Below are positions 1 to 64,000 of a stretch of 64,000 bases of DNA, in pieces. Below the pieces are notes generated by a model that was given only the letters and a program-made list of their open reading frames with translations, was not told where the DNA came from and made no database searches. Position numbers and translations under genes: made by a program. Within the stretch, counting starts at the first letter, position 1. Each line of letters opens with the position of its first letter. The DNA is taken from contig NZ_CP119787.1 in NCBI RefSeq assembly GCF_029338255.1, positions 930,001-994,000 on the forward strand, read 5' to 3'. The stretch is from Haloarcula halobia (GTDB lineage: Archaea; Halobacteriota; Halobacteria; Halobacteriales; Haloarculaceae).

Positions 1-408
1 CACGTATCCCCTTTCCGGAGGGGCTGGATGGAATATCGCTTGAGACATACCATCTCTGTCTGATGTCTGCTGTCCGTCGATGGTACATTCGACTGCGTAC
101 CAAACGGATTCCGTGAACACACCGGTATACGTCGTGGACTCCTCGGGTGGCAGTTGCTCTGTGGCGGTCAGATTCCGTTGCGGTGCTGGGATCGTTATCT
201 CGCCCGCTACTGTTCCGGTTTCATTATCTAGGTCACTCCCGACGTCCGTCACGGCCAGTTGTATTGCATGGGGGAGAGAATCCTGGTTGGTAAATTGGAG
301 GCTTCCAGCTGGGGGATCACCGTTCGTGACCGTGGCGCAACCGGCAAAACTGCCGATAGCGCTTACTCCGACCGCCGTCAGAAACGCACGCCGATTCAGG
401 GAGGGCAT
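1..408 (-). CDS. Tat-exported lipoprotein, partial (C-terminus beyond window)
   Basis: The reading frame begins at a CAT-complement start at 406-408 and runs off the left edge without a stop, so only the first 136 residues are visible. The N-terminus has a twin-arginine motif (NRRAFL, residues 5-10), a short hydrophobic stretch and a lipobox ending in a cysteine (SFAGC, about residues 19-23). This is the usual haloarchaeal pattern for Tat-exported, lipid-anchored proteins. The rest is a beta-rich, soluble domain with PPEESTTY and paired cysteines. I recognise no enzymatic family. It probably sits on the outer face of the membrane, and its role is unknown. Confidence 0.75.
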   Translation of the reverse strand, partial: MPSLNRRAFLTAVGVSAIGSFAGCATVTNGDPPAGSLQFTNQDSLPHAIQLAVTDVGSDLDNETGTVAGEITIPAPQRNLTATEQLPPEESTTYTGVFTESVWYAVECTIDGQQTSDRDGMSQAIFHPAPPERGYV

Positions 409-762
409 GAGTCATTCCACGTGCCGCCGGAGGACTTAAACCACTTGTGAGAACTGGGACTCGGTCTACGCCCGGACCGATATTTCGTCCCTTACACCTC
501 TCACGAATAATCTTTGGTCTCGTGCTGACTATACCCTCTGTATCTTGTACGGCGGTACTGACAGGCCCTAGCAGATTGTTGAGGCTGTGCTGCATACGGC
601 ACGCAAGCCGGTCAGCAGCCCTCCGCCCACAGCCAGGACTGAGAATCGGTCGATACAGAGGGCTAATCTAACAGCGTCGCCGCCGTTTCGGACCGCTGAA
701 TTATCAACGGGAACTGAGGCGTTCCTATCGGTTACACCGTAGCGCACGGTCCGATACTGGTA
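409..762. other. Gene-poor stretch with a start-less open frame
   Basis: No gene with a credible start is visible. On the minus strand a frame without a start codon runs from directly after the DUF1810 stop (762) to a TAG at 568-570. It encodes a fairly protein-like peptide containing LAVGGGLLTGLRAV. It is in frame with the DUF1810 gene, so it could be an old C-terminal extension or a fragment of another gene or insertion sequence. I could not identify it. Confidence 0.25.
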
Positions 763-1197
763 TTACTCTGAGAGAAACTCCATTGTCTTCTCATCTGTTT
801 TATTATCATAGTACTTTTCCAGAGCCGTCCGGAACGGAGTCGGATCATCTGCGACAGCATCGAACAACGTCATCGACGAACGGAACTTCAGGTCGTCAGG
901 TGAGCCAAATATCTCGTTCGCTGTGCGTCCTTCGATTCCGTTCGTTATTTCTGTACATCCTCGCAACCGGTGCCCTAATACAGGATGCGCAAGATACGCT
1001 TCCGCCTCTCGTCGCGACGATATTGCATACTTCCGAGCCGTCGGACTCTTGCCGAGTCCCTCGACCTGCGGGAAGATGAACCACATCCAATGACTTTGCT
1101 TGCGGCCTGATCGCAATTCCCGTTTCACCTGCTCTATTACAGGGTCCTGAGCATCGACGAATCGTTGTAAATTGTGGGGATCATCAGAACTTGTCAT
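763..1197 (-). CDS. DUF1810 family protein
   Basis: The 144-residue product matches the DUF1810 (calpastatin-like) family. It has the N-terminal block LQRFVDAQD, the central HWMWFIFPQ motif and a C-terminal MTLFDAV segment typical of the family. The family is widespread in bacteria and has no established biochemical role. I chose the ATG at 1195-1197 (MTSSDDPHNLQ) because family members begin just before the LQRF block; an in-frame ATG 69 bases upstream would add a non-conserved basic tail. It stands alone between small membrane and unknown genes, and its base composition is somewhat more AT-rich than the housekeeping genes to the right. Confidence 0.82.
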   Translation of the reverse strand: MTSSDDPHNLQRFVDAQDPVIEQVKRELRSGRKQSHWMWFIFPQVEGLGKSPTARKYAISSRREAEAYLAHPVLGHRLRGCTEITNGIEGRTANEIFGSPDDLKFRSSMTLFDAVADDPTPFRTALEKYYDNKTDEKTMEFLSE

Positions 1198-1304
1198 TAC
1201 CACCACTTGGCGGCGCAGTAAGAATATAATCTTTGACGTGAGTCGGTCGGATTTCGTATCACCCACTGGAAAAGAATTAACTCACGCTCGGTAGAAGCGC
1301 GTGC

Positions 1305-1481
1305 ATGGACAGCCGACGTACCCTCTACGCCGCTGCGTCCGTTGGTGCGTCGCTATCGTACGTATTCAACGTTCTCGCGTTCACTGGTACCTTCGACGTC
1401 TTCCGTTGGTTCGTGTTCGCCGTCGTCTTTCTCGGGTTTACCTACGGATTCGAGACGTTCATTGACTGGCAGACTGGATAG
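1305..1481 (+). CDS. Small two-helix membrane protein
   Basis: A 58-residue frame that is easily overlooked. It starts MDSRRTLYAA and contains two hydrophobic stretches (about residues 8-26 and 35-50) separated by TGTFDVFRW, ending FETFIDWQTG. An AT-rich segment (AAAAGAATTAA, about 1269-1279) lies about 27-35 bp upstream of the ATG, consistent with a TATA element and a leaderless transcript. No family is recognised. The residue composition (short charged N-terminus, aromatic-rich helices) supports a real membrane peptide rather than chance. Confidence 0.55.
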   Translation: MDSRRTLYAAASVGASLSYVFNVLAFTGTFDVFRWFVFAVVFLGFTYGFETFIDWQTG

Positions 1482-1629
1482 TGGTGCCGCACTTGGCCCC
1501 AGTCGCAGTTCCGTGAGACTCCCCCCTCGATATTCATCACGCGGGAATTGTCAGAGAGAGGCTCAACAGAGCTCTCTCATCCCGACACCTGAGACAGGTC
1601 TTTGTACCGACCGTCCTAACCGACGAGCG

Positions 1630-2496
1630 ATGCTGACCCTCGCCGTCGCGACGAACGCCGAGACCTACGAGCGGATGGGCGATCCGCTCTCGGCCCGCGG
1701 CATCGACGTGGGCCACGTCCAGGCAAAGGAGCGGGCGATTCCCCTCACCGAGGACCCCTTCGACGACTTCGACGTGGGCTTTGTCTACCCGACGCGCATC
1801 ATGGAGGGCGCCGTCGTCGACGCCTATCTCGACGTCCCGTGGGTCAACGACCGCGAGGCCATCCTGCGCTCGCGCAACAAGGCCGACGTCCTCACCCGCC
1901 TCGGGCGGGCCGACGTGCCGGTCCCCGAGACGGTCATGGTGTCGAACCCCGCCGACGAGGCCGACCTCGTGGCGGCCTTCGAGCGCCTGGGCCCGCCCGT
2001 CGTCGTCAAACCGAACTCCACGACCCGGGGCGTCGGGGTCGCGAAGGCCCACGACCTCGATTCCTTCCTGGGCATCTGTGACTACCTCTCGCTGGTCCAC
2101 GACTACCGCGCGACCGGCGACCAGTCGTTTCTCGTCCAGGAGGTCGTCGCCGACGCGACGGACTACCGGGCGATGGTCGTCGACGGCGAGTACGTCGGGG
2201 CCGTCGAGCGCCGACTCCCCGCCGCCGCGGGCCAGGCGGGCCGCTGGAAGCACAACGTCCACCGGGGCGCCGTCGCCGAGGGGGTCGCCTTGCCGGACGA
2301 GCTCCGGGCGCTGGCCGAGCGAGCAGCCCAGGTCCTCGATATTCCCTATCTGGGCGTCGACCTGCTGGTCAGCGAGGACCGCGCCGTCGTCAACGAGACG
2401 AACGCCCGCCCGACCATCGACAGCGCGACGAAGTACGAAGACGGGTTCTGGGACCAGCTGGCGGCGCTGATTCGGGCGACTGCCCGGGACAGGTGA
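1630..2496 (+). CDS. RimK-type ATP-grasp glutamate ligase family protein
   Basis: A 288-residue ATP-grasp protein of the RimK/MptN/LysX group, which join amino acids (often glutamate) to carboxyl groups using ATP. Visible signatures are the lysine-containing nucleotide loop VVKPNSTTRGVGV (about residues 119-131), the QEVVAD adenine-side strand, and the metal-binding end VVNETNARPTID. Haloarchaeal relatives are often annotated as tetrahydromethanopterin or F420 glutamate ligase-like, but sequence alone does not fix the substrate. I chose the ATG at 1630 because the upstream in-frame extension is not conserved-looking and lies in an AT-containing leader. It is monocistronic. Confidence 0.85.
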   Translation: MLTLAVATNAETYERMGDPLSARGIDVGHVQAKERAIPLTEDPFDDFDVGFVYPTRIMEGAVVDAYLDVPWVNDREAILRSRNKADVLTRLGRADVPVPETVMVSNPADEADLVAAFERLGPPVVVKPNSTTRGVGVAKAHDLDSFLGICDYLSLVHDYRATGDQSFLVQEVVADATDYRAMVVDGEYVGAVERRLPAAAGQAGRWKHNVHRGAVAEGVALPDELRALAERAAQVLDIPYLGVDLLVSEDRAVVNETNARPTIDSATKYEDGFWDQLAALIRATARDR

Positions 2497-2742
2497 CCGC
2501 GAACTTCGAAGGTGGTCGCGATGACGCCGTGCCGATCGCGGCGTAGATTACACCGAGCAACGCACAGGCGGGTCCCCGCCGGGACCCTGAGACCTGCCTG
2601 CAGGGGCCCCCGAGCTGTCAGCCCCGACGGCTCGCCGGTGCCGTTCCATCGCCACACGCGGCGCAGCCAGGCTCCGTCGGTGGCGTTGGTCTCCTCTGTC
2701 CCGTCGGAAAAATAAGTATCCGTGAGGTACAACCGCCCGTCT

Positions 2743-3501
2743 ATGGACCGCCCTGCCCTCCATGCCCTGCTGGCCGTCTGTGTGCTGACTGCCGGCTGTT
2801 CGCTGTTCGCCCCCGACCACACGCGTGAAGAGCGTGCCGTCGGGACACTCGACGACGCGACGGACGCGCTCGAGTCCACCGAGTCGTACCGCTTCGAATC
2901 ACACATGACCGTCACCACCTCCGCCGACGGCCGCTCCGAGCGGGTCGACGTCGACTTGACCGGCGCCGTCGACGTCGCTGACCGCGAGATGTACCAGCAG
3001 GCCACCAGAGATGGCGAGTCGCGCCGCGCGTTCGTGCTGAACCGCACCGTCTACCGGGAGTGTGCGCCGCCGTGGGACGGCTGGGCGGTCGAGGACCCGG
3101 CCGAGGACGACCGCTGGCTGAATCAGACCACCGCCGCCCGGCAGCTCTCGCTGCTGGAGTCCGGATCGCTCTACTGGAACGGCACCGAATCCGTCGACGG
3201 CGAGCGGACCGTGGTCGTCACCGGCCAACCGACCGTCGACGCGCTCACCGAGTACCGGGACGACCAGTCACGACCGGTGTTCGGCGGGCCGAACATCGAG
3301 GACCCCGAACTGCGAGCCTGGATCGACGCCGACACCGGGCGGCTGCTCCGGACCGAGCTCCGCTTTACCGTCTCGAAGGGGGACAATTCGGCGACGGCGA
3401 CCATGACGACGACCTTCGGCGACTACGGCGACCCGGTCTCGGTCGAGTTGCCCGACGAGGCGCGGTCGAACCAGTACGAACTCGGCTGTCCCGGCGAGTG
3501 A
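2743..3501 (+). CDS. Haloarchaeal lipoprotein of unknown function
   Basis: The product is 252 residues with a hydrophobic signal (ALHALLAVCVLTAGC), a lipobox at TAGC and an acidic, beta-rich mature part. The body resembles haloarchaeal lipoproteins with an LppX/LolA-like fold: repeated ESYRFES / VDVDLTGAVDV blocks, YRECAPPWDGWAV, and a C-terminal WIDADTGRLLRTELR that suggests lipid- or ligand-carrier folds. I started at MDRPALH because it directly precedes the signal. A TATA-like AAAATAAGT sits about 30 bp upstream (2709-2717), consistent with leaderless transcription. Function unknown. Confidence 0.78.
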   Translation: MDRPALHALLAVCVLTAGCSLFAPDHTREERAVGTLDDATDALESTESYRFESHMTVTTSADGRSERVDVDLTGAVDVADREMYQQATRDGESRRAFVLNRTVYRECAPPWDGWAVEDPAEDDRWLNQTTAARQLSLLESGSLYWNGTESVDGERTVVVTGQPTVDALTEYRDDQSRPVFGGPNIEDPELRAWIDADTGRLLRTELRFTVSKGDNSATATMTTTFGDYGDPVSVELPDEARSNQYELGCPGE

Positions 3502-3645
3502 CCCGGCGGAATCGAGGACAGCGTTCCCGACGGGCCGGGCGCTTATCGCTCCGAAGCACCGCTGTCGAAGGGTTCAGTGCCCTCACTCGATGCCCGTCGG
3601 TCACCGCGCGCGCAGGGGGCCCTCGATCGAGGCGAAAAGTAGTCT

Positions 3646-4032
3646 CTAGAGCTCGATGTCGGCCGAGTCCTCTTCGCGGTCGAACGTGACCTCGAGGATG
3701 CCGTTGTTGTAGGTGGCCGACGCGGAGTGTTCGTCGACGCGGGCGGGCAACGAGAGCCGTTCGTGGTACTCGCGCTGGTCGCTCGTCGCGTCGATGGTGA
3801 GCGCGGTCCCGTCGCACTTCAGGTCGATGGCGTCCTTGTCGACGCCCGGGACGTCGGCGACGACGCGAATCTCTCCGTCTGTCTCGTGGACGTCGACGTG
3901 TAAGTTCCCCCCGTCGGGCGTGGCGTTCCGGTCGATGTGGACGTCCCCTTCAGCCCCCATCATCTCGTTCATCATCCGTTCGATTTCCCGGAAGAACTCG
4001 TCGAAGGGGTCGTCTCTATCGTCACGTCTCAT
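3646..4032 (-). CDS. hsp20: Hsp20/alpha-crystallin small heat-shock protein
   Basis: A 128-residue ATP-independent holdase chaperone. The N-terminal arm (MRRDDRDDPFDEFFREIERMM) is amphipathic and precedes the alpha-crystallin domain, with VADVPGVDKDAIDL and the hallmark YNNGILEVTF near residues 110-120. The C-terminus (ADIEL) provides a short I-x-I/L-like tail. It is transcribed divergently from gap across a 172-bp spacer that holds both promoters. Haloarchaea usually carry several Hsp20 paralogues; the specific clients cannot be inferred. Confidence 0.93.
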   Translation of the reverse strand: MRRDDRDDPFDEFFREIERMMNEMMGAEGDVHIDRNATPDGGNLHVDVHETDGEIRVVADVPGVDKDAIDLKCDGTALTIDATSDQREYHERLSLPARVDEHSASATYNNGILEVTFDREEDSADIEL

Positions 4033-4142
4033 CAGTGGGGTATCGTACGAGCGACCGTCTCAAAAGCCTTCTGTCGGGTGGACCACCTGTGATCGCGCGG
4101 TGGTTGTGTATCGATGATAGGTTCTGGGCGAAATCAATCATT

Positions 4143-4177
4143 TACACACATCCGAGTTCAACTTCGAAAATACTTTA
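4143..4177 (+). promoter_or_regulatory. gap promoter with a TrmB-like half-site pair
   Basis: TACTTTA at 4171-4177 lies 28-34 bp before the gap start and is the likely TATA box. Just upstream, TACA-N7-GAGTT (4143-4158) resembles the TACT-N7/8-GAGTA element recognised by the haloarchaeal sugar regulator TrmB, with one mismatch in each half. The match is imperfect, so only the TATA assignment is reasonably firm. Confidence 0.4.
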
Positions 4178-4204
4178 CTCCAGACCGGACGTTTTTCAGA
4201 CGGT

Positions 4205-5212
4205 ATGAGCGACCCAGTTCGCGTCGGCCTCAACGGCTTCGGCCGGATCGGCCGTAACGTATTCCGTGCCTCGCTGGAGAACGACGACGTCGAGCTCGTC
4301 GGCGTCAACGACGTCATCGACGACGAGGAGATGGACTACTTCGCCAAGTACGACACCGTCATGGGCAAACTCGAGAGTGCGAGCGTCGACGACGGCGTCC
4401 TCACCGTCGAGGGAACCGACTTCGAGGCGGGCGTCTTCCACGAGACCGACCCGACGGAACTCCCGTGGGACGAACTCGACGTCGACGTCGCTCTCGAGGC
4501 GACCGGCATCTTCCGCACCTACGAGGACGCGAGCCAGCACTTAGCGGCCGGCGCGGACAAGGTACTCATCTCGGCCCCGCCCAAGGGCGACAAGCCGGTC
4601 AAGCAGATCGTCTACGGCGTCAACCAGGACGAGTACGACGGCGAGGACGTCGTCTCGAACGCCTCCTGTACGACCAACTCCATCACGCCGGTCGCGAAGG
4701 TGCTCAACGACGAGTTCGGCATCGAGTCCGGCCAGCTGACCACCGTCCACGCCTACACCGGGTCGCAGAACCTCATCGACGGTCCGAACGGCAAGCCCCG
4801 CCGCCGCCGTGCGGCCGCCGAGAACATCATCCCGACCTCGACCGGTGCCGCACAGGCGACCACCGAGGTCCTGCCGGAACTCGAGGGTAGACTCGACGGG
4901 ATGGCCATCCGCGTCCCGGTCCCGAACGGCTCTATCACGGAGTTCGTCGTCGACCTGCAGGACGAGGTGACCGAGGCCGACGTCAACGCCGCGTTCGAGG
5001 AGGCCGCCGAGGGCTACCTCGAGGGCGTCATGGGCGTCACGGACGAACACGTCGTCTCCTCAGACATCGTCGGCGACCCCTACTCGACGCAAGTCGACCT
5101 CCAGTCGACGAACGTCGTCAACGGGATGACGAAGATCCTCACCTGGTACGACAACGAGTACGGCTTCTCGAACCGGATGCTGGACGTCGCCGAGTACATC
5201 ACCGAGCAGTAG
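4205..5212 (+). CDS. gap: Glyceraldehyde-3-phosphate dehydrogenase, type I (bacterial type)
   Basis: Phosphorylating GAPDH, 335 residues, interconverting glyceraldehyde-3-phosphate and 1,3-bisphosphoglycerate. The NAD-binding start VRVGLNGFGRIGRNVFR, the catalytic cysteine in SNASCTTNSITP (Cys155), the histidine of VHAYTGSQN and the C-terminal WYDNEYGFSNRM are those of the bacterial/eukaryotic type, not the archaeal type II enzyme. In Haloferax the equivalent GapI is the glycolytic (catabolic) enzyme and lies next to pgk, as here. The gene follows its own promoter and is separated from pgk by 119 bp, so the two may be co-regulated or separately transcribed. Confidence 0.96.
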   Translation: MSDPVRVGLNGFGRIGRNVFRASLENDDVELVGVNDVIDDEEMDYFAKYDTVMGKLESASVDDGVLTVEGTDFEAGVFHETDPTELPWDELDVDVALEATGIFRTYEDASQHLAAGADKVLISAPPKGDKPVKQIVYGVNQDEYDGEDVVSNASCTTNSITPVAKVLNDEFGIESGQLTTVHAYTGSQNLIDGPNGKPRRRRAAAENIIPTSTGAAQATTEVLPELEGRLDGMAIRVPVPNGSITEFVVDLQDEVTEADVNAAFEEAAEGYLEGVMGVTDEHVVSSDIVGDPYSTQVDLQSTNVVNGMTKILTWYDNEYGFSNRMLDVAEYITEQ

Positions 5213-5331
5213 ACCGGGCGGACTTCCTGTCGTCTCGATACGCCGCGAGCGCCCCGCTCGGCCCGCCTGGTCGCGGGGCCGTCGACCGACTACACAATCT
5301 CTAAAGGTCCCCCAGTCGTGGGTCCGCGTAC

Positions 5332-6540
5332 ATGACCTTCCAGACGCTCGACGACCTAGAGGACGGCCAGCGCGTCCTCGTGCGCCTCGACCTCAACTCG
5401 CCGGTTGAGGACGGCGAGGTCCAGGACAACCGCCGTTTCGAACGCCACGCCGAGACGATCCGCGAACTCGTCGACCGCGGTTTCGCCGTCGCCGTGCTCG
5501 CCCACCAGGGCCGTCCGGGCGGCGACGACTTCGTCTCGCTCGAACAGCACGCCGCGATTCTCGGCGACCACGTCGGCCACGACGTCGACTTCGTCGCCGA
5601 CACCTACGGCGAGGACGCCCTGGCGGCCATCGACGCCCTCGCGGCGGGCGACGTACTCGTCTTAGAGAACACGCGGATGTGCGACGACGAACTGCCCGAA
5701 GAAGACCCCGAGGGCAAGGCCGAGACGGAGTTCGTCAGGACGCTGGCGCCCCACTTCGACGCCTACGTCAACGACGCCTACTCGGCGGCCCACCGGTCGC
5801 ACGCCTCGCTCGTTGGCTTCCCGCTCGTCCTGCCGGCCTACGCCGGTCGCGTCATGGAGACCGAGTACGAGGCCAACACCGCTATCGCCGAGCGCGAGTT
5901 CGACGGCCAGGTGACGATGGTAGTCGGCGGGACCAAGGCCACCGACGTCATCGACGTGATGACCCACCTCGGGGAGACGGTCGACGACTTCCTGCTGGGC
6001 GGGGTCGCCGGCCAGCTGTTCCTGCGCGCGGAGGGGTACCCGGTGGGCTACGACGTCGGGGACACGGACCTCTACGACGAGCAATACGAGGCTAACGAGG
6101 GGAAGATAGAGCAGATGCTCGATGAACGCGGCGACCAGATCACGCTCGCCGTCGACATGGCCTACGAGGGCGAGGACGGGGGTCGCGAGGAGATCGCCGT
6201 CGAGGACATCCCCGAGGACACCGCCATCGACTTCCTCGACGTCGGGTCCGAAACGGTCATGGAGTACTCGCCGGTCATCCGTGACTCGGAGGCCGTCTTC
6301 CTGAAGGGCGCGCTCGGCGTCTTCGAGATGGAGGCGTTCTCGGTCGGGACCGTCGGCGTCCTCGAGGCCATCGCCGACACGGACTGCTTCTCGGTCGTCG
6401 GCGGCGGCGACACCTCGCGTGCCATCGGCATGTACGGGCTCGACGAGGCCGACTTCGGCCACGTCTCCATCGCCGGCGGCGCGTACATCCGCGCGCTCAC
6501 GGGTGCCGAGCTCGTCGGTGTGGAAGTCCTCCAGCAGTAA
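5332..6540 (+). CDS. pgk: 3-phosphoglycerate kinase
   Basis: The 402-residue kinase transfers phosphate between 1,3-bisphosphoglycerate and ADP. Conserved blocks are VLVRLDLNSPVEDG near the N-terminus, VLAHQGRPGG, VNDAYSAAHRSHASLVGF (substrate site), VVGGTKATDVIDVM (nucleotide-side lysine) and the ATP-phosphate loop VVGGGDTSRAIGMYG near residue 360. It is the archaeal form and follows gap, the preceding glycolytic step. AATCTCTAAAG about 30 bp upstream could supply its own TATA element. Confidence 0.96.
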   Translation: MTFQTLDDLEDGQRVLVRLDLNSPVEDGEVQDNRRFERHAETIRELVDRGFAVAVLAHQGRPGGDDFVSLEQHAAILGDHVGHDVDFVADTYGEDALAAIDALAAGDVLVLENTRMCDDELPEEDPEGKAETEFVRTLAPHFDAYVNDAYSAAHRSHASLVGFPLVLPAYAGRVMETEYEANTAIAEREFDGQVTMVVGGTKATDVIDVMTHLGETVDDFLLGGVAGQLFLRAEGYPVGYDVGDTDLYDEQYEANEGKIEQMLDERGDQITLAVDMAYEGEDGGREEIAVEDIPEDTAIDFLDVGSETVMEYSPVIRDSEAVFLKGALGVFEMEAFSVGTVGVLEAIADTDCFSVVGGGDTSRAIGMYGLDEADFGHVSIAGGAYIRALTGAELVGVEVLQQ

Positions 6541-6591
6541 GCAGTCCGCTCGCGTTCTCGCTGCCGTGGTCGTGTCGCCGTCGCTCGCCGC

Positions 6592-6765
6592 CTACGATTG
6601 CCGTCTCGTCTCCGCGTGCCGGCGCGACCAGTCGTCGCCCGTCGACTCCGGGAAGTCGCTCCGGCGCTGTTCCTCGCTGGCGTCCGCTCGTGGTCTGACC
6701 CGCGCGTGACGGGTCCGCCAGTCGTCGTCTTCGGTCCGTTCGACGGACGGGTCTGCCTCGGCCAT
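6592..6765 (-). CDS. Short acidic/charged hypothetical protein
   Basis: A 57-residue frame (MAEADPSVERTEDDDW...) with a repeated pattern: TEDDDWRTRHARVR and STGDDWSRRHAETR are two related DDW-RxRHAxxR modules separated by about 25 residues. It has no hydrophobic segment. Such small, charged, partly disordered proteins are common in haloarchaea, and the internal duplication supports coding. The start at MAEAD follows an AT-rich promoter-like region (AAATATATTC in the minus sense, 6787-6796). Function unknown. Confidence 0.55.
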   Translation of the reverse strand: MAEADPSVERTEDDDWRTRHARVRPRADASEEQRRSDFPESTGDDWSRRHAETRRQS

Positions 6766-6891
6766 ACCAGTACTGACTCGCGGCTCGAATATATTTCTTG
6801 TGTACGACTGTGTAAAAAACTTCACTCGGCTCCGAGTAATTTCTGGAACCCGGAACGAAGGCCTTTGGACGCCGGGCTACCTACGGCGGGT

Positions 6892-7470
6892 ATGTTCACC
6901 GGTATCGTCGAGGCGACCGGCGAGGTCCAGGCAGTCGTAGACGACGAGGGCGGCCGGCGGGTCCGCATCGGGACGCCCTTTTCCGGGCTCTCGGCGGGCC
7001 AGTCCATCAGCGTGAGCGGGGCCTGTCTCACTGTCGAGGACGCCGTCGACGGCGAGTACTTCGAGGTGTTCCTCGCTCGCGAGACGCTCGCCCGGACGTA
7101 CTTCGACACCCTGGAGGCGGGCGAGGCGGTCAACCTCGAACGGGCGATGCCCGCCGACGGCCGGTTCGACGGTCACGTGGTCCAGGGCCACGTCGACGCC
7201 ACCGCCGAGGTGCTTTCCATCGAGCGGGAAGGGGACGACTGGACCTACACCTTCTCGCTGCCCGAGGCCCAGCGAGACTACCTCGTCCAGAAGGGGTCGA
7301 TCACGGTCGACGGCATCAGTCTCACCGTCGCCGAACGGCGCGAGGACGCCTTCGACGTCGCCATCATCCCGACGACCTACCGCGAGACGACGCTCTCGGG
7401 CAAGTCGGTCGGGGACCCGGTCCACCTCGAGGTCGACGTCGTCGCGAAGTACGTCGAACAGCTCTGCTAG
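6892..7470 (+). CDS. ribE: Riboflavin synthase, alpha-chain type
   Basis: A 192-residue protein made of two tandem lumazine-binding domains (about 1-95 and 96-190), as in trimeric bacterial riboflavin synthases that dismutate 6,7-dimethyl-8-ribityllumazine to riboflavin. The canonical start MFTGIVEATG, SGACLTV, GHVVQGHVDATAEV and KGSITVDGISLTV are all present. Haloarchaea use this bacterial-type enzyme rather than the archaeal pentameric one. It converges tail-to-tail with the PrsW-like gene, sharing the last 4 bp. Confidence 0.95.
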   Translation: MFTGIVEATGEVQAVVDDEGGRRVRIGTPFSGLSAGQSISVSGACLTVEDAVDGEYFEVFLARETLARTYFDTLEAGEAVNLERAMPADGRFDGHVVQGHVDATAEVLSIEREGDDWTYTFSLPEAQRDYLVQKGSITVDGISLTVAERREDAFDVAIIPTTYRETTLSGKSVGDPVHLEVDVVAKYVEQLC

Positions 7471-8498
7471 GGGTCGAACTCCGTCCGCTCGGCCGGCGGC
7501 CCGACCTCGTCGGTGGCGTGGGCGCGGGCGTAGGCCTGCCGGTAGGCGTCGAGTTTCCGCAGCAACAGGAGGCCGAACACGCCGTCGAAGACGATGACGA
7601 ACCCGAAGAAGGCCACGAACGGGTCGACGTTGTAGACGGCCGAGAGGATGCCCGAGACGGGGCCGACCAGCGAGTTGTACGTCCCGTGGATGAGCGCGGC
7701 GATGAACAGCCCCTTCATCACGATGGGCCCGGCGTTCTCGGGGTTGAACTTCGCCAGGCCCAGATAGTAGCCGGCGAACGCCGAGTAGATGACGTGGCCC
7801 GGGCCCGCGAGTGCCCGGACCGCCGCGACGTCGCCGCTCTCGCTGAACGCCTGGAGCGACCCGGCGACCATATCCGTGTTCTGGGTGATGTAGAGCGCGT
7901 TCTCGATGGTCGCAAAGCCAAGGCCCGCGGCTGCGCCGTACACCGCGCCGTCGATGACCGCGTCGAAGCGGTCGTCACGGAAGGCATAGAGTCGCACAGC
8001 CAGCAGTTTCACGCTCTCCTCGACGGGCCCGACCACGACGAAGAACATGACTACCTGCCCGACGTACGGGACCAGGCCGAACCCCGAGCCGATGGCCTGG
8101 ACCGGCCCGCCCAGGAAGACGTTGAGCAGGCCGGCAAAGCCCGCGAACAGCACGCCGAGGAAGAACGTGCCCACGAGCAGGGTCAGCGGTTCCGAGGTGG
8201 TCACGTCCGCGTACCAGACGTAGGCCGCCAGCAGGAGCGCGGGCACCGCCGAGAGCGCTGCCATCCCCGCGAACACCGGCTGGTTGCCGATGGCGCCGAG
8301 GCTCCCGAACGCGAACTGGATGACGAGAATCGCCACCGCGACGACGACGACCAGGCTCCGGACCGTCCACAGCGTGGCGTGATACAGCCAGTGGAGGATG
8401 CGGTCGAGCAGGGAGCGTGGTTCCCAGTCCGTTATCTCGTAGAGGTCGACCGACGAACCGGCGTTCGCCTCGACGGGGTCCTGCCGTCTCTTGGCCAT
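7467..8498 (-). CDS. PrsW-family intramembrane protease
   Basis: A 343-residue protein with about eight hydrophobic helices. It carries the family's catalytic signatures within membrane segments: EESVK (160-164), FATIEN (195-200), GHVIYS (234-239) and HGTYN (271-275). PrsW-type proteins are glutamate/histidine-dependent membrane proteases; B. subtilis PrsW cleaves an anti-sigma factor, but archaea lack sigma factors, so the target here is unknown. The N-terminal 40 residues and the C-terminal acidic tail are cytoplasmic-type sequence. It is probably monocistronic, converging on riboflavin synthase. Confidence 0.88.
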   Translation of the reverse strand: MAKRRQDPVEANAGSSVDLYEITDWEPRSLLDRILHWLYHATLWTVRSLVVVVAVAILVIQFAFGSLGAIGNQPVFAGMAALSAVPALLLAAYVWYADVTTSEPLTLLVGTFFLGVLFAGFAGLLNVFLGGPVQAIGSGFGLVPYVGQVVMFFVVVGPVEESVKLLAVRLYAFRDDRFDAVIDGAVYGAAAGLGFATIENALYITQNTDMVAGSLQAFSESGDVAAVRALAGPGHVIYSAFAGYYLGLAKFNPENAGPIVMKGLFIAALIHGTYNSLVGPVSGILSAVYNVDPFVAFFGFVIVFDGVFGLLLLRKLDAYRQAYARAHATDEVGPPAERTEFDP

Positions 8499-8722
8499 GG
8501 TCGAAGCAAGGAGCGGTGCTACCTAACGGTTTGGCACCCGCGTGGCCAGTTCGACGCGCGGGGACTCGACGCCGCGCCGCCGGACACCGCCCGTCGACCC
8601 CGTCGGTGGCGTTCTTTCGCGTCTGGACGGGCCGGGTCGGACAGTCGTCCACTCCCGCCGACCACGACGCACGGACAGTCCAATCCGAGTCGTTTTTCGC
8701 GTTCGATTCCCTACCCTGGAGC

Positions 8723-9316
8723 ATGTCTATACGGGCTGGCGTCCTCGCCGTCCAGGGCGACGTCTCCGAGCACGCAGCGGCCATCGAACGGGCGGCTGCG
8801 GCCCACGGCGACGACGCCGACGTCGTGGAGATTCGGACCGCGGGACTGGTCCCCGACTGTGACGTCTTGCTGCTGCCGGGCGGGGAGTCGACGACCATCT
8901 CCCGGCACGTCCAGCGCGAGGGCATCGCGGGCGAGATCCAGGCTCACGTCGCGGCTGACAAGCCGGTGCTGGCGACGTGTGCCGGTCTCATCGTCGCCTC
9001 GACGGACGCCCAGGACGACCGCGTCGAGACGCTCGGCCTGGTCGACGCCACCGTCCAGCGCAACGCCTTCGGCCGCCAGAAGGACAGCTTCGAGGCGCCA
9101 CTTGAGGTCACCGGGCTCGAGGACCCCTTCCCCGGGGTGTTCATCCGCGCGCCGGTCATCGACAGCGTCGGCGACGACGTCGAGGTACTCGCCGAGTGGG
9201 ACGGTCGCCCGGTCGCCATCCGTGACGGCTCCGTCGTCGGCACCTCCTTCCACCCGGAACTCACCCCCGACTCCCGGATCCACGACCTTGCCTTCTTCCG
9301 GACTGCCGAGGCGTAG
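8723..9316 (+). CDS. pdxT: Pyridoxal 5'-phosphate synthase glutaminase subunit
   Basis: A 197-residue class I glutamine amidotransferase that supplies ammonia to PdxS for vitamin B6 synthesis. The oxyanion motif LLLPGGESTTI (about residues 52-62), the nucleophile cysteine in LATCAGLIV (about 85) and the closing SFHPELTPD histidine/glutamate pair are visible. The start MSIRAGVLAVQGD is the usual one, and TTTTTCGCGTTCG 25-35 bp upstream may hold the promoter. pdxS is not in this window. hisE follows after 36 bp and may be co-transcribed. Confidence 0.95.
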   Translation: MSIRAGVLAVQGDVSEHAAAIERAAAAHGDDADVVEIRTAGLVPDCDVLLLPGGESTTISRHVQREGIAGEIQAHVAADKPVLATCAGLIVASTDAQDDRVETLGLVDATVQRNAFGRQKDSFEAPLEVTGLEDPFPGVFIRAPVIDSVGDDVEVLAEWDGRPVAIRDGSVVGTSFHPELTPDSRIHDLAFFRTAEA

Positions 9317-9352
9317 CGACGGCCTGAAGGGGCCACCCGCCGACCTCCGGGT

Positions 9353-9640
9353 ATGAGCGACGACGTCATCGACGAGGTGTTTGCCGTCATCGAGGACCGC
9401 AAGGAGACCCTGCCGGAGGACTCGTATACGGCCTCGCTGTTCACCCACGAGAAAGGCGAGAACGCCGTCCTGGAGAAACTCGGCGAGGAGACCACCGAAC
9501 TCATCCTCGCGGCGAAAGACGACGACCACGACGAACTCGCCCACGAGGCCGCCGACATCGTCTACCACATGCTGGTCCTGCTGGCGATGAAAGACATGGA
9601 CGTCTCGGACCTGCGGGCGGAACTGGCCGAGCGGCGGTGA
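9353..9640 (+). CDS. hisE: Phosphoribosyl-ATP pyrophosphatase
   Basis: A 95-residue all-alpha NTP pyrophosphohydrolase of the MazG-like fold, carrying out the second step of histidine synthesis. Metal-binding acidic clusters EKLGEETTELILAA and HEAADIVYHMLVLL are characteristic. The start MSDDVIDEV is 36 bp after pdxT. Its last 14 codons and stop are repeated 150 bp downstream (see repeats), but the first copy is complete, so the enzyme itself appears intact. Confidence 0.95.
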   Translation: MSDDVIDEVFAVIEDRKETLPEDSYTASLFTHEKGENAVLEKLGEETTELILAAKDDDHDELAHEAADIVYHMLVLLAMKDMDVSDLRAELAERR

Positions 9641-9651
9641 CGGAATCGTCG
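9593..9651. repeat. hisE 3'-end direct repeat, copy 1
   Basis: This 59-bp block covers the end of hisE (from codons for DMDVSDLRAEL to the stop) and 11 bp beyond. It recurs exactly 150 bp downstream with a single C-to-T difference (9635 versus 9785). Confidence 0.9.
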
Positions 9652-9691
9652 ATCGACCGCGGCCGGCGGGAGCGGTCGATTTTTCCCCAGG

Positions 9692-9734
9692 TTTTTCGGC
9701 GAGTGGTCCGCGCTACGGACCCGACGCCGAAAAA
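9692..9734 (+). terminator. Strong hairpin after hisE
   Basis: TTTTTCGGCG (9692-9701) pairs with CGCCGAAAAA (9725-9734), and an inner stem GGTCCG/CGGACC closes a 5-nt loop. T-runs occur at 9680-9684 and in the stem. It is a plausible transcription terminator or processing site for pdxT-hisE, and lies between the two copies of the hisE 3' end. Confidence 0.5.
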
Positions 9735-9742
9735 GTGGTCAC

Positions 9743-9801
9743 GACATGGACGTCTCGGACCTGCGGGCGGAACTGGCCGAGCGGTGGTGACGGAATCGTC
9801 G
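9743..9801. repeat. hisE 3'-end direct repeat, copy 2 (partial gene duplication)
   Basis: It repeats the last 14 codons and stop of hisE outside any gene: 58 of 59 positions match copy 1. No promoter or start precedes it, so it is a non-coding fragment. The near identity implies a recent duplication or a slipped/gene-conversion event across the hairpin. Confidence 0.9.
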
Positions 9802-9827
9802 GCCGATCGTGACCACCGGTACCTGCC

Positions 9828-10829
9828 TCACTCCTCGCGCTCGTCGGGCAGCGAGACGACGTTCTCGCGACCGATACGGAGCTTCTCTACACGGCCGTCG
9901 TCGGTCAGGTCCGAGACGACCCGGGACGTCTTCGACGCCGACCAGTCGAACGCCTCTGCGATGGCCGACTGTTTCACCTGCCCGCCTCTGTCCTCGAGCA
10001 ACTGGACGACGCGGTCGCCGTCAGTCTGTATCGGTGCTGCCCTGGTTCCCGCGCCTGCTGTCGTTCCCGCTTCGGCCTCGTCGGGCGCGACCTCGTCCGT
10101 GTGTCTGCGCCGGTAGCGGGCGGCGCCGACAAGGGCGGCGGCCAGGCCGAGCGCCCCGACGACGAACGGGACGAGTTCCCACTGGCGGCCGGCCTGTGGC
10201 TGGGTCGTCGACGCCGTCTCGACCCCCGTCTGGGGCACGTACCGAACCTGTGGCCGGTTGTCGGCGAACTCCCGCGGGCCGACCCAGCTGACCGTCCCGT
10301 CCTCGCGCGTCTCGGGGCTCGGGGCCACCTGCGCGACCGCGTGGCTCGAGGGCCCCGTGAGGACGAGCGTGTCGTTGCGCGCGATGAACAGGCCGCCGCC
10401 GAAGACGTCGCCGACGACCAGCGCGTCGCCGTCGGCCCGCGCGAACGCCGTCCAGGTGAACGTGTACTCGACGACGCCCCAGCGTCTGGGCACCTGCTGG
10501 ACGCGCGTCGAGAGCGAGAAGTTCTCGGCGGTCATCGACCGGCCGGTCCCGTCGGCCGCCGTCGCGACGACGCCGGTGAGGCGGTCGCGGAACGGGTCGA
10601 GATACCGCGACTCGTTCTCGCGGACCCGATCCTGGAAGGTCCGGTAGGCCTGGACGTCGGACTCGTCGTGGAGGCGGGTCCGGACGGTGACCGTCCACTC
10701 GGCGTCGCCGTCGGCCGCGACCGAGATCCGCGTCACCGTGTTGTCCGTGTCCGGGAGCGTCTGGGCCGCCCCCGCCTGCGTGACGAGCAGCGCGACCAGC
10801 ACGATCCCCACGACCCGCGTGCCATCCAT
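9828..10829 (-). CDS. Membrane-anchored protein with C-terminal winged helix (surface sensor-like regulator)
   Basis: A 333-residue protein. It has an N-terminal signal or anchor (VVGIVLVALLVTQAGAAQ), an extracytoplasmic beta-rich domain (about 30-210), one transmembrane helix (ELVPFVVGALGLAAALVGAARY, about 222-243) and then a cytoplasmic part ending in a MarR/IclR-like winged helix (RVVQLLEDRGGQVKQSAIAE...WSASKTSRVVSDL, about 275-330). The order is that of haloarchaeal one-component membrane regulators. The outer domain is clearly related to that of the PGF-CTERM protein at 12703-13428. It is divergent from the 11021 gene across a promoter holding three 10-bp repeats. Its ligand is unknown. 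Confidence 0.82.
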   Translation of the reverse strand: MDGTRVVGIVLVALLVTQAGAAQTLPDTDNTVTRISVAADGDAEWTVTVRTRLHDESDVQAYRTFQDRVRENESRYLDPFRDRLTGVVATAADGTGRSMTAENFSLSTRVQQVPRRWGVVEYTFTWTAFARADGDALVVGDVFGGGLFIARNDTLVLTGPSSHAVAQVAPSPETREDGTVSWVGPREFADNRPQVRYVPQTGVETASTTQPQAGRQWELVPFVVGALGLAAALVGAARYRRRHTDEVAPDEAEAGTTAGAGTRAAPIQTDGDRVVQLLEDRGGQVKQSAIAEAFDWSASKTSRVVSDLTDDGRVEKLRIGRENVVSLPDEREE

Positions 10830-10924
10830 CGAGTGGGCATAGTCCCAGCCCGATGAAGTATGTTTCCGACGCTTCAAGTGACGAAAGGACGACACGTTCG
10901 GGAACCACACGACTGCGGCCCGAT

Positions 10925-10954
10925 GCAAGCGTCTGCAAACGTCCGCAAGCGTCC
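10925..10954. promoter_or_regulatory. Three perfect-phase 10-bp tandem repeats in a divergent promoter
   Basis: GCAAGCGTCT, GCAAACGTCC and GCAAGCGTCC follow each other without gaps and are followed by a degenerate fourth unit. A 10-bp period puts all copies on the same helix face, which suits cooperative binding by a regulator, possibly the winged helix of the adjacent minus-strand gene. Confidence 0.5.
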
Positions 10955-11020
10955 GAAAACCGGTGGGAACGAGCGCAACGGTCGTCCGGGTTGATAGTGG
11001 GCTGGAGACATGGAACGGGT

Positions 11021-12706
11021 ATGGAATGGACCAGATTCACGGCCGCCCTCGTGGCGGCGCTCGTCGTGGTCGCCGGCGTCCCGGTGGGTGCGGCGGCGCT
11101 CCTCGACGGGTCGGGCACACACGCACAGTCTGCGGGCAACAGTACGGTGAACGTCACGACCGGCCAGCAGCTCTCGACGGTGCTGTCGGCGACGAGCGAC
11201 GACGTCCAGAGCGAGGTCGACGAGACCGAGTTCGAGGTCGAGTACGAGAACCGCTCGGACGAGCGACGCGCCGAGGTCGTCGCCGAGCGTGGCACCCGGC
11301 TCTCCGAGCGGGCCGACGCCATCCGCGACGACTACGAGAACGCCACGGAGGCCTACGAGGCCGGCGAACTCACGCGTTCGGAGTACGCCCAGCGCATCGC
11401 GACGCTGAACGCGCGGGCGGAGAACCTCGCCGAGAGCCACGACCGGCTCCAGGACCGACTCGGCGACGTCTCGAAGCTCGAACTCCGCGCGGCCGGGTTC
11501 AACCAGACCGAACTGCGGGCCGCCGTCGCGGATCTGGACAGCGTCCGCGGGGCCGGCGCGGCGGCGCTCCTCCAGCGGTTTACCGGGACGAGCGAGGGCG
11601 AGATCGAACTCGAGACCACCGGCGGCCTCACGATCGAAGTCGAGGGCGAGGAAGGGGAGTTCTCGCGGGAGATCACCCGCCCCACCGACGACGACACCTC
11701 GCTGACGGCGAGTCAGGCCGACGCGCTGGACACCGCACGGAGTGCCCTCTCGACGCAGGCCGGCGCGACGTGGCGGCTGCAGCGGGCCAGCGTCCACGAG
11801 GACAGCGGCTACTACGAGTTCGAGTTCGGCTTCCGGACGGCCAACCGGACCGGTGAGGCCGAGATCCGCGTCGACGGCTCCTCGGGCGAGGTCTTCCGCG
11901 TCGAAGAGGAGATCGAACCGAGCGAGGAAGCCGAGGAGCGCGAGGAAGAACGTGAGGAAGACGAGCGGGAAGAAGACGACGAGCGCGAGGACGGCGAGGA
12001 CCGTGAACTGGCGCTGGTCGTCGCGGACGGTGCCATCGCTGCGTCCGAGACCATCACCGTCCAGGCGCTCGAGGACGGCCAGCCCGCCGCGAACGTCTCC
12101 GTCTCGCTGAACGGCGAGTCGGTCGGGACGACCGACTCCGACGGGCTCGTCTCGGTGACGCTCCCCGCTGGCGGCGACGTGGAACTCACCGCGGGGGAGG
12201 GAGAACTCGAGTTCGAACTCGGCGAGGACGAGGGCGAGGTCTACCGTAATCTCCGGGCCGACACCGCGCTCGCGGACGGCACGGTCACGGTGACGCTCAC
12301 CTACCAGGACCGTGGCGTCGCCGACGCCGTCGTCTACGCCAACGACCGACAGGTCGGAACCACCGACAGCGACGGGACGGTCGCGTTCGACGTGCCCAGC
12401 GGCACCGAGGAACTCGACGTCGAGATCGTGAAAGGCGAGTTCGAGGCCGAGTTCGAGTACGAACTCCGGAACGGCTCGCTGGTCCTGACCGACGGCGCCG
12501 ACGGCGAGGTCGAGCGCGAAGACGCGGAATCCGAGGACGACGAGTCTGCGGAGGAAGAGACCGAGGAGCCAGAAGAAGACGAGACCGAGGAGCCAGAAGA
12601 AGACGAGACCGAGGAGCCCGAAGAAGACGAGACCGAGGGCCCTGAGGACGAAGAGACCGAGGAGCCCGAAGAAGACGAGACCGAGGACCCCGAGGACGAT
12701 AGATGA
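11021..12706 (+). CDS. Secreted acidic surface protein with PepSY-like and two carboxypeptidase-regulatory-like domains
   Basis: 561 residues: signal peptide (FTAALVAALVVVAGVPVGAAAL), an alpha-helical, coiled-coil-prone domain (about 40-165), a PepSY-like domain (ALDTARSALS... to GSSGEVFRVEEE, about 230-305), an acidic Glu/Asp spacer, and two beta-sandwich repeats sharing the GTTDSDGxVxxxxP motif. The tail is an EEPEEDET octapeptide repeat. Haloarchaeal DUF7096-type proteins have this N-terminal arrangement, though I cannot confirm the family. The ATG at 11021 directly precedes the signal. The stop overlaps the next start by 4 bp, so the two are translationally coupled. No sorting signal is visible, so the protein may be secreted or held by its neighbour. 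Confidence 0.78.
   Translation: MEWTRFTAALVAALVVVAGVPVGAAALLDGSGTHAQSAGNSTVNVTTGQQLSTVLSATSDDVQSEVDETEFEVEYENRSDERRAEVVAERGTRLSERADAIRDDYENATEAYEAGELTRSEYAQRIATLNARAENLAESHDRLQDRLGDVSKLELRAAGFNQTELRAAVADLDSVRGAGAAALLQRFTGTSEGEIELETTGGLTIEVEGEEGEFSREITRPTDDDTSLTASQADALDTARSALSTQAGATWRLQRASVHEDSGYYEFEFGFRTANRTGEAEIRVDGSSGEVFRVEEEIEPSEEAEEREEEREEDEREEDDEREDGEDRELALVVADGAIAASETITVQALEDGQPAANVSVSLNGESVGTTDSDGLVSVTLPAGGDVELTAGEGELEFELGEDEGEVYRNLRADTALADGTVTVTLTYQDRGVADAVVYANDRQVGTTDSDGTVAFDVPSGTEELDVEIVKGEFEAEFEYELRNGSLVLTDGADGEVEREDAESEDDESAEEETEEPEEDETEEPEEDETEEPEEDETEGPEDEETEEPEEDETEDPEDDR
12563..12706 (+). repeat. 24-bp coding tandem repeats (EEPEEDET octapeptide)
   Basis: Six units of 24 bp start at 12563, 12587, 12611, 12635, 12659 and 12683; the fourth and last are diverged. 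Units 1 and 2 are identical, and units 3 and 5 differ by one third-position change. They encode a highly acidic, proline-spaced tail and probably vary in number between strains by slippage. Confidence 0.85.
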
Positions 12707-13428
12707 GCGGGGCCGGTGGACCGACGCGGCGGCGTATCGCATCGCTCGCTCTCGCCGTCCTGCTCGTCGGGAGCCTGGTGCCTGTGGGGACCGCGAGCGG
12801 GGCCGACCGCTCCGGGGACGCGTTCGTTGTCGATCTCGAGACGGACGGCTCCGCGACGGTAACGCTCCGGTCGACGTTCGACCTGACCACCCAGAGCCAG
12901 CGGGCGGCGTTCCGCGAACTGCGGGACAACGAGACGAAGACCGCCGGACTCCGCGACGGGTTCGCCGAGCGACTCCGGACGGTGGCGGCGGCGACGGCCG
13001 AATCGACCGGTCGGCAGATGGCCGTCGAGAACGCGACGGTGACTGTCGATGCCACCGACTCGGTCGGGACCGTCTCGCTCTCGGCGACGTGGACCGGACT
13101 CGCCGCCGTCGACGACGAACAGGTCACGCTCACCGAACCGTTCGCGTCCTCGTTCGACCCCGAGCACCGGTTCGTCGTCACCGCACCCGACGGCTACGTC
13201 CTCTCGACGGTGACGCCACGGCCCGACGTCGCCGGCACCGAGGGGACCGTCGCGAACTGGGCACCGGACACCAGTCTCGAGGACTTCCGCGTGGTCGCCA
13301 CACCGGCCAGCGACCAGACGCCGCCGCCCGAGGCTACGACCGGGTCGTCAGGACCCGGGTTCGGGATCGCCGTGGCGCTCGGCGCGCTGCTGTCGGCCGG
13401 CGTGCTGGCCCGTCGCCGCGCGCAGTGA
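12703..13428 (+). CDS. PGF-CTERM surface protein, paralogue of the HTH membrane protein
   Basis: A 241-residue protein with a basic N-terminus and signal (SLALAVLLVGSLVPVGTASG) and a beta-rich domain homologous to that of the 9828-10829 protein; compare RELRDNETKTAGLRDGFAERL and AESTGRQMAVENATV with the equivalent RVRENESRYLDPFRDRL and ADGTGRSMTAENFSL. It ends in SSGPGFGIAVALGALLSAGVLARRR, a PGF-CTERM. PGF-CTERM proteins are processed by archaeosortase A and lipid-anchored at the S-layer side. It is translationally coupled (ATGA) to the preceding acidic protein. Confidence 0.85.
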   Translation: MSGAGGPTRRRIASLALAVLLVGSLVPVGTASGADRSGDAFVVDLETDGSATVTLRSTFDLTTQSQRAAFRELRDNETKTAGLRDGFAERLRTVAAATAESTGRQMAVENATVTVDATDSVGTVSLSATWTGLAAVDDEQVTLTEPFASSFDPEHRFVVTAPDGYVLSTVTPRPDVAGTEGTVANWAPDTSLEDFRVVATPASDQTPPPEATTGSSGPGFGIAVALGALLSAGVLARRRAQ

Positions 13429-13503
13429 GTCCCCGCTGACGGGTCGGTTCCGGGCTCGATTCCTGCACTACCGATTGGCTCACCAGCGGAGCGCCCGATC
13501 GCC

Positions 13504-13821
13504 TCACTCCTCGACGGGCGCGAACCGGTGACGGACGACCTCGCTGTCGTCGTCCCACTCGAAGGAGTCGTGGACTCGAGCCAGCCGCTCCCGGTACGCC
13601 TCGAGGTCCTCCGACCCCTCACGCTGGGCGTCGTCGTCGGTCAGATCCCCCAGCGTCCGGTGGGTGACGTCGGTCACCTCGAAGCGCTGGCCGTCAATCT
13701 CGAAGGTGTCGCCCTCCTCGGCGTACTTGTGGCCGCGGTGCAACTGAGTGATTCGTCCCTCGGCCGCCTGCTGCTGGACGTGCTCGTTCGGGAGGATCTC
13801 GCCGGCGTCGATGTGTGCCAT
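13504..13821 (-). CDS. ASCH-domain protein
   Basis: A 105-residue ASCH protein (PUA-like beta-barrel). It shows the N-terminal EGRITQLHRGHKYAEEGDTF strand region, EVTDVTHRTLGDLTDDDA and the C-terminal FEWDDDSEVVRHRF. ASCH domains are thought to bind RNA or modified nucleosides; several have nuclease or amidohydrolase activity, but the activity here is unproven. It is a single gene, divergent from NOG1. Confidence 0.85.
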   Translation of the reverse strand: MAHIDAGEILPNEHVQQQAAEGRITQLHRGHKYAEEGDTFEIDGQRFEVTDVTHRTLGDLTDDDAQREGSEDLEAYRERLARVHDSFEWDDDSEVVRHRFAPVEE

Positions 13822-13912
13822 AGCGGGTCTGCGGACTCGACGGACAAAAGCGTGGCTCGCTCACAGGCCCGATTGAACGCGCTTTTACGCGCTGGTCGTC
13901 TATGACGCCGTA

Positions 13913-14911
13913 ATGAGCCATCCCTTCGAGAATCTCCCGACGACACCGACCGCCGAGGAGGTCATCGACCAGGCCTTCTCGCGGGCGACGCGGGCCGGCG
14001 GCGCGAAAGACGGTGTCGAGGCCCAGCAGTCGATGCTGATGACGGCCTCGAACATCGTCTCGGACAACCTTCAGAACGTCGCCCAATCGTGGCCGACCAT
14101 CGACGACCTGGATCCCTTCTATATCGAACTCGCGGACGCGGTCGTCAGCGAGACCGACCCCGCGGACGACGACGACGGCATCGACGCGCTGAAACAGCAC
14201 CTCTCGGAGATTTCGTGGGCCGGCCGCAAGGCCAAGGAGATTCGCCAGGAGTACGAGGGTCGCCTGGTCCGGGGCGACAAGGACACCGCCCGCAAACTCC
14301 GCAAGCAGGCCTTCGCCCGCATGGCCGACGTGGTCGAAGAGGTCGAGGACGACCTGACAGCCGTCTCGAAGGCCCGGGACGCGCTGAAGGTCCTCCCCGA
14401 CATCCGCCCCGACGAACCGGCCATCGTCGTCGCCGGCTACCCCAACGTCGGCAAGTCCTCCTTCGTCAACCACGTCACCCGCGCCGACAACGCCATCGCC
14501 TCCTACCCCTTCACGACCACGCAGATCCGCGTCGGCCACTTCGAGGACGGGCGCATCCGCTACCAGCTGGTCGACACACCGGGCCTGCTCGACCGGCCCC
14601 CTGAGGACCGAAACGAGATCGAATCACAGGCCGTCAGCGCCCTCGAGCATCTGGCCGACGCCGTGCTCGTGCTCGTCGACCCCAGCGAGGAGTGTGGCTA
14701 CCCGCTCGACCAGCAACTCGCGCTCCGGGACGCCATCGAGGCGCGGTTCGACGTGCCCGTACTGACCATCGCGAACAAGAGTGACCGGTCGACTCACGTC
14801 GAGGCTGACCACTACATGAGCGTCACCGGGGACGACAACGTCGACGCCGTCCTGCAGGCCGCGGTCGACGCCGTCGGCTACGAACTCGAACTGCCCTTCG
14901 ACGACGAGTAA
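13913..14911 (+). CDS. NOG1-family GTPase (ribosome biogenesis)
   Basis: A 332-residue Obg-related GTPase of the archaeal/eukaryotic NOG1 type. An N-terminal helical region (1-165) precedes the G domain with G1 GYPNVGKSS (175-183), G3 DTPG (221-224) and G4 NKSD (288-291). The eukaryotic counterpart acts in 60S ribosomal subunit maturation, and a similar role on the large subunit is inferred. It is monocistronic with a start 3 bp before AGCCATCCC. Confidence 0.93.
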   Translation: MSHPFENLPTTPTAEEVIDQAFSRATRAGGAKDGVEAQQSMLMTASNIVSDNLQNVAQSWPTIDDLDPFYIELADAVVSETDPADDDDGIDALKQHLSEISWAGRKAKEIRQEYEGRLVRGDKDTARKLRKQAFARMADVVEEVEDDLTAVSKARDALKVLPDIRPDEPAIVVAGYPNVGKSSFVNHVTRADNAIASYPFTTTQIRVGHFEDGRIRYQLVDTPGLLDRPPEDRNEIESQAVSALEHLADAVLVLVDPSEECGYPLDQQLALRDAIEARFDVPVLTIANKSDRSTHVEADHYMSVTGDDNVDAVLQAAVDAVGYELELPFDDE

Positions 14912-14939
14912 CGTCGCGAAAACCGACCGCTGTCCGTTC

Positions 14940-15662
14940 TCAGCCCAGTTCGTAGGTGACCTGCACCGTCGCGTCGACGGTCACGGGACCGGGCGAGATG
15001 GTCGTGCGGCCGCCGCCGTCACCGCCCGCGGCGGCCTCCGCGAACATCACGGGGCGACCGTGCTGACTCGTCTGGATGGTGACGACGCCGTCGACGGCCA
15101 GTCCCTCGGCGGCGGCGACCGTCTCGGCGTCGGTGCGCGCCCGGTCCATCGCCACCGAGAGGGCCTCTTCACGGGCGTCCTGCTGGGTCGCCTCGCTCAG
15201 TTCGTAGCGGATGCCGTCGACCCGGTCGGCGCCGGCGTCGACCGCCACGTCGACGAGCGCGCCGACGGTCCCGACGTCGTCGGTCTCGGCCTCGATGGTG
15301 TGGACCGCGACGTAGCCGACCTGTTCACGGCCGTTCTCGGTACGCTCGTAGTCCGGGTGGATACTGAACCGCGACGAGGTGACCGACGCGCCCTCGTCTG
15401 CCAGCGCCTGCTGGACGGCCTCCGCGTCACCACTCACGGCGTTGCGAGCGGCCTCGGCGGTGTCACCGCGCCCGACGGCCGCGACGGTGACCGTCGCGCG
15501 GTCCGGACTGCGTTCGACGCTCGCGTCGGCACTGACGCTGACGGTGGCGTTCTCGGTGGCCTGGGTATCACCGGTCTGTGCGACCGCGAAGCCGACGGCG
15601 CCGGCCACCAGCAGGGCCAGGACGCCGACGACCGGCAGTAATTTCGATGCCATGCCGGACAT
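14940..15662 (-). CDS. SIMPL-domain (DUF541) exported protein
   Basis: 240 residues: an N-terminal membrane/signal segment (LLPVVGVLALLVAGAVGFAVAQ) and a SIMPL/DUF541 domain with VSVSADASVERSPDRATVTVAAVGRG, YVAVHTIEAET and the tail TVDATVQVTYELG. Family members such as BP26 and YggE form cell-surface or periplasmic oligomers and have been linked to oxidative stress. An alternative start MASKLL lies 9 bp downstream and cannot be excluded. It converges with NOG1 and lies 52 bp from the DUF389 gene. Confidence 0.88.
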   Translation of the reverse strand: MSGMASKLLPVVGVLALLVAGAVGFAVAQTGDTQATENATVSVSADASVERSPDRATVTVAAVGRGDTAEAARNAVSGDAEAVQQALADEGASVTSSRFSIHPDYERTENGREQVGYVAVHTIEAETDDVGTVGALVDVAVDAGADRVDGIRYELSEATQQDAREEALSVAMDRARTDAETVAAAEGLAVDGVVTIQTSQHGRPVMFAEAAAGGDGGGRTTISPGPVTVDATVQVTYELG

Positions 15663-15714
15663 AACGGCACGCGAGATGATTACCGCATCGGACGCTCAAA
15701 CCCGGTTTTGAGCG

Positions 15715-16992
15715 TCACGAGCGCTCGACGACGATGTACCGGACCTCGGTCTCGACGTCGACCCCGGCGGCGCTGTCGGCGATGGTGTCGATGCGCCCGG
15801 CGAGGTCGGGCGGGGCGGACCCCGGCGGGATGCCGACGGTGACCACCACCTGGCGCGGCTCCTGGAAGATGACGGTGTTGGTCTGTTCGACCTCGACGTC
15901 GAGGACGCGCAGCGGCGGGTCGACGCTGTCTCGCACCTGGGTCTGAATCTGTGACTCGGTCGTCGCCCGCTGGAACGAGTCGAGCGTGACGCCGCCGAGG
16001 AACGCCGAGAGGACGACGATGGCCGCGATGAGGACGCCGATGCGCTTGATCGTCGCCGTCCGGGCGTTGCCCTCGCGGAACCAGTGTTCCGGCCGGTACC
16101 CCTGGTACCAGAGGCCCACGAGGACGGCGAGGTTGATAGAGAGGACGTTCACCAGTACGAGGACGCCCGACCCGAGGCTGACGAGCGGTTGCCCCCACGC
16201 GATGCCGATTCCCACCGTCGCCGCGGGCGGGATGAGCGCGACGGCTATCATGACCCCGACCAGCGCCGTCGACACGCCGGAGGTGAGACTCAGCACGCCC
16301 GCCGCACCGGCGCCGAGCGCGACCACGAGCGAGAGGAAGTCCGGCGCGACTCGCTCGCGCACCTGGTCGACGGTGGTGACGTCCGCCAGTGGCGGGACGA
16401 CGTTGGCGTACCGGACGACCAGCGCGAAGACGGTAGCGCTCGCGATGGCCAGCACGAGGCCGAACACCTGGAGCTTGACCCCGCGGACGAACAGCTCGTG
16501 GTCGTCGACGACGGTGCCGACGTTGGCGGTCATCGCCGGGCCGATGAGCGGCGCGATGACCATCGACCCGACGACGACGGCCGGCGAGTTCAACAGGAGG
16601 CCCGCGGTGGCGATGACGGCGCTGATGACCGTCATCGCGGTGTAAGTGGTCACCGACGGCGCCAGTGCCTCGGCCTTCGAGGTCAGCTCCTCGCGGGCGA
16701 TGCGGTCCTCGTCTTTCTCCTCGGCGTACCGTTCCTCGAGTTCGTCGAACTCCCTGGAGATGACGGTGCTGGCGTCCATAACCACCGTGTGCCCGTCCTC
16801 GTCGATGCCGACCGCTCGCAGTTCCTCGAGGACCGGTTCCAGGGCGTTCGTCGGCAGGGGGAACGTGACGACGGCGGTGAACTCGCGGTTGCTCGTCTCG
16901 TCGGTGAGGACGTAGTCGATGCCCTCGTCGTCGAGGACCCCGAGCACCGCCTCGCGCTTACCTCTCGGAATCGTAATCTGGACGAACCGCAC
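15715..16992 (-). CDS. DUF389 (TIGR00341) membrane protein
   Basis: A 425-residue protein. Its N-terminal cytoplasmic ACT-like region (VRFVQITIPRGKREAVLGVLDDEGIDYV) is followed by about seven transmembrane helices carrying the family core (SPAVVVGSMVIAPLIGP, SGVSTALVGVMIAVALIPPAA) and an extracytoplasmic C-terminal domain. A GTG start at 16990-16992 fits the family N-terminus; no ATG is available nearby. Function is not established; DUF389 proteins are presumed transport-related. Confidence 0.88.
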   Translation of the reverse strand: MRFVQITIPRGKREAVLGVLDDEGIDYVLTDETSNREFTAVVTFPLPTNALEPVLEELRAVGIDEDGHTVVMDASTVISREFDELEERYAEEKDEDRIAREELTSKAEALAPSVTTYTAMTVISAVIATAGLLLNSPAVVVGSMVIAPLIGPAMTANVGTVVDDHELFVRGVKLQVFGLVLAIASATVFALVVRYANVVPPLADVTTVDQVRERVAPDFLSLVVALGAGAAGVLSLTSGVSTALVGVMIAVALIPPAATVGIGIAWGQPLVSLGSGVLVLVNVLSINLAVLVGLWYQGYRPEHWFREGNARTATIKRIGVLIAAIVVLSAFLGGVTLDSFQRATTESQIQTQVRDSVDPPLRVLDVEVEQTNTVIFQEPRQVVVTVGIPPGSAPPDLAGRIDTIADSAAGVDVETEVRYIVVERS

Positions 16993-17088
16993 GTCCCACG
17001 GTGCGATGCCCGGTGGCAAAAATCCGGGGGTACCCCTCGGCCCGCCCGGAACTGACGCGCTTTTCCCTCCCGGCCCGCTATCCCGGGT

Positions 17089-17706
17089 ATGTTCGACGCA
17101 CGCCCGGACCGAGACGCCGAGGTCGTCCTCGTCGGTCGGTCCAACGTCGGGAAGTCGACGCTGATGCGCGAGATAACCGGCCACACGTTCTCGACCGGCC
17201 AGCGCCCCGGCGTCACCCGCAAGCCCAACCACTACGACTGGGCCCCCCAGGACTTCGTCGTCACCGACCTCCCCGGTTTCGGGTTCATGAAAGGTGTCCC
17301 CGACGACGTCCGCGAGCAGATCAAGACCGACGTCGTCCGCTACGTCGAGGCGAACGCCGGGAAGATTCTCGTGGGGGTGCTGGTCGTCGACGGGAAATCG
17401 GTCGTCGACATCATCGACCGGCACTCCGGTCCCGACGAGATACCCCACGACGTCGAGATGTTCCACTTCCTCCGGGAGGTCGGCGTCGAACCCGTCGTCG
17501 CGGTCAACAAGATGGACAAGGTCGACGACGAGGACCAGCGCCTGAACGACCTCTGTGAGCGACTCGGCCTGCACCCGCCCTGGCAGCAGTGGCAGGAGAC
17601 TATCGCCCCCATCAGCGCCAAACGCGGCAGCATCGGCCCGCTGAACGAGGCTGTTCGCCACCACCTCCACGAGGCCGAGCGCGACGACCTCTTTCAGTTC
17701 TTCTAA
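17089..17706 (+). CDS. engB: EngB-type ribosome-associated GTPase
   Basis: A 205-residue TRAFAC GTPase with G1 GRSNVGKST (16-24), G2 threonine in GVTRKP, G3 DLPG (60-63) and G4 NKMD (140-143). EngB/YsxC/YihA proteins help assemble the large ribosomal subunit. Divergent from DUF389. The stop is followed at once by a nested inverted-repeat element. Confidence 0.93.
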
Positions 17707-17982
17707 CCCACCTTTTTCGACGGGGGGTTCGCGCTCGCCGCCAGCGAGCGCTCGACCCCCGCCCGACAATCTGGACCAGAAAAGGTGGAATCGCCACGCT
17801 CACGGCTTCGCCGTTCGCGTTGGAGGTCGTATTGCGACCTCGCTCGCGGCGATTCCGTGAACCGCCGCGCTTCGCTCGGCGGCTGCTCGCACTGACGTCG
17901 TGTACGTATCGGAAAACGGTTCCCTTGATTACTGTCGGCACTCGCGAGTCGCTTTCCGCAGGACCGTTCGATAGTCAGGAGA
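17707..17982. repeat. Nested inverted-repeat element after engB
   Basis: CCACCTTTT (17708-17716) pairs with AAAAGGTGG (17780-17788). The interior is itself a near-palindrome (GGGGGTTCGCGCTCGC... to ...GCGAGCGCTCGACCCCC). The remaining sequence to 17982 has short CGCT/GCGA palindromes and no gene. A similarly built element follows the aEF-2 gene. Confidence 0.6.
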
Positions 17983-18303
<321 letters not shown>

Positions 18304-18342
18304 TTAAACATTGTCGGGAGGCCGAACGGCGCCAGGGAGGGT

Positions 18343-20574
18343 CTAGCGTTCGGCAACGACGCTGTCGGCCAGTTCCACCGCTTCCCCGGCGACGGCCTCG
18401 TCGACCTCGCCGGCGTACCGGGCCCGCTCGCGGAGGGTCGCCAGCCGACGGATGCGGTCGTCCGCGTCGACGGCCTCGAGGTAGGCCCGGACCGTCTCGC
18501 CGGGGTCGCGCCGCCGCGTCCGGGACCCGAGGACGTACATCACCCGCTGGAAGGCCACCTCGACGTCCGTCTCGGGGTCCTCCCGGCGCTGGTAGCGGAG
18601 CCACAGCTCCCGCTGTACGCGGTCGACCAGGCCGGACCGGCGGGCACCCGCGACCACGCCCAGGAGGGCGACCAGGCCCAGGGCCGTCTCCTCTCGCGAC
18701 GGGAGGTCCGGGACCCGGAAGCCCTCGTCGTCGGCCTCTGCACCGCCGGCCGGTCCCGGCTGGGTCTGGATGCCCCCGGGCGGGGTCGAGGCCGTCCCGT
18801 TGGACTCGGTCGGGGTGGCCGTCTCGTTCGTCTCGGTCAGCGGCGGCGGCGTCGGCGTCTCCGTCTCCGTGAACTCGGTGTCGTCGGTCTCGCCGGTGTC
18901 GATGCCGGACTCGGCGGCGTCGCGGGCGTCCTCGAGTCGGCTCTGCTCGGCGCTCTCCCGGGGCCCACTTGGCGTCGGGTCGAACTGGACCCACCCCTGG
19001 TCGGGGACGTACACCTCGACCCAGGCGTGGGAGTCGAGGCCCCGGACGACCCATCGGTCCTCGTCGACCCGCTGGCCGGGCGTGTACCCGACGACGAACC
19101 GGGACGGAATCCCCTGCGTGCGCAGCATCGTCACCATGGTGGTCGCGAAGTACACGCAGTAGCCCTCGTCCATCCCGAAGAGGAACCTGTCGGCGACGTT
19201 CCGGTCCGGCCGTCGCACGTCCAGCGAGTAGCCCTTGTTGTTCTGGAGCCATCGCTCGACTACCAGTGCCACCTCGTAGTCGTTCTCGGCGTTCGCGGTG
19301 AGGACGGCCGTCTGCTCTCCGACCCGGTCGGGCGTGCTCTCGGGCACCTGCGTGTACCGCTCGCGGACTCCCGCCGGGTAGTCGTCGCCGCCCGACCGCA
19401 GCTGCTGGGGCGTCGCGACGAGCACCTCGCTCTCGACGGTGTAGCGGTCCCCGGCAAACAGCGTCCGGGTCGGCTGGAATCCGTCGTGGGTCGTCACCTC
19501 GACGTCGACGTCGCCGGTGTACTGGACCGGTTTCCAGGCGGCCGGCACCGTCGCGACGTCCGACTCCGCCTCGAAGGACTGGCGGAGCGTCCGGCTGTCG
19601 CCCGGCGGTCCGTCGAGTCGCCCACCGCCGTAGGTCCCCGTGTTCCCGGTCCGGACCCAGCCCTGGCCCGTGTAGCGGTCGTACGTCGCGACCCGCCAGT
19701 AGCGAGCCTCCGGGGTCTCGACGGTGAACCGGACCTCCGGCGACAGCGTAATCGAGCCCAGCACCTCGACGGTCTCGTCCGCGCTGAGGAGGCTCCCCTC
19801 CATCGTGGGCTGCTCGCCGGTCTCGGCGAACGACAGCGACTGGCCGGCTATCGGGGGCACGCGGGCCAGGGCGGCGGGCAGGACGATGATGGCCGCGAGC
19901 TGTTCGAGCACGGCCCGGCGGCCGGTGTCGACGCCGTCGTCGCGCGACACGTCGTCGCCGAACACCGGGCCGTCGACGCGGCGACCTTCGTCGACCGTCG
20001 TCGTCGGTGCGACGGTATCGAGCGTGCCGAAGCCGATGGTCGCCACGCCCCCGACGACGCCGAGCAACGTCGTGACGAGGCCCGCGTCCGTCGTCAGGAC
20101 GAGGAACCCGAGCGTGGTGGCCGCCGCCGCCGTCGCGGTGACGTACCACCGCCGGAGGGCGAAGTACCAGGTCAGGACGACCGGCGCGGGGGCGATAGAC
20201 AGTGCCCACAGCCTGACGTTCTCGATCTGCAACAGCGACCGCCCGGTCAGGAGCGCAACGAGGTCCGCGAGCAGCGCCGAGACCGCCGGCTGGGTCGCGA
20301 GGTTCGCGACGTACCACCCGAGGCCGCCGGCGAGCAGGACGGCGCCGACGACGACGGCCAGCGCGGGGCGGACGACCCGGGCCAGCGCCGTCCCGACCAC
20401 GAGTGAGAGCGCGACGACGACCAGGAACAGCGCCGGCGACCCGACGACGTCCGTCAGGTGAAACAGCGTCCGCAGCGGCGCGCCGAGCGCGAGCGCGACG
20501 CCGAGCAGCGCGAGGGCGCGCGTGCGACTCACCGGTGCCCGCTCGCCGACGCGCTCGCGCAGCGCCGGACTCAC
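18343..20574 (-). CDS. Transglutaminase-like membrane protein (TgpA type)
   Basis: 743 residues: about six N-terminal transmembrane helices (20-185), then an extracytoplasmic region containing a transglutaminase-like core with catalytic Cys473 (EGYCVYFATTM), His516 (LDSHAWVEVY) and Asp532 (VQFDPTP). After a Thr-rich linker (about 570-610) comes one more helix and a cytoplasmic DUF4129-like tail. Last gene of a moxR-DUF58-tgpA operon with 4-bp overlaps, a very common prokaryotic arrangement whose biological role is mostly unknown. The peptide substrate cannot be predicted. Confidence 0.93.
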   Translation of the reverse strand: MSPALRERVGERAPVSRTRALALLGVALALGAPLRTLFHLTDVVGSPALFLVVVALSLVVGTALARVVRPALAVVVGAVLLAGGLGWYVANLATQPAVSALLADLVALLTGRSLLQIENVRLWALSIAPAPVVLTWYFALRRWYVTATAAAATTLGFLVLTTDAGLVTTLLGVVGGVATIGFGTLDTVAPTTTVDEGRRVDGPVFGDDVSRDDGVDTGRRAVLEQLAAIIVLPAALARVPPIAGQSLSFAETGEQPTMEGSLLSADETVEVLGSITLSPEVRFTVETPEARYWRVATYDRYTGQGWVRTGNTGTYGGGRLDGPPGDSRTLRQSFEAESDVATVPAAWKPVQYTGDVDVEVTTHDGFQPTRTLFAGDRYTVESEVLVATPQQLRSGGDDYPAGVRERYTQVPESTPDRVGEQTAVLTANAENDYEVALVVERWLQNNKGYSLDVRRPDRNVADRFLFGMDEGYCVYFATTMVTMLRTQGIPSRFVVGYTPGQRVDEDRWVVRGLDSHAWVEVYVPDQGWVQFDPTPSGPRESAEQSRLEDARDAAESGIDTGETDDTEFTETETPTPPPLTETNETATPTESNGTASTPPGGIQTQPGPAGGAEADDEGFRVPDLPSREETALGLVALLGVVAGARRSGLVDRVQRELWLRYQRREDPETDVEVAFQRVMYVLGSRTRRRDPGETVRAYLEAVDADDRIRRLATLRERARYAGEVDEAVAGEAVELADSVVAER

Positions 20575-21545
20575 GATTCTCCCTCCCCGACGAGTGGTGT
20601 CTCCGTGTCCGTGGTCACGTCCGCGAAGGGGTGGTGCCGGCCGCCAGTGGCGACGGTCACGCCGTCGTCGTCGGCCCTGACGAGCACGTCGGCGTCGTCG
20701 GCCCGGTCGGTCTCACCGTGGGACGTGACGGCGAGCACCTCGAGCAGGCGGGTCCGGTGACTGTCGCCGAAGCCGACCGGCACCGACCCGCCGGGGACCG
20801 CCAGTTCGACCGCGACGCCGCCGTCCAGGGCGGCCATCGCCACGGTGGCGACGGCCGCCGCCATCGCGCCGTCGGTCCCCGGGGTGGCTTCGCCGACGAC
20901 GAGGATGCCGTCGTCGCTCCGGTGGTCGTCGTACTCCCTGACCAGGAGTTCGTCGCGTTTGGCGCTCGATTTCCAGTGGACGTCCCGCAGCGAGTCGCCC
21001 GGGACGTACTCGCGGAGGCGGTCGAACGCCTGTCGTTCCTCGGGTTCGGGCGAGAGCGTCCGTGTGAAGGCGTCCGGCCCGCCCATCCGGTAGACCGGCG
21101 GGTAGACGAGCACGTCGTCGACGACGTCGACGGTCGTCCCCCGACGGACCAGACCAAGGACGTCCGTCACGACCACGTCGACCGGGCCGATGCGGTGCTC
21201 GCCCCGGCGCTCGTAGGTCACCTCGTACGCGACGGTCGTCGGCAGCGACCGCCTGACCGTCGTCGCCCCGTCGAGGGCGTCGGGCACGCGGTCGGTCACC
21301 CTCGCGATGCCGCTGCCCTCGACGGTGAGTTCGACGTCGCGTCGGTCGCCGGGGAACCCGCGCCGCGGCGGGTCACGCTCGACGGTCGGCGTGCCCGCGA
21401 GGCGGACCTGGACGGCGGCCGCGAGGACGGCGACGAACAGCGGGCCGGCGACGGCGTTCAGTCCCGGTTGCCCGAATCGAACGCCCATGACGACGGCCGC
21501 GGTGGCGACGGCCAGCACGCCGACGCCGCGACGGGTCGGTCTCAT
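20571..21545 (-). CDS. DUF58 domain protein
   Basis: 324 residues with two N-terminal hydrophobic helices (10-45), a beta-sandwich region and the DUF58 signature REYVPGDSLRDVHWKSSAKRD (about 195-215), followed by a vWA-like fold lacking clear MIDAS residues. In MoxR operons these proteins are thought to be partners or substrates of the AAA+ ATPase. Overlaps both neighbours by 4 bp, so it is translated as a coupled unit. Confidence 0.92.
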   Translation of the reverse strand: MRPTRRGVGVLAVATAAVVMGVRFGQPGLNAVAGPLFVAVLAAAVQVRLAGTPTVERDPPRRGFPGDRRDVELTVEGSGIARVTDRVPDALDGATTVRRSLPTTVAYEVTYERRGEHRIGPVDVVVTDVLGLVRRGTTVDVVDDVLVYPPVYRMGGPDAFTRTLSPEPEERQAFDRLREYVPGDSLRDVHWKSSAKRDELLVREYDDHRSDDGILVVGEATPGTDGAMAAAVATVAMAALDGGVAVELAVPGGSVPVGFGDSHRTRLLEVLAVTSHGETDRADDADVLVRADDDGVTVATGGRHHPFADVTTDTETPLVGEGES

Positions 21546-22501
21546 TCGACGGCGACGGTCTCGAGCGCCTCGGCGACGAGCGCGTCGGCGGTCTGCTCGC
21601 TACTGTCGGTCTGTATCCGGTGTGGCAGCACCACGGGCGCCTCCTGCTGGACGTCGTCCGGGACGACGTAGGCGCGCCCCTCCAGCACCGCCCGGCCCTG
21701 GGCGGCCCGGAGCAACGAGAGGCTCCCGCGGGGGCTGACGCCCAACTGGGCCCGCTCGCGCGTGAACCGCGCCAGCCGGGTCGCGTACTCGCGAATCGAC
21801 TGCTCGACGGTCACGCCGGCGACGGTGTCGCGAGCGGCCGCGAGCGCGTCGATGCTGGCCACCGGCGACAGCTCCTCGATGGGGTGGTGACCCACCACCT
21901 TCCCGAGCATGTCCGCCTCCTCGCGCTCGCCGGGGTAGCCCAGGTGCAGTTTCGTCATGAAGCGGTCGAGCTCGGCCATCGGCAGGTCGTAGGCCCGGTT
22001 CTGCTCGACGGTGTTCTGGGTCGCGATGACGGTGAAGGGCTGGGGGACGGCGTGGGTGGTCCCGTCGGCGGAGACCTGCCCCTCCTCCATCGCCTCAAGC
22101 AGGGCCGACTGGGTCTTGGGCGGGGCGCGGTTTATCTCGTCGCCCAGCACGACGTTGCCGAAGATGGGGCCGGGGCGAAACTCGAACTCCTGGGTCTTCT
22201 GGTTGAAGACGTTCACCCCGGTCACGTCCGTCGGCAGCAGGTCCGGCGTGAACTGGATGCGTTTGAACGCCCCGTCGACGGAGGCGGCCACGGCCCGGGC
22301 CAGCATCGTCTTGCCGACGCCGGGGACGTCCTCCAGGAGAACGTGGCCACGGCCCAGCACGGCGACGACGAGGTGCTCGATCTCGTCGTGGTGGCCGACG
22401 ATGACCTTCTCGACGTTCTCGATGACGTCCGTCGCCACCCGCGTGGCGTCGGGAACTGCGCTGTCCGACTGCTGTCCTCGTGAGGTGTCCGTGTCTGTCA
22501 T
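21542..22501 (-). CDS. MoxR-type AAA+ ATPase
   Basis: 319 residues: Walker A (EDVPGVGKT, to residue 65), Walker B (VVLGDEINR, 117-125), sensor 1 (IATQN), and a C-terminal lid domain with SPRGSLSLLRAAQ. MoxR ATPases act as chaperones that assemble or insert metal cofactors or surface complexes. First gene of the operon. Upstream 167 bp separate it from the zinc-ribbon gene. Confidence 0.94.
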   Translation of the reverse strand: MTDTDTSRGQQSDSAVPDATRVATDVIENVEKVIVGHHDEIEHLVVAVLGRGHVLLEDVPGVGKTMLARAVAASVDGAFKRIQFTPDLLPTDVTGVNVFNQKTQEFEFRPGPIFGNVVLGDEINRAPPKTQSALLEAMEEGQVSADGTTHAVPQPFTVIATQNTVEQNRAYDLPMAELDRFMTKLHLGYPGEREEADMLGKVVGHHPIEELSPVASIDALAAARDTVAGVTVEQSIREYATRLARFTRERAQLGVSPRGSLSLLRAAQGRAVLEGRAYVVPDDVQQEAPVVLPHRIQTDSSEQTADALVAEALETVAVE

Positions 22502-22668
22502 GGGTAAGTGTCAGCCCGCGGAACGTACCGATGGGTCGACGGTGTGCTCACGCCCCCCAGCGACGTGTCGTTCCTGCGCATGTCGAGTGCGGGTCGGTCG
22601 TACACCCGTCTTGGGAGCGGATACAGGTAACTTTGCTGGGTGCGAACCAGCCCCACACACGACCGGGC

Positions 22669-23001
22669 TTACCACTCCTTGCAGTCCGGACACACGAGCG
22701 CCCCGTCCTGGTGCCAGCGTCGCTCTGCTGGCGCGCCACACGACCCGCACGTGGTCCCCTCGTCAGACCACGCGTAGGTCGTCGTCGCGGGCGTGACCGC
22801 CTCGTCTCCGGGAACCACTCCGTCGCCGCCCGGTTCGCTGGTGGTGCGCCCTCCCTCCGTCTCTCCCGTGGTGGCGTCCGTGTCCGCCGTCGCCGCTCCG
22901 CCCGGCCCGTCCGCACTCCCGTCTGGGTCGCTCGCCCCGGTGTCGTCCTCGTTGTCGTCCCCGCTCCCAAGGAAGTCGTCGAGCGATGCGTCTTCGGCCA
23001 T
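22669..23001 (-). CDS. Acidic protein with C-terminal zinc ribbon
   Basis: 110 residues: a short conserved-looking head (MAEDASLDDFLGS), a low-complexity Asp/Gly/Thr linker of about 60 residues, and a C-terminal zinc ribbon with CGSCGAPAERRW and CPDCKEW (four cysteines in C-x2-C pairs). Haloarchaeal DUF7573-like proteins have this design, as far as I recall. The start at MAED was chosen over one 63 bp upstream because the longer N-terminus lacks acidic composition. Role unknown; it may bind nucleic acid or protein. Confidence 0.75.
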   Translation of the reverse strand: MAEDASLDDFLGSGDDNEDDTGASDPDGSADGPGGAATADTDATTGETEGGRTTSEPGGDGVVPGDEAVTPATTTYAWSDEGTTCGSCGAPAERRWHQDGALVCPDCKEW

Positions 23002-23090
23002 ACCCTCTCTCCGGGCGGCCGCGGCAAATACCTGTCCCGCCGCCGGGAGCGAACAGAAGCGCAAAGTAGGGCCCCTGCCAACGACGACCC

Positions 23091-23306
23091 ATGCAAGGAC
23101 TCCTCACGGAACTCGTCACGAGCGTCCTGGAGATGCCGGGCAAGTTCCTCACCGTCGCGCTCAACGACCCGCTGGCAGCGGTGCTGTTGCTCGTCGGGGC
23201 CGTCATCACGACGCTCTCTGTCGCGGCCTTCGGCTATCTCTCGCTCGGGGCCGCCCTGTCGTTGCTCACGCCGTCAGGCGGTCGACGACCGCCCCAAGCA
23301 GAGTGA
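23091..23306 (+). CDS. Small membrane protein
   Basis: 71 residues with an amphipathic N-terminus (MQGLLTELVTSVLEMPGKF) and two hydrophobic stretches (about 27-46 and 48-60). It overlaps the 3' end of mer by 41 bp on the opposite strand. No family is recognised, but the composition and the divergent position to the zinc-ribbon gene support it. Confidence 0.6.
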   Translation: MQGLLTELVTSVLEMPGKFLTVALNDPLAAVLLLVGAVITTLSVAAFGYLSLGAALSLLTPSGGRRPPQAE

Positions 23307-24246
23307 TCGACGTCCCGACGTCCGGGCCGAGCGGCGACGCGTAGACGACGCTGTCGGCGTGTTCTCGCAGTTCGTCGGTCCGCTCGGCGACGTCGTCGGG
23401 CGTCCCCGCGATGCAGAAGGCGTCAATCATCGCCTCGGTGACCAGCCCGAACGCCCGTTCGAACTCGCCGGCGGAGATGGCCGCGCCGATGTCGTCGGCC
23501 GTCCCGTGGTCGAGGCCGTGCCGGTCGAGCACCGGCGGGGGCGACCCCGCGGTGACGAAGGCGACGGGGGGCCGGGCGGCCTCGCGGGCGGTCTCAGCGT
23601 CTTCTGCGACCGACACGCTGGCGTAGGCCGCCAGGTCGAACTCGCCCCGCGAGTCGGGGCGCTCGTCGGCCATCGCCGCGACCTCCTCGCGGGCCCACGC
23701 GAGGTCCTTCGGGTGCGCCCCGTTGTAGAGCGCGCCGTCGGCGTGTTTCGCGGCCATCCGGGTCATGTGTGGGCCCTGCGCGCCGACGTAGACCGGGATG
23801 TCGTCGCCGACGTCGTAGTTCAGGCCCGCGTCGTCGGCCCGGAACGTGCCGTCGTGGTCGACGCGCTCGCCGGCCCACAGGCGCCGGGCGACGGTGAACG
23901 TCTCGAGGACGCGCCGCAGCGCGTCGTCGTGGTCGAACCCGAGGTTCCGAATCGTCGACCTGTCTCCCGGGCCGATGCCGAAGACGGCGCGACCGTCGCT
24001 CAGCTCCTCGAGCGTGGCCACCCGCGAGGCCAGTGTCACCGGGTGGGTCTCGTAGGGGTTGGCGATGCCCGGCCCCAGCGCCACTGCGTCGGTCCGGGCG
24101 GCCATCTGGGCTAAGGCCATAAACTGGTCGCGGTTGTTGTAGTGGTGGCTCGCGAACACCGCGTCGAACCCCTCGGTCGCTGCCGAGGCCGCGAACTCTG
24201 CGAGCTGTGCAACTGGCTGTTCCGGCGTGAGTTCAATCGCGTACAT
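23266..24246 (-). CDS. mer: F420-dependent methylenetetrahydromethanopterin/folate reductase-like (Mer, luciferase-like family)
   Basis: A 326-residue bacterial-luciferase-like (LLM) protein with a TIM-barrel and F420-binding features: FDAVFASHHYNNRD, ALGPGIANPYETHPV, DGRAVFGIGPGDRSTI. In methanogens Mer reduces the C1-carrying pterin with F420H2. In haloarchaea, which lack methanogenesis, the homologue probably acts on a folate or pterin C1 carrier. It overlaps cofE by 14 bp, so it is co-translated with the enzyme that completes F420; the same pairing is known in Haloferax. The start MYAIELTPEQP was chosen since upstream sequence belongs to cofE. Confidence 0.85.
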   Translation of the reverse strand: MYAIELTPEQPVAQLAEFAASAATEGFDAVFASHHYNNRDQFMALAQMAARTDAVALGPGIANPYETHPVTLASRVATLEELSDGRAVFGIGPGDRSTIRNLGFDHDDALRRVLETFTVARRLWAGERVDHDGTFRADDAGLNYDVGDDIPVYVGAQGPHMTRMAAKHADGALYNGAHPKDLAWAREEVAAMADERPDSRGEFDLAAYASVSVAEDAETAREAARPPVAFVTAGSPPPVLDRHGLDHGTADDIGAAISAGEFERAFGLVTEAMIDAFCIAGTPDDVAERTDELREHADSVVYASPLGPDVGTSITLLGAVVDRLTA

Positions 24247-25006
24247 GGGTCCACTCCCTGAGCGCCTGCCTGACCAGGTCGCTGTCCGCGTCCCGAAAGA
24301 GGTTGTCGCTGCCCGCGTGGTCGCCGAACGCGAAGTCCCGGACGACGGCCACGGGCGTGCCGCCGTCGCCCTCGCCGGTGACGAGGTTGGCCGCCCCGGC
24401 GAGTTCGTCGACGACGGACTGGACGGTCGCGCTGAGTTCGCGCCCGTCGCGGTCGGACTCGCCACGCCAGTCCCGCGAGGCGGGGATGCCGGCCCAGCCC
24501 AGCGCGACCCCGCGCTGGCCGTGCCGGAACGGGCGCCCCGACGTGTCGGTCACGACGACGGCGGGTTCGACGCCGGCGTGCTCGCGGATGCGCTCGCGGA
24601 TGCGCTCGGCGCTCGCGGTCGGGTCCGCGGGCAGCAAGAGCAGGTCGGCGTCGGGCACGTTCGAGCGGTCGATGCCCGCGTTGACCGTGATGTGCCCGAA
24701 GCGGGTGACCGCGAGGACGAACGGGGCCTCGATGAGTATCTCCTCGCTCTCCTCGATGACCGCCTGCGCGAATCGGGGGTCTTTCTCGTCACCGGTGGCG
24801 GCCTCGATGGCGGCGGCGATGGCCCGTGCCCGGTCGCCGGCCGGGAACGACGCCAGGTCGGCCTGTCGCCCCTCGGCCTTCGAGACGATGGTGCTCGCGA
24901 CACAGACCACGTCGTCGTCTCGAAGGTCGGCCCGCCCGGCGACGAGTCGCCCGACGTCGTCGCCGGGCGTTACCTCCGGCAGCCCCTCGACCGCGAATAC
25001 CTCCAT
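24233..25006 (-). CDS. cofE: Coenzyme F420-0:L-glutamate ligase
   Basis: A 257-residue GTP-dependent ligase that adds gamma-linked glutamates to F420-0. It has the family start VEGLPEVTPGDDV, STIVSKAEGR, the ITVNAGIDRSNVP block and the VVTDTSGRPFRHGQRGVALG metal-binding loop. First of a two-gene unit with mer. F420 is the hydride carrier used by several haloarchaeal oxidoreductases. Confidence 0.95.
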   Translation of the reverse strand: MEVFAVEGLPEVTPGDDVGRLVAGRADLRDDDVVCVASTIVSKAEGRQADLASFPAGDRARAIAAAIEAATGDEKDPRFAQAVIEESEEILIEAPFVLAVTRFGHITVNAGIDRSNVPDADLLLLPADPTASAERIRERIREHAGVEPAVVVTDTSGRPFRHGQRGVALGWAGIPASRDWRGESDRDGRELSATVQSVVDELAGAANLVTGEGDGGTPVAVVRDFAFGDHAGSDNLFRDADSDLVRQALREWTHVRD

Positions 25007-25139
25007 ACCTCCTCTGCGTGGTGCACCCGAAAAAGCCCCCTGATAGTTGCAAGACCGGAACGCGGTGGCAATCGTTGCTGGTTCCGCCGCGGGGCCACCG
25101 TGCCCGCTCCCGCCGGTCGGGGTCCGAGCGGGGACCCGC

Positions 25140-25628
25140 TCAGACCTCGTGGACTGTCACGTCCAGCTCCCCGCCGGCGACGCGAACGGTGAGCATCGTC
25201 GCCCGATCGGCCGGCGACGCACCCGTCGCGCTCCCGGGATTGAGCAGTCTGACGTCGTCGTGGACCGTCTCGAGGACCTCGTGGGTGTGGCCGGCGACGC
25301 CGACGGCGTCGGGGCCCGCCGCCTCACGGACGACGTTCGCCACGCGAGTCTCGTAGCCACTCCGGGACCCGGTGCCGTGCGTGACGACGAACGTGACGCC
25401 GCCGAGGTCGACCGTCGCGACGTCCGGGAGGCCCATGCGCCGGTCCATGTTCCCCGCGACGGCGGTCAACCGCGACGCCATCGCCCTGACGTTCGCCAGC
25501 GTCCCCTCGGTGTCGAAGTCGCCGGTGTGGATGACGTGGTCGGCCGTCTCGATGCGTTCCCGGAAGGGCGACGGAATCGTGTGGGCACGGGACGGGATGT
25601 GCGTGTCGCCGATGACTGCGACGTCCAT
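25140..25628 (-). CDS. YfcE/MJ0936-type metallophosphoesterase
   Basis: 162 residues with all metallophosphoesterase motifs: GDTH (7-10), HTGDFD, GNMD, VVTHG and GHTHE. These bind two metals and hydrolyse phosphodiesters. The ATG at MDVAVIGDTH is the natural start since the first strand begins there. Small YfcE-like enzymes act on cyclic or model phosphodiesters; the physiological substrate is unknown. Confidence 0.92.
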   Translation of the reverse strand: MDVAVIGDTHIPSRAHTIPSPFRERIETADHVIHTGDFDTEGTLANVRAMASRLTAVAGNMDRRMGLPDVATVDLGGVTFVVTHGTGSRSGYETRVANVVREAAGPDAVGVAGHTHEVLETVHDDVRLLNPGSATGASPADRATMLTVRVAGGELDVTVHEV

Positions 25629-25664
25629 GTGCCCCCATCGAGTGCCGGACAAAATTTTCTGTCG

Positions 25665-25976
25665 CTACTCGGCGGCCTCGACCGACGGGAGGACGTCCCG
25701 CAGCTCCTCGAGTCGACCGACCAGGTGGCCGACACCCTCGTTGATGACCTCGAGGCGCCTCTCGATGTCGTCGGCGGGAATCGCGCCCTGGGGTGTCGGC
25801 TCGACCAGTTCGTCGTCCTCGAGCATCCGTAGCGAGTACCGTACCTTGTGTTCGGGAATCCCGGTCTCCTCGGAGAGTCTGACGATGCCGATGGGTCCCT
25901 CGTCGATGACGGCCTCGAGAATGGCGAGGTCCCGGCTCTCCTTGTCGACCTGCTTGATGAGTCGGTCCGTTCCCAT
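25665..25976 (-). CDS. Winged-helix transcription regulator
   Basis: 103 residues with an N-terminal winged helix (DLAILEAVIDEGPIGIVRLSEETGIPEHKVRYSLRMLEDDELVEPT), followed by a short coiled-coil-like tail (ERRLEVINEGVGHLVGRLEELRDVL) suitable for dimerisation. Conserved across haloarchaea as a small regulator. The operator is not evident. It ends 36 bp before the phosphoesterase start, so the two could be co-transcribed. Confidence 0.8.
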   Translation of the reverse strand: MGTDRLIKQVDKESRDLAILEAVIDEGPIGIVRLSEETGIPEHKVRYSLRMLEDDELVEPTPQGAIPADDIERRLEVINEGVGHLVGRLEELRDVLPSVEAAE

Positions 25977-26066
25977 GAAGAATCGTACGCGAACGTAGCG
26001 TTCGATGTTATATAAACGCTGGCGGTTTCGCCCCCCGCCTGACCCGCGGTGCGTACCGTGTCCTCT

Positions 26067-26720
26067 TCACTCGTCGCCGACGGGCGTGCGACGGAGCTCG
26101 TCCAGCTGGTCGCGCAGCCGGCTCAGCTCCGTCTCCAGCTCCTCGCGCCGGTCGATGAGCGCGCTCAGCTCCTCGGTGTTGACCGAGTAGTCGTTCTCCA
26201 GTGCGACGTCCAACGCGTCTGTCGTCGCCGCGGCGAGGTCCGTCGAGACGCGCAGCACCTCGCTGGGGGTCCCCCGGGACTCGTACAGCTCGACGTCACC
26301 CGAGAGCGGCCGGTAGGTCACCATCGGCGACTCGAGCTCGCGGTGGTAGGTCACCGTATAGCTGGTGTCTGTGACCGGGTTGTGGCGATCCTCGGCCCGT
26401 TCGGTCCGCACGACGTTGAACGGGTCGGCCAGGGTCGGGTAGGTGTCGGCCAGGTCCCGCAACTGGTCCGCGGCCGTCACGTCGAGCTGGGCCTCGACGT
26501 CGCCGAAGAACTGCCGGGAGTTCGTGAGGCTGAAAGCCACCGTGTAGAACACCGACTCGTCGCTGTCCGCGAGGTCCCGGACCCGCTCGCGGACCTCCTC
26601 GTGGCGCCCCTCGATGGTCAGGCGCTCGAGCTCGTCGAGCAGCGCCCGGACGCCCCGTTCGCGCTCCAGGAACGACTCGACGATGGCCCGCGGCATCTCC
26701 TCTCCGTCCACGTCGTCCAT
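26067..26720 (-). CDS. Haloarchaeal cytoplasmic protein with C-terminal coiled coil
   Basis: A 217-residue acidic protein without signal or membrane segments. The N-terminal half is helical (VESFLERERGVRALLDELERL), the middle has a beta-rich ADTYPTLADPFNVVRTERAED region, and the end forms a heptad-like coil (LIDRREELETELSRLRDQLDELR). No known domain was identified. The start at MDDVDGEE lies just after a TATA-like minus-strand stretch (CTGTTTAG, 26742-26749). Confidence 0.7.
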   Translation of the reverse strand: MDDVDGEEMPRAIVESFLERERGVRALLDELERLTIEGRHEEVRERVRDLADSDESVFYTVAFSLTNSRQFFGDVEAQLDVTAADQLRDLADTYPTLADPFNVVRTERAEDRHNPVTDTSYTVTYHRELESPMVTYRPLSGDVELYESRGTPSEVLRVSTDLAAATTDALDVALENDYSVNTEELSALIDRREELETELSRLRDQLDELRRTPVGDE

Positions 26721-26821
26721 GCGTTGCCCTTCACGTGTGGCCACTAAACAGTTTGTCGCACACGGTCGTGCCACGATACTCGGTGGCACAAAACATATAT
26801 CACACCACGATGAGGGCTAAT

Positions 26822-26885
26822 ACGTCCGCTCCCCGAGGTAGGACGGACGACTATGACAGGCTGAGGGGAGATTCCCCCTCGTTTT
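26822..26885 (+). ncRNA. Candidate small structured RNA
   Basis: CATATAT (26794-26800) is an excellent TATA box on the plus strand. Downstream, within about 65 bp, there is no open frame but two stem-loops: CGTCCG/CGGACG (26823-26828 with 26844-26849), and GAGGGG/CCCCTC (26863-26868 with 26875-26880) followed by GTTTT, a terminator-like end. A promoter, compact structure and terminator with no gene suggest a short non-coding RNA. It has no cloverleaf and is not a tRNA. Confidence 0.4.
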
Positions 26886-27041
26886 CCACGGCGCTCCGGG
26901 ACCGTGTCTCGTGACGCCGCGACACCGCTCGGCGACGAGACGCCTCGCCGGCGAGTTGCAAGCAGAGCAGACGCCCGGTGCGGGAGTGCACACTCGCCTC
27001 GCGAGTGAGAACGCCGACTGACTCGTCTGTCGGAGTTTGAA
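26886..27041. other. Non-coding stretch before tRNA-Asp fragments
   Basis: This 156-bp piece of the 26721-27306 gap holds short palindromes (TCGCCTCGCGAGTGAG) but no convincing gene or RNA. Confidence 0.4.
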
Positions 27042-27118
27042 CCGGAGCGGGATTTGAACCGGAGGAAGACGTGCTCGCTCCCGCTGGTCGCTGCGCGCGA
27101 CTTCCAGGGTTCAAATCC
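27042..27118. repeat. tRNA-Asp 3'-end fragment 1 forming an inverted repeat
   Basis: The first 19 bp (27042-27060) match the 3' (T-arm/acceptor) part of tRNA-Asp on the minus strand. GGATTTGAACC (27050-27060) is then met by its exact complement GGTTCAAATCC (27108-27118), giving a hairpin with a 47-bp spacer. This looks like a tRNA T-arm broken open by palindromic DNA. Confidence 0.7.
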
Positions 27119-27164
27119 GCACGTTGCGTATTTGCGACTCGCGGTTTCGCTCGTCGCAAAAGTA

Positions 27165-27233
27165 CGCCCGGAGCGGGATTTGAACCGCCCGAACTTCGCT
27201 CGCTGCGCTCGCTCGTTCTGTGCTTCAAATCCC
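27165..27233. repeat. tRNA-Asp 3'-end fragment 2 forming an inverted repeat
   Basis: 27165-27186 are identical over 22 bp to 27307-27328 of the tRNA-Asp gene. GGGATTTGAA (27175-27184) pairs with TTCAAATCCC (27224-27233), and GAAC/GTTC extends the stem inward. The spacer is CGCT/GCGA-rich. Confidence 0.75.
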
Positions 27234-27306
27234 TTGCAGTCGCACACAGAACAGAGCGGTCGCGGCGCGATGAAACGCGCCGCTTGGCGAGTCGAATTCA
27301 GAGAAG

Positions 27307-27379
27307 CGCCCGGAGCGGGATTTGAACCCGCGTCACAACCGTGACAGGGTTGTATGATGGGCCACTACACCATCCGGGC
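27307..27379 (-). tRNA. tRNA-Asp (GTC)
   Basis: 73 nt on the minus strand. Acceptor arms GCCCGGA/TCCGGGC plus discriminator G, a D arm with GGTGTAGTGGCCCATC, an anticodon stem CAACC/GGTTG with loop CTGTCAC giving anticodon GTC, and a T arm GCGGG-TTCAAAT-CCCGC. No intron. A minus-strand TATA-like CTTAATA at 27415-27421 lies about 40 bp upstream. It stands immediately before the rpo cluster, which is on the other strand. Confidence 0.95.
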
Positions 27380-27583
27380 ACGCTGCCTTGCTGCACTTCG
27401 TGGTATCCCGGTGCTGGTATTAAGACTTTCCAAACGGAGGCGCCCTGTGACGGTACCCCGTGACGGACCCAAACTTCTATGATGGCGCTGGGCCAACGGA
27501 CTGGTACGTCGGTGCGTCCCACGGCCGGTGTCCCGTGTCGCCGGCAGGGGTCCAGTAGCCACGGCAGGCCGAGTTGGCAAGCG

Positions 27584-27590
27584 TTATATG
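27584..27590 (+). promoter_or_regulatory. TATA box of the RNA polymerase cluster
   Basis: TTATATG at 27584-27590 is the best TATA match upstream of rpoH. It would place the transcript start near 27612-27615, giving a leader of about 55 nt. Confidence 0.45.
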
Positions 27591-27667
27591 CGTCCCGACA
27601 ATACCGACCTGTAGTATCTCGTGACAGCCACCTTCTCTAGCAGCAGGCCCCACGCACGCACACACAC

Positions 27668-27895
27668 ATGGTAGATGTAAGTCAACACGACCTCGTCCCC
27701 GACCACAGCGTCGTCGACGAGGAAGACCTCGAGGCAGTGCTCGACGAGTACGACATCAAACGGACGGACCTCCCGAAGATCAAACGCGCCGACCCGGCGT
27801 TGCCCGACGACGCCGAGGAAGGTGACGTGGTCCGTATCGTCCGCGACTCACGAACGACCGACCAGGCAATCGTCTATCGGCTGGTGGTGGAATAA
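27668..27895 (+). CDS. rpoH: RNA polymerase subunit H (Rpb5 C-terminal type)
   Basis: A 75-residue subunit with the Rpb5 C-terminal fold: [32 protein letters not shown] and the closing [17 protein letters not shown]. It sits at the downstream-DNA jaw of the polymerase. First gene of the conserved H-B''-B'-A'-A'' order; its stop shares one base with the next start. Confidence 0.97.
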
Positions 27896-29460
27896 TGGAC
27901 ACACAGGACCGACGCGCGATATCGCGCGAGTACTTCGCGAAGGAACGGCTCGCAGAACATCACTTCCGCTCGTTCAACGCCTTCCTCGACAGAGGGATGC
28001 AACAGGTCGTCGACGAGAAAGAGACCATCGAGACCGACATCGGCGACAAGGAGGGACAGGAACCGGTGTGGGTCGAACTCGGCGACGTCCGCGTCGTCAC
28101 GCCCCGCGTCCGCGAGGCCGACGGGAGCGAGGAACTCCTCTACCCTCAGGAGGCCCGCCTGCGCAACATCACCTACTCCGCGCCGGTGTTCATGGAGATG
28201 GCCATCGTCCGGGGCGGCGAGGAGGAACCCGAGGAAGTCGTCGACCGGACCGAGACCAAGATCGGGCGCATGCCCATCATGGTCGGCTCGAACAAGTGCA
28301 ACATCGCGGGCTTCACCCGCGAGGAGCTCATCGACATCGGCGAGGACCCCGCCGACCCCGGCGGCTACTTCTGTGTCAACGGCTCCGAGCGGGTGCTGAT
28401 GACCAGCGAGGACCTCGCGCCGAACAAGATTCTGGCCGAGTACGACACCAAGTACGGCGACGAGGTCCAGGTCGCCAAGACCTTCTCCCAGCGCCGTGGC
28501 TACCGTGCCCTCGTGCTCTGTGAGCGGACCCGCGACGGACTGCTCGAGGTCTCGTTCCCCTCGGTCTCGGGCAGCATCGACTTCGTGACGCTCGTCCGCG
28601 CACTCGGGCTGGAATCCGACGAGGAGATCGTCCACCGCGTCTCCGAGGACCCCGAGATCGTGAAGTTCATGCTCGAGAACCTGGAGGAAGCGGAGGTCCA
28701 GACGACCGAGGAGGCCATCGAGGCCCTCGGGAAACGCGTCGCCTCCGGCCAGGGCAAGAACTACCAGCTCAAGCGGGCCAACTACGTCATCGACCGCTAC
28801 CTCCTGCCGCACCTCCACGAGGAGGGCGTCGACGAAGAGGAGGTCCGCATCAACAAGGCGTTCTACCTCTGCCGGATGGCCGAGGCCTGCTTCGAACTGG
28901 CGCTGGACCGCCGCGAGGCCGACGACAAGGACCACTACGCGAACAAGCGCCTGAAGGTCAGCGGCGACCTGATGACCGACCTGTTCCGGACCGCGCTCAA
29001 CAAGCTGGCACGCGACGTGAAGTACCAGCTCGAACGGGCCAACATGCGCAACCGGCAGCTGTCTGTCTCCACCGTGGTCCGCTCGGACGTGCTGACCGAG
29101 CGCCTCGAACACCCCATCGCGACGGGGAACTGGGTGGGCGGCCGCTCGGGCGTCTCCCAGCTGGTCGACCGGACGGACTTCATGGGCGTGCTGTCACACC
29201 TCCGCCGTCTGCGGTCGCCACTCAGCCGCTCGCAACCCCACTTCGAGGCGCGTGACCTGCACGCGACCCAGTGGGGTCGCATCTGTCCCTCCGAGACGCC
29301 GGAGGGGCCCAACTGTGGACTGGTGAAGAACTTCGCCCAGGCCATGGAACTCTCACAGGACGTCGAGGACGCACAGGGACTGAAACAGGAACTCGCAGAG
29401 ATGGGGGTCCAGGGCATCCCCGGAATCGAATCGATCGAAACACAGCCCGCGGACGACTAA
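27895..29460 (+). CDS. rpoB2: RNA polymerase subunit B''
   Basis: 521 residues forming the N-terminal half of the beta/Rpb2-like subunit (protrusion, lobe and fork): the start [39 protein letters not shown]-like [22 protein letters not shown] and the end region [22 protein letters not shown]. Haloarchaea split Rpb2 here into B'' and B'. It is followed after 1 bp by rpoB1. Confidence 0.97.
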
Positions 29461-29461
29461 C

Positions 29462-31288
29462 ATGAGCCAGGGACGCGAAGCCAAAGTATACGTGAACGGT
29501 AGCCTGGTCGGGACACACCCCGACCCCGAACAGCTCGCACAACAGGTCCGACAGGCACGACGCCGGGGGGACGTCTCCCAGATGGTCAACGTGTCGGTCA
29601 AGGACCGCACCGACGAGGTCATCATCAACGCCGACGCCGGTCGGGCCCGCCGCCCGCTCCTGGTCGTCGAGGACGGCGACCCGCTCATCACCGACGAGGA
29701 GATCGAGGCCGTCAAGGACGGCGACCTCGGGTTCGAGGAGCTCGTCGAACGCGGTCTCGTCGAGTTCATCGACGCCGAGGAGGAGGAGGACATCCTCGTC
29801 GGCGTCGACGAGACCGAACTCACCGAGAACCACACGCACCTCGAGGTCGACCCCCAGCTGATGTTCGGCATCGGCGCGGGGATGATTCCGTACCCCGAGC
29901 ACAACGCCTCCCCGCGGATTACGATGGGGTCGGGGATGATCAAGCAGTCGCTGGGGCTGCCGAGCGCGAACTACCGCATCCGCCCGGACACCCGCCAGCA
30001 CCTGCTGCACTACCCGCAGCTCTCGATGGTCAAGACCCAGACTACCGAACAGATCGGCTACGACGACCGACCGGCCGCACAGAACTTCGTCGTCGCCGTC
30101 ATGTCCTACGAGGGGTTCAACATCGAAGACGCTTTGGTGATGAACCAGGGGTCGGTCGACCGCGCGCTCGCCCGCTCCCATTTCTTCCGGACCTACGAGG
30201 GCGAGGAACGGCGCTACCCCGGCGGGCAGGAGGACCGCTTCGAGATTCCGGACGACGAGGTCCGGGGCGCTCGCGGCGAGGACGCCTACACGCACTTAGA
30301 CGACGACGGCCTCGTGAACCCCGAGACGAAGGTCGGGGAGAACGCCGTCCTGCTGGGCAAGACCAGTCCGCCCCGGTTCCTCGAGGAACCGGACGATATG
30401 GGCGGCCTCTCGCCCCAGAAACGACGTGAGACCAGCGTCACGATGCGTTCCGGTGAATCCGGCGTCGTCGACACGGTCACGCTGATGGAGGGCGAGGACG
30501 GCTCGAAGCTCTCGAAGGTCTCCGTGCGCGACGAGCGCATCCCCGAACTCGGGGACAAGTTCGCTTCGCGGCACGGCCAGAAGGGCGTCGTCGGCCACAT
30601 CGCCCCCCAGGAGGACATGCCTTTCACCGAGGAGGGGGTCGTGCCGGACCTGGTCATCAACCCGCACGCGCTCCCGTCGCGGATGACCGTCGGGCACATC
30701 CTCGAGATGATCGGCGGCAAGGTCGGCGCGCTGGAGGGGCGGCGCGTCGACGGGACCGCCTTCACCGGCGAGGACGAGGAGCGACTCCGTGGCTCCCTGG
30801 AGGCCCACGGCTTCGACTCCAGCGGCAAGGAGACGATGTACTCGGGCGTCACCGGCGAGAAGATTGAGGCCGACATCTTCGTCGGCGACATCTTCTACCA
30901 GAAGCTCTACCACATGGTCTCGAACAAGCTGCACGCCCGCTCGCGCGGGCCGGTGCAGGTGCTCACCCGCCAGCCCACTGAAGGGCGAGCCCGCGAAGGT
31001 GGCCTCCGTGTGGGTGAGATGGAACGGGACGTACTCATCGGGCACGGGGCGGCGATGGCACTCAAGGAACGGTTGCTGGACGAGTCCGACCGCGAGTGGA
31101 TCAACGTCTGTGGCCAGTGTGGCATGACCGCCGTCGAGAACGTCGAACAACGGCGGGTCTACTGTCCCAACTGTGAGGAGGAGACCGACATCCACGAGGT
31201 CGAGATGTCCTACGCGTTCAAGCTCCTGTTAGACGAGATGAAGGCGCTCGGAATCGCCCCGCGGATCGAACTGGAGGACGCAGTATGA
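29462..31288 (+). CDS. rpoB1: RNA polymerase subunit B'
   Basis: 608 residues, the C-terminal half of the Rpb2 homologue. Visible are the active-site region [49 protein letters not shown] (catalytic-center lysines) and a zinc-binding clamp [10 protein letters not shown]...CPNCEEE near the C-terminus. It overlaps rpoA1 by 4 bp. Confidence 0.97.
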
Positions 31289-34194
31289 GTTCCCAACAGA
31301 CACCCAAGGAGATCGGCCAGATCAGCTTCGGGCTGATGAATCCCGAGGAGTACCGCGACATGTCGGCGACGAAGGTCATCACCGCCGACACCTACGACGA
31401 CGACGGCTTCCCCATCGACATGGGGCTGATGGACCCGCGCCTGGGCGTCATCGACCCCGGGCTGGAGTGCAAGACCTGCGGGAAACACAGCGGTTCGTGT
31501 AACGGCCACTTCGGCCACATCGAGCTGGCCGCGCCGGTCATCCACGTCGGGTTCTCGAAGCTCATCCGCCGGCTCCTGCGCGGGACCTGCCGCGAGTGCT
31601 CGCGGCTCTGTCTCGACGAGGCCGAGCGCGAGGAGTTCCGCGACCAGCTCCAGCGCACCCGCGACCTGGGCCGTGACTTAAACGACGTCACCAAGGCCGC
31701 CATCCGGCAGGCCCGAAAGAAGGACCGCTGTCCGTTCTGTGGCGAGAAGCAGTACGACATCAAACACGAGAAGCCGACCACGTACTACGAGGTCCAGCAG
31801 GTGCTGTCCTCGGAGTACCCCTCGCTCATCGCCGCCGCGATGGAGGAAGCCGACGAGCCGATCTCGCCCATCGACCTCGCCGAGGAGACTGGAATCGACA
31901 GCGGCCGCGTCCAGGAGATCCTCAGCGGCGATTTCCGTCCCCGGAAGGAGGACCGCCGCGCCTTCGAGAAGGCGCTGAACGTGGACCTCACCGAGGAAGA
32001 CCACAACAAGCTGATGCCCTCGGACATCCGCGACTGGTTCGAGGACATCCCGGACGAGGACATCGAGGTGCTCGGGATGAACCCCGAGCGCTCCCGGCCC
32101 GAGTGGATGATTCTGACGGTGCTGCCGGTGCCGCCGGTCACGGCCCGGCCGTCGATCACGCTGGACAACGGCCAGCGCTCCGAGGACGACCTGACCCACA
32201 AACTCGTGGACATCATCCGCATCAACCAGCGGTTCATGGAGAACCGCGAGGCCGGTGCGCCCCAGCTCATCATCGAGGACCTCTGGGAACTGCTGCAGTA
32301 CCACGTCACCACGTTCATGGACAACGAGATCTCGGGCACGCCGCCGGCGCGACACCGTTCCGGCCGGCCCCTGAAGACCCTCTCCCAGCGCCTCAAGGGC
32401 AAGGAGGGGCGCTTCCGTGGTTCGCTGTCCGGGAAGCGCGTGAACTTCTCGGCCCGAACCGTCATCTCGCCGGACCCGACCCTCTCGCTCAACGAGGTCG
32501 GCGTCCCCGAGCGCGTGGCGCGTGAGATGACCCAGACGATGAACGTCAACGAGCGCAACTTAGAGAAGGCCCGGCGATACGTCGCCAACGGGCCCGAGGG
32601 CCACCCCGGCGCGAACTACGTCCGCCGACCGGACGGCCGCCGCCTGAAGGTGACCGAGAAGAACTGCGAGGAACTGGCCGAGAAGGTCGAACCCGGCTGG
32701 GAGGTCTCCCGACACCTCGTGGACGGCGACATCATCATCTTCAACCGCCAGCCGTCGCTGCACCGGATGTCCATCATGGCTCACGAAGTGGTCGTGATGC
32801 CCTACAAGACCTTCCGGCTCAACACCGTCGTCTGCCCGCCGTACAACGCCGACTTCGACGGCGACGAGATGAACATGCACGCGCTGCAAAACGAGGAGGC
32901 CCGGGCCGAGGCACGGGTCCTCATGCGCGTCCAGGAGCAGATGCTCTCGCCGCGCTTCGGCGAGAACATCATCGGGGCCATCCAGGACCACATCAGCGGC
33001 ACGTACCTGCTCACCCACACCAACCCCGAGTTCAACGAGACGCAGGCCCTGGACCTGCTCCGGGCGACCCGCATCGACGAACTGCCCGAACCCGACGGCA
33101 CCGACGAGGCCGGCGACGCCTACTGGACCGGCCGGTCGCTGTTCTCGGAGCTGCTGCCCGACGACCTCAACCTGGAGTTCACGTCCTCGGCCGGCGACAC
33201 CGTCGTCATCGAGAACGGCCAGATGGAGGACGGTACCATCGACGAGGACGCTGTCGGGGCGTTCGGCGGCGAGGTCGTCGACACCATCGCCAAGGACTAC
33301 TCGCGGACCCGCGCCCGCATCCTCGTCAACGAGGTGTCGGCGCTGGCGATGCGTTCGATCATGCACTTTGGCTTCTCCATCGGCATCGACGACGAGTCCA
33401 TCCCCCGCGAGGCCGAAGAGCAGATCAACGACGCTATCGACTCCGCGTACGACCGCGTCGAGGAGCTCATCGAGACCTACGAACAGGGCGACCTCGAGTC
33501 GCTGCCCGGCCGGACCGTCGACGAAACGCTGGAGATGAAGATCATGCAGACGCTGGGTAAGGCGCGTGACTCCGCCGGCGACATCGCCGAGGACCACTTC
33601 AGCGACGACAACCCGGCCGTCGTCATGGCCGAGTCCGGTGCCCGTGGGTCGATGCTGAACCTGACCCAGATGGCCGGCTGTGTCGGCCAGCAGGCAGTCC
33701 GTGGCGAGCGAATCAACCGCGGCTACGAGGGCCGTACCCTCTCGCACTTCGAGGAGGGCGACCTCTCCGCGGACGCCCACGGCTTCGTCGAGGCGTCCTA
33801 TCGCTCGGGGCTCTCCCCCAAGGAGTTCTTCTTCCACGCGATGGGTGGCCGCGAGGGCCTGGTGGACACGGCAGTCCGGACCTCGAAGTCCGGCTACCTG
33901 CAGCGCCGCCTCATCAACGCCCTCTCCGAGCTCGAGACGCAGTACGACGGGACCGTCCGGGACACCTCGGACACCATCGTCCAGTTCGAGTTCGGCGAGG
34001 ACGGTACCTCGCCGGTCAACGTCTCCTCCAGCCAGGAGGGCGACACCGTCGACGTCGAACAGATCGCCGACAGCGTCCTCAACGAGGAGTTCGACTCCGA
34101 GCGCGAGAAGGAGTCGTTCCTGGGACAGCGCACCGAACACACCAACCTCTCGGAACAGGCCGACGACTGGTGGATGGCCGAGGGTGACGACTAA
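31285..34194 (+). CDS. rpoA1: RNA polymerase subunit A'
   Basis: 969 residues: the N-terminal two-thirds of the Rpb1 homologue. Zinc-binding clamp motifs [25 protein letters not shown] and CPFCGEKQ come first. The absolutely conserved metal-A loop [10 protein letters not shown] lies at 521-530, the lid and rudder regions follow, and a bridge-helix-like [21 protein letters not shown] sits near residue 850. The split from A'' at the end of the bridge helix is the archaeal pattern. Confidence 0.97.
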
Positions 34195-34196
34195 CA

Positions 34197-36860
34197 ATGA
34201 CAGCAAACGTCTCCGCAGACATCGAAGCGGTCGTCGAGGACACAGAACTGCCGCGACGGCTGAAAGACGAGGTGTACAGCACCATCGAAGAGCGCGACCT
34301 CGGCGTCGAGGACGCCGACCGCGTCGCACAGGCCGTCGAGTCCCGCTACATGGAGACGCGCGTCGACCCGCTGGACCCCGTCGGTACCGTCTCGGCCCAG
34401 TCCATCGGGGAACCCGGAACGCAGATGTCGATCCCGGGCGACGAACGCGTCGTCGTCCGGCGCAACGGCGAGACCGACCTGACGGAGATCGGCTCGCTGG
34501 TCGACGGACTGCTCTCGGTCCGCGGTGCCCAGCAGTTCGACGACCACGAGGTGGCCCGTGCGCCCGACGGGATGGAGGTTCTCTCGCTCCGCGCCGACGA
34601 GAAGGTCCAGTGGAAGCCCCTCGAGGAAGTCAGTCGGCACGAGGCGCCCGAGGAACTGCTCCACTTCGACCTCGAATCGGGCCGGGACATCCGCGCGACG
34701 AAGGCTCACTCGTTCGTCACGCGCCGTGACAACGAGGTCGTGCCGGTCGCCGGCGAGGACCTCTCTGCGGGTGACTGGATCCCGGTCGTCCGCTCGTTCG
34801 ACGGCGACGGCCCGGACACGGTCGACCTCCGCGAACACCTGCCGGCGGAGGACTACTGGTTCACCTCGGCACTCACCGACGGCGGCACTGCCACGTCACT
34901 CCCCGGTGGGGAAGACCAGGTACGGAACAAGCGGCAAGCGCTCGAGGCGGGCGACATCGAGACGGAGACTGCGTACCCGGTGCAAGGCACGACCGGTCTC
35001 CCCGAGCAGTTCCCGCTCGACGCGGAGACCGGCTTCTTCGTCGGCGCGTTCCTCGCCGAGGGCAACGTCACCGACTACTACGTCTCTGTCTCGAACGTCG
35101 ACGCCGCGTTCCAGGACCGGGTCCGGTCGTTCGCCGACCGGTTCGACCTCTCGGTCAACGAGTACGAGAACGAGAGCGGCTTCACGACGGGCTACGACGT
35201 CCGTGTCAACGGGACGGTCCTGGCCGACTTCCTCCGGGCGGTGTGCTACCACGACGACGAGAAGTGCGTCCCCGCGTTCGCCTTCGGCGCACCGCGGTCC
35301 TTCGCCCGCGGCCTGCTCGAGGGGTACTTCAGCGGCGACGGGAACGTCGCCGACCGCGCCGTCCGGTCGAGTTCGACGTCCGCCCGACTCACCGAGGACG
35401 TCGCGCTGTTGCTGGCCCGCTTCGACCTCTACGCGAGGCTCGGCGAACAGGACAGTTCGCGGACGCTCCGCATCCCCGCGAAATACGTCCCGGCGTTCGC
35501 CGACCGTATCGGTATGGTCGGCGCTCGCGGGGCGGAACTCGACGCCCTCGCGGCGACCGTCGACACCGACGGGCCCGACGCGACCGACCAGATTCCGAAC
35601 TTCGGCGACGACCTGAAGGACGCCGCCGCTGCGGCTGGTATCCCGTCACGGCAGGTCAACAGCGCCCACGACCGCCAGCGAGTCGGACGCAACCGACTGG
35701 CCGGACTGGTCGACCAGATGGCCGCCGCCGACGAGTCCCCGGCCGAACTCGACGCGCTGGAACGAGCACTCGACGGCGACGTCGTCTGGGAGCGCATCGA
35801 GTCGATCGAGGCCGTCGAACCCGACGGCGACTACGTCTACGATTTCTCGGTCGGCGGGCTAGAGACGTTCACCACGGCACAGGGCGTCGTCACCCACAAC
35901 ACGATGAACACGTTCCACTACGCCGGCGTCGCCGAGATCGACGTCACCCAGGGCCTCCCGCGGCTCATCGAACTGGTCGACGCCCGGAAGACCCCGGACA
36001 CGCCGATGATGACTGTCCACCTCGACGACGAGTACGCCACCGACCGCGAGAAGGCCCACGAGGTCGTCTGGAACATCGAGGCCACGCGCATCCTCGCGCT
36101 CGGTGACATCTCGACGAACGTCGCGGACATGCTCGTCGAGATCGACCTCAACGACGACACGCTGCTCGAGCGGTGGCCGACCGTCGACGACGTCGACGCC
36201 ATCGCCGAGGAGATCGCCGAGACCATCGAGTCGAGTCTCGGCGTCGACGCCCGCCAGGTCGGGACTGTCATCGAGTTCGGTCCGGAGGAACCCAGTTACC
36301 GCGACCTCCTGCAACTGGTCGAGGAGCTGCGCGACATCATCTTCAAGGGCATCGAGGAGGTCTCCCGCGTCGTCATCCGCAAGGAGGAGACCGACGACGG
36401 CGAGGAGTTCGTCCTCTACACCGAGGGGTCGGACTTCGGCGAGGTGCTGGGCATCGAGGGCGTCGACGCCTCGCGGACCACGTGTAACAACATCCACGAG
36501 ATCTACCGCGAACTCGGCGTCGAGGCCGCCCGCGAGACGCTCATCAACGAGACGATGAACACCCTCGAAGAACAGGGGCTGGACGACGTGAACGTCCGCC
36601 ACCTGATGCTGGTCGCGGACATCATGACCAACGAGGGGACCATCGAGTCCATCGGCCGCCACGGCATCAGCGGGTCGAAGGACTCGGTGCTCGCCCGCGC
36701 TGCCTTCGAGGTGACGGTCAACCACCTGCTGGACGCCGCCATCCACGGCGAGGTCGACGAGCTGGACGGCGTCACGGAGAACGTCATCGTCGGGAAACCC
36801 ATCAAACTCGGCACCGGAGACGTCGACCTCCGGATGGGCGTGGGTCGCAACGCCGACTGA
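34197..36860 (+). CDS. rpoA2: RNA polymerase subunit A'' with in-frame intein
   Basis: 887 residues encoded, but the mature subunit would be 396. The first 77 residues end SIGEPGTQM, and the extein resumes at [12 protein letters not shown] (569 on), so the intein sits inside the trigger loop, a catalytic element of the polymerase. The rest of A'' (jaw, cleft, C-terminal [14 protein letters not shown]) is intact. The gene is essential, so splicing must work for viable polymerase. Gene end overlaps nusA by one base. Confidence 0.97.
34428..35900 (+). other. Intein in rpoA2 (491 aa, with LAGLIDADG endonuclease)
   Basis: Starts at Ser78 and ends at the C-terminal VVTHN, followed by extein Thr569. 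Splicing blocks: Ser1 nucleophile, block B with TKAH (168-171), block [15 protein letters not shown] and block G VVTHN. Two dodecapeptide endonuclease motifs survive: [11 protein letters not shown] (281-291) and [14 protein letters not shown] (371-384), each retaining its acidic residue, so homing activity is plausible. RpoA'' inteins at this site are known from several haloarchaea. Confidence 0.95.
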
Positions 36861-37285
36861 TGCGGATCGAACTCTCGGACGAAGCGCGACAGCTGGTCGC
36901 CCTCTTCGAGAACGAGGCGTCCATCACCGTCCGGGACTGCGTGATCGACGAGGACCACGACCAGGTGGTCTACCTGGTCAAGCGGGGCGACATGGCAGAC
37001 GCCATCGGCCCCGGTGGCCAGACGGTACAGCGTGTCGAAGAACAGCTCGGCCGCGACGTGAAGCTCGTCGAGGGGGCAGAGACGGCGGCGGACTTCGTCG
37101 CCAACGCCCTGGCTCCGGCGGCGGTGTACAACGTCACCATCTCGGAGAACAGCGACACCGTCGCCTACGTCGAGGTGGCCCAGGAGGACCGCGGGGCTGC
37201 CATCGGCCGCGACGGGCGCAACATCGACGCCGCGCGAACGCTGGCGAAGCGCCACTTCGACATCGACGGCATCGAACTCACCTGA
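36860..37285 (+). CDS. nusA: NusA-like transcription factor (KH domains)
   Basis: 141 residues, far shorter than bacterial NusA. Two KH-type modules are visible around [20 protein letters not shown] and [20 protein letters not shown]. Conserved at this place in archaeal rpo clusters and presumed to bind nascent RNA; effects on pausing/termination in archaea are less clear. It shares a base with rpoA2. Confidence 0.93.
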
Positions 37286-37416
37286 CTGCGCCCTCGCTCT
37301 CACCATCGGCCCCGTGGAGAGTTCTCGACCGACCAGTGACGACCGTCGGCGCGCCCACGCCTGGTTGTGGGACAGAACGCCACACACCCGCCGTAGGCCG
37401 GATACAAAAGAGGAGT

Positions 37417-37425
37417 CTTAAGTAT
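37417..37425 (+). promoter_or_regulatory. TATA box for rps12-rps7
   Basis: CTTAAGTAT lies 25-33 bp before the rps12 start in the 164-bp gap after nusA. This supports a second, leaderless promoter for the ribosomal genes. Confidence 0.5.
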
Positions 37426-37449
37426 CTCGGCAGGATACGAAAGCGTACT

Positions 37450-37878
37450 ATGACGAACGGCAAATACGCCGCGCGCAAACTCAAGAAGGACCGCCAGAAG
37501 CACCGGTGGTCCGACTCCGACTACGCGCGCCGCGAACGCGGTCTGGGCAAGAAGTCCGACCCGCTCGAGGGCGCGCCACAGGGTCGAGGTATCGTCCTGG
37601 AGAAGGTGGGCATCGAGGCCAAGCAGCCAAACTCCGCCATCCGGAAGTGTGTGCGGGTCCAGCTCATCAAGAACGGCAAGCAGGTCACCGCGTTCTGTCC
37701 CGGTGACGGCGCCATCTCCTTCATCGACGAGCACGACGAGGTCACCATCGCCGGCATCGGCGGGGCGAAGGGTCGTGCGATGGGTGACCTCTCCGGTGTC
37801 AACTACAAGGTCGAGAAGGTAAACGGCGTCTCCATGATCGAGCTCGTTCGCGGCAACGCGGAGAAACCCGTCCGATAA
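37450..37878 (+). CDS. rps12: 30S ribosomal protein S12
   Basis: 142 residues of the archaeal S12 (uS12) type: basic start [18 protein letters not shown], the decoding-site loop [20 protein letters not shown] and [18 protein letters not shown]. The invariant PNSAIRK region contacts the A-site codon-anticodon helix. Followed after 2 bp by rps7. Confidence 0.97.
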
Positions 37879-37880
37879 CC

Positions 37881-38495
37881 ATGAGTACCGAGGACACACC
37901 CGAAGCCGACGAGGCCGAAGACGTCGAAGAAGAGACCGCACGTGCAAAGCTCTTTGGCGAGTGGGAGATCACGGACATCGAGTACACCGATCCCTCGACC
38001 GAGCGGTACATCAACGTCACACCCATCGCACATACGATGGGCCGTCACGCCGAGAAGCAGTTCAAGAAGTCCGACATCAGCGTCGTCGAGCGTCTCATCA
38101 ACCGCCTGATGCAGACCGACGAGAACACCGGTAAAAAGCAGCTGGCGACGACTATCGTCACCGACGCCTTCGACATCATCCACGAGCGCACCGACGAGAA
38201 CCCGGTGCAGATCCTCGTCCGCGCCGTCGAGAACAGCGCGCCACGCGAGGAGACCGTCCGCCTGAAGTACGGGGGCATCAGCGTCCCGAAGGCCGTCGAC
38301 GTCGCGCCCCAGCGACGGGTCGACCAGGCCCTGAAGTTCCTCGCCGAGGGCGTCTACGGCGGCTCGTTCAAGGCCACCACCAGCGCCGAGGAGGCGCTCG
38401 CCTCCCAGCTCATCGGCGCGGCGAACGCCGACGTCCAGACCTACGCGGTCAACCAGAAAGAGGAGAAAGAGCGCGTCGCGGCGGCCGCTCGATAA
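37881..38495 (+). CDS. rps7: 30S ribosomal protein S7
   Basis: 204 residues; after an acidic haloarchaeal head (about 1-20), the S7 (uS7) fold follows with KLFGEWEITDIEYTD, NRLMQTDENTGKKQ, PVQILVRAVENSAPREETVRLKYGG and the DVAPQRRVDQALKFL segment. Primary binder of the 16S 3' domain. Ends the str-type part of the cluster, followed by an inserted transporter operon. Confidence 0.97.
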   Translation: MSTEDTPEADEAEDVEEETARAKLFGEWEITDIEYTDPSTERYINVTPIAHTMGRHAEKQFKKSDISVVERLINRLMQTDENTGKKQLATTIVTDAFDIIHERTDENPVQILVRAVENSAPREETVRLKYGGISVPKAVDVAPQRRVDQALKFLAEGVYGGSFKATTSAEEALASQLIGAANADVQTYAVNQKEEKERVAAAAR

Positions 38496-38601
38496 TCTGT
38501 ACGATTCTCTCTGTTTTCTCGCTGGCCAGTGGCCACGCCGGACCCGGCGTCATCTGCCGTAAACCGCCGGCTATATTCGAGTTGACGATAGAGGTGTGGC
38601 C

Positions 38602-39186
38602 ATGTCACAACAGTACAGCTCGGTCGAGCTGATCGGTGACGAGACGGTGAGACACTTCACGATGGCGGTGCTGCTGGCGGCGCTGACGGCGGCGCTCTCC
38701 CAGATATCGATCCCGCTGCCGGGGACGTTGCCGCCGTTCTCGCTGCAACCGTTCGGGATGTTCTTCGCCGGTCTCCTTCTGGGCCCGCTGTGGGGCGGCC
38801 TGGCGCTCGCGCTGTACCTCCTGGTCGGCATCGCCGGCGTCCCGGTGTTCTCGAACGGGAACGCCGGCCTCGGGTACGTCCTCGTCGGCCAGGGCACCGG
38901 CGGCTTCCTCGTGGGCTTTCTCGTCGGCACCGTCGTCGCCGGCGCCGTCGTCCACCGCGGGACGACGCCGCGTGACCGCCGGACGGTGTCCGTCCCCGTC
39001 CAGGTGACGGGTCTGGTCGCCGCGCTGGTCGTCGTCTACGCAATCGGCGTCCCGTGGCTCTCGGCCGTGACGGGCCTCCCGCTCACCCGGGCGGCCGCCG
39101 TGATGGCGCCGTTCGTCCCGTTCGATCTGCTCAAGCTGGGTATCGCCGTCGCCATCGTCGAGGGCGGCTACCTCGCCGTTCGATGA
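38602..39186 (+). CDS. bioY: Biotin ECF transporter substrate-binding protein
   Basis: 194 residues, six hydrophobic helices, with the BioY core ISIPLPGTLPPFSLQPFGMFFAGLLLGP and GYLVG-like GLGYVLVGQGTGGFLVGFLVG. It is the biotin-capturing S component. The ATG at 38602 is preferred over a GTG two codons earlier. Overlaps bioM by 4 bp. Its position between rps7 and aEF-2 breaks the usual ribosomal/elongation-factor order. Confidence 0.93.
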   Translation: MSQQYSSVELIGDETVRHFTMAVLLAALTAALSQISIPLPGTLPPFSLQPFGMFFAGLLLGPLWGGLALALYLLVGIAGVPVFSNGNAGLGYVLVGQGTGGFLVGFLVGTVVAGAVVHRGTTPRDRRTVSVPVQVTGLVAALVVVYAIGVPWLSAVTGLPLTRAAAVMAPFVPFDLLKLGIAVAIVEGGYLAVR

Positions 39187-39887
39187 TCGCCCTCGAGGAC
39201 GTCACGTTCCGGTACGACGATACCCGCGTCCTCGACGGCCTGTCGCTGTCGGTTCCCGACGGCGAGTACTGCCTCCTCGTGGGGCCCAACGGCAGCGGGA
39301 AGACGACGCTGGTGCGCCACCTGAACGCGCTTCTGACGCCCGATTCGGGCACCGTCACCGTCGACGGCGTCGACGTGGCCGAGCGCCCTGTCGTCGCCCG
39401 CACCACGGTCGGGATGGTGTTCCAGCACCCGCGCGACCAGTTCGTCGCCGCGACGGTCGGCGCCGACGTCGCCTTCGGCCCCGAGAACCTCGGCCTGGAC
39501 CGCGAGGAGATCGACCGCCGGGTCGACGACGCGCTGTCGGCCGTGGGACTGGCCGACCGGGCCGACGCACGCCTGGACTCGCTCTCGGGGGGCGAGCAGG
39601 CCCGGGCCGCCATCGCGGGGGCGCTGGCGATGGCCCCCGACTACCTCGTGCTCGACGAACCGCTCGCGGGCCTGGACTGGCCGGCCCGCGAGTCAGTGCT
39701 CGAGCACCTCGCGACGCTCACCGACGCCGGCACCGGTCTGCTGGTCGTGACCCACGACCTGCGTGACCTCCACGAGCGGGCCGACCGGGTCGTCGGCCTC
39801 CGGGCGGGGCGTGTCGTCCTTGACGACGCACCCGAGGCAGCGCTGGACGAGGTCTCGCGCCTCGGCGTCCGGGACCCGCGATGCTGA
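39183..39887 (+). CDS. bioM: Biotin ECF transporter ATP-binding protein
   Basis: 234-residue ABC ATPase: Walker A VGPNGSGKTT (about residues 35-44), Q-loop FQHPRDQF, signature LSGGEQARAAIAGAL, Walker B YLVLDEPLAGLD and the switch histidine in VVTHDLRDL. It energises the transporter with BioN. Overlaps bioN by 7 bp. Confidence 0.94.
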   Translation: MIALEDVTFRYDDTRVLDGLSLSVPDGEYCLLVGPNGSGKTTLVRHLNALLTPDSGTVTVDGVDVAERPVVARTTVGMVFQHPRDQFVAATVGADVAFGPENLGLDREEIDRRVDDALSAVGLADRADARLDSLSGGEQARAAIAGALAMAPDYLVLDEPLAGLDWPARESVLEHLATLTDAGTGLLVVTHDLRDLHERADRVVGLRAGRVVLDDAPEAALDEVSRLGVRDPRC

Positions 39888-40585
39888 CCTACCGGCCGGG
39901 GGCGACGGTCCTCCACCGCCTCGACCCCCGCGGGAAGCTGCTCGTGCAGTTCGGCCTGGCGATCGCCGTCGTCGCCCACCCGACGGTCCCGTGGCTCGCC
40001 GGGACGACGCTGCTGGGCCTGGTCGCGCTGGCGGCGGCTCGCCTCTCGCCGCTGACCGTGGTCCGGGCGTACTGGGTCGTCTTCGCGGTGCTCGCGGTCG
40101 CCCCGCTGCTGGCCGGGGTCGCGCTCGGGCCACCCTGGTTCCGGGTCGACCCGGCGCTGCGCTCGCTGCGCTTGGTGGCGCGGGTCGTCCCGGTGCTGTT
40201 CGCCAGCGCCGCCTCCCTCCGGACGACGTCGGTCCGCGAGACGCGGGCCGCCGTCCAGCGACTGGTCCCGGGCAAGGCGGGTCAGCTGCTCGGCGTCGGC
40301 ATGGCGCTGGTCGTGCGCCTGTTCCCGCTGGTGCTCGCGGACGTCCGGGAGGTCCGCGACGCGATTCGGGCCCGTGGCGGGCAGCGGCGACCGGCGTGGG
40401 AGCGGGCCCGACTGCTCGTGGTCCGGTCGCTTGAGCGGACGCTCGGCCGTTCGGACCGCCTGGGGGTCGCGCTGCGCGCCCGCTGTTTCGCGTGGAACCC
40501 GACGCTGCCGCCGCTGACCCTCGAGCGCCGCGACTACCCGGTCCTCGTGCTGGGCGTCGCGCTCGCGCTGTCGCCGCTGGTGTGA
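39881..40585 (+). CDS. bioN: Biotin ECF transporter transmembrane protein
   Basis: 234 residues with about five membrane helices, of the EcfT/BioN type. YRPGATVLHRLDPRGKLLVQF is the typical start, and the cytoplasmic coupling helices carry Ala-Arg-type signatures (IRARGGQRRPAWERARL, ALRARCFAW). It links BioM to BioY. Ends 10 bp before the convergent zincin-like gene. Confidence 0.93.
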   Translation: MLTYRPGATVLHRLDPRGKLLVQFGLAIAVVAHPTVPWLAGTTLLGLVALAAARLSPLTVVRAYWVVFAVLAVAPLLAGVALGPPWFRVDPALRSLRLVARVVPVLFASAASLRTTSVRETRAAVQRLVPGKAGQLLGVGMALVVRLFPLVLADVREVRDAIRARGGQRRPAWERARLLVVRSLERTLGRSDRLGVALRARCFAWNPTLPPLTLERRDYPVLVLGVALALSPLV

Positions 40586-40594
40586 GCCCGTGGC

Positions 40595-41395
40595 TCAGTC
40601 GGCCGCTCTGCTCGACCCGCTGGTGAGGTAGGCCTTCGTCGCGCCGACCAGCGCCCTGCGGAACTCCGACTCGTCGGGGTCGGGCACCAGCGCCTCGAAC
40701 TGGCGCTTGAACGCCTCGAAGTCCAAGTCGGGGGCGTCCGACGCGGCCGCGTGCGCGAGATCGTACAGCCTGTGGTCGGCCCCGAGCAGGTCGTGGCGCT
40801 CGCACAGCGCCAGCGCGAACGCGGCGTTGACGGCCGTGATGTCGGGGTCGGCGGCCGGCGTGAGCCGGGTCGACGGTTCGGCGGCGTCCCTCGGTGGCAC
40901 CGTCCGGGCGCCGACGTTGTCCCACGCCGGGGGGTCGACCGGGCGGTCGGCGACGGCCGCCGCGAGGCTCGCCTCGAGGAAGTCGACCACCTTGTCACCG
41001 GGGACCATCTGCATCCAGACGTCGTCGGCGTAGACGTCTTTCATGTGGTTCGCGATCTGGTAGCAGTGGACGAGCTTCCGGCGCTCGACGCTGCGCCCGG
41101 CCACGGCGAGGAAGATCGCCTCCTCCGTCGACTGCGTGTGCGAGGGGTGGCCGTGTTCGTGGTGGTGCATGTGGGCGTACTCGTGGAGGGCGAGCTCGCG
41201 TGCCAGCGCACTCGTGGCGGCCTGTCGGGAGATGGTCAGCAGGTGACTGTCCTCGTCGTGGCTGACGCGCGTGCGCTCGTCGGGGTCGGTCCGCACCTGG
41301 ACTGTCACCGGTCTGTCGAGGTCGTACTCCGTCGAGAAGAGGTCGCGGGCCCCGAGAAACGGTTCGGCCGGACCGCCCCGCACGTGAACGTCCAT
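40595..41395 (-). CDS. HEYAH zincin-like protein (DUF5781-like)
   Basis: 266 residues, cytoplasmic. The central [19 protein letters not shown] carries HEYAH, a match to the HExxH zinc-protease motif, with extra histidines and the downstream STEEAIF glutamate as a possible third ligand. The N-terminus ([29 protein letters not shown]) and the C-terminal helical part are found in haloarchaeal DUF5781-type proteins as far as I recall. Peptidase activity is an inference from the motif. It is divergent from aEF-2. Confidence 0.72.
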
Positions 41396-41638
41396 GTGTG
41401 TCGTTCACACGCACCGCGGGCGTATGAGACTTGCGGCGCTCCCGTCACCGCCCCCCTGGCAGGCCCGGTGTCGGTGACTGTGGAACCACGTCGTCGGTTG
41501 TGGCCCGCGCTCCCACGGAAACACCGCCAGTCCGCCCGACAGGCCCGCTCCCTGCCGAGTGTCCGCGTTCGCGTGTCTCTGACACGCTCACGCGGAAACA
41601 CTATCCTTTTGACCCTCCTGTTGATACGCTTCTGTATA

Positions 41639-43825
41639 ATGGGCCGACGCAAGAAAATCGTTCAGGAATGTGAGTCCCTGATGCACGACCCGGAGAACAT
41701 CCGGAACATCGCCATCGCGGCTCACGTCGACCACGGGAAGACGACGCTGACAGACAACCTGCTCGCCGGTGCGGGCATGATCTCCGACGACACGGCCGGC
41801 CAGCAGCTGGCCATGGACACGGAGGAAGACGAGCAGGAGCGTGGGATCACCATCGACGCCGCGAACGTCTCGATGACTCACGAGTACGAGGGGACCAACC
41901 ACCTCATCAACCTCATCGACACGCCCGGCCACGTCGACTTCGGTGGCGACGTGACCCGTGCGATGCGTGCCGTCGACGGCGCGCTCGTGGTCGTCGACGC
42001 CGTCGAGGGCGCGATGCCCCAGACGGAGACGGTGCTGCGCCAGGCGCTTCGCGAGGGCGTCAAGCCGACCCTCTTTATCAACAAGGTCGACCGCCTCATC
42101 TCCGAGCTCCAGGAGGGCCCCCAGGAGATGCAGAAGCGACTGCTCTCGGTCATCAGCGACGTCAACGACCTCATCCGCGGCATGACCGAGGAGATGGACG
42201 ACGTCGAGGACTGGACCGTCTCCGTCGAGGAGGGGACCGTCGGCTTCGGCTCTGCGCTGTACAAGTGGGGCGTCTCGATGCCCTCGATGCAGCGCACCGG
42301 GATGGACTTCGGCGACATCATGGAACTCGAGCGCGCCGACAAGCGCCAGGAACTCCACGAGCGCACGCCGCTGTCGAACGTCGTCCTCGACATGGTCTGT
42401 GAGCACTTCCCGAACCCCGTCGACGCCCAGCCGATGCGTATCCCGCGCATCTGGCGCGGCGACGACACCTCCGAACTCGCCGAGCAGATGCGTCTGGTCG
42501 ACGAGGACGGCGAGGTCGTCCTGATGGTCACCGACATCGGTATCGACCCTCACGCCGGCGAGATCGCCGCCGGGCGTGTCTTCTCCGGGACGCTGGAGAA
42601 GGGTCAGGAACTCTACGTCTCCGGGACTGCGGGCAAGAACCGTATCCAGAGCGTCGGCATCTACATGGGCGGCGAGCGCGAGGAGGTCGAGGAAGTCCCC
42701 GCCGGAAACATCGCCGCCGTCACCGGCCTCAAGGACGCCATCGCCGGCTCGACGGTCTCCAGCATCGAGATGACGCCCTTCGAGTCCATCGAGCACATCT
42801 CGGAACCGGTCATCACCAAGAGCGTGGAGGCCCAGAACATGGACGACCTGCCGAAACTCATCAAGACGCTCCAGCAGGTCGCGAAGGAGGACCCGACCAT
42901 CCAGGTCGAGATCAACGAGGACACCGGCGAGCACCTCATCTCCGGGCAGGGCGAGCTCCACCTGGAGGTCATCGGCCAGCGCATCGAGCGCAACCAGGGC
43001 ATCCCCATCAACACCGGTGAGCCCATCGTCGTCTACCGCGAGGCCCCCCAGCAGGAGTCCCGCGAGGTCGAGGGCATCTCGCCGAACCGACACAACCGCT
43101 TTTACATCTCCGTCCACCCGCTCGCCGAGGACGTCGTCGAGACCATCAAGATGGGCGAAGCGTCGATGGACATGCCGGAACTCGAGCGCCGTGAGGCGCT
43201 GCAGGAGGCCGGCCTCGACAAGGACACGTCCCAGAACGTCGAGCACATCCACGGCACCAACATCCTCATCGACGACACGAAGGGGATCCAGCACTTAAAC
43301 GAGACGATGGAACTGGTCATCGAGGGCCTCGAGGAGGCCCTCGACGAGGGGCCGCTGGCCAACGAACCCGTCCAGGGCTCGCTCCTGCGCCTCCACGACG
43401 CCCGCCTCCACGAGGACGCCATCCACCGCGGCCCGGCCCAGGTCATCCCTGCGGTCCGGAACGCCGTCCACAACGCGCTCATCGACGCGCGCATCAAGCT
43501 GCTCGAGCCGATCCAGCAGGTCCGTATCGACGTGCCAAACGACCACATGGGCGCCGCGTCCGGCGAGATCCAGGGCCGCCGTGGCCGCGTCGACGACATG
43601 TACCAGGAGGGTGACCTCATGGTCGTCGAGGGCATCGCCCCCGTCGACGAGATGATCGGCTTCTCCTCGGACATCCGCTCTGCGACGGAGGGTCGTGCCT
43701 CCTGGAACACCGAGAACGCCGGCTTCCAGGTCATGGCCGACAACCTCCAGCCCGAGAAGATCCAGGAGATCCGCGAGCGCAAGGGCATGAAGCTCGAACT
43801 GCCCGAGGCCATCGACTACTTCTAA
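41639..43825 (+). CDS. fusA: Translation elongation factor aEF-2
   Basis: 728-residue ribosomal translocase GTPase. G1 AHVDHGKT (28-35), G3 [11 protein letters not shown]4 NKVD, and in domain IV the loop [12 protein letters not shown] with His596, the residue converted to diphthamide in archaea and eukaryotes. I placed the start at [10 protein letters not shown], the usual archaeal start; a TATA-like ACTATCCTTTTG is about 27 bp upstream. The stop is followed at once by an inverted-repeat element. Confidence 0.97.
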
Positions 43826-43827
43826 AA

Positions 43828-43899
43828 CCCACTTTTTGCTGCGTCGGGTTCGAGTCGCGCCTTCGGCGCGCTCGAACCTCTCCTTGCAAAAACTTGGGG
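43828..43899. repeat. Nested inverted-repeat element after aEF-2
   Basis: CCCACTTTTTGC (43828-43839) matches GCAAAAACTTGGGG (43886-43899) as an imperfect inverted repeat. Inside it lies GGTTCGAGTCGCGCC / GGCGCGCTCGAACC. The layout parallels the element behind engB: both begin with CCCAC and a T-run immediately after TTCTAA. Confidence 0.6.
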
Positions 43900-44047
43900 A
43901 AAAAGGCGGGACCTCGCTTCGCTCGGTCCCGTGAAACCGCGCCTCACTCCGCTCGGCGCGGCATGCTCGACGGCCCTTATTCTGTCCGCGTTTCGCGCAC
44001 TGACCCGGTTCCCGTACGCTTAGGTCGGTCCGTGGCTAACCCCGGCC

Positions 44048-44272
44048 ATGGGCGACCGCATGCACCAGCTCGTGGACCTCCTCGTCTCGACCATCATCGC
44101 CGGGACCACCATCTTCGTCTGGCAGTTCGCCACTGGTTCCCCGTTCATCGCCGTCTGGCTGGGGACGCTCTTTGCCGCGATGTACTACTTCTCGCGGAAC
44201 CCGTGGGGGTCGACCCGCGGCGAGCAGTACAACGAGTGGATCGACGACTTCTACGAGGAGTACCTGCCGTAG
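44048..44272 (+). CDS. Small membrane protein
   Basis: 74 residues with two hydrophobic helices (about 8-25 and 32-48) and a C-terminal acidic cytoplasmic tail (QYNEWIDDFYEEYLP). It starts MGDRMHQLVDLL. No known family. TATA-like sequence is weak. Independent of the elongation factor genes. Confidence 0.65.
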   Translation: MGDRMHQLVDLLVSTIIAGTTIFVWQFATGSPFIAVWLGTLFAAMYYFSRNPWGSTRGEQYNEWIDDFYEEYLP

Positions 44273-44345
44273 CCCGATTCACCACCGCGCCGGCGCTCGA
44301 CTAAACGAACGGTTTCTTATAGTTGCCCCTGCTGAGTCACCCACA

Positions 44346-44384
44346 ATGAGCGGACCGAATCCACAGGAGGTGAGCGGGCGATGA
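44346..44384 (+). CDS. 12-residue upstream ORF before the ACT-hom operon
   Basis: ATG-to-TGA frame encoding MSGPNPQEVSGR; its TGA overlaps the ACT gene's ATG (ATGA). The frame contains a perfect Shine-Dalgarno AGGAGGTGA (44365-44373) 7 nt before the ACT start. TTCTTATAG about 30 bp upstream of the mini-ORF could make this ATG the very 5' end of a leaderless mRNA. Translation would then run through and couple to the downstream gene. Whether the peptide is made is unknown. Confidence 0.45.
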   Translation: MSGPNPQEVSGR

Positions 44385-44914
44385 GCGACTCGACCGAAGA
44401 GGTTCGCGCGTACACAGTTCGGCTCGAACTGGTCGACGAACCGGGCGAACTGCTGCGGGCGCTCGAGCCCATCGCCAGCAACGGCGGGAACCTCCTCTCT
44501 ATCTTCCACGAGCGGGGGAACGTCACCCCGCGTGGGCACATCCCCGTGGAGGTCGACCTGGAGGCGACGCCCGACCGCTTCGAGGGCATCGTCGACGCCC
44601 TGCGGGAGGCGGGCATCAACGTCATCCAGGCGGGTGCCGAGCGCTACAGCGAGGCACTGACCATCGTCCTCTCGGGCCACCTGGTCAACACCGACCTCTC
44701 GGATACGCTGTCGCACATCCAGGAGTCGACCAGCGCCACCGTCACCGACCTCTCGCTGTCGGCCCCCGAAGGTACCGAGGACGCCTCCAGCGCGCGCATC
44801 CGCCTGGCGACCGAGGAGGGTGCCGTCGAGGAGGCCCTGGCGGCGGTCCGCGAGGTGGCTGCCGAGAAGGACCTGCGGCTCATCGAACCGCTCACGGTGG
44901 GGGGTGACGCATGA
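44381..44914 (+). CDS. ACT-domain amino-acid-binding protein
   Basis: 177 residues: an N-terminal ACT domain (VRAYTVRLELVDEPGELLRALEPIASNGGNLLSIFH, about 8-85) and a second related part. It overlaps homoserine dehydrogenase by 4 bp and is probably its separated regulatory subunit, sensing threonine or another amino acid. It has a strong SD sequence within the upstream mini-ORF. No catalytic residues. Confidence 0.88.
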   Translation: MSDSTEEVRAYTVRLELVDEPGELLRALEPIASNGGNLLSIFHERGNVTPRGHIPVEVDLEATPDRFEGIVDALREAGINVIQAGAERYSEALTIVLSGHLVNTDLSDTLSHIQESTSATVTDLSLSAPEGTEDASSARIRLATEEGAVEEALAAVREVAAEKDLRLIEPLTVGGDA

Positions 44915-45858
44915 GACTCGCCGTGCTCGGTGCCGGTGCCGTCGGCGGCTCGGTCGTCGAACTCGCCGGCGACTACGGCCACACCGTGACCGCCTTCGCC
45001 GACTCACAGAGCGCCGTCGTCGACGCCGACGGCATCGACACAGCGGGCGCGCTCGAGCGCAAGCGCCGGGACGGCATCGTCGGCGACGCCGACCCCGACG
45101 ACGCGCTGACCGCCGACTACGACGTCCTCGTCGAGGCGACGCCGACGACGCTGGGCGACGCCCAGCCCGGCTTCGGCCACGTCGAGACGGCCCTGGGGAT
45201 GGACCGCCACGTCGTGCTGGCCAACAAGGGCCCGGTCGCCGAGCGGTTCGCCGAGGTCCGCGCACTGGAGGCCGAAAGCGAGGGGGCCGTCCGCTTCGAG
45301 GCCACCGTCGGCGGCGCGATGCCGGTGCTCTCGACCATCGCCGACTTCGACCCCGAGCACATCACCGCGGTGCGTGGCGTGCTCAACGGGACGGCGAACT
45401 TCATCCTCTCGCGGATGTCCGCCGAGGGCCTCGACTACGAGCACGTGCTCGCGGAGGCTCAGGATCTGGGTGTCGCCGAGGCCGACCCGACGTTCGACGT
45501 CGACGGCACCGACGCCGCGCTGAAGGGCGTCATCGTCGCGAACGTGCTGGCCGAGGGCGGCGAGGAGTACACGCTCGAGGACGCCGACGTCGAGGGCATC
45601 CAGGACATCTCGGGGAGCGCGCTCGAACTCGCCCAGGAGGACGGCCAGACCGTCCGGCTCATCGCCGAGGTGACCGACGGCGCGGTCCGCGTCGGCCCGC
45701 GCCTGGTCCCGGAGCACGCGGCGCTGGCTCCCACGGGTACGCGCAACATCGTCCAGCTTGAGACCGACCACGCCGGCCGACTCAACATCTCCGGCCGGGG
45801 TGCGGGCGGTCCGGAGACGGCGAGCGCGGTGCTCGCGGACGTCGGCCGCCTGGAGTAG
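44911..45858 (+). CDS. hom: Homoserine dehydrogenase
   Basis: 315 residues: an N-terminal Rossmann fold with GAGAVGGSVVE (8-18), then the substrate domain with KGPVAER, GGAMPVL and the family signature GVLNGTANFILSRM. It reduces aspartate semialdehyde to homoserine on the way to threonine and methionine. It lacks a C-terminal ACT domain, consistent with the ACT subunit encoded just before it. Confidence 0.94.
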   Translation: MRLAVLGAGAVGGSVVELAGDYGHTVTAFADSQSAVVDADGIDTAGALERKRRDGIVGDADPDDALTADYDVLVEATPTTLGDAQPGFGHVETALGMDRHVVLANKGPVAERFAEVRALEAESEGAVRFEATVGGAMPVLSTIADFDPEHITAVRGVLNGTANFILSRMSAEGLDYEHVLAEAQDLGVAEADPTFDVDGTDAALKGVIVANVLAEGGEEYTLEDADVEGIQDISGSALELAQEDGQTVRLIAEVTDGAVRVGPRLVPEHAALAPTGTRNIVQLETDHAGRLNISGRGAGGPETASAVLADVGRLE

Positions 45859-46036
45859 CCGGCCGCACCTCGCGCGCCGGATCGATTTTCCGGCCACACG
45901 TCGCCCAGCGGCAGTACTGACGGCGACGGTCGCGTCCGCCGGGCCGCCCACCCCCAGTTCGTGTGTGCGACCTCCATGACACTATGTGCCAAATCGCACG
46001 AATGCGCCGGCCTGACGCTTGCTCGCTATCGAAATC

Positions 46037-46044
46037 GTTTTATG
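46037..46044 (+). promoter_or_regulatory. TATA box of aEF-1alpha
   Basis: GTTTTATG at 46037-46044 is the best TATA match, implying transcription from near 46068 and a short leader of about 25 nt. The rest of the 236-bp gap after hom contains GC-rich repeats and no gene. Confidence 0.45.
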
Positions 46045-46094
46045 AACTACCAAGTAAAGACACTCACACAGCGCCCCTGCGCGTGAGATACTCA

Positions 46095-47360
46095 ATGAGC
46101 GACGAACAACACCAGAACCTGGCCATCATCGGCCACGTTGACCACGGGAAGAGCACGCTCGTCGGACGACTCCTGTACGAGACAGGATCGGTACCGGAGC
46201 ACGTCATCGAACAGCACAAAGAAGAGGCAGAGGAGAAGGGCAAGGGCGGCTTCGAGTTCGCCTACGTCATGGACAACCTCGCCGAAGAGCGAGAGCGCGG
46301 TGTCACCATCGACATCGCCCACCAGGAGTTCACGACGGACGCCTACGACTTCACCATCGTCGACTGTCCCGGCCACCGCGACTTCGTGAAGAACATGATC
46401 ACGGGCGCGAGCCAGGCCGACAACGCCGTCCTCGTCGTCGCCGCAGACGACGGCGTCCAGCCGCAGACCCAGGAGCACGTCTTCCTGGCCCGCACGCTGG
46501 GCATCGGCGAGCTCATCGTCGGTGTCAACAAGATGGACCTCGTCGACTACAGCGAGTCCGACTACAAGCAGGTCGTCGAGGAGGTCAAGGAGCTGCTCAA
46601 CCAGGTCCGCTTCAACACCGAGGACGCCTCGTTCATCCCGATCTCGGCGTTCGAGGGCGACAACATCGCCGAGCGCTCGGACAACACGTCCTGGTACGAC
46701 GGCGACATCCTGCTGGAGGCCCTCAACAACCTGCCGGCCCCCGAGCCGCCGACGGACGCGCCGCTCCGACTGCCGATCCAGGACGTCTACACCATCTCCG
46801 GGATCGGTACGGTCCCGGTCGGCCGCGTCGAGACCGGCATCCTCAACACCGGCGACAACGTCTCGTTCCAGCCGTCGGACGTCTCCGGCGAGGTCAAGAC
46901 CGTCGAGATGCACCACGAGGAGGTCCCGAAGGCCGAACCCGGTGACAACGTCGGGTTCAACGTCCGCGGCGTCGGCAAGGACGACATCCGGCGTGGCGAC
47001 GTCTGTGGCCCGGCCGACGACCCGCCGACGGTCGCCGAGACCTTCCAGGCCCAGATCGTCGTGATGCAGCACCCGTCGGTCATCACCGAGGGCTACACGC
47101 CGGTCTTCCACGCTCACACGGCACAGGTCGCCTGTACCGTCGAGTCCATCGACAAGAAGATCGACCCCTCCTCCGGCGAGGTCGCCGAGGAGAACCCCGA
47201 CTTCATCCAGAACGGCGACGCCGCGGTCGTCACCATCCGCCCGCAGAAGCCGCTGAGCATCGAGCCGTCCGGCGAGATTCCGGAGCTGGGCTCCTTTGCC
47301 ATCCGCGACATGGGTCAGACCATCGCCGCTGGCAAGGTCCTCAGCGTCAACGAGCGATAA
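46095..47360 (+). CDS. tuf: Translation elongation factor aEF-1alpha
   Basis: 421 residues delivering aminoacyl-tRNA to the ribosome. G1 GHVDHGKST (13-21), switch [17 protein letters not shown]3 DCPGHRDF, G4 NKMD, then the two beta-barrels ([30 protein letters not shown]). The start [13 protein letters not shown] is standard for haloarchaea. Followed after 3 bp by rps10. Confidence 0.97.
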
Positions 47361-47363
47361 CGC

Positions 47364-47675
47364 ATGGCCCAACAGGCACGCGTTCGGCTCGCAGGCACGA
47401 GTCCCGAGGACTTAGACGACATCTGCGCCGACGTGCGGGAGATCGCCTCGAAGACGGGGGTCGAACTGTCGGGCCCCGTCCCGCTCCCCACGAAGACACT
47501 GGAGGTTCCCACCCGCAAGTCCCCCGACGGTGAGGGGACCGCGACGTGGGAACACTGGGAGATGCGCGTCCACAAGCGTCTCATCGACATCGACGCCGAC
47601 GAACGGGCGCTGCGCCAGCTGATGCGCATCCAGGTTCCCAACGACGTCTCCATCGAGATCGTCCTCGAGGACTGA
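47364..47675 (+). CDS. rps10: 30S ribosomal protein S10
   Basis: 103 residues of uS10: [80 protein letters not shown]. Co-transcribed with tuf, as in other archaea. Confidence 0.97.
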
Positions 47676-47816
47676 GCGAGGGTCGAAAGGCGAACGCCTT
47701 TCGGACCAGGCCCGTCGGCTCGACCGGCTGTCGAGGCGGCGGTCGTCCGAATCGCAGGCCGGGATACACTCCACCCGCTGTGTGAATCGCTATCGAAGGT
47801 CGCCCTCACGCGCAGG

Positions 47817-47824
47817 GTTTTTAT
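47817..47824 (+). promoter_or_regulatory. TATA box of tRNA-Ala
   Basis: GTTTTTAT lies 26-33 bp before the mature tRNA start, in the correct position for an archaeal tRNA promoter. Confidence 0.5.
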
Positions 47825-47849
47825 CACCCCGCGTTAGAGAGGCAGGTGC

Positions 47850-47921
47850 GGGCTCGTAGATCAGTGGCAGATCGCTTCCTTCGCAAGGAAGAGGCCCCGG
47901 GTTCAAATCCCGGCGAGTCCA
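47850..47921 (+). tRNA. tRNA-Ala (CGC)
   Basis: 72 nt: acceptor GGGCTCG/CGAGTCC (one G-U), discriminator A, D arm GATC-AGTGGCA-GATC, anticodon stem CTTCC/GGAAG with loop TTCGCAA giving anticodon CGC, T arm CCGGG-TTCAAAT-CCCGG. No intron. Its 3' end is copied three times downstream at the joints of small gene cassettes, so it is the insertion target of the island. Confidence 0.96.
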
Positions 47922-48095
47922 TTCCTCGCTACTTCCAGCTCTCAAGGCTTCTATTCGTATTCATTGGAGTCGTTATGAATTCGAATAGAATTTGTCACAG
48001 AGCGTGATGGATTCGATTTAACCCTATCTCGATTTAGACTTCTGTTTTCTCTCGTCGTGCGAACGTTTTTGCGATAGCGGGCGATAGAAACCGGT
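47922..48095. repeat. Flank sequence downstream of tRNA-Ala (cassette left-end repeat, copy 1)
   Basis: The blocks CTTCTATT, GGAGTCGTTATGAA and GCGTGATGGATTCGATTTAA recur in the same order after the second tRNA-end copy (48862-48960: CTTCTATT, GGGGTCGTGATGAA, GCGTGACGAATCCGATTTAA). The flank was therefore duplicated with the tRNA end. No gene. Confidence 0.55.
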
Positions 48096-48389
48096 ATGGC
48101 CGAGCGCGAGTCGCGGCGGATCGCCCACAAGCTGATGAGTGAACCCCACATCACTGGCCGGCGTATCAGCGTCCGCCAGGTGTACGCGCTCGTCGAAGAG
48201 CGAGACGTCGACCCTGAAGCCGTCGCCGACCGGTACGATCTCGATGTGGCTGACGTCTATCACGCCCTTGCGTACTACCACGATCACCCACGGGAGATGA
48301 GCGAGGTCGAAGCCGAGCGTGAGGAGGCTATCGAGTCGTTCCGAGAGTCGATCGACCGGCCCGAAGGTATCGAACCTGACATGGCCTGA
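48096..48389 (+). CDS. DUF433 antitoxin-like protein
   Basis: 97 residues of DUF433: HITGRRISVRQVYALVEERDVDPEAVADRYDLDVADVYHALAYYHDHP is the family's HTH-like core, followed by an acidic helix. DUF433 genes typically precede DUF5615 genes as putative antitoxins that also repress their own promoter. Only one base separates this stop from the next ATG. A promoter-like CGTTTTTGCGATA is about 30 bp upstream. Confidence 0.88.
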   Translation: MAERESRRIAHKLMSEPHITGRRISVRQVYALVEERDVDPEAVADRYDLDVADVYHALAYYHDHPREMSEVEAEREEAIESFRESIDRPEGIEPDMA

Positions 48390-48390
48390 A

Positions 48391-48735
48391 ATGGCCGAGT
48401 GGGCATTTCTCCTCGACGAAAATGTCGATCCGAAAGTAGCGACGTATCTGGAAAAAGAAGCGCTGGATGCAGCCCACGTTCGGGACACACTTGGACAAGG
48501 TGCCGACGACGACGCTGACGTGCTCCCCTACGCTCGCGAACAGAACCGTATCATCGTAACGAGTGACGTGAAAGATTTCGGCCCACTACCGCCCGATTCT
48601 CACGCCGGCATCATCCTCCTGTACGACGATACGATGCCAGCCTACAGAGTTGCGGCAGCACTTATCGCACTTGTCGATGCGTACCCAGACAGAGATGCGT
48701 TCACTGGTCGTGAAGAACTGGACCCATGGGTGTGA
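48391..48735 (+). CDS. DUF5615 PIN-like putative toxin
   Basis: 114 residues with the DUF5615/Mut7-C PIN-like acidic pattern: LLDENVDPKVATYL (first acidic pair), AHVRD, DADVLPYAREQNRIIVTSDVKDFG (second cluster) and a final HAGIILLYDD. PIN-like proteins are metal-dependent RNases. Paired with DUF433, it is a candidate RNase toxin. Activity is an inference from the family. Confidence 0.87.
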   Translation: MAEWAFLLDENVDPKVATYLEKEALDAAHVRDTLGQGADDDADVLPYAREQNRIIVTSDVKDFGPLPPDSHAGIILLYDDTMPAYRVAAALIALVDAYPDRDAFTGREELDPWV

Positions 48736-48798
48736 CACTCCCAACGAGGACCGATTCGACTCTCTCCACAGTCGGTTCAGCCAGTGGTTCTGGAATCA

Positions 48799-48869
48799 CC
48801 AGAATGCGGCCCGATTAAATCAGTTCTTTCACGCAGCGTCACCGTATCCCGGCGAGTCCATTCCTCGCT
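48799..48869. repeat. Cassette junction A: conserved block plus tRNA-Ala 3' end
   Basis: CCAGAATGCGGCCCG, then TTCTTTCACGCAGCGTC and the tRNA end; 48846-48869 equal the tRNA-derived bases 47907-47930 over 24 bp. It lacks the hairpin insert found at junctions B and C, so it is probably the less rearranged form. Confidence 0.75.
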
Positions 48870-49057
48870 GTATCCTCGCTAGAGCGCTTCTATTGTCTCT
48901 TTCTTGGGGTCGTGATGAACTTGGGTTGAACTAATTATGGTGCGTGACGAATCCGATTTAATCACGAGAACCCCTCTGTAGTCGACTCGAAATACACAAA
49001 TGTTGAATCAGCACCGACGGCCGAACCCTTATCTGATATTCCGGCCTACGTTGGCGT
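48870..49057. repeat. Cassette left-end repeat, copy 2, and hicB upstream region
   Basis: After the tRNA-end copy, the flank resembles that behind the true tRNA (blocks given at copy 1), then a short AT-rich promoter region leads to hicB. No gene in the 48736-49057 gap. Confidence 0.5.
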
Positions 49058-49264
49058 ATGAGCACGGGACGTGAAATTCGCCTTATCGAGGAGGACGATG
49101 GGTGGTGGTCGGCTGTAGACGAAGAAACGGGTGTCGCAAGCCAGGGTCCGACGCGGGCTGTGGCACTCGAAAATCTCGACGAGGCTGTCGAACTCACCAA
49201 GGAAGCGAGGGAAGATGATACACCAGCCCCCGAACCTGACGCGCCGTGGTTCGAGGACTCGTAA
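49058..49264 (+). CDS. hicB: HicB-family antitoxin
   Basis: 68 residues with a partial RNase-H-like HicB fold: EIRLIEEDDGWWSAVDEETGVASQGPTRAVALENLDEAVEL. It is short, without the C-terminal DNA-binding domain seen in longer HicB proteins. It is fused head-to-tail (TAA directly followed by ATG) to hicA. It should neutralise HicA by direct binding. Confidence 0.85.
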   Translation: MSTGREIRLIEEDDGWWSAVDEETGVASQGPTRAVALENLDEAVELTKEAREDDTPAPEPDAPWFEDS

Positions 49265-49510
49265 ATGGTCACGCGAGACTTCTCAAGTGAAGAAATCGTC
49301 AACGTCCTCCGAAAATTTGGATACCGACACGACCGAACACGTGGCGACCACGCAATTCTCAAGTACACCCATCCAGAGACCGGCGAGAAACGAACCGTGA
49401 CTGTCCCGTTACACGACCGCGTTCGCATCGGGACACTCCAGAACATCGCTGACCAGTGCGGTGCCCAAGACTTTCGCGCCTGGTGTGAGTGGATCGACGA
49501 GCATCGGTGA
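49265..49510 (+). CDS. hicA: HicA-family mRNA interferase toxin
   Basis: 81 residues with the dsRBD-like HicA fold: FSSEEIVNVLRKFGYRHDRTRGDHAILKYTHPETGEKRTVTVPLHDRVRIGTLQNIADQCG. The GDHAILKY histidine is the catalytic position of HicA toxins. The GEKRTVTVPLHDR strand pair is conserved. Intact toxin expected to cleave mRNA. Confidence 0.9.
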   Translation: MVTRDFSSEEIVNVLRKFGYRHDRTRGDHAILKYTHPETGEKRTVTVPLHDRVRIGTLQNIADQCGAQDFRAWCEWIDEHR

Positions 49511-49950
49511 GACGGAGTTCGTTGAATGAATTTCGAGGCCAACTAATCGTGAAAGGGCTGCCGATCGATCTCAATCTCAGAATCGCCAGAAGGCGGTTCG
49601 ATTTAATCGATTCTTTCACGCAGCGTCATCGTATCCCGAGAGACGCCGGCGGCGTCTCTCGCAAATCGCAAACGCTGCGCGTTTGCTCAATCCCGGCGAG
49701 TCCACTCATTCTCTATCGGCTATCCGAGGATTAGATGGCCTAACACGGCTGTTTTGTCGAACCAGCTTAAATCGATTCTTCGACGCTTCGTGACGAACTC
49801 TCTGCAGTCGTGTGATTTGCCACAGTTAACTTCTGCCAATACCGACTCGAGCACGTCACGCTGCCGAATTCAGTACAAACCCACTTTGTGTGACGTACTG
49901 TACTGAGTGCTGGTCAGTCCATATCTGGAAGTCGTAGCGATAGTCGAGCA
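49511..49950. other. Junction region B and following flank, no gene
   Basis: Contains junction B (49584-49704) and then AT-richer sequence to the next minus-strand gene, with fragments resembling the other flanks (ATCGATTCTTCGACG, CTCTCTGCAGTCGTGTGA). Open frames here run across the repeat and are not credible. Confidence 0.5.
49584..49704. repeat. Cassette junction B with 57-bp double-hairpin insert
   Basis: Block CGCCAGAAGGCGG... to the tRNA-end copy AATCCCGGCGAGTCCA (49689-49704). Between GTATCCC and GGCGAGTCC lies a 57-bp insert (49638-49694) absent from junction A. Hairpin 1 (49637-49661) has an 11-bp stem CGAGAGACGCC with loop GGC; hairpin 2 (49668-49686) has an 8-bp stem GCAAACGC with loop TGC. 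49602-49704 are identical to 51143-51245. Confidence 0.85.
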
Positions 49951-50499
49951 TCATGGAAGCTCTTCAGTCGCGTCGACGAGGTCCTCCTCGGTTTGCCAGT
50001 AGTACAACCGCCCTTCGCGTTCGAATAACTCGAAGACGCCATCTTGCATCCAGCCGAAGGGCTGTTCCTCGTCCGCGTATTCCCGTTTGAGGACGTGGCT
50101 CTTCGAGAAATACTCGACCGTCCCGACGAGAAGACCCTGTTCGACGAGAAAGTCACTCGGGTCTTTCTCAGCGACGCCGACGAGGTACGTGACGATGTCT
50201 GCAATCAGGCAGAACTTCTGGATGCTGTTGTCCCACTCACCTCGAATATCGACCATCCGGAAGGCGTACGCGTCCGTCCGACGATTGAGGCGATCCACAA
50301 CAAGGTTCAGTCGACGGATCGGTTCCCGATCGTAGTTCCCGAGTACGAAGTACGACCGGTCGTTCTCGTAGACGGACGTCAGTTCACTCAGCGCGTGTAG
50401 AATCTCCTCGTTGTCTACCAGTGCGATTTCTTCCTCGTCGAGTTGGTCCTTCGCACTTTTGAGAATCTCGTCGGGAACGGGCGTCTCCTCGTCAGCCAT
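49951..50499 (-). CDS. Haloarchaeal accessory protein of unknown function, divergent partner of an HTH regulator
   Basis: 182 residues, soluble, acidic. It holds a conserved-looking VDNEEILHALSELTSVYENDRSYFVLGNYDREPIRRLNLVVDRLNRRTDAYAFRMVD segment and a C-terminal FELFEREGRLYYWQTEEDLVDATEELP. No known toxin or enzyme motif was recognised. It is always possible that this pair acts like a toxin-antitoxin or defence unit, since all its neighbours do, but that is guilt by association. The intergenic region with the HTH gene holds three operator-like repeats. Confidence 0.75.
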   Translation of the reverse strand: MADEETPVPDEILKSAKDQLDEEEIALVDNEEILHALSELTSVYENDRSYFVLGNYDREPIRRLNLVVDRLNRRTDAYAFRMVDIRGEWDNSIQKFCLIADIVTYLVGVAEKDPSDFLVEQGLLVGTVEYFSKSHVLKREYADEEQPFGWMQDGVFELFEREGRLYYWQTEEDLVDATEELP

Positions 50500-50536
50500 A
50501 CGCTCCCCTCTCGTGGCTATGGGATATGATTTATGA

Positions 50537-50600
50537 AGTAAATTACCCAGTCAAGCCCAATCTGAGTCACCCTATAGTAATTTACCCAGGAGTAAACTAC
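50537..50600. promoter_or_regulatory. Three operator-like 9-bp near-palindromes between divergent genes
   Basis: GTAAATTAC (50538-50546), its reverse complement GTAATTTAC (50577-50585) and GTAAACTAC (50592-50600). The first two are embedded in 14-bp copies AGTAAATTACCCAG and AGTAATTTACCCAG, 39 bp apart. They lie between the minus-strand 182-residue gene and the HTH gene, as expected of an autoregulatory operator. Confidence 0.6.
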
Positions 50601-50627
50601 TTGGCATTGTGCCATCTACTGTAGTAT

Positions 50628-51041
50628 ATGAGCACCAATATCGGAACCACTGATGGGATGAACTCCCGGGAGATCGTCCATTTCGTTACCCAGCAGACGC
50701 GGTTCGCGCTCGTCAACAATATCCTCCAGCATCCCGAACAGTTGCCCTCGATGTACGAACTCGAGGAGCTCAATCCCAGCGTGAGCGAGGCCACTGTGTA
50801 CAAGCATATCCAGAAGTTGATCGACGCTGGCATCGTCGAGGAGGTCTCCCTGGACGACGACCAGCGCAGACAGGGCTATCCCTGGAAGTTCTACGGCCTC
50901 ACTGAGGGGGGGCGGGCGTTCCTCGGGGAACACAACTTGCTCGCCGCCGAGGAGACTCTCCAGCAAATCTACGAGACCATCTCGGATAAGCCTGAAAAGA
51001 TGGTCAAGTACGAGAATGCGCCTCGTCCAGAGCGCGCGTGA
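50628..51041 (+). CDS. Winged-helix regulator of the divergent pair
   Basis: 137 residues: a winged helix (TRFALVNNILQHPEQLPSMYELEELNPSVSEATVYKHIQKLIDAGIVEEVSLDD, about 20-75), a PadR-like wing (YPWKFYGLTEGGRAFL) and a helical C-terminus. It closely resembles a widely distributed haloarchaeal accessory-region regulator. It most likely represses the shared promoter region through the GTAAATTAC repeats. Confidence 0.85.
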   Translation: MSTNIGTTDGMNSREIVHFVTQQTRFALVNNILQHPEQLPSMYELEELNPSVSEATVYKHIQKLIDAGIVEEVSLDDDQRRQGYPWKFYGLTEGGRAFLGEHNLLAAEETLQQIYETISDKPEKMVKYENAPRPERA

Positions 51042-51427
51042 CCGGTTGTGGTCCCATCGAAGAGAGTACCACTCAGACGACTCGCTGATCACCCGGAATA
51101 AAGGCACTACAGCATAGCCGAAACCGCCAGAATGCGGCCCGGTTTAATCGATTCTTTCACGCAGCGTCATCGTATCCCGAGAGACGCCGGCGGCGTCTCT
51201 CGCAAATCGCAAACGCTGCGCGTTTGCTCAATCCCGGCGAGTCCATTCCTGCTTATCTCCCTGTTAGAAGTGTTCTATAACCAATCTTCGACGGGCACGA
51301 TCAACTCCTCGTGAATTCATCACGCTCCATGACGGATGCCATTTAATCAGTGGCACCTACCCAGAGGCCACTCTCGTGTTCAGTCCAGCGGCAAGATTTT
51401 GTATATGTACGAGTAAAGCATATGTAT
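51042..51427. other. Junction region C, flank and RHH promoter, no gene
   Basis: Junction C occupies 51125-51250. The flank that follows has a weak match to the other left-end repeats (GTTCTATA, CCATTTAATCAGTGG). Near the RHH gene, GTATATGTAC and CATATGTATATG (51401-51429) form overlapping palindromes on the promoter. Frames across the repeat are spurious. Confidence 0.5.
51125..51250. repeat. Cassette junction C with 57-bp double-hairpin insert
   Basis: Identical to junction B over 103 bp (51143-51245), including the hairpin insert (51179-51235). Its tRNA-end copy continues further (to CCATTCCT, 51250) than B's, so the two copies ended differently on the flank side. Exactly 1,541 bp separates B and C. 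Confidence 0.85.
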
Positions 51428-51724
51428 ATGTCTGATGCAGATACCACGGTTGGCGACGACGGGCCAGAGATGGTCCAGATCAACCTCCGACTGAGCAAGG
51501 CGTTTCTCGAAGATATCGACACAACGTGGAAAGAGGAAGGATTCAATTCTCGGAGTGAGTTCCTCCGATACGCAGCACGCGACGCGGTGAAACACCCTGA
51601 GTTCTCTCGCGAGGGATGGAAACAGATTGCTGCCAGTGAACACGAACTGCGGTCTGGCGACGCAGAGTTAGTGTCGCGTAGGGAAGTCGTCGAGATGATG
51701 GGTCGAGACGAAGATGCCGAGTGA
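51428..51724 (+). CDS. Ribbon-helix-helix antitoxin
   Basis: 98 residues: a short acidic head, then an RHH (CopG/ParD-like) DNA-binding domain MVQINLRLSKAFLEDIDTTWKEEGFNSRSEFLRYAARDAVKHP, then a flexible C-terminus expected to wrap the toxin. An alternative ATG two codons earlier (51422) exists. The palindromic promoter at 51401-51429 is a natural autoregulation site. It overlaps the toxin by 11 bp. Confidence 0.85.
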   Translation: MSDADTTVGDDGPEMVQINLRLSKAFLEDIDTTWKEEGFNSRSEFLRYAARDAVKHPEFSREGWKQIAASEHELRSGDAELVSRREVVEMMGRDEDAE

Positions 51725-51998
51725 CGAGTGGACGTGGAAGTTCACGACGAGGGCGGCCGATCAGTTCGATTCTCTCGACCCGCACGTACAGGACCGAGTT
51801 GTCTCGAAGTTAGACGAGATCGTCGAGTCAGAATGGCGTGAGCCTGACGACTTTCTCGAACCGCTAACTGGTGGCCCGTTCTCGAAACTTCGTGTCGGAC
51901 AGTATCGACTCGCCTGTACACTCGACAGGAGTGAGTCAGTTCTCGAAGGCCACCGAATCGAACATCGAAGCGGTGCCTACACTGCTGACGACGATTAA
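51714..51998 (+). CDS. RelE/ParE-superfamily toxin
   Basis: 94 residues of the RelE/ParE fold: WKFTTRAADQFDSLDPHVQDRVVSKLDEIV, then the core PFSKLRVGQYRLACTLDRSESVL with the conserved arginine/tyrosine LRVGQYRL, ending in GHRIEHRSGAY. The HRSGAY histidine-arginine end resembles RelE rather than ParE. Likely a ribosome-dependent mRNA endonuclease, inhibited by the RHH protein. 11-bp overlap with the antitoxin. Confidence 0.86.
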   Translation: MPSDEWTWKFTTRAADQFDSLDPHVQDRVVSKLDEIVESEWREPDDFLEPLTGGPFSKLRVGQYRLACTLDRSESVLEGHRIEHRSGAYTADDD

Positions 51999-52017
51999 CA
52001 GCCCCCAGATTCGTAAT

Positions 52018-52041
52018 CGCCTGACTGCGGCCGGGTTAAAC
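52018..52041. repeat. Degenerate junction block closing the cassette array
   Basis: CGCCTGACTGCGGCCGGGTTAAA is a diverged version of the CGCCAGAATGCGGCCCGGTTTAA block found before each tRNA-end copy, but no tRNA end follows. It may mark the original chromosomal boundary. Confidence 0.45.
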
Positions 52042-52079
52042 ACGAGGGTCACACGGTGCGAGCGGACGTCGCGACGCGA

Positions 52080-52895
52080 CTACGCGTCGGCAGCGTCGAC
52101 GACCTCGTAGCTGATGTTCCCGTCGGCGAGGTTGTCGGTGTGGCTCGAAACCCGGTCGGTCGCGGCAAGCAGGAGGACGTCGAGTCCCTTCGTGGCCGCT
52201 TCCTGGACTGCGCTGGCGCTGCCAAACCGGACGTCGACCTCGACGGCTGCGGCCCTGGCTGTGGCGAGCGCTTCGACGCCGGCGACGGCGACCAGGTCGT
52301 GTCCACCGGCGAGGTCGGCGATAGTGCCGGGTTCTACCGCACGACTGCCACCGTTCTGGACCTTCGGGACCGAGACCACCGTGACCGTCCCCAGCTCGTA
52401 ATCGACGACGCCCTCGACGTTCGTGATGCCTACCTCGGTGCCAGCCGCAGCCTCCGTGACCGCAACCGCAGTTGCACTCCCAGTCGACCCGGCCATCGCA
52501 CGAAGCACCCCGTCTCGCATCGTCAGGGAGACGGTCTCACCCTCGCTGACGTCTGTCGTCGCGAGGACCGTCTCGACGTCGACCTGTCCGATGACGTCCT
52601 CGGAGACGTGTTGCACGTAGTTCCGGAGGTGGTCGGTCTGTGAGATGAGCCAGTCGACGCCCTCCTTGGTGACCTCGTAGCGACCGCGACCGAGCTTCTC
52701 GACGTGACCGAGTCCGACGAGGTCCTGGAGATAGTTGCTCACCGCCTGCGAGGTGACGCCGATCTCCCCGGCGATCTCCTGTTGACTGACCGCCGGCTGT
52801 CTGTCTGCGATCTCGACCAGGATCTGGTATCTCGTCGCGTCTCGTTTGTTACGGAGGACGCGGAACGTTTCCGCGTCGTCGGGATTCGAGGTCAT
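52080..52895 (-). CDS. HTH regulator beside the cobalamin operon
   Basis: 271 residues: an N-terminal MarR/TrmB-like winged helix (VSQQEIAGEIGVTSQAVSNYLQDLVGLGHVEKLGRGRYEVTKEG, about 34-77), followed by a large alpha/beta domain (about 110-270) without membrane segments, presumably ligand-binding. Its divergent position next to cbiT suggests control of cobalamin synthesis, in response to cobalt or a corrinoid. Its own TATA region is covered by an inverted repeat. Confidence 0.82.
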   Translation of the reverse strand: MTSNPDDAETFRVLRNKRDATRYQILVEIADRQPAVSQQEIAGEIGVTSQAVSNYLQDLVGLGHVEKLGRGRYEVTKEGVDWLISQTDHLRNYVQHVSEDVIGQVDVETVLATTDVSEGETVSLTMRDGVLRAMAGSTGSATAVAVTEAAAGTEVGITNVEGVVDYELGTVTVVSVPKVQNGGSRAVEPGTIADLAGGHDLVAVAGVEALATARAAAVEVDVRFGSASAVQEAATKGLDVLLLAATDRVSSHTDNLADGNISYEVVDAADA

Positions 52896-52914
52896 CGTCC
52901 GATCTCCGGCTCTG

Positions 52915-52940
52915 GAACTAAAATATCTTGTTCCTAGTTC
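52915..52940. promoter_or_regulatory. Inverted repeat over the regulator's promoter
   Basis: GAACTA (52915-52920) and TAGTTC (52935-52940) are exact complements 14 bp apart. The AT-rich spacer includes GATATTTTAG on the minus strand, at TATA distance (about 27 bp) from the regulator start. Typical of autorepression. Confidence 0.55.
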
Positions 52941-52990
52941 TCGTGAATTTTACTCACATCGCGTCGGAACCCGAATTTTAACAATATCAC

Positions 52991-53020
52991 TTTACTTAGC
53001 ACAACCAAAATTGTTTTACG
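52991..53020 (+). promoter_or_regulatory. cbi operon promoter with shared cobalamin-type element
   Basis: TTTTACG (53014-53020) lies 24-30 bp before the cbiT start and is the likely TATA box. Upstream, TTTACTTAGCACAA (52991-53004) resembles the elements at 61710-61723 and 63884-63897 near the other cobalamin genes. Confidence 0.45.
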
Positions 53021-53043
53021 CGCTACCTGAGTTGTGGCCCGTG

Positions 53044-53613
53044 ATGTCACAGGTATCGCTCCCACACGACGCGAAGGCGGGGCCGACGAAGGCAGAGGTC
53101 AGGGCCGTCCTCTGTCAAAAACTCGACCTCGGGCCGACTGACCACTTCGTCGAGGTCGGGTCCTGTACCGGTGCAGTCACCATCGAGGCCGCCAGACGGG
53201 CCGGTCGGGTCACGGCGCTCGAACGGAAGCCCGACCGACTGGCCGTCACGAGAAAGAACCTCGCTGCGAACGACGTGACCGCCGACGTCACGCTCGAGGA
53301 CGCCGAAGCCCCGGCGGGATTACCCGCCGACGCCGACGCCCTCTTCCTGGGTGGTAGTCGGAACTACGAGGCCGTGCTGGACCACGCAGTCGAGACCGGT
53401 ATCGACCGCGTGGTGATGAACGTCTCCCGGCTCGAGGTCGCCGGAGCCGCCACCGAGGCGTTCCGTGACCGGGGTTTGCTCGACGAAGTCGTGCAGGTCC
53501 AGGTGAGCCACGGCTACGAACTCGCCGGGGCGACGAGCTTCGACGCCCAGAACCCGGTGTACGTGCTGGTCGGCGGCACCGACGCGGTGGCGACCGACGG
53601 GGGCCGACGATGA
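53044..53613 (+). CDS. cbiT: Cobalt-precorrin-6B C15-methyltransferase (decarboxylating)
   Basis: 189-residue SAM-dependent methyltransferase of the Rossmann class: VEVGSCTGAVTIEAARR (SAM loop), VTALERKPDRLAVTRKN and FLGGSRNYEAVLD. It methylates C15 and removes the acetate carboxyl of ring C. First gene of a tight operon with 4-bp overlaps. Leaderless start likely. Confidence 0.94.
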   Translation: MSQVSLPHDAKAGPTKAEVRAVLCQKLDLGPTDHFVEVGSCTGAVTIEAARRAGRVTALERKPDRLAVTRKNLAANDVTADVTLEDAEAPAGLPADADALFLGGSRNYEAVLDHAVETGIDRVVMNVSRLEVAGAATEAFRDRGLLDEVVQVQVSHGYELAGATSFDAQNPVYVLVGGTDAVATDGGRR

Positions 53614-54404
53614 CGCTGTACGGCGTCGGACTCGGCCCCGGCGAGGCGGACCTCGTCACGGTCCGTGGCCGCGACGTCCTCGCCGATGCAGACGTCGTCT
53701 ACTCCCCGGGCCGACTCTCCCGGTCGGTCGCGACGAACCACGTTCCCGAAGACCGAATCGGCGACCTCGAGTTCCCGATGACGCGTGACGCCGAGAAACT
53801 CCGGGCGGCGTGGAAGACGGCGGCCGCCGAGATCGCTCCGACCGCACGTGACGGCGACGTGGCGTTCGTCACGCTCGGCGACCCGAACGTCTACTCGACG
53901 TTCGGCCACCTCCGGCGGACGATGGCGGCCTTTCACCCCGAGGTCGACCTCGAGGTCGTCCCCGGCGTCAGTGCGGTCACCGCGTTCGCGACCGCCCTGG
54001 GCGTCGAGATAACTGCCGGGTCGAGTCTCGCCCTGCGCGAGGCCGACGGCGGCGTCTCGCCGACCGGTCCCGACCGGATGGTGTTGTTCAAGGTAACAGA
54101 CGCCCCGGCGACCCACGAGGGGCTGGTCGAGGCCGGCTACGACGTCGTCTACGGGCGGCGGCTGTTCATGGAGCAGGGCGAGACGCTCGTCACGGACGAC
54201 CCAACCGATATCGAAGAGCGCGATTACTACACGCTCGCGTACGCGGAGCGACCCGAGGCACGCGTCGAACAGGCGACCGACGCCTTCCTCGAGTCGGCAG
54301 ATGGGACGGGTGCGATCACCGACGGTGGCGACTATGCCGCTGGGAGGGCGGCCCGGCAGGAACGCTCCGAGGGCGCACTCTGTGGCGACGAGGTGGGACG
54401 ATGA
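53610..54404 (+). CDS. cbiL: Cobalt-factor II C20-methyltransferase
   Basis: 264-residue canonical corrin methyltransferase (type III): LYGVGLGPGEADLVTVRGRDVLADADVV (SAM/substrate loop), VTLGDPNVYSTFGHL and EVVPGVSAVTAFATALG. It adds the C20 methyl group. Overlaps both neighbours by 4 bp. Confidence 0.94.
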   Translation: MTLYGVGLGPGEADLVTVRGRDVLADADVVYSPGRLSRSVATNHVPEDRIGDLEFPMTRDAEKLRAAWKTAAAEIAPTARDGDVAFVTLGDPNVYSTFGHLRRTMAAFHPEVDLEVVPGVSAVTAFATALGVEITAGSSLALREADGGVSPTGPDRMVLFKVTDAPATHEGLVEAGYDVVYGRRLFMEQGETLVTDDPTDIEERDYYTLAYAERPEARVEQATDAFLESADGTGAITDGGDYAAGRAARQERSEGALCGDEVGR

Positions 54405-55273
54405 GCGACGAGCGAGGAGAGACGGACCCACAGACGGCAATCGACGCCGTCGCAGGGAATCGTGACGAACGAGTATACGAACACAGCGCCGGCGACGACC
54501 AGGATGGTATCCCCTTCGTCGGGGCCGGGCCGGGGAACCCGCGACTGCTGACCGTCGCGGGCCGCGACCTGCTGGCCGACGCCGACCTCGTGGTCCACGC
54601 CGGCTCGCTGGTCAACAGTGAACTGCTGGCCGAGTACTGCGAGGACGCCGAGACGGTCAGTTCCATCGGCAAGGACCTCGAGGAACTGATCCCGCTGATG
54701 CGGGACGCGTACGAGCGCGGCGAGACGGTCGTCCGCCTCCACAGCGGCGATCCGGCCATCTACGGCGCGGCCTTAGAACAGATGGACGCGCTCGAACACG
54801 AGGGCGTCCCCACGTACATCGTCCCCGGCGTCACGTCGGCCTTCGCCGCCAGCGCGACGCTACGGACGCAGTTGACGCTGAACGAGGTGGCAAATCACGT
54901 CGCCTTCACCCGCCCCCAGGGGAAGACACTCGACGCGGACGAGGATCACGTCTCAGAGTTCGTGGGGATGGGCGACGTGACGACCTGCATCTATCTCGGT
55001 ACTCACGCCGTCGCCGAGACGATGGAGCGCCTGCTCGATGACGGTCACGACCCGGAGACGCCCGTCGCGGTGGTCTACCACGCCTCGTGGCCCGACGAGG
55101 ACGTCATCGAGGGAACAATCGAGACCATCGGCGAGAAGGTCGAGGACACCGGTTATCGGGCCTCGGCGATGGTGGTCGTCGGCGACGCGGTCGGCGGGGA
55201 GGATTACGAACGCTCGTTCCTGTACGGGGACTGGGCCAGCGGCGACGCGGACTCACAGGAGGCCGACGACTGA
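54401..55273 (+). CDS. cbiF: Cobalt-precorrin-4 C11-methyltransferase
   Basis: 290 residues; after a haloarchaeal N-terminal tail of about 40 residues the type III fold begins: PFVGAGPGNPRLLTVAGRDLLADADLVVHAGSLVN, LHSGDPAIYGA, VPGVTSAFAASATLRTQLTL, CIYLGTHAVAETM. It methylates C11. Its stop shares one base with cbiG. Confidence 0.95.
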   Translation: MSDERGETDPQTAIDAVAGNRDERVYEHSAGDDQDGIPFVGAGPGNPRLLTVAGRDLLADADLVVHAGSLVNSELLAEYCEDAETVSSIGKDLEELIPLMRDAYERGETVVRLHSGDPAIYGAALEQMDALEHEGVPTYIVPGVTSAFAASATLRTQLTLNEVANHVAFTRPQGKTLDADEDHVSEFVGMGDVTTCIYLGTHAVAETMERLLDDGHDPETPVAVVYHASWPDEDVIEGTIETIGEKVEDTGYRASAMVVVGDAVGGEDYERSFLYGDWASGDADSQEADD

Positions 55274-56235
55274 TGAGCACCGACGACAGCGACACGAACA
55301 GTTGCACAGTACCCGATTCCGACGGTGAGGCCGCCGAGGAGATCGCCATCGTCGCGTTCGAGCGGAAGATGGGGACCGCCGCGGAGATCGTCGACGGCAT
55401 CGGCGACCGCTACGCGTCCATCGACGTGCTCGAGTACCACGGCGACGTCTTCGAGGAGTTCTGGGGCGAGTACGACTGTTTCGTCGGCCTGATGGCCAGC
55501 GGCATCGCGATGCGCAAGACCGCCCACCTGCTGGACGACAAGTGGGACGACCCCGCCATCTGCGTCGTCGACGAGGAACTCACGTGGGCAATTCCGATCA
55601 CGGGGGGCCACCACGGCGCGAACCAGGTCGCCGACGATCTGGCGTCGCTTGGCGCGGTCCCGGCGATGACGACAGCGAGCGAGGCGGCCGACAAACAGGG
55701 CGTCGAGAAGCAGGCGAGAGCCCTCGACGCACACGTCGTCAACGGCGACTCGACGGTCGCGACGAACCTCGCGGTGCTGGACGACGAACTCGGTCCAGTC
55801 GAACGACTCGACGGCCCGTCGGCGGTGCTCGTCGACGACGACGTGACGGTCCTGAAACGCAACGGCGCGGACGGCGTCGTCCTGGGTACCGGCAGCGTCG
55901 CCGGCGCGAAGGTCGAACAGTTCCACGACGCGTGGGACGCCGCGCTCGACGACGCAGACTGCGACCGCGAAGACGTCGACTTCGTCGCCACGGGCACCAG
56001 GAAGGCCGACGAAGAGGGGTTGCTCGCCGCCGCCGAGGATTGGGGCCTGGGCGTCGTCGCCTTCGAGAAGGAGACGCTGGAGGAATTCGAGGGCCCGTCG
56101 CCGTCCCGCTCGAAGGAACTCATCGGCTGGCCCGGCATCGCCGAGGCGTCGGCCATCGCCGGCGGGCGTGACCACGACCTGCTGGCCGAGAAGACGCGCT
56201 ACGACGAGGCCGTGACGGTGGCGATCGGCCGATGA
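55273..56235 (+). CDS. cbiG: Cobalt-precorrin-5A hydrolase
   Basis: 320 residues: an N-terminal tail, a CbiG central domain (VFEEFWGEYDCFVGLMASGIAMRKTAHLLDDKWDDPAICVVDE, ITGGHHGANQVADDLA) and the C-terminal alpha/beta domain with GTGSVAGAKVEQF, FVATGTRKADEEGL and SPSRSKELIGWPGIAEASA. It opens the delta-lactone and releases C20 as acetaldehyde. Confidence 0.93.
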   Translation: MSTDDSDTNSCTVPDSDGEAAEEIAIVAFERKMGTAAEIVDGIGDRYASIDVLEYHGDVFEEFWGEYDCFVGLMASGIAMRKTAHLLDDKWDDPAICVVDEELTWAIPITGGHHGANQVADDLASLGAVPAMTTASEAADKQGVEKQARALDAHVVNGDSTVATNLAVLDDELGPVERLDGPSAVLVDDDVTVLKRNGADGVVLGTGSVAGAKVEQFHDAWDAALDDADCDREDVDFVATGTRKADEEGLLAAAEDWGLGVVAFEKETLEEFEGPSPSRSKELIGWPGIAEASAIAGGRDHDLLAEKTRYDEAVTVAIGR

Positions 56236-57155
56236 GCCGGACCGGCGAGAGGGGCGTGGACGGTGCGACGGCGGCCCACCCCGAGGACTACGGGACGCTG
56301 TACGTCGTCGGTATCGGCCCAGGCCTCCCCCACGACATGACCCACCGGGCAAAGGACGTGATTCGGACGGCTGACTGCGTCTTCGCGTCGAACCTCTATC
56401 AGGAGTTCCTCCGGACCGACGGCACGCTCCCGCCGGAATCGGCGGCACTCGACGACGTGTGCGACGACGGTATCGTGACCGACGAGTCGGGGACGGTCCT
56501 CGAACGCCCCGACGGGAGCCGCCAGACGCTCGTCAGGTCCTCGATGGGCAAGCAGGTCGAGCTCGCACGCGAGGCGTTCGAGCGCGTACGGGACGGCCAG
56601 GCCGTCGCCCACGTCTCCGGCGGCGACCCGAACGTCTACGGGAAATCCGACCTCCTGTTCACGATGGCCGACGCCGACGACGCCGACGACGTGCCCATCG
56701 AGATCGTCCCCGGCGTGACCGCCGCCCTCTCGGGGGCGGCGAACCTCGGTGCGCCGCTGTCGAACGACTTCTGTACCGTCTCGCTGTCGGACAAGTGGCG
56801 CGGCTGGGACGAGATCGAGGAGAAGCTCCGGGCGGCCGCCATCAGCGGCTTCGTCGTCGTCCTGTACAACTGCTGGCGGGACTACGAGCGAGCGGTGGCC
56901 ATTCTGCGAGAGGAACGGGCCGACGACGTGCCGGCGGCGATCGTCAACGACGCCGGGCGGGGGACGCTGGGCCGGAACCTCGACGACGAGACGGAGACCA
57001 TCACGACGCTCGGCGAACTGCCGGACCACGCCGACGAAGTCGGCGGCATGGGGTCGTCCATCGTCGTCGGCACCCACGAGACCGAGCACTGGGCGAACGA
57101 CTACCGCGACTTTCTCGTCACCCCGCGTGGCGGGCGTGACGTGGAGGATTTCTGA
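56232..57155 (+). CDS. cbiH: Precorrin-3B/cobalt-factor III C17-methyltransferase, paralogue 1
   Basis: 307-residue type III methyltransferase: LYVVGIGPGLPHDMTHRAKDVIRTADCVFAS, HVSGGDPNVYGKSDLLF, EIVPGVTAALSGAANLGAPLSNDFCTVSLSDKWRGWDEIEEKL. C17 methylation with ring contraction. The cluster has two cbiH-like genes; which one does the reaction, or whether they form a pair, is not clear. Confidence 0.9.
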   Translation: MSRTGERGVDGATAAHPEDYGTLYVVGIGPGLPHDMTHRAKDVIRTADCVFASNLYQEFLRTDGTLPPESAALDDVCDDGIVTDESGTVLERPDGSRQTLVRSSMGKQVELAREAFERVRDGQAVAHVSGGDPNVYGKSDLLFTMADADDADDVPIEIVPGVTAALSGAANLGAPLSNDFCTVSLSDKWRGWDEIEEKLRAAAISGFVVVLYNCWRDYERAVAILREERADDVPAAIVNDAGRGTLGRNLDDETETITTLGELPDHADEVGGMGSSIVVGTHETEHWANDYRDFLVTPRGGRDVEDF

Positions 57156-57157
57156 GC

Positions 57158-58126
57158 ATGCGTACGGACGAGACCACTGAAACGAGTACGGAGCGCGAAT
57201 CGAAATGCGGTGGCGCAACGACCGGAACGGCGGACGAAAACTCGTCAGCGTGTGGCGGGTCGTCGTCGACTGCCACCGGCAGTTCCTGTGGCGGCTCGTC
57301 GACGGAAAGCGGCGAGGCGGACGTCGGCGCCACCGTCGACGACTTCGAGGCCGACCCTGGTCGACTGGTCGCCGTCGGCCTCGGCCCCGGCCAACCGGAG
57401 GGGATGACGGCGAAGGCACGCGCGGCCCTGCTCGAGGCCGACCACATCGTCGGCTACACGACCTACGTCGAACTGCTCCCCGACGAGGTGATTGAGGCCG
57501 CGGAGGACATCTACGACACGCCGATGTGCGGCGAGGTGTCCCGCACGGAGGAGGCGACCGACCGGGCGCTGGCCGGCAACGACGTGGCAATCATCGGCAG
57601 CGGCGACCCGAACGTCTACGCGCTCGCCGGACTGGCACTGGAGATACTCGAGTCCAAGGGCGCGACCGCCTCGATGCTTGCGTTCGACGTCGTCCCCGGC
57701 GTCCCCGCCGCCCAGTCGTGTGCGGCCCGCGTCGGCGCGCCGCTGGTCAACGACACCGTCTCCATCTCGCTGTCGGACCACCTCACGGACATGCCGACCA
57801 TCGAGTCCCGGTTGCACGCCACGGCCAAGGAGGGGTTCACCATCGCCATCTACAACCCCTGGAGTCGCAAGCGCCGGGACAACTACGCGAAGTGCTGCGA
57901 GATTCTGCTCGAACACCGCGACCCTGAGACGCCGGTCGGCGTGGTACACGCCGCGGGTCGCGAGGACGAGCGCGTCGAGATCGTCGAACTGGGCGATCTG
58001 CCCGACCTGGGCGAGACCGACCTCGTCGACATGACGACGACGCTGCTCGTGGGCAACGAGGAGACCTACGTCTGGGACGACCGGATGGTCACGCCGCGTG
58101 GCTACGAGACGAAGTACGACTACTGA
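57158..58126 (+). CDS. cbiH: Precorrin-3B C17-methyltransferase, paralogue 2, with Cys-rich N-terminal tail
   Basis: 322 residues. The methyltransferase core (RLVAVGLGPGQPEGMTAKARAALLEADHIVGYTTYVELLP, IGSGDPNVYALAGLALE, FDVVPGVPAAQSCAARVGAPLVNDTVSISLSDHLTDM) is the CbiH/CobJ type. Before it lies a low-complexity tail of about 60 residues with three CGG motifs at Cys17, Cys32 and Cys44 in Ser/Thr/Gly. Such a tail is not part of the normal family; it may bind metal or a cluster and may work with the ferredoxin gene next to it. Confidence 0.9.
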   Translation: MRTDETTETSTERESKCGGATTGTADENSSACGGSSSTATGSSCGGSSTESGEADVGATVDDFEADPGRLVAVGLGPGQPEGMTAKARAALLEADHIVGYTTYVELLPDEVIEAAEDIYDTPMCGEVSRTEEATDRALAGNDVAIIGSGDPNVYALAGLALEILESKGATASMLAFDVVPGVPAAQSCAARVGAPLVNDTVSISLSDHLTDMPTIESRLHATAKEGFTIAIYNPWSRKRRDNYAKCCEILLEHRDPETPVGVVHAAGREDERVEIVELGDLPDLGETDLVDMTTTLLVGNEETYVWDDRMVTPRGYETKYDY

Positions 58127-58128
58127 CC

Positions 58129-58377
58129 ATGTACCGGATCACACTCGACAGAGCGACCTGTGACGGTGTCTTCGCCTGTCTCGTGCGCGACGACCGGTTC
58201 GTCGAGGACGGCGACGGCCTCGCGGCCATCGAGGTCGACGACGAGCGGACCGTGGCGGCGACGTTCGACGACGACCGACGGGACGACGCCGCGTCGGCGG
58301 CCGCGGCCTGTCCACTCGATGCGATTACCGTCGAGGATGTCTCCCCGGCGGCCGACCGTACGGAGGGCGAGCCATGA
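58129..58377 (+). CDS. Single-cluster ferredoxin ([3Fe-4S] type)
   Basis: 82 residues with Cys11 and Cys17 (ATCDGVFACLV, C-x5-C) and Cys61-Pro (AACPLDAITVED). This three-cysteine pattern is that of [3Fe-4S] ferredoxins that serve as electron donors. The rest is acidic. It lies inside the cobalamin operon between cbiH and the LAGLIDADG-like gene (2-bp gap, then 4-bp overlap) and probably supplies electrons for a reductive step. Confidence 0.82.
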   Translation: MYRITLDRATCDGVFACLVRDDRFVEDGDGLAAIEVDDERTVAATFDDDRRDDAASAAAACPLDAITVEDVSPAADRTEGEP

Positions 58378-59033
58378 GCGTCGACACCGACGCGCCGGGG
58401 GACATGCTCGCGGCCCACCCGGAGACGGCGTACTTCTGGGGGCGGGTCGCTGGCGACGGCGAGTGCGACGAGCACTGTGTCACCGTCCGGACGACCGACG
58501 AGATCGCTGCCAGGCGACTCGCGTCGATCGCCGGTGCCGACCGGACCGGCCATCGCACCGTCGAGCGGGCCTACGCGCACGACACGTCCATCGTCCGAAC
58601 AGACGACGAGTACACGCTCCAGGTGTTCGGTGACCTCGCGGACCGGGCGGGGGCCGCGCTCGGCCTGCCCTTCGCGGGCGAGGCCGGCGGCTACCGCTTC
58701 GAGACGCTCGCCGAATACGACCGCCAACTCCTGCGGGGCCTCCTCGAAGCCTGTGGGACAGTCTGTTTCAAATCCGACGCGGATGTCGTCGGCGTCTCGT
58801 TCGTCCACGCGGACCGGCGGCTCCTGCGGACGGTCCAGTCGCTGCTGGCGGCGTGTCCCGTCGACGTCCCGTGTGGGGACTGTTCCGAGGCGTCCTCGGG
58901 CTACTGGTTCGGCGTCGACGACGACGCCGTCCCGGCGCTGGGCGACTGGCTGTACGACGGCAGCGAGGCCACCGGGTTGTTCGCACCGAGTCGGCGGCGG
59001 AAACTCCGGAAGAGCCTCGAACGAGTCCGATGA
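58374..59033 (+). CDS. LAGLIDADG-like protein within the cobalamin operon
   Basis: 219 residues with a two-repeat architecture like monomeric LAGLIDADG homing endonucleases. Motif 1 FWGRVAGDGEC (about 21-31) keeps the catalytic Asp, while motif 2 LLRGLLEACGTV (about 121-132) has Cys in place of the second catalytic acid. Conserved-looking repeat tails (VTVRTTDEIAARRLASI; VHADRRLLRTVQSLL) and the closing WLYDGSEATGLFAPSRRRKLRKSL resemble the WLY...RK end of the family. Overlaps both neighbours by 4 bp, so it is an integral operon member, not an insertion. Function unknown; family call is by motif only. Confidence 0.68.
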   Translation: MSVDTDAPGDMLAAHPETAYFWGRVAGDGECDEHCVTVRTTDEIAARRLASIAGADRTGHRTVERAYAHDTSIVRTDDEYTLQVFGDLADRAGAALGLPFAGEAGGYRFETLAEYDRQLLRGLLEACGTVCFKSDADVVGVSFVHADRRLLRTVQSLLAACPVDVPCGDCSEASSGYWFGVDDDAVPALGDWLYDGSEATGLFAPSRRRKLRKSLERVR

Positions 59034-60253
59034 GCGAAGCCACCACAGCCACGGAGACGCTCGACGACGAGGCCATCCTGCTCGCCGGGCACGGCTCGCG
59101 CCGCGAGAAGTCCAACGAGCAGGTCCGACAGCTGGCGGCCGACCTGGAGCGTCGCCTCGGTATCCCGGTCGACGCCGCCTTCCTCGAACTCGCCGACCCG
59201 GCCATCGACGACGCCATCGCCGGCCTCGCGGCCACCGTCTCCCAGGTGACCGTCGTCCACCTCTCACTGTTTGCCGCGAGCCACGTCAAAAACGACGTGC
59301 CGCTGGCGGTCACGCAGGCCCGTGAGGCCCACCCCGACCTGACGATCAACAACGGCGCTCACCTGGGCGTCCACCCGGCACTTCTCGACCTGCTGGACGA
59401 CCGGGCGGCGGCCGTCGAGGCCGAACTGGGTGTCGACCGTGAGGGCGACGACGTGGCCGTCGTCCTCTGTGCGCGCGGGTCGTCGGACCCGGACGCCAAC
59501 GCGGACGTCCACAAACTCGCACGCCTGCTGTACGAGGGGCGCACGTTCGAGCGGGTCCGTGCCTCGTTCGTCGGCGTCACCGACCCCCGCCTGGAAGACA
59601 CGCTCCACGACCTCGCGAAGGGGCGGCCCGACGCCGTCGTCGTCCTCCCCTACATGCTCGGTGACGGCGTCCTGACCGGTCGTATCAGAGACGGGGCCCG
59701 GGAGTTCGACGCGGAGTACCCCTACGTCGACGCCGCGCCGGGTGACCCGCTCGGCACCGACAGCCGCCTGCTCGACGTGCTCGGCGACCGGTGGCAGGAG
59801 GCCCGGACGGGCAGCGTCGAGATGTCCTGTGACACCTGCAAGTACAAGGTCGAACTGGACGGCTACGAAAACGACCGGGGTGGCGCGCGGGCCATGCTCC
59901 GGGCGCTGACCCACCAGGCCGAACACGCCGACCGCGAGGACGTCGACGACGACCCGCACGTCCACGACGCACCGGAAAAGCACGTCGCCGTCTGTACGAA
60001 CCAGACCTGCGCACAGGACGGCGCACCCGCGGTCCTCGAACGGCTCCGACAGGCCGCCCGCGACAGCGACCAGTGTGACGCCCGCATCACGCGGTCGTCC
60101 TGTCTGGGCCGCTGTGGCGAGGGCCCGATGGTCGCGGTCTATCCCGACGGCGTCTGGTACGGCGGCGTCGGGGCCGACGACGCCGACGGCATCGTCTCGT
60201 CGCACCTCGACCGCGACCGCATCGTGAGCGAACTGGTCGACCAAACGCTCTAA
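59030..60253 (+). CDS. cbiX: Sirohydrochlorin cobaltochelatase with C-terminal Fe-S domain
   Basis: 407 residues: two tandem CbiX-type chelatase halves (first with LLAGHGSRREKSNEQV and catalytic His in FAASHVKND, His85; second with VVLCARGSSDPDANADV), then a spacer with Cys267-x2-Cys270, and a C-terminal thioredoxin-like [2Fe-2S] ferredoxin domain (Cys322, Cys327, Cys358, Cys362: VCTNQTCAQ and SSCLGRCGEGP). It inserts Co2+ into sirohydrochlorin for the early-cobalt pathway. The Fe-S domain's role is unknown. Confidence 0.9.
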   Translation: MSEATTATETLDDEAILLAGHGSRREKSNEQVRQLAADLERRLGIPVDAAFLELADPAIDDAIAGLAATVSQVTVVHLSLFAASHVKNDVPLAVTQAREAHPDLTINNGAHLGVHPALLDLLDDRAAAVEAELGVDREGDDVAVVLCARGSSDPDANADVHKLARLLYEGRTFERVRASFVGVTDPRLEDTLHDLAKGRPDAVVVLPYMLGDGVLTGRIRDGAREFDAEYPYVDAAPGDPLGTDSRLLDVLGDRWQEARTGSVEMSCDTCKYKVELDGYENDRGGARAMLRALTHQAEHADREDVDDDPHVHDAPEKHVAVCTNQTCAQDGAPAVLERLRQAARDSDQCDARITRSSCLGRCGEGPMVAVYPDGVWYGGVGADDADGIVSSHLDRDRIVSELVDQTL

Positions 60254-60277
60254 CCGACGCGAGCCACTAGTACGTCT

Positions 60278-60649
60278 ATGAGCTGTTACGAAATCGAGGC
60301 CCTCAAACTGGGCCTCATGAACGTCCTCGGCACCGAAGACGAACAGGCGCGAAAGCACGCCCAGCAGGAGCTGGAGGGGAACCTGACGGGGCCGATCGAG
60401 GGCCTGGCCGACGCCCAGACGCTCGTCGCCATCGAACGCCACCTCGACGCGGCGCTCGTCGACCTCGAAGAGCAGATTGCCAGGACAGACGCCGACGACC
60501 CCGAGTACGACTACCTGCGGGGACGGCTGGTCGCCGTTCGTGACGCCGAGCGAGCGGTCTCGCGACTGACGACACAGGGGGAAGACGTCCTCGCCGGTCT
60601 CGGCGAGGCCCACGACCTCCTCCACGAGGCGTTCCCGGTCGACGGGTGA
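60278..60649 (+). CDS. DUF3209 family protein
   Basis: 123 residues, all-helical and acidic: MSCYEIEALKLGLMNVLGTEDEQARKHAQQELEGN, then LDAALVDLEEQIARTDADDPEYDYLRGRLVAVRDAERAVSRL. DUF3209 is repeatedly found in haloarchaeal cobalamin clusters and has no known activity. It follows cbiX after 24 bp, as the last gene of the operon. Confidence 0.85.
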   Translation: MSCYEIEALKLGLMNVLGTEDEQARKHAQQELEGNLTGPIEGLADAQTLVAIERHLDAALVDLEEQIARTDADDPEYDYLRGRLVAVRDAERAVSRLTTQGEDVLAGLGEAHDLLHEAFPVDG

Positions 60650-60799
60650 GCGGGTCCCGGCAGCCCCCCACTCGCCGTAATCTCGTCGATTCGTATCGTC
60701 GCTATGACCCCGCAGCGGTTGCGCTCGCGGCCCGCCTCGCCATCCTCGGCACGGTCGACGGCGTCGTCCGGTTCGGCGTGAAATACGACGAGAAGGCGC

Positions 60800-61510
60800 T
60801 CAGTCGGCCGTCGTCGAATACTCGAGGTCGGCGACCGCGTGGTCGGGAGCACCGAGCCACGAATGCACGCCGGCGAGGGTCGCCCAGAGCAACAGTTGCC
60901 CGAAGACGACCGTCCAGCGGTAGGCCACGACCAGTGCCCCCGGGACGTCCCCGTGGACGGGGTTCGCTGGCGCGAGGACGACCGGAATCGCGAGCACTGC
61001 GAGCGGTGCCAGCGTGACGACAGCGTGGACGCCGGGCCGTCGGTGGGGTGTCCGTCGATACGCCAGGCCACACAGGCCGACGACGGACGCGCCGACGGCC
61101 ATCATCCCGCCGTACCAGAGCAGGCGCGTCTCCGTCGGGAGTGCCTGCTCGACGCCCGGCGGCTGTGGCGGGAGCACGAGCCACGGCGCGCCCGAGACGA
61201 CGAGGAAGCCGGCGGCTGCGAGCACCAGCCGCGTCACCGCGCCGTCGCCGGGCAGTGCCGGTTCGAAGACGTAATAGCCCAGCCCGAAGACGGCGACGCC
61301 AAAGAGCAGTCCCCAGAGGACGCCGCCGCCGACGCTGACGGCCGCCGTCGTGAGTCCGGAGACGACCGGTCCTCCTCCGTGACTATGTCCAGATTCGAAC
61401 GTCTCGAGGCCGGCGGTGAACGCGTTCCCGACCGTCGCGAGAAAGAGCCCGTAGACGAGGCCCCCGGCCACGCCGGCGAGCGCGCCCCGTTCGAGAAGAC
61501 CTCGCGACAT
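60800..61510 (-). CDS. cbtA: Cobalt transporter subunit CbtA
   Basis: 236 residues with about six membrane helices; ALAGVAGGLVYGLFLATVGNAF, the His-rich loop SGHSHGGG (about 41-48), and VHSWLGAPDH near the end. CbtA with CbtB is a predicted cobalt importer, usually found under B12-related control. Its start shares one base with the cbtB stop. It converges with the DUF3209 gene. Confidence 0.9.
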   Translation of the reverse strand: MSRGLLERGALAGVAGGLVYGLFLATVGNAFTAGLETFESGHSHGGGPVVSGLTTAAVSVGGGVLWGLLFGVAVFGLGYYVFEPALPGDGAVTRLVLAAAGFLVVSGAPWLVLPPQPPGVEQALPTETRLLWYGGMMAVGASVVGLCGLAYRRTPHRRPGVHAVVTLAPLAVLAIPVVLAPANPVHGDVPGALVVAYRWTVVFGQLLLWATLAGVHSWLGAPDHAVADLEYSTTAD

Positions 61511-61698
61511 CAGTGACAGGTGACGCCTGCACCGTGTCGGAAGTTGTGCAGCGCGTCGTGAACCAGCGGGTCCTGGACGAACAGGAGCGTGAAGCCGAGC
61601 GCGGCCACGAACGCCAGCGCGAGCGCCAGCTGCGTGCCCGAGAGCGTACCGGCGGCGAGTTCGATGCGGCCACGGACGGTGTCGGTGTCTGTCTGCAT
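61510..61698 (-). CDS. cbtB: Cobalt transporter subunit CbtB
   Basis: 62 residues: one membrane helix (LALALAFVAALGFTLLFV) followed by the conserved metal-binding tail HDALHNFRHGAGVTCH, whose four histidines and single cysteine are the likely cobalt ligands. Read before cbtA from a promoter covered by an inverted repeat. Confidence 0.92.
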   Translation of the reverse strand: MQTDTDTVRGRIELAAGTLSGTQLALALAFVAALGFTLLFVQDPLVHDALHNFRHGAGVTCH

Positions 61699-61704
61699 TG
61701 AAAT

Positions 61705-61729
61705 CTAACTTGTACTATTACAAAGTTAG
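61705..61729. promoter_or_regulatory. Inverted repeat upstream of cbtBA
   Basis: CTAACTTGTA and TACAAAGTTAG form an inverted repeat with one bulged base, enclosing TTGTA-N4-TACAA (61710-61723), 12-25 bp before the cbtB start and over its likely TATA region. A related element lies before the chelatase and cobN genes. Confidence 0.6.
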
Positions 61730-61757
61730 TTTGTAAACCTTCCGGCTACGACCTGTC

Positions 61758-63881
61758 TCACTCGCCGGCCAGCGTGTCGATTCGCTCCGCGGTCAGGGCG
61801 TCCAGTGAGACGACTGTCGCCGCAGTCTCGTCGGCCACGACGCCGACGAGTCCCGCACGCGTTCCCGCCCCCGCGTCGACGACGACGGTCCGGTCGGCCA
61901 CCGACCCGAGTCGTCGTGCGGCCTCCCGCGTGGCCGCTACCGGACTCCCGGACGCGGTGTTCGCCCGTCCGTCTGTGACGACCACGGCGATGCCGGCGTC
62001 GGGGTCGGTTCGAGCCAATACGTCGTGTGCGGCGGCAAGGCCGGCCGGGAGCGGCGTCCGGTCGCCGGTCGGCAGGTCCTTGAGGTGGCGAGCGGCCCGC
62101 GAGACGCTGTCGGTCGGTGGCAACACCACGTCCGCGTCCTCGCCCGCGAACGTGACGACCGACACCTCGTCGCGGGCCTGATAGGCGTCTTCGAGCAGTT
62201 CGAGGACGGTTCCTTTCGCCGCTCGCATCGCCGGGCGCATCGACGCGCTGGCGTCCAGTGCGAACACGACCAGCGTCTCGGCGTCGCTGACGCGGACCGA
62301 CTGTCGGAGGTCGCGCGCGTCGACGCGGCCGCGGCCCCGTCTCGCGGCTGCCCGAACCGACGCGGCCGCGTCGACCTCGTCGCCGGGACCGGCGCGCTGC
62401 GTCCGGACTGTCGCTCCTCGAGCCGTGCCCGTCGCCTCTGCTCGTCCGCTGGCGGCGTCACTGTCGGTGTCGACGGCCGGCGCCCCTACCTCCGGTGCAG
62501 TGCTGTCGCCGACCGCGACGCTGGACTGCCCGGGGAGGAGTGGGGTCGCGTCGTCGCCGTCGGTTTCCTCGTCGCCGTCGCGCGCCTGGGCATCGCTCTC
62601 GTTGTCGGCGGTGTCTGCTCCAGCCTCGGCTGGCGACGGTGAATCACCGTCGCTGTCGTCGGGCGCGTCGCACCCGGGACCGTCGGCCTCCGGTGGTTCC
62701 TGGTCGCCGTCGTCACCGCCTGGACCCGGCCCGGTCTCGGCCGTCTGGTCGTCTGCCCCGCCGGCTGAGTCGTCCGTAGCACCGTCCGGTGACGCAGCAT
62801 CGGGGTCGTCGTCGCTCTCGGTGCGCTCGCTTCGTTCATCGCTGTCGGCGTCTCCGCCACCGGACTCGTCTCCGAAGTGGTCCGCCAGGACGTCGTCGAG
62901 GTTGGGCGAGTCCTCGAACGGCGTGGACGCGAGCCGGTGGGGCAGCGCGAACTCGGCGGCGCGTTCGACGTCGGGTTCCAGGACCGTCGTCCGGCCGTCG
63001 AGCGCGGCGAAGACTCTGGCCGTGCGGGCCGTCGCGATGTCGCCCCGGTGCCCGTCGAGCCCGGCGTCCAGACAGAGCCGTGCGATCTGTTCGCGGAACT
63101 CGCGGGCGAGGTCGACCTCGTCGAGTCGGTCCCGGGCGGCCCGCAGGCGTTCGCCGGCCGGCCGTTCGTTCGACCGCCCCTCGGTTCCGTTCCCGTCGCC
63201 GAGCGCCCCGTCGATGATCGCCACGCGGTCGTCGACGTCCTCACACGCCGTCACCGTGGTCTGCAGGGCGAAGCGGTCCCGGAGCTGGGGTCGGAGGTCG
63301 CCCTCCTCGGGGTTCATGGTCCCGACGAGCGTGAACGTGGCGGGATGGGTCACGGTGACGCCGTCCCGTTCGACGCGGTTGATCCCGCTCGCGGCGGCGT
63401 CGAGCAGGACGTCGACCAGGTGGTCCTCGAGCAGGTTCACCTCGTCCACGTAGAGGATGCCGCGATTTGCCCGTGCGAGCAGTCCCGGGTCGAACTCGTG
63501 GTCCCCGGCCAGCGCGTCCGCGACCGAAAGCGTCCCGACCACCCGGTCCCGGGTCGCGCCGAGTGGGAGGGTCACGAGTGGCGCCGACCGCTCCTCGGCC
63601 GGCAGGCGCTCGCGACTGCGGCAGTCCGAGCACTGCCGACCGGGGTCGTCGGGTGGACACCCGTACGGACAGTCCGCGACCGCCCGCTGGGTCGGGAGAC
63701 ACTCGGCGAGTGCACGCACCGCCGTCGACTTGGCAGTCCCCTTCTCGCCGCGAATCAACAACCCGTCGAGCGAATCGTCCGCTGCGACGGCGAGGAGCGC
63801 GTCTTTGAGGTCGCGCTGCCTGACCACCGCCGCGAACGACGGTCCCTGCGAAGGTTTTTTGACCTCGCCGTATTCAACCAT
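61758..63881 (-). CDS. chlID: Cobaltochelatase subunit, ChlI-ChlD fusion type
   Basis: 707 residues: an AAA+ domain with Walker A GEKGTAKST (45-53), a cysteine cluster CPYGC...CSDC (Cys71, 75, 84, 87), Walker B GILYVDEVNLLED, a very acidic linker of about 110 residues, and a C-terminal VWA domain with MIDAS DASAS (about 543-547). The AAA+ plus VWA layout combines the ChlI and ChlD parts of metal chelatases; with CobN it would insert cobalt at the expense of ATP. Divergent from cobN across 35 bp. Confidence 0.92.
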   Translation of the reverse strand: MVEYGEVKKPSQGPSFAAVVRQRDLKDALLAVAADDSLDGLLIRGEKGTAKSTAVRALAECLPTQRAVADCPYGCPPDDPGRQCSDCRSRERLPAEERSAPLVTLPLGATRDRVVGTLSVADALAGDHEFDPGLLARANRGILYVDEVNLLEDHLVDVLLDAAASGINRVERDGVTVTHPATFTLVGTMNPEEGDLRPQLRDRFALQTTVTACEDVDDRVAIIDGALGDGNGTEGRSNERPAGERLRAARDRLDEVDLAREFREQIARLCLDAGLDGHRGDIATARTARVFAALDGRTTVLEPDVERAAEFALPHRLASTPFEDSPNLDDVLADHFGDESGGGDADSDERSERTESDDDPDAASPDGATDDSAGGADDQTAETGPGPGGDDGDQEPPEADGPGCDAPDDSDGDSPSPAEAGADTADNESDAQARDGDEETDGDDATPLLPGQSSVAVGDSTAPEVGAPAVDTDSDAASGRAEATGTARGATVRTQRAGPGDEVDAAASVRAAARRGRGRVDARDLRQSVRVSDAETLVVFALDASASMRPAMRAAKGTVLELLEDAYQARDEVSVVTFAGEDADVVLPPTDSVSRAARHLKDLPTGDRTPLPAGLAAAHDVLARTDPDAGIAVVVTDGRANTASGSPVAATREAARRLGSVADRTVVVDAGAGTRAGLVGVVADETAATVVSLDALTAERIDTLAGE

Positions 63882-63883
63882 AC

Positions 63884-63897
63884 TTGCATTAGTACAA
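63884..63897. promoter_or_regulatory. Shared cobalamin element in the chlID-cobN divergent promoter
   Basis: TTGCATTAGTACAA fits TTGYA-N4-TACAA. The minus-strand TTATTAAAT (63905-63913) lies at TATA distance from the chlID start, while the element itself covers the TATA position for cobN. Confidence 0.55.
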
Positions 63898-63916
63898 ACG
63901 GAGATTTAATAACGTT

Positions 63917-64000
63917 ATGCCACAGCTCGGACTCTACACCGCGACGGAGAACGAACTCGGGGCCGTCCAGCGCGCCGCCGGCGAGGTCGATGCCGACCTC
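63917..64000 (+). CDS. cobN: Cobaltochelatase subunit CobN, N-terminal fragment
   Basis: Only the first 28 residues are in the window: MPQLGLYTATENELGAV and QRAAGEVDADL. The GLYTATENELG head is the usual haloarchaeal CobN start. It is the large, ATP-dependent chelatase subunit that works with the neighbouring ChlID protein. The gene runs off the right edge. Confidence 0.78.
   Translation, partial: MPQLGLYTATENELGAVQRAAGEVDADL

Follow-up and report, generated by a model that had tools for sequence, protein, structure and literature searches.

A LAGLIDADG-like gene in a cobalamin operon

What is a LAGLIDADG-like protein doing in the middle of a haloarchaeal cobalamin operon? The question is posed by a gene of Haloarcula halobia in the window analysed here, a continuous stretch of 64,000 nucleotides from contig NZ_CP119787.1. 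The gene occupies positions 58374–59033 of the forward strand, from the ATG at 58374 to a TGA ending at 59033, and encodes 219 amino acids. LAG is used below for this LAGLIDADG-like gene and protein family of the haloarchaeal cobalamin operon. Upstream on the same strand lie cbiT-cbiL-cbiF-cbiG-cbiH1-cbiH2 (53044–58126, cbiT starting at 53044) and the gene of a single-cluster ferredoxin (Fer4_15, 58129–58377). Downstream follow cbiX (59030–60253), encoding a cobalt chelatase with an MSCDTC motif and a C-terminal thioredoxin-like [2Fe-2S] domain, and a DUF3209 gene (60278–60649), both also on the forward strand.

The features that first drew attention to the gene are all present. Two LAGLIDADG-like motifs had been described, a GDG in the first and a cysteine at the aspartate site of the second: motif 1 is YFWGRVAGDGEC, with GDG at residues 27–29, and motif 2 is LLRGLLEACGTVC, with ACG at residues 126–128. 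The C-terminal end of WLY...RK type is found as WLYDGSEATGLFAPSRRRK, and the 4-bp overlaps with both neighbours, the ferredoxin gene and cbiX, are real ATGA overlaps. By alignment and profile match, a first LAGLIDADG domain covers residues 16–100 (58419–58673) and a second residues 116–219 (58719–59030). Elsewhere in the window, the gene for RNA polymerase subunit A'' (34197–36860) holds an intein (about 34437–35900) with two LAGLIDADG_3 domains.

Distribution and inheritance

Within one type of cobalt-early B12 operon of haloarchaea, LAG holds a constant place and is translated together with its neighbours. Among 292 haloarchaeal (Halobacteria) genomes, LAG occurs in 146 and CbiG in 151. All 146 LAG genomes carry CbiG, and none of the 141 CbiG-negative genomes has LAG; this association was assessed by a Fisher test, which ignores the relatedness of the genomes. 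Such an occurrence, together with purifying selection (median pairwise pN/pS 0.155 among Haloarcula-type genomes), makes LAG more than a product of chance. The protein evolves faster than the operon enzymes, with a mean pairwise identity of 58.5% against 71–80%. Its evolutionary distances track those of cbiH1 (r=0.89), cbiG (0.83) and the ferredoxin (0.81). Beyond the haloarchaea, a phylum sample of 345 genomes gave no convincing match; plasmid matches were haloarchaeal only, and the viral contigs and phages searched contained no relatives. A search of the operon for RNA families, cobalamin riboswitches included, found none.

Wherever enough sequence was read, the gene order cbiT-L-F-G-H1-H2-ferredoxin-LAG-cbiX-DUF3209 is kept, and LAG stands between the ferredoxin gene and cbiX in all LAG-positive loci read. 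The exception on both counts is genome G021, in which a divergent, solitary copy (locus L040, 6826–7422) lies away from the cbi cluster. This copy retains both cysteines discussed below and His69. Its neighbours are a rhodanese-like gene and two cation-efflux-like genes.

Membership of the LAGLIDADG superfamily

Two short motifs may resemble a known family by chance, and LAG might then be no LAGLIDADG protein at all. Some results would fit such a view: the window protein taken alone matches Pfam LAGLIDADG_3 (PF14528) at an E-value of 0.0035 (18 bits), short of the curated threshold, and a profile search of PDB sequences gave chance matches only and no LAGLIDADG chain, so sequence alone fails to reach solved structures. 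Chance likeness is nevertheless very improbable, as both halves match independently and with large margins over controls. In hhalign comparisons with a haloarchaeal intein LAGLIDADG_3 profile, the N and C halves each scored about 87% when aligned separately. The corresponding values in 40 column shuffles were at most 1.0% and 2.8%, and those of reversed controls 0.2% and 2.9%. This domain-profile comparison supersedes runs against single intein sequences, which gave 58% for the rpoA2 intein and 0.4% for another. A HMMER profile built from 30 intein LAGLIDADG domains of related genomes matched the C-terminal half with up to 19.8 bits; 6,900 shuffled sequences reached 7.5 bits at most. PF14528 matches 27 of 48 family members (E<=1, best 2.7e-5). 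Eleven members also match a phage endonuclease family (best 1.6e-5). An NCBIfam search with 48 members gave no match.

Structural comparison agrees, within the limits of a poor model. The AlphaFold2 model, computed from nine closely related sequences, reached a pLDDT of 49, a weakness that would also suit a chance resemblance; the helix and strand order in it is that of two LAGLIDADG domains, each of the alpha-beta-beta-alpha-beta-beta-alpha type. Foldseek places LAGLIDADG proteins in all of the first 34 ranks (among them I-DmoI, PI-PfuI, WhiA and I-Tsp061I), with I-DmoI first and WhiA 31st, at low TM-scores of about 0.25–0.36 for the best matches. Comparison of profiles and structures with LAGLIDADG families, proposed in the initial annotation, has thus come out in favour of the assignment. 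Membership of the superfamily is well supported for both halves, so that the gene encodes a monomer built of two such domains, and the atomic fold is predicted with low confidence.

Loss of the catalytic acids

The active site was compared in 69 sequences of the LAG family. (i) At the acid position of motif 2, residue 127 (58752–58754), cysteine replaces the catalytic aspartate in all 69. (ii) A second cysteine, Cys131 (58764–58766), follows four residues later, also in 69 of 69, so that a CGTxC motif is formed. (iii) The former catalytic position of domain 1, Asp28 in the window (58455–58457), varies: aspartate in 38 sequences, serine in 17, alanine in six, asparagine in four and glycine in four. 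Further invariant residues include W22, G23, H69, R121, E125, G128, S142, S175, F179, Y194, R207 and K210. Cutting by LAGLIDADG enzymes is not known to proceed once these acids are gone. Because position 127 is always cysteine and position 28 is variable, LAG homologues cannot be standard nucleases. As judged from the alignment, both catalytic acids are dispensable in this family; what it conserves is the pair of cysteines.

The initial annotation had spoken of one lost catalytic acid. This describes the window sequence correctly and is too mild for the family, which is dead at both sites. Conservation of the cysteine in the same operons, set beforehand as a check, is complete in the 69 sequences. 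The proposal of a domesticated, non-cutting relative has also held: the acids are lost, the gene is fixed in the operon and inherited with it, and no intein or intron adjoins it.

An opposite view would make LAG an active or recently active homing endonuclease, a parasite of the operon. LAG does have the LAGLIDADG fold, and the genome bears LAGLIDADG inteins elsewhere, including the one in rpoA2 within the window. Active homing endonucleases are recognized by an acidic residue that ends each LAGLIDADG helix and by an intron, an intein or a patchy mobile distribution. LAG has invariant cysteine at the second catalytic position, shows no patchy insertion and no surrounding intron or intein, and has a fixed operon position; it is present in 146 of the 151 genomes with cbi genes, and its distances resemble those of neighbour genes. 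The probability of the parasite view is therefore practically negligible. We infer that LAG originated from a homing endonuclease.

Two types of operon

DUF3209 is present in 146 of 146 LAG-positive genomes and gave three further matches: one real (G052), one a fragment (G254) and one below the cut-off (G269). CbiX of LAG-positive operons has the C-terminal thioredoxin-like [2Fe-2S] domain. Only five CbiG-positive genomes are without LAG (G001, G007, G052, G129 and G269). Four of these (G001, G007, G129 and G269) have a compact operon without LAG, ferredoxin and DUF3209, and the tail of their CbiX is His-rich. The fifth, G052 (locus L125), lacks LAG and retains the ferredoxin, the long CbiX and DUF3209. 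An extra His-rich CbiX (L125, 9703–10644) takes exactly the place of LAG there, between the ferredoxin gene and the long cbiX, and has a 4-bp overlap with the former; this replacement is a single case.

A tree built from CbiG, CbiH1 and CbiH2 places LAG-positive and LAG-negative operons on opposite sides of one split (support 0.82). The hosts on the two sides come from shared families, and LAG is therefore a feature of an operon type. Loci L122, L123, L124 and L126 are compact cbiT-L-F-G-H1-H2-cbiX operons, and no CbiD or CbiJ family member is above threshold in these genomes. Outside the archaea, Leptospira (L139, NZ_CP020413.2) has a CbiX-DUF3209 pair, after which come an FAD-dependent oxidoreductase and CbiD; no LAGLIDADG protein is annotated beside them. 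LAG is therefore not needed by every chelatase of this kind.

A possible missing enzyme of the pathway

Two steps of the pathway are without their usual enzymes: a search of 145 haloarchaea found neither CbiD nor CbiJ in any of them. LAG could then supply the missing activity, either the cobalt-precorrin C1-methyltransferase (CbiD) or the precorrin-6A reductase (CbiJ). PMC8305020 includes its Haloferax counterpart HVO_B0055 in a list of four proteins that might close the two gaps, and LAG has invariant polar, cysteine and aromatic residues. The LAG-less cbi-positive genomes speak against this role: G001, G007, G052, G129 and G269 are also without CbiD and CbiJ, with sub-threshold matches only in the case of CbiJ. 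The gap is present with or without LAG, which therefore cannot be its general solution. Every operon also encodes CbiH1, the protein put forward in the literature for the C1 step. LAG matched no nucleotide or SAM family, and neither the window protein nor 48 members matched the Pfam families of CbiD (PF01888) and CbiJ (PF02571). An enzymatic role in these steps is improbable.

A possible regulator of the operon

LAGLIDADG proteins bind DNA. A nuclease-dead member of the family could control the cbi operon by binding DNA, possibly at a near-invariant element before cbiT. This element, CAACCAAAATTGTTTTA, lies at 53002–53018 of the forward strand, inside the mechanical reading frame 52846–53613 and upstream of the cbiT start at 53044. 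Its outer arms are CACAAC and GTTGTG, and its 8-mer AAACAATT occurs at 21 of 23 loci, a number that never exceeded five in shuffled controls. The element may be an operator of a cobalamin regulon, a core promoter or both. With changes, it persists before cbiT in the four genomes with compact LAG-less operons and in G052, and versions are also found near the ChlID gene. The protein that reads CAACCAAAATTGTTTTA therefore need not be LAG. As a LAG operator, the element had strong support at first, and this weakened once it was found in LAG-less operons. A MarR-type HTH gene with DUF7839 (52080–52895, minus strand) is divergent from cbiT. Such a gene is found in this arrangement in the window and at five other loci, thus at some and not all cbi loci.

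Several points suit a regulator. DNA binding is common to LAGLIDADG proteins and WhiA offers a precedent (PMC3781837), the element with its CACAAC/GTTGTG arms is near-invariant upstream of cbiT in LAG-positive genomes, and basic residues of LAG are conserved (R65, R75, R108, R121, R207, R208 and K210). They are opposed by the persistence of CAACCAAAATTGTTTTA in operons without LAG, by the possibility that part of it is core promoter, and by the MarR-type regulator gene divergent from cbiT. The DNA-binding HTH of WhiA is absent: Pfam and NCBIfam gave no HTH or WhiA match for 48 members. LAG proteins, at -0.093 per residue, are also more acidic than the LAGLIDADG domains of inteins, at -0.023, and the gene is buried in mid-operon with coupled translation. 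Regulation of the operon by LAG thus appears unlikely, though it deserves more credit than an enzymatic role.

A proposed partner in cobalt insertion

The initial annotation left open whether LAG is a DNA-binding regulator or a partner of the pathway; the evidence leans to the partner. The reasons are translational coupling, the tie to an operon type with ferredoxin, a CbiX with a [2Fe-2S] tail and DUF3209, the lack of an HTH, the more acidic protein, and the cis element kept in operons without LAG. The best explanation makes LAG a domesticated protein that no longer cuts DNA and assists the cobalt-insertion/Fe-S module as a partner; we favour it tentatively, as one that may well be right without being assured. 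Cys127, Cys131 and His69 are invariant and LAG is linked to one operon type, observations that bear on a putative metal or Fe-S role.

A possible course of events is as follows. (i) A homing endonuclease ancestor would have been domesticated and would no longer cut DNA. (ii) Its descendant would take part, alongside other proteins, in the cobalt-insertion/Fe-S step. (iii) The old DNA-binding saddle, or the CGTxC motif with His69, might bind the ferredoxin, the Fe-S tail of CbiX or metal. (iv) Such binding would help to load, deliver or redox-gate cobalt. (v) In operons without LAG, the His-rich tail of CbiX would do the same job. In Bacillus CbiXL, a His-rich/Fe-S tail is proposed to function in metal storage and delivery (PMC7689651). 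The simplest reading of the operon types would be that the LAG set takes over the accessory role of a CbiXL-type tail. The putative partner role, and with it the supposed binding of metal or an Fe-S protein, is weakened by the small number of LAG-less CbiG-positive genomes (five), the single His-rich replacement, the Leptospira genes, the unlinked copy in G021, the weak model and an association test that ignores relatedness. In a bolder form, the LAGLIDADG fold would have left nucleic acids altogether and, bearing the CGTxC motif, would bind cobalt or an Fe-S partner during cobalt insertion. This is conceivable, though less likely than not.

Comparison with known systems

The haloarchaeal intein homing endonucleases (PF14528) and I-DmoI share the two-domain fold predicted for LAG by its weak model. 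Unlike these, LAG has no acid pair, splicing domain or intron; its operon position is fixed and it is more acidic. A closer likeness is provided by WhiA (DUF199), whose N-terminal domain also consists of two LAGLIDADG domains that have lost their catalytic residues in a domesticated, broadly conserved host gene. WhiA works with the Fe-S protein WhiB, which is counted as a further likeness. The differences are equally clear. WhiA binds DNA with a C-terminal HTH (PMC3781837), whereas LAG ends at the second LAGLIDADG domain. WhiA is a bacterial regulator and LAG a gene of a haloarchaeal metabolic operon, and in LAG the second catalytic aspartate is an invariant cysteine.

CbiXL of Bacillus megaterium shares the MxCxxC motif with haloarchaeal CbiX, and its His-rich/Fe-S tail is an accessory to an early cobalt chelatase (PMC7689651), a role proposed here for LAG. 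That tail belongs to the chelatase itself, whereas LAG is a LAGLIDADG protein in its own right. In the haloarchaea whose operons were read, a His-rich CbiX tail occurs only in operons without LAG. These natural operon types (with ferredoxin, LAGLIDADG protein and DUF3209, without them, and with one His-rich swap) yield a hypothesis for the route of cobalt to the early chelatase.

The counterpart by position of LAG in the Haloferax cobalamin cluster, HVO_B0055, belongs to the same gene family and has the same place. It is given as 'function unassigned' in the main text of PMC8305020, which does not mention LAGLIDADG for this protein. NCBI annotates family members as 'cobalamin biosynthesis protein' or 'hypothetical protein', and no paper among those searched joins LAGLIDADG with cobalamin biosynthesis. 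The family is therefore known as an unassigned protein of the cobalamin cluster; new are its identity as a nuclease-dead LAGLIDADG protein, the lack of an HTH, the invariant cysteine and the biosynthetic operon. Of the four proteins without assignment in the B12 cluster of haloarchaea, one has thereby gained an identity, and its role is testable in a tractable archaeon. After WhiA, LAG is the second large case of a homing endonuclease fold turned host gene, and the first such case that we found in a metabolic operon, with a catalytic acid exchanged for an invariant cysteine.
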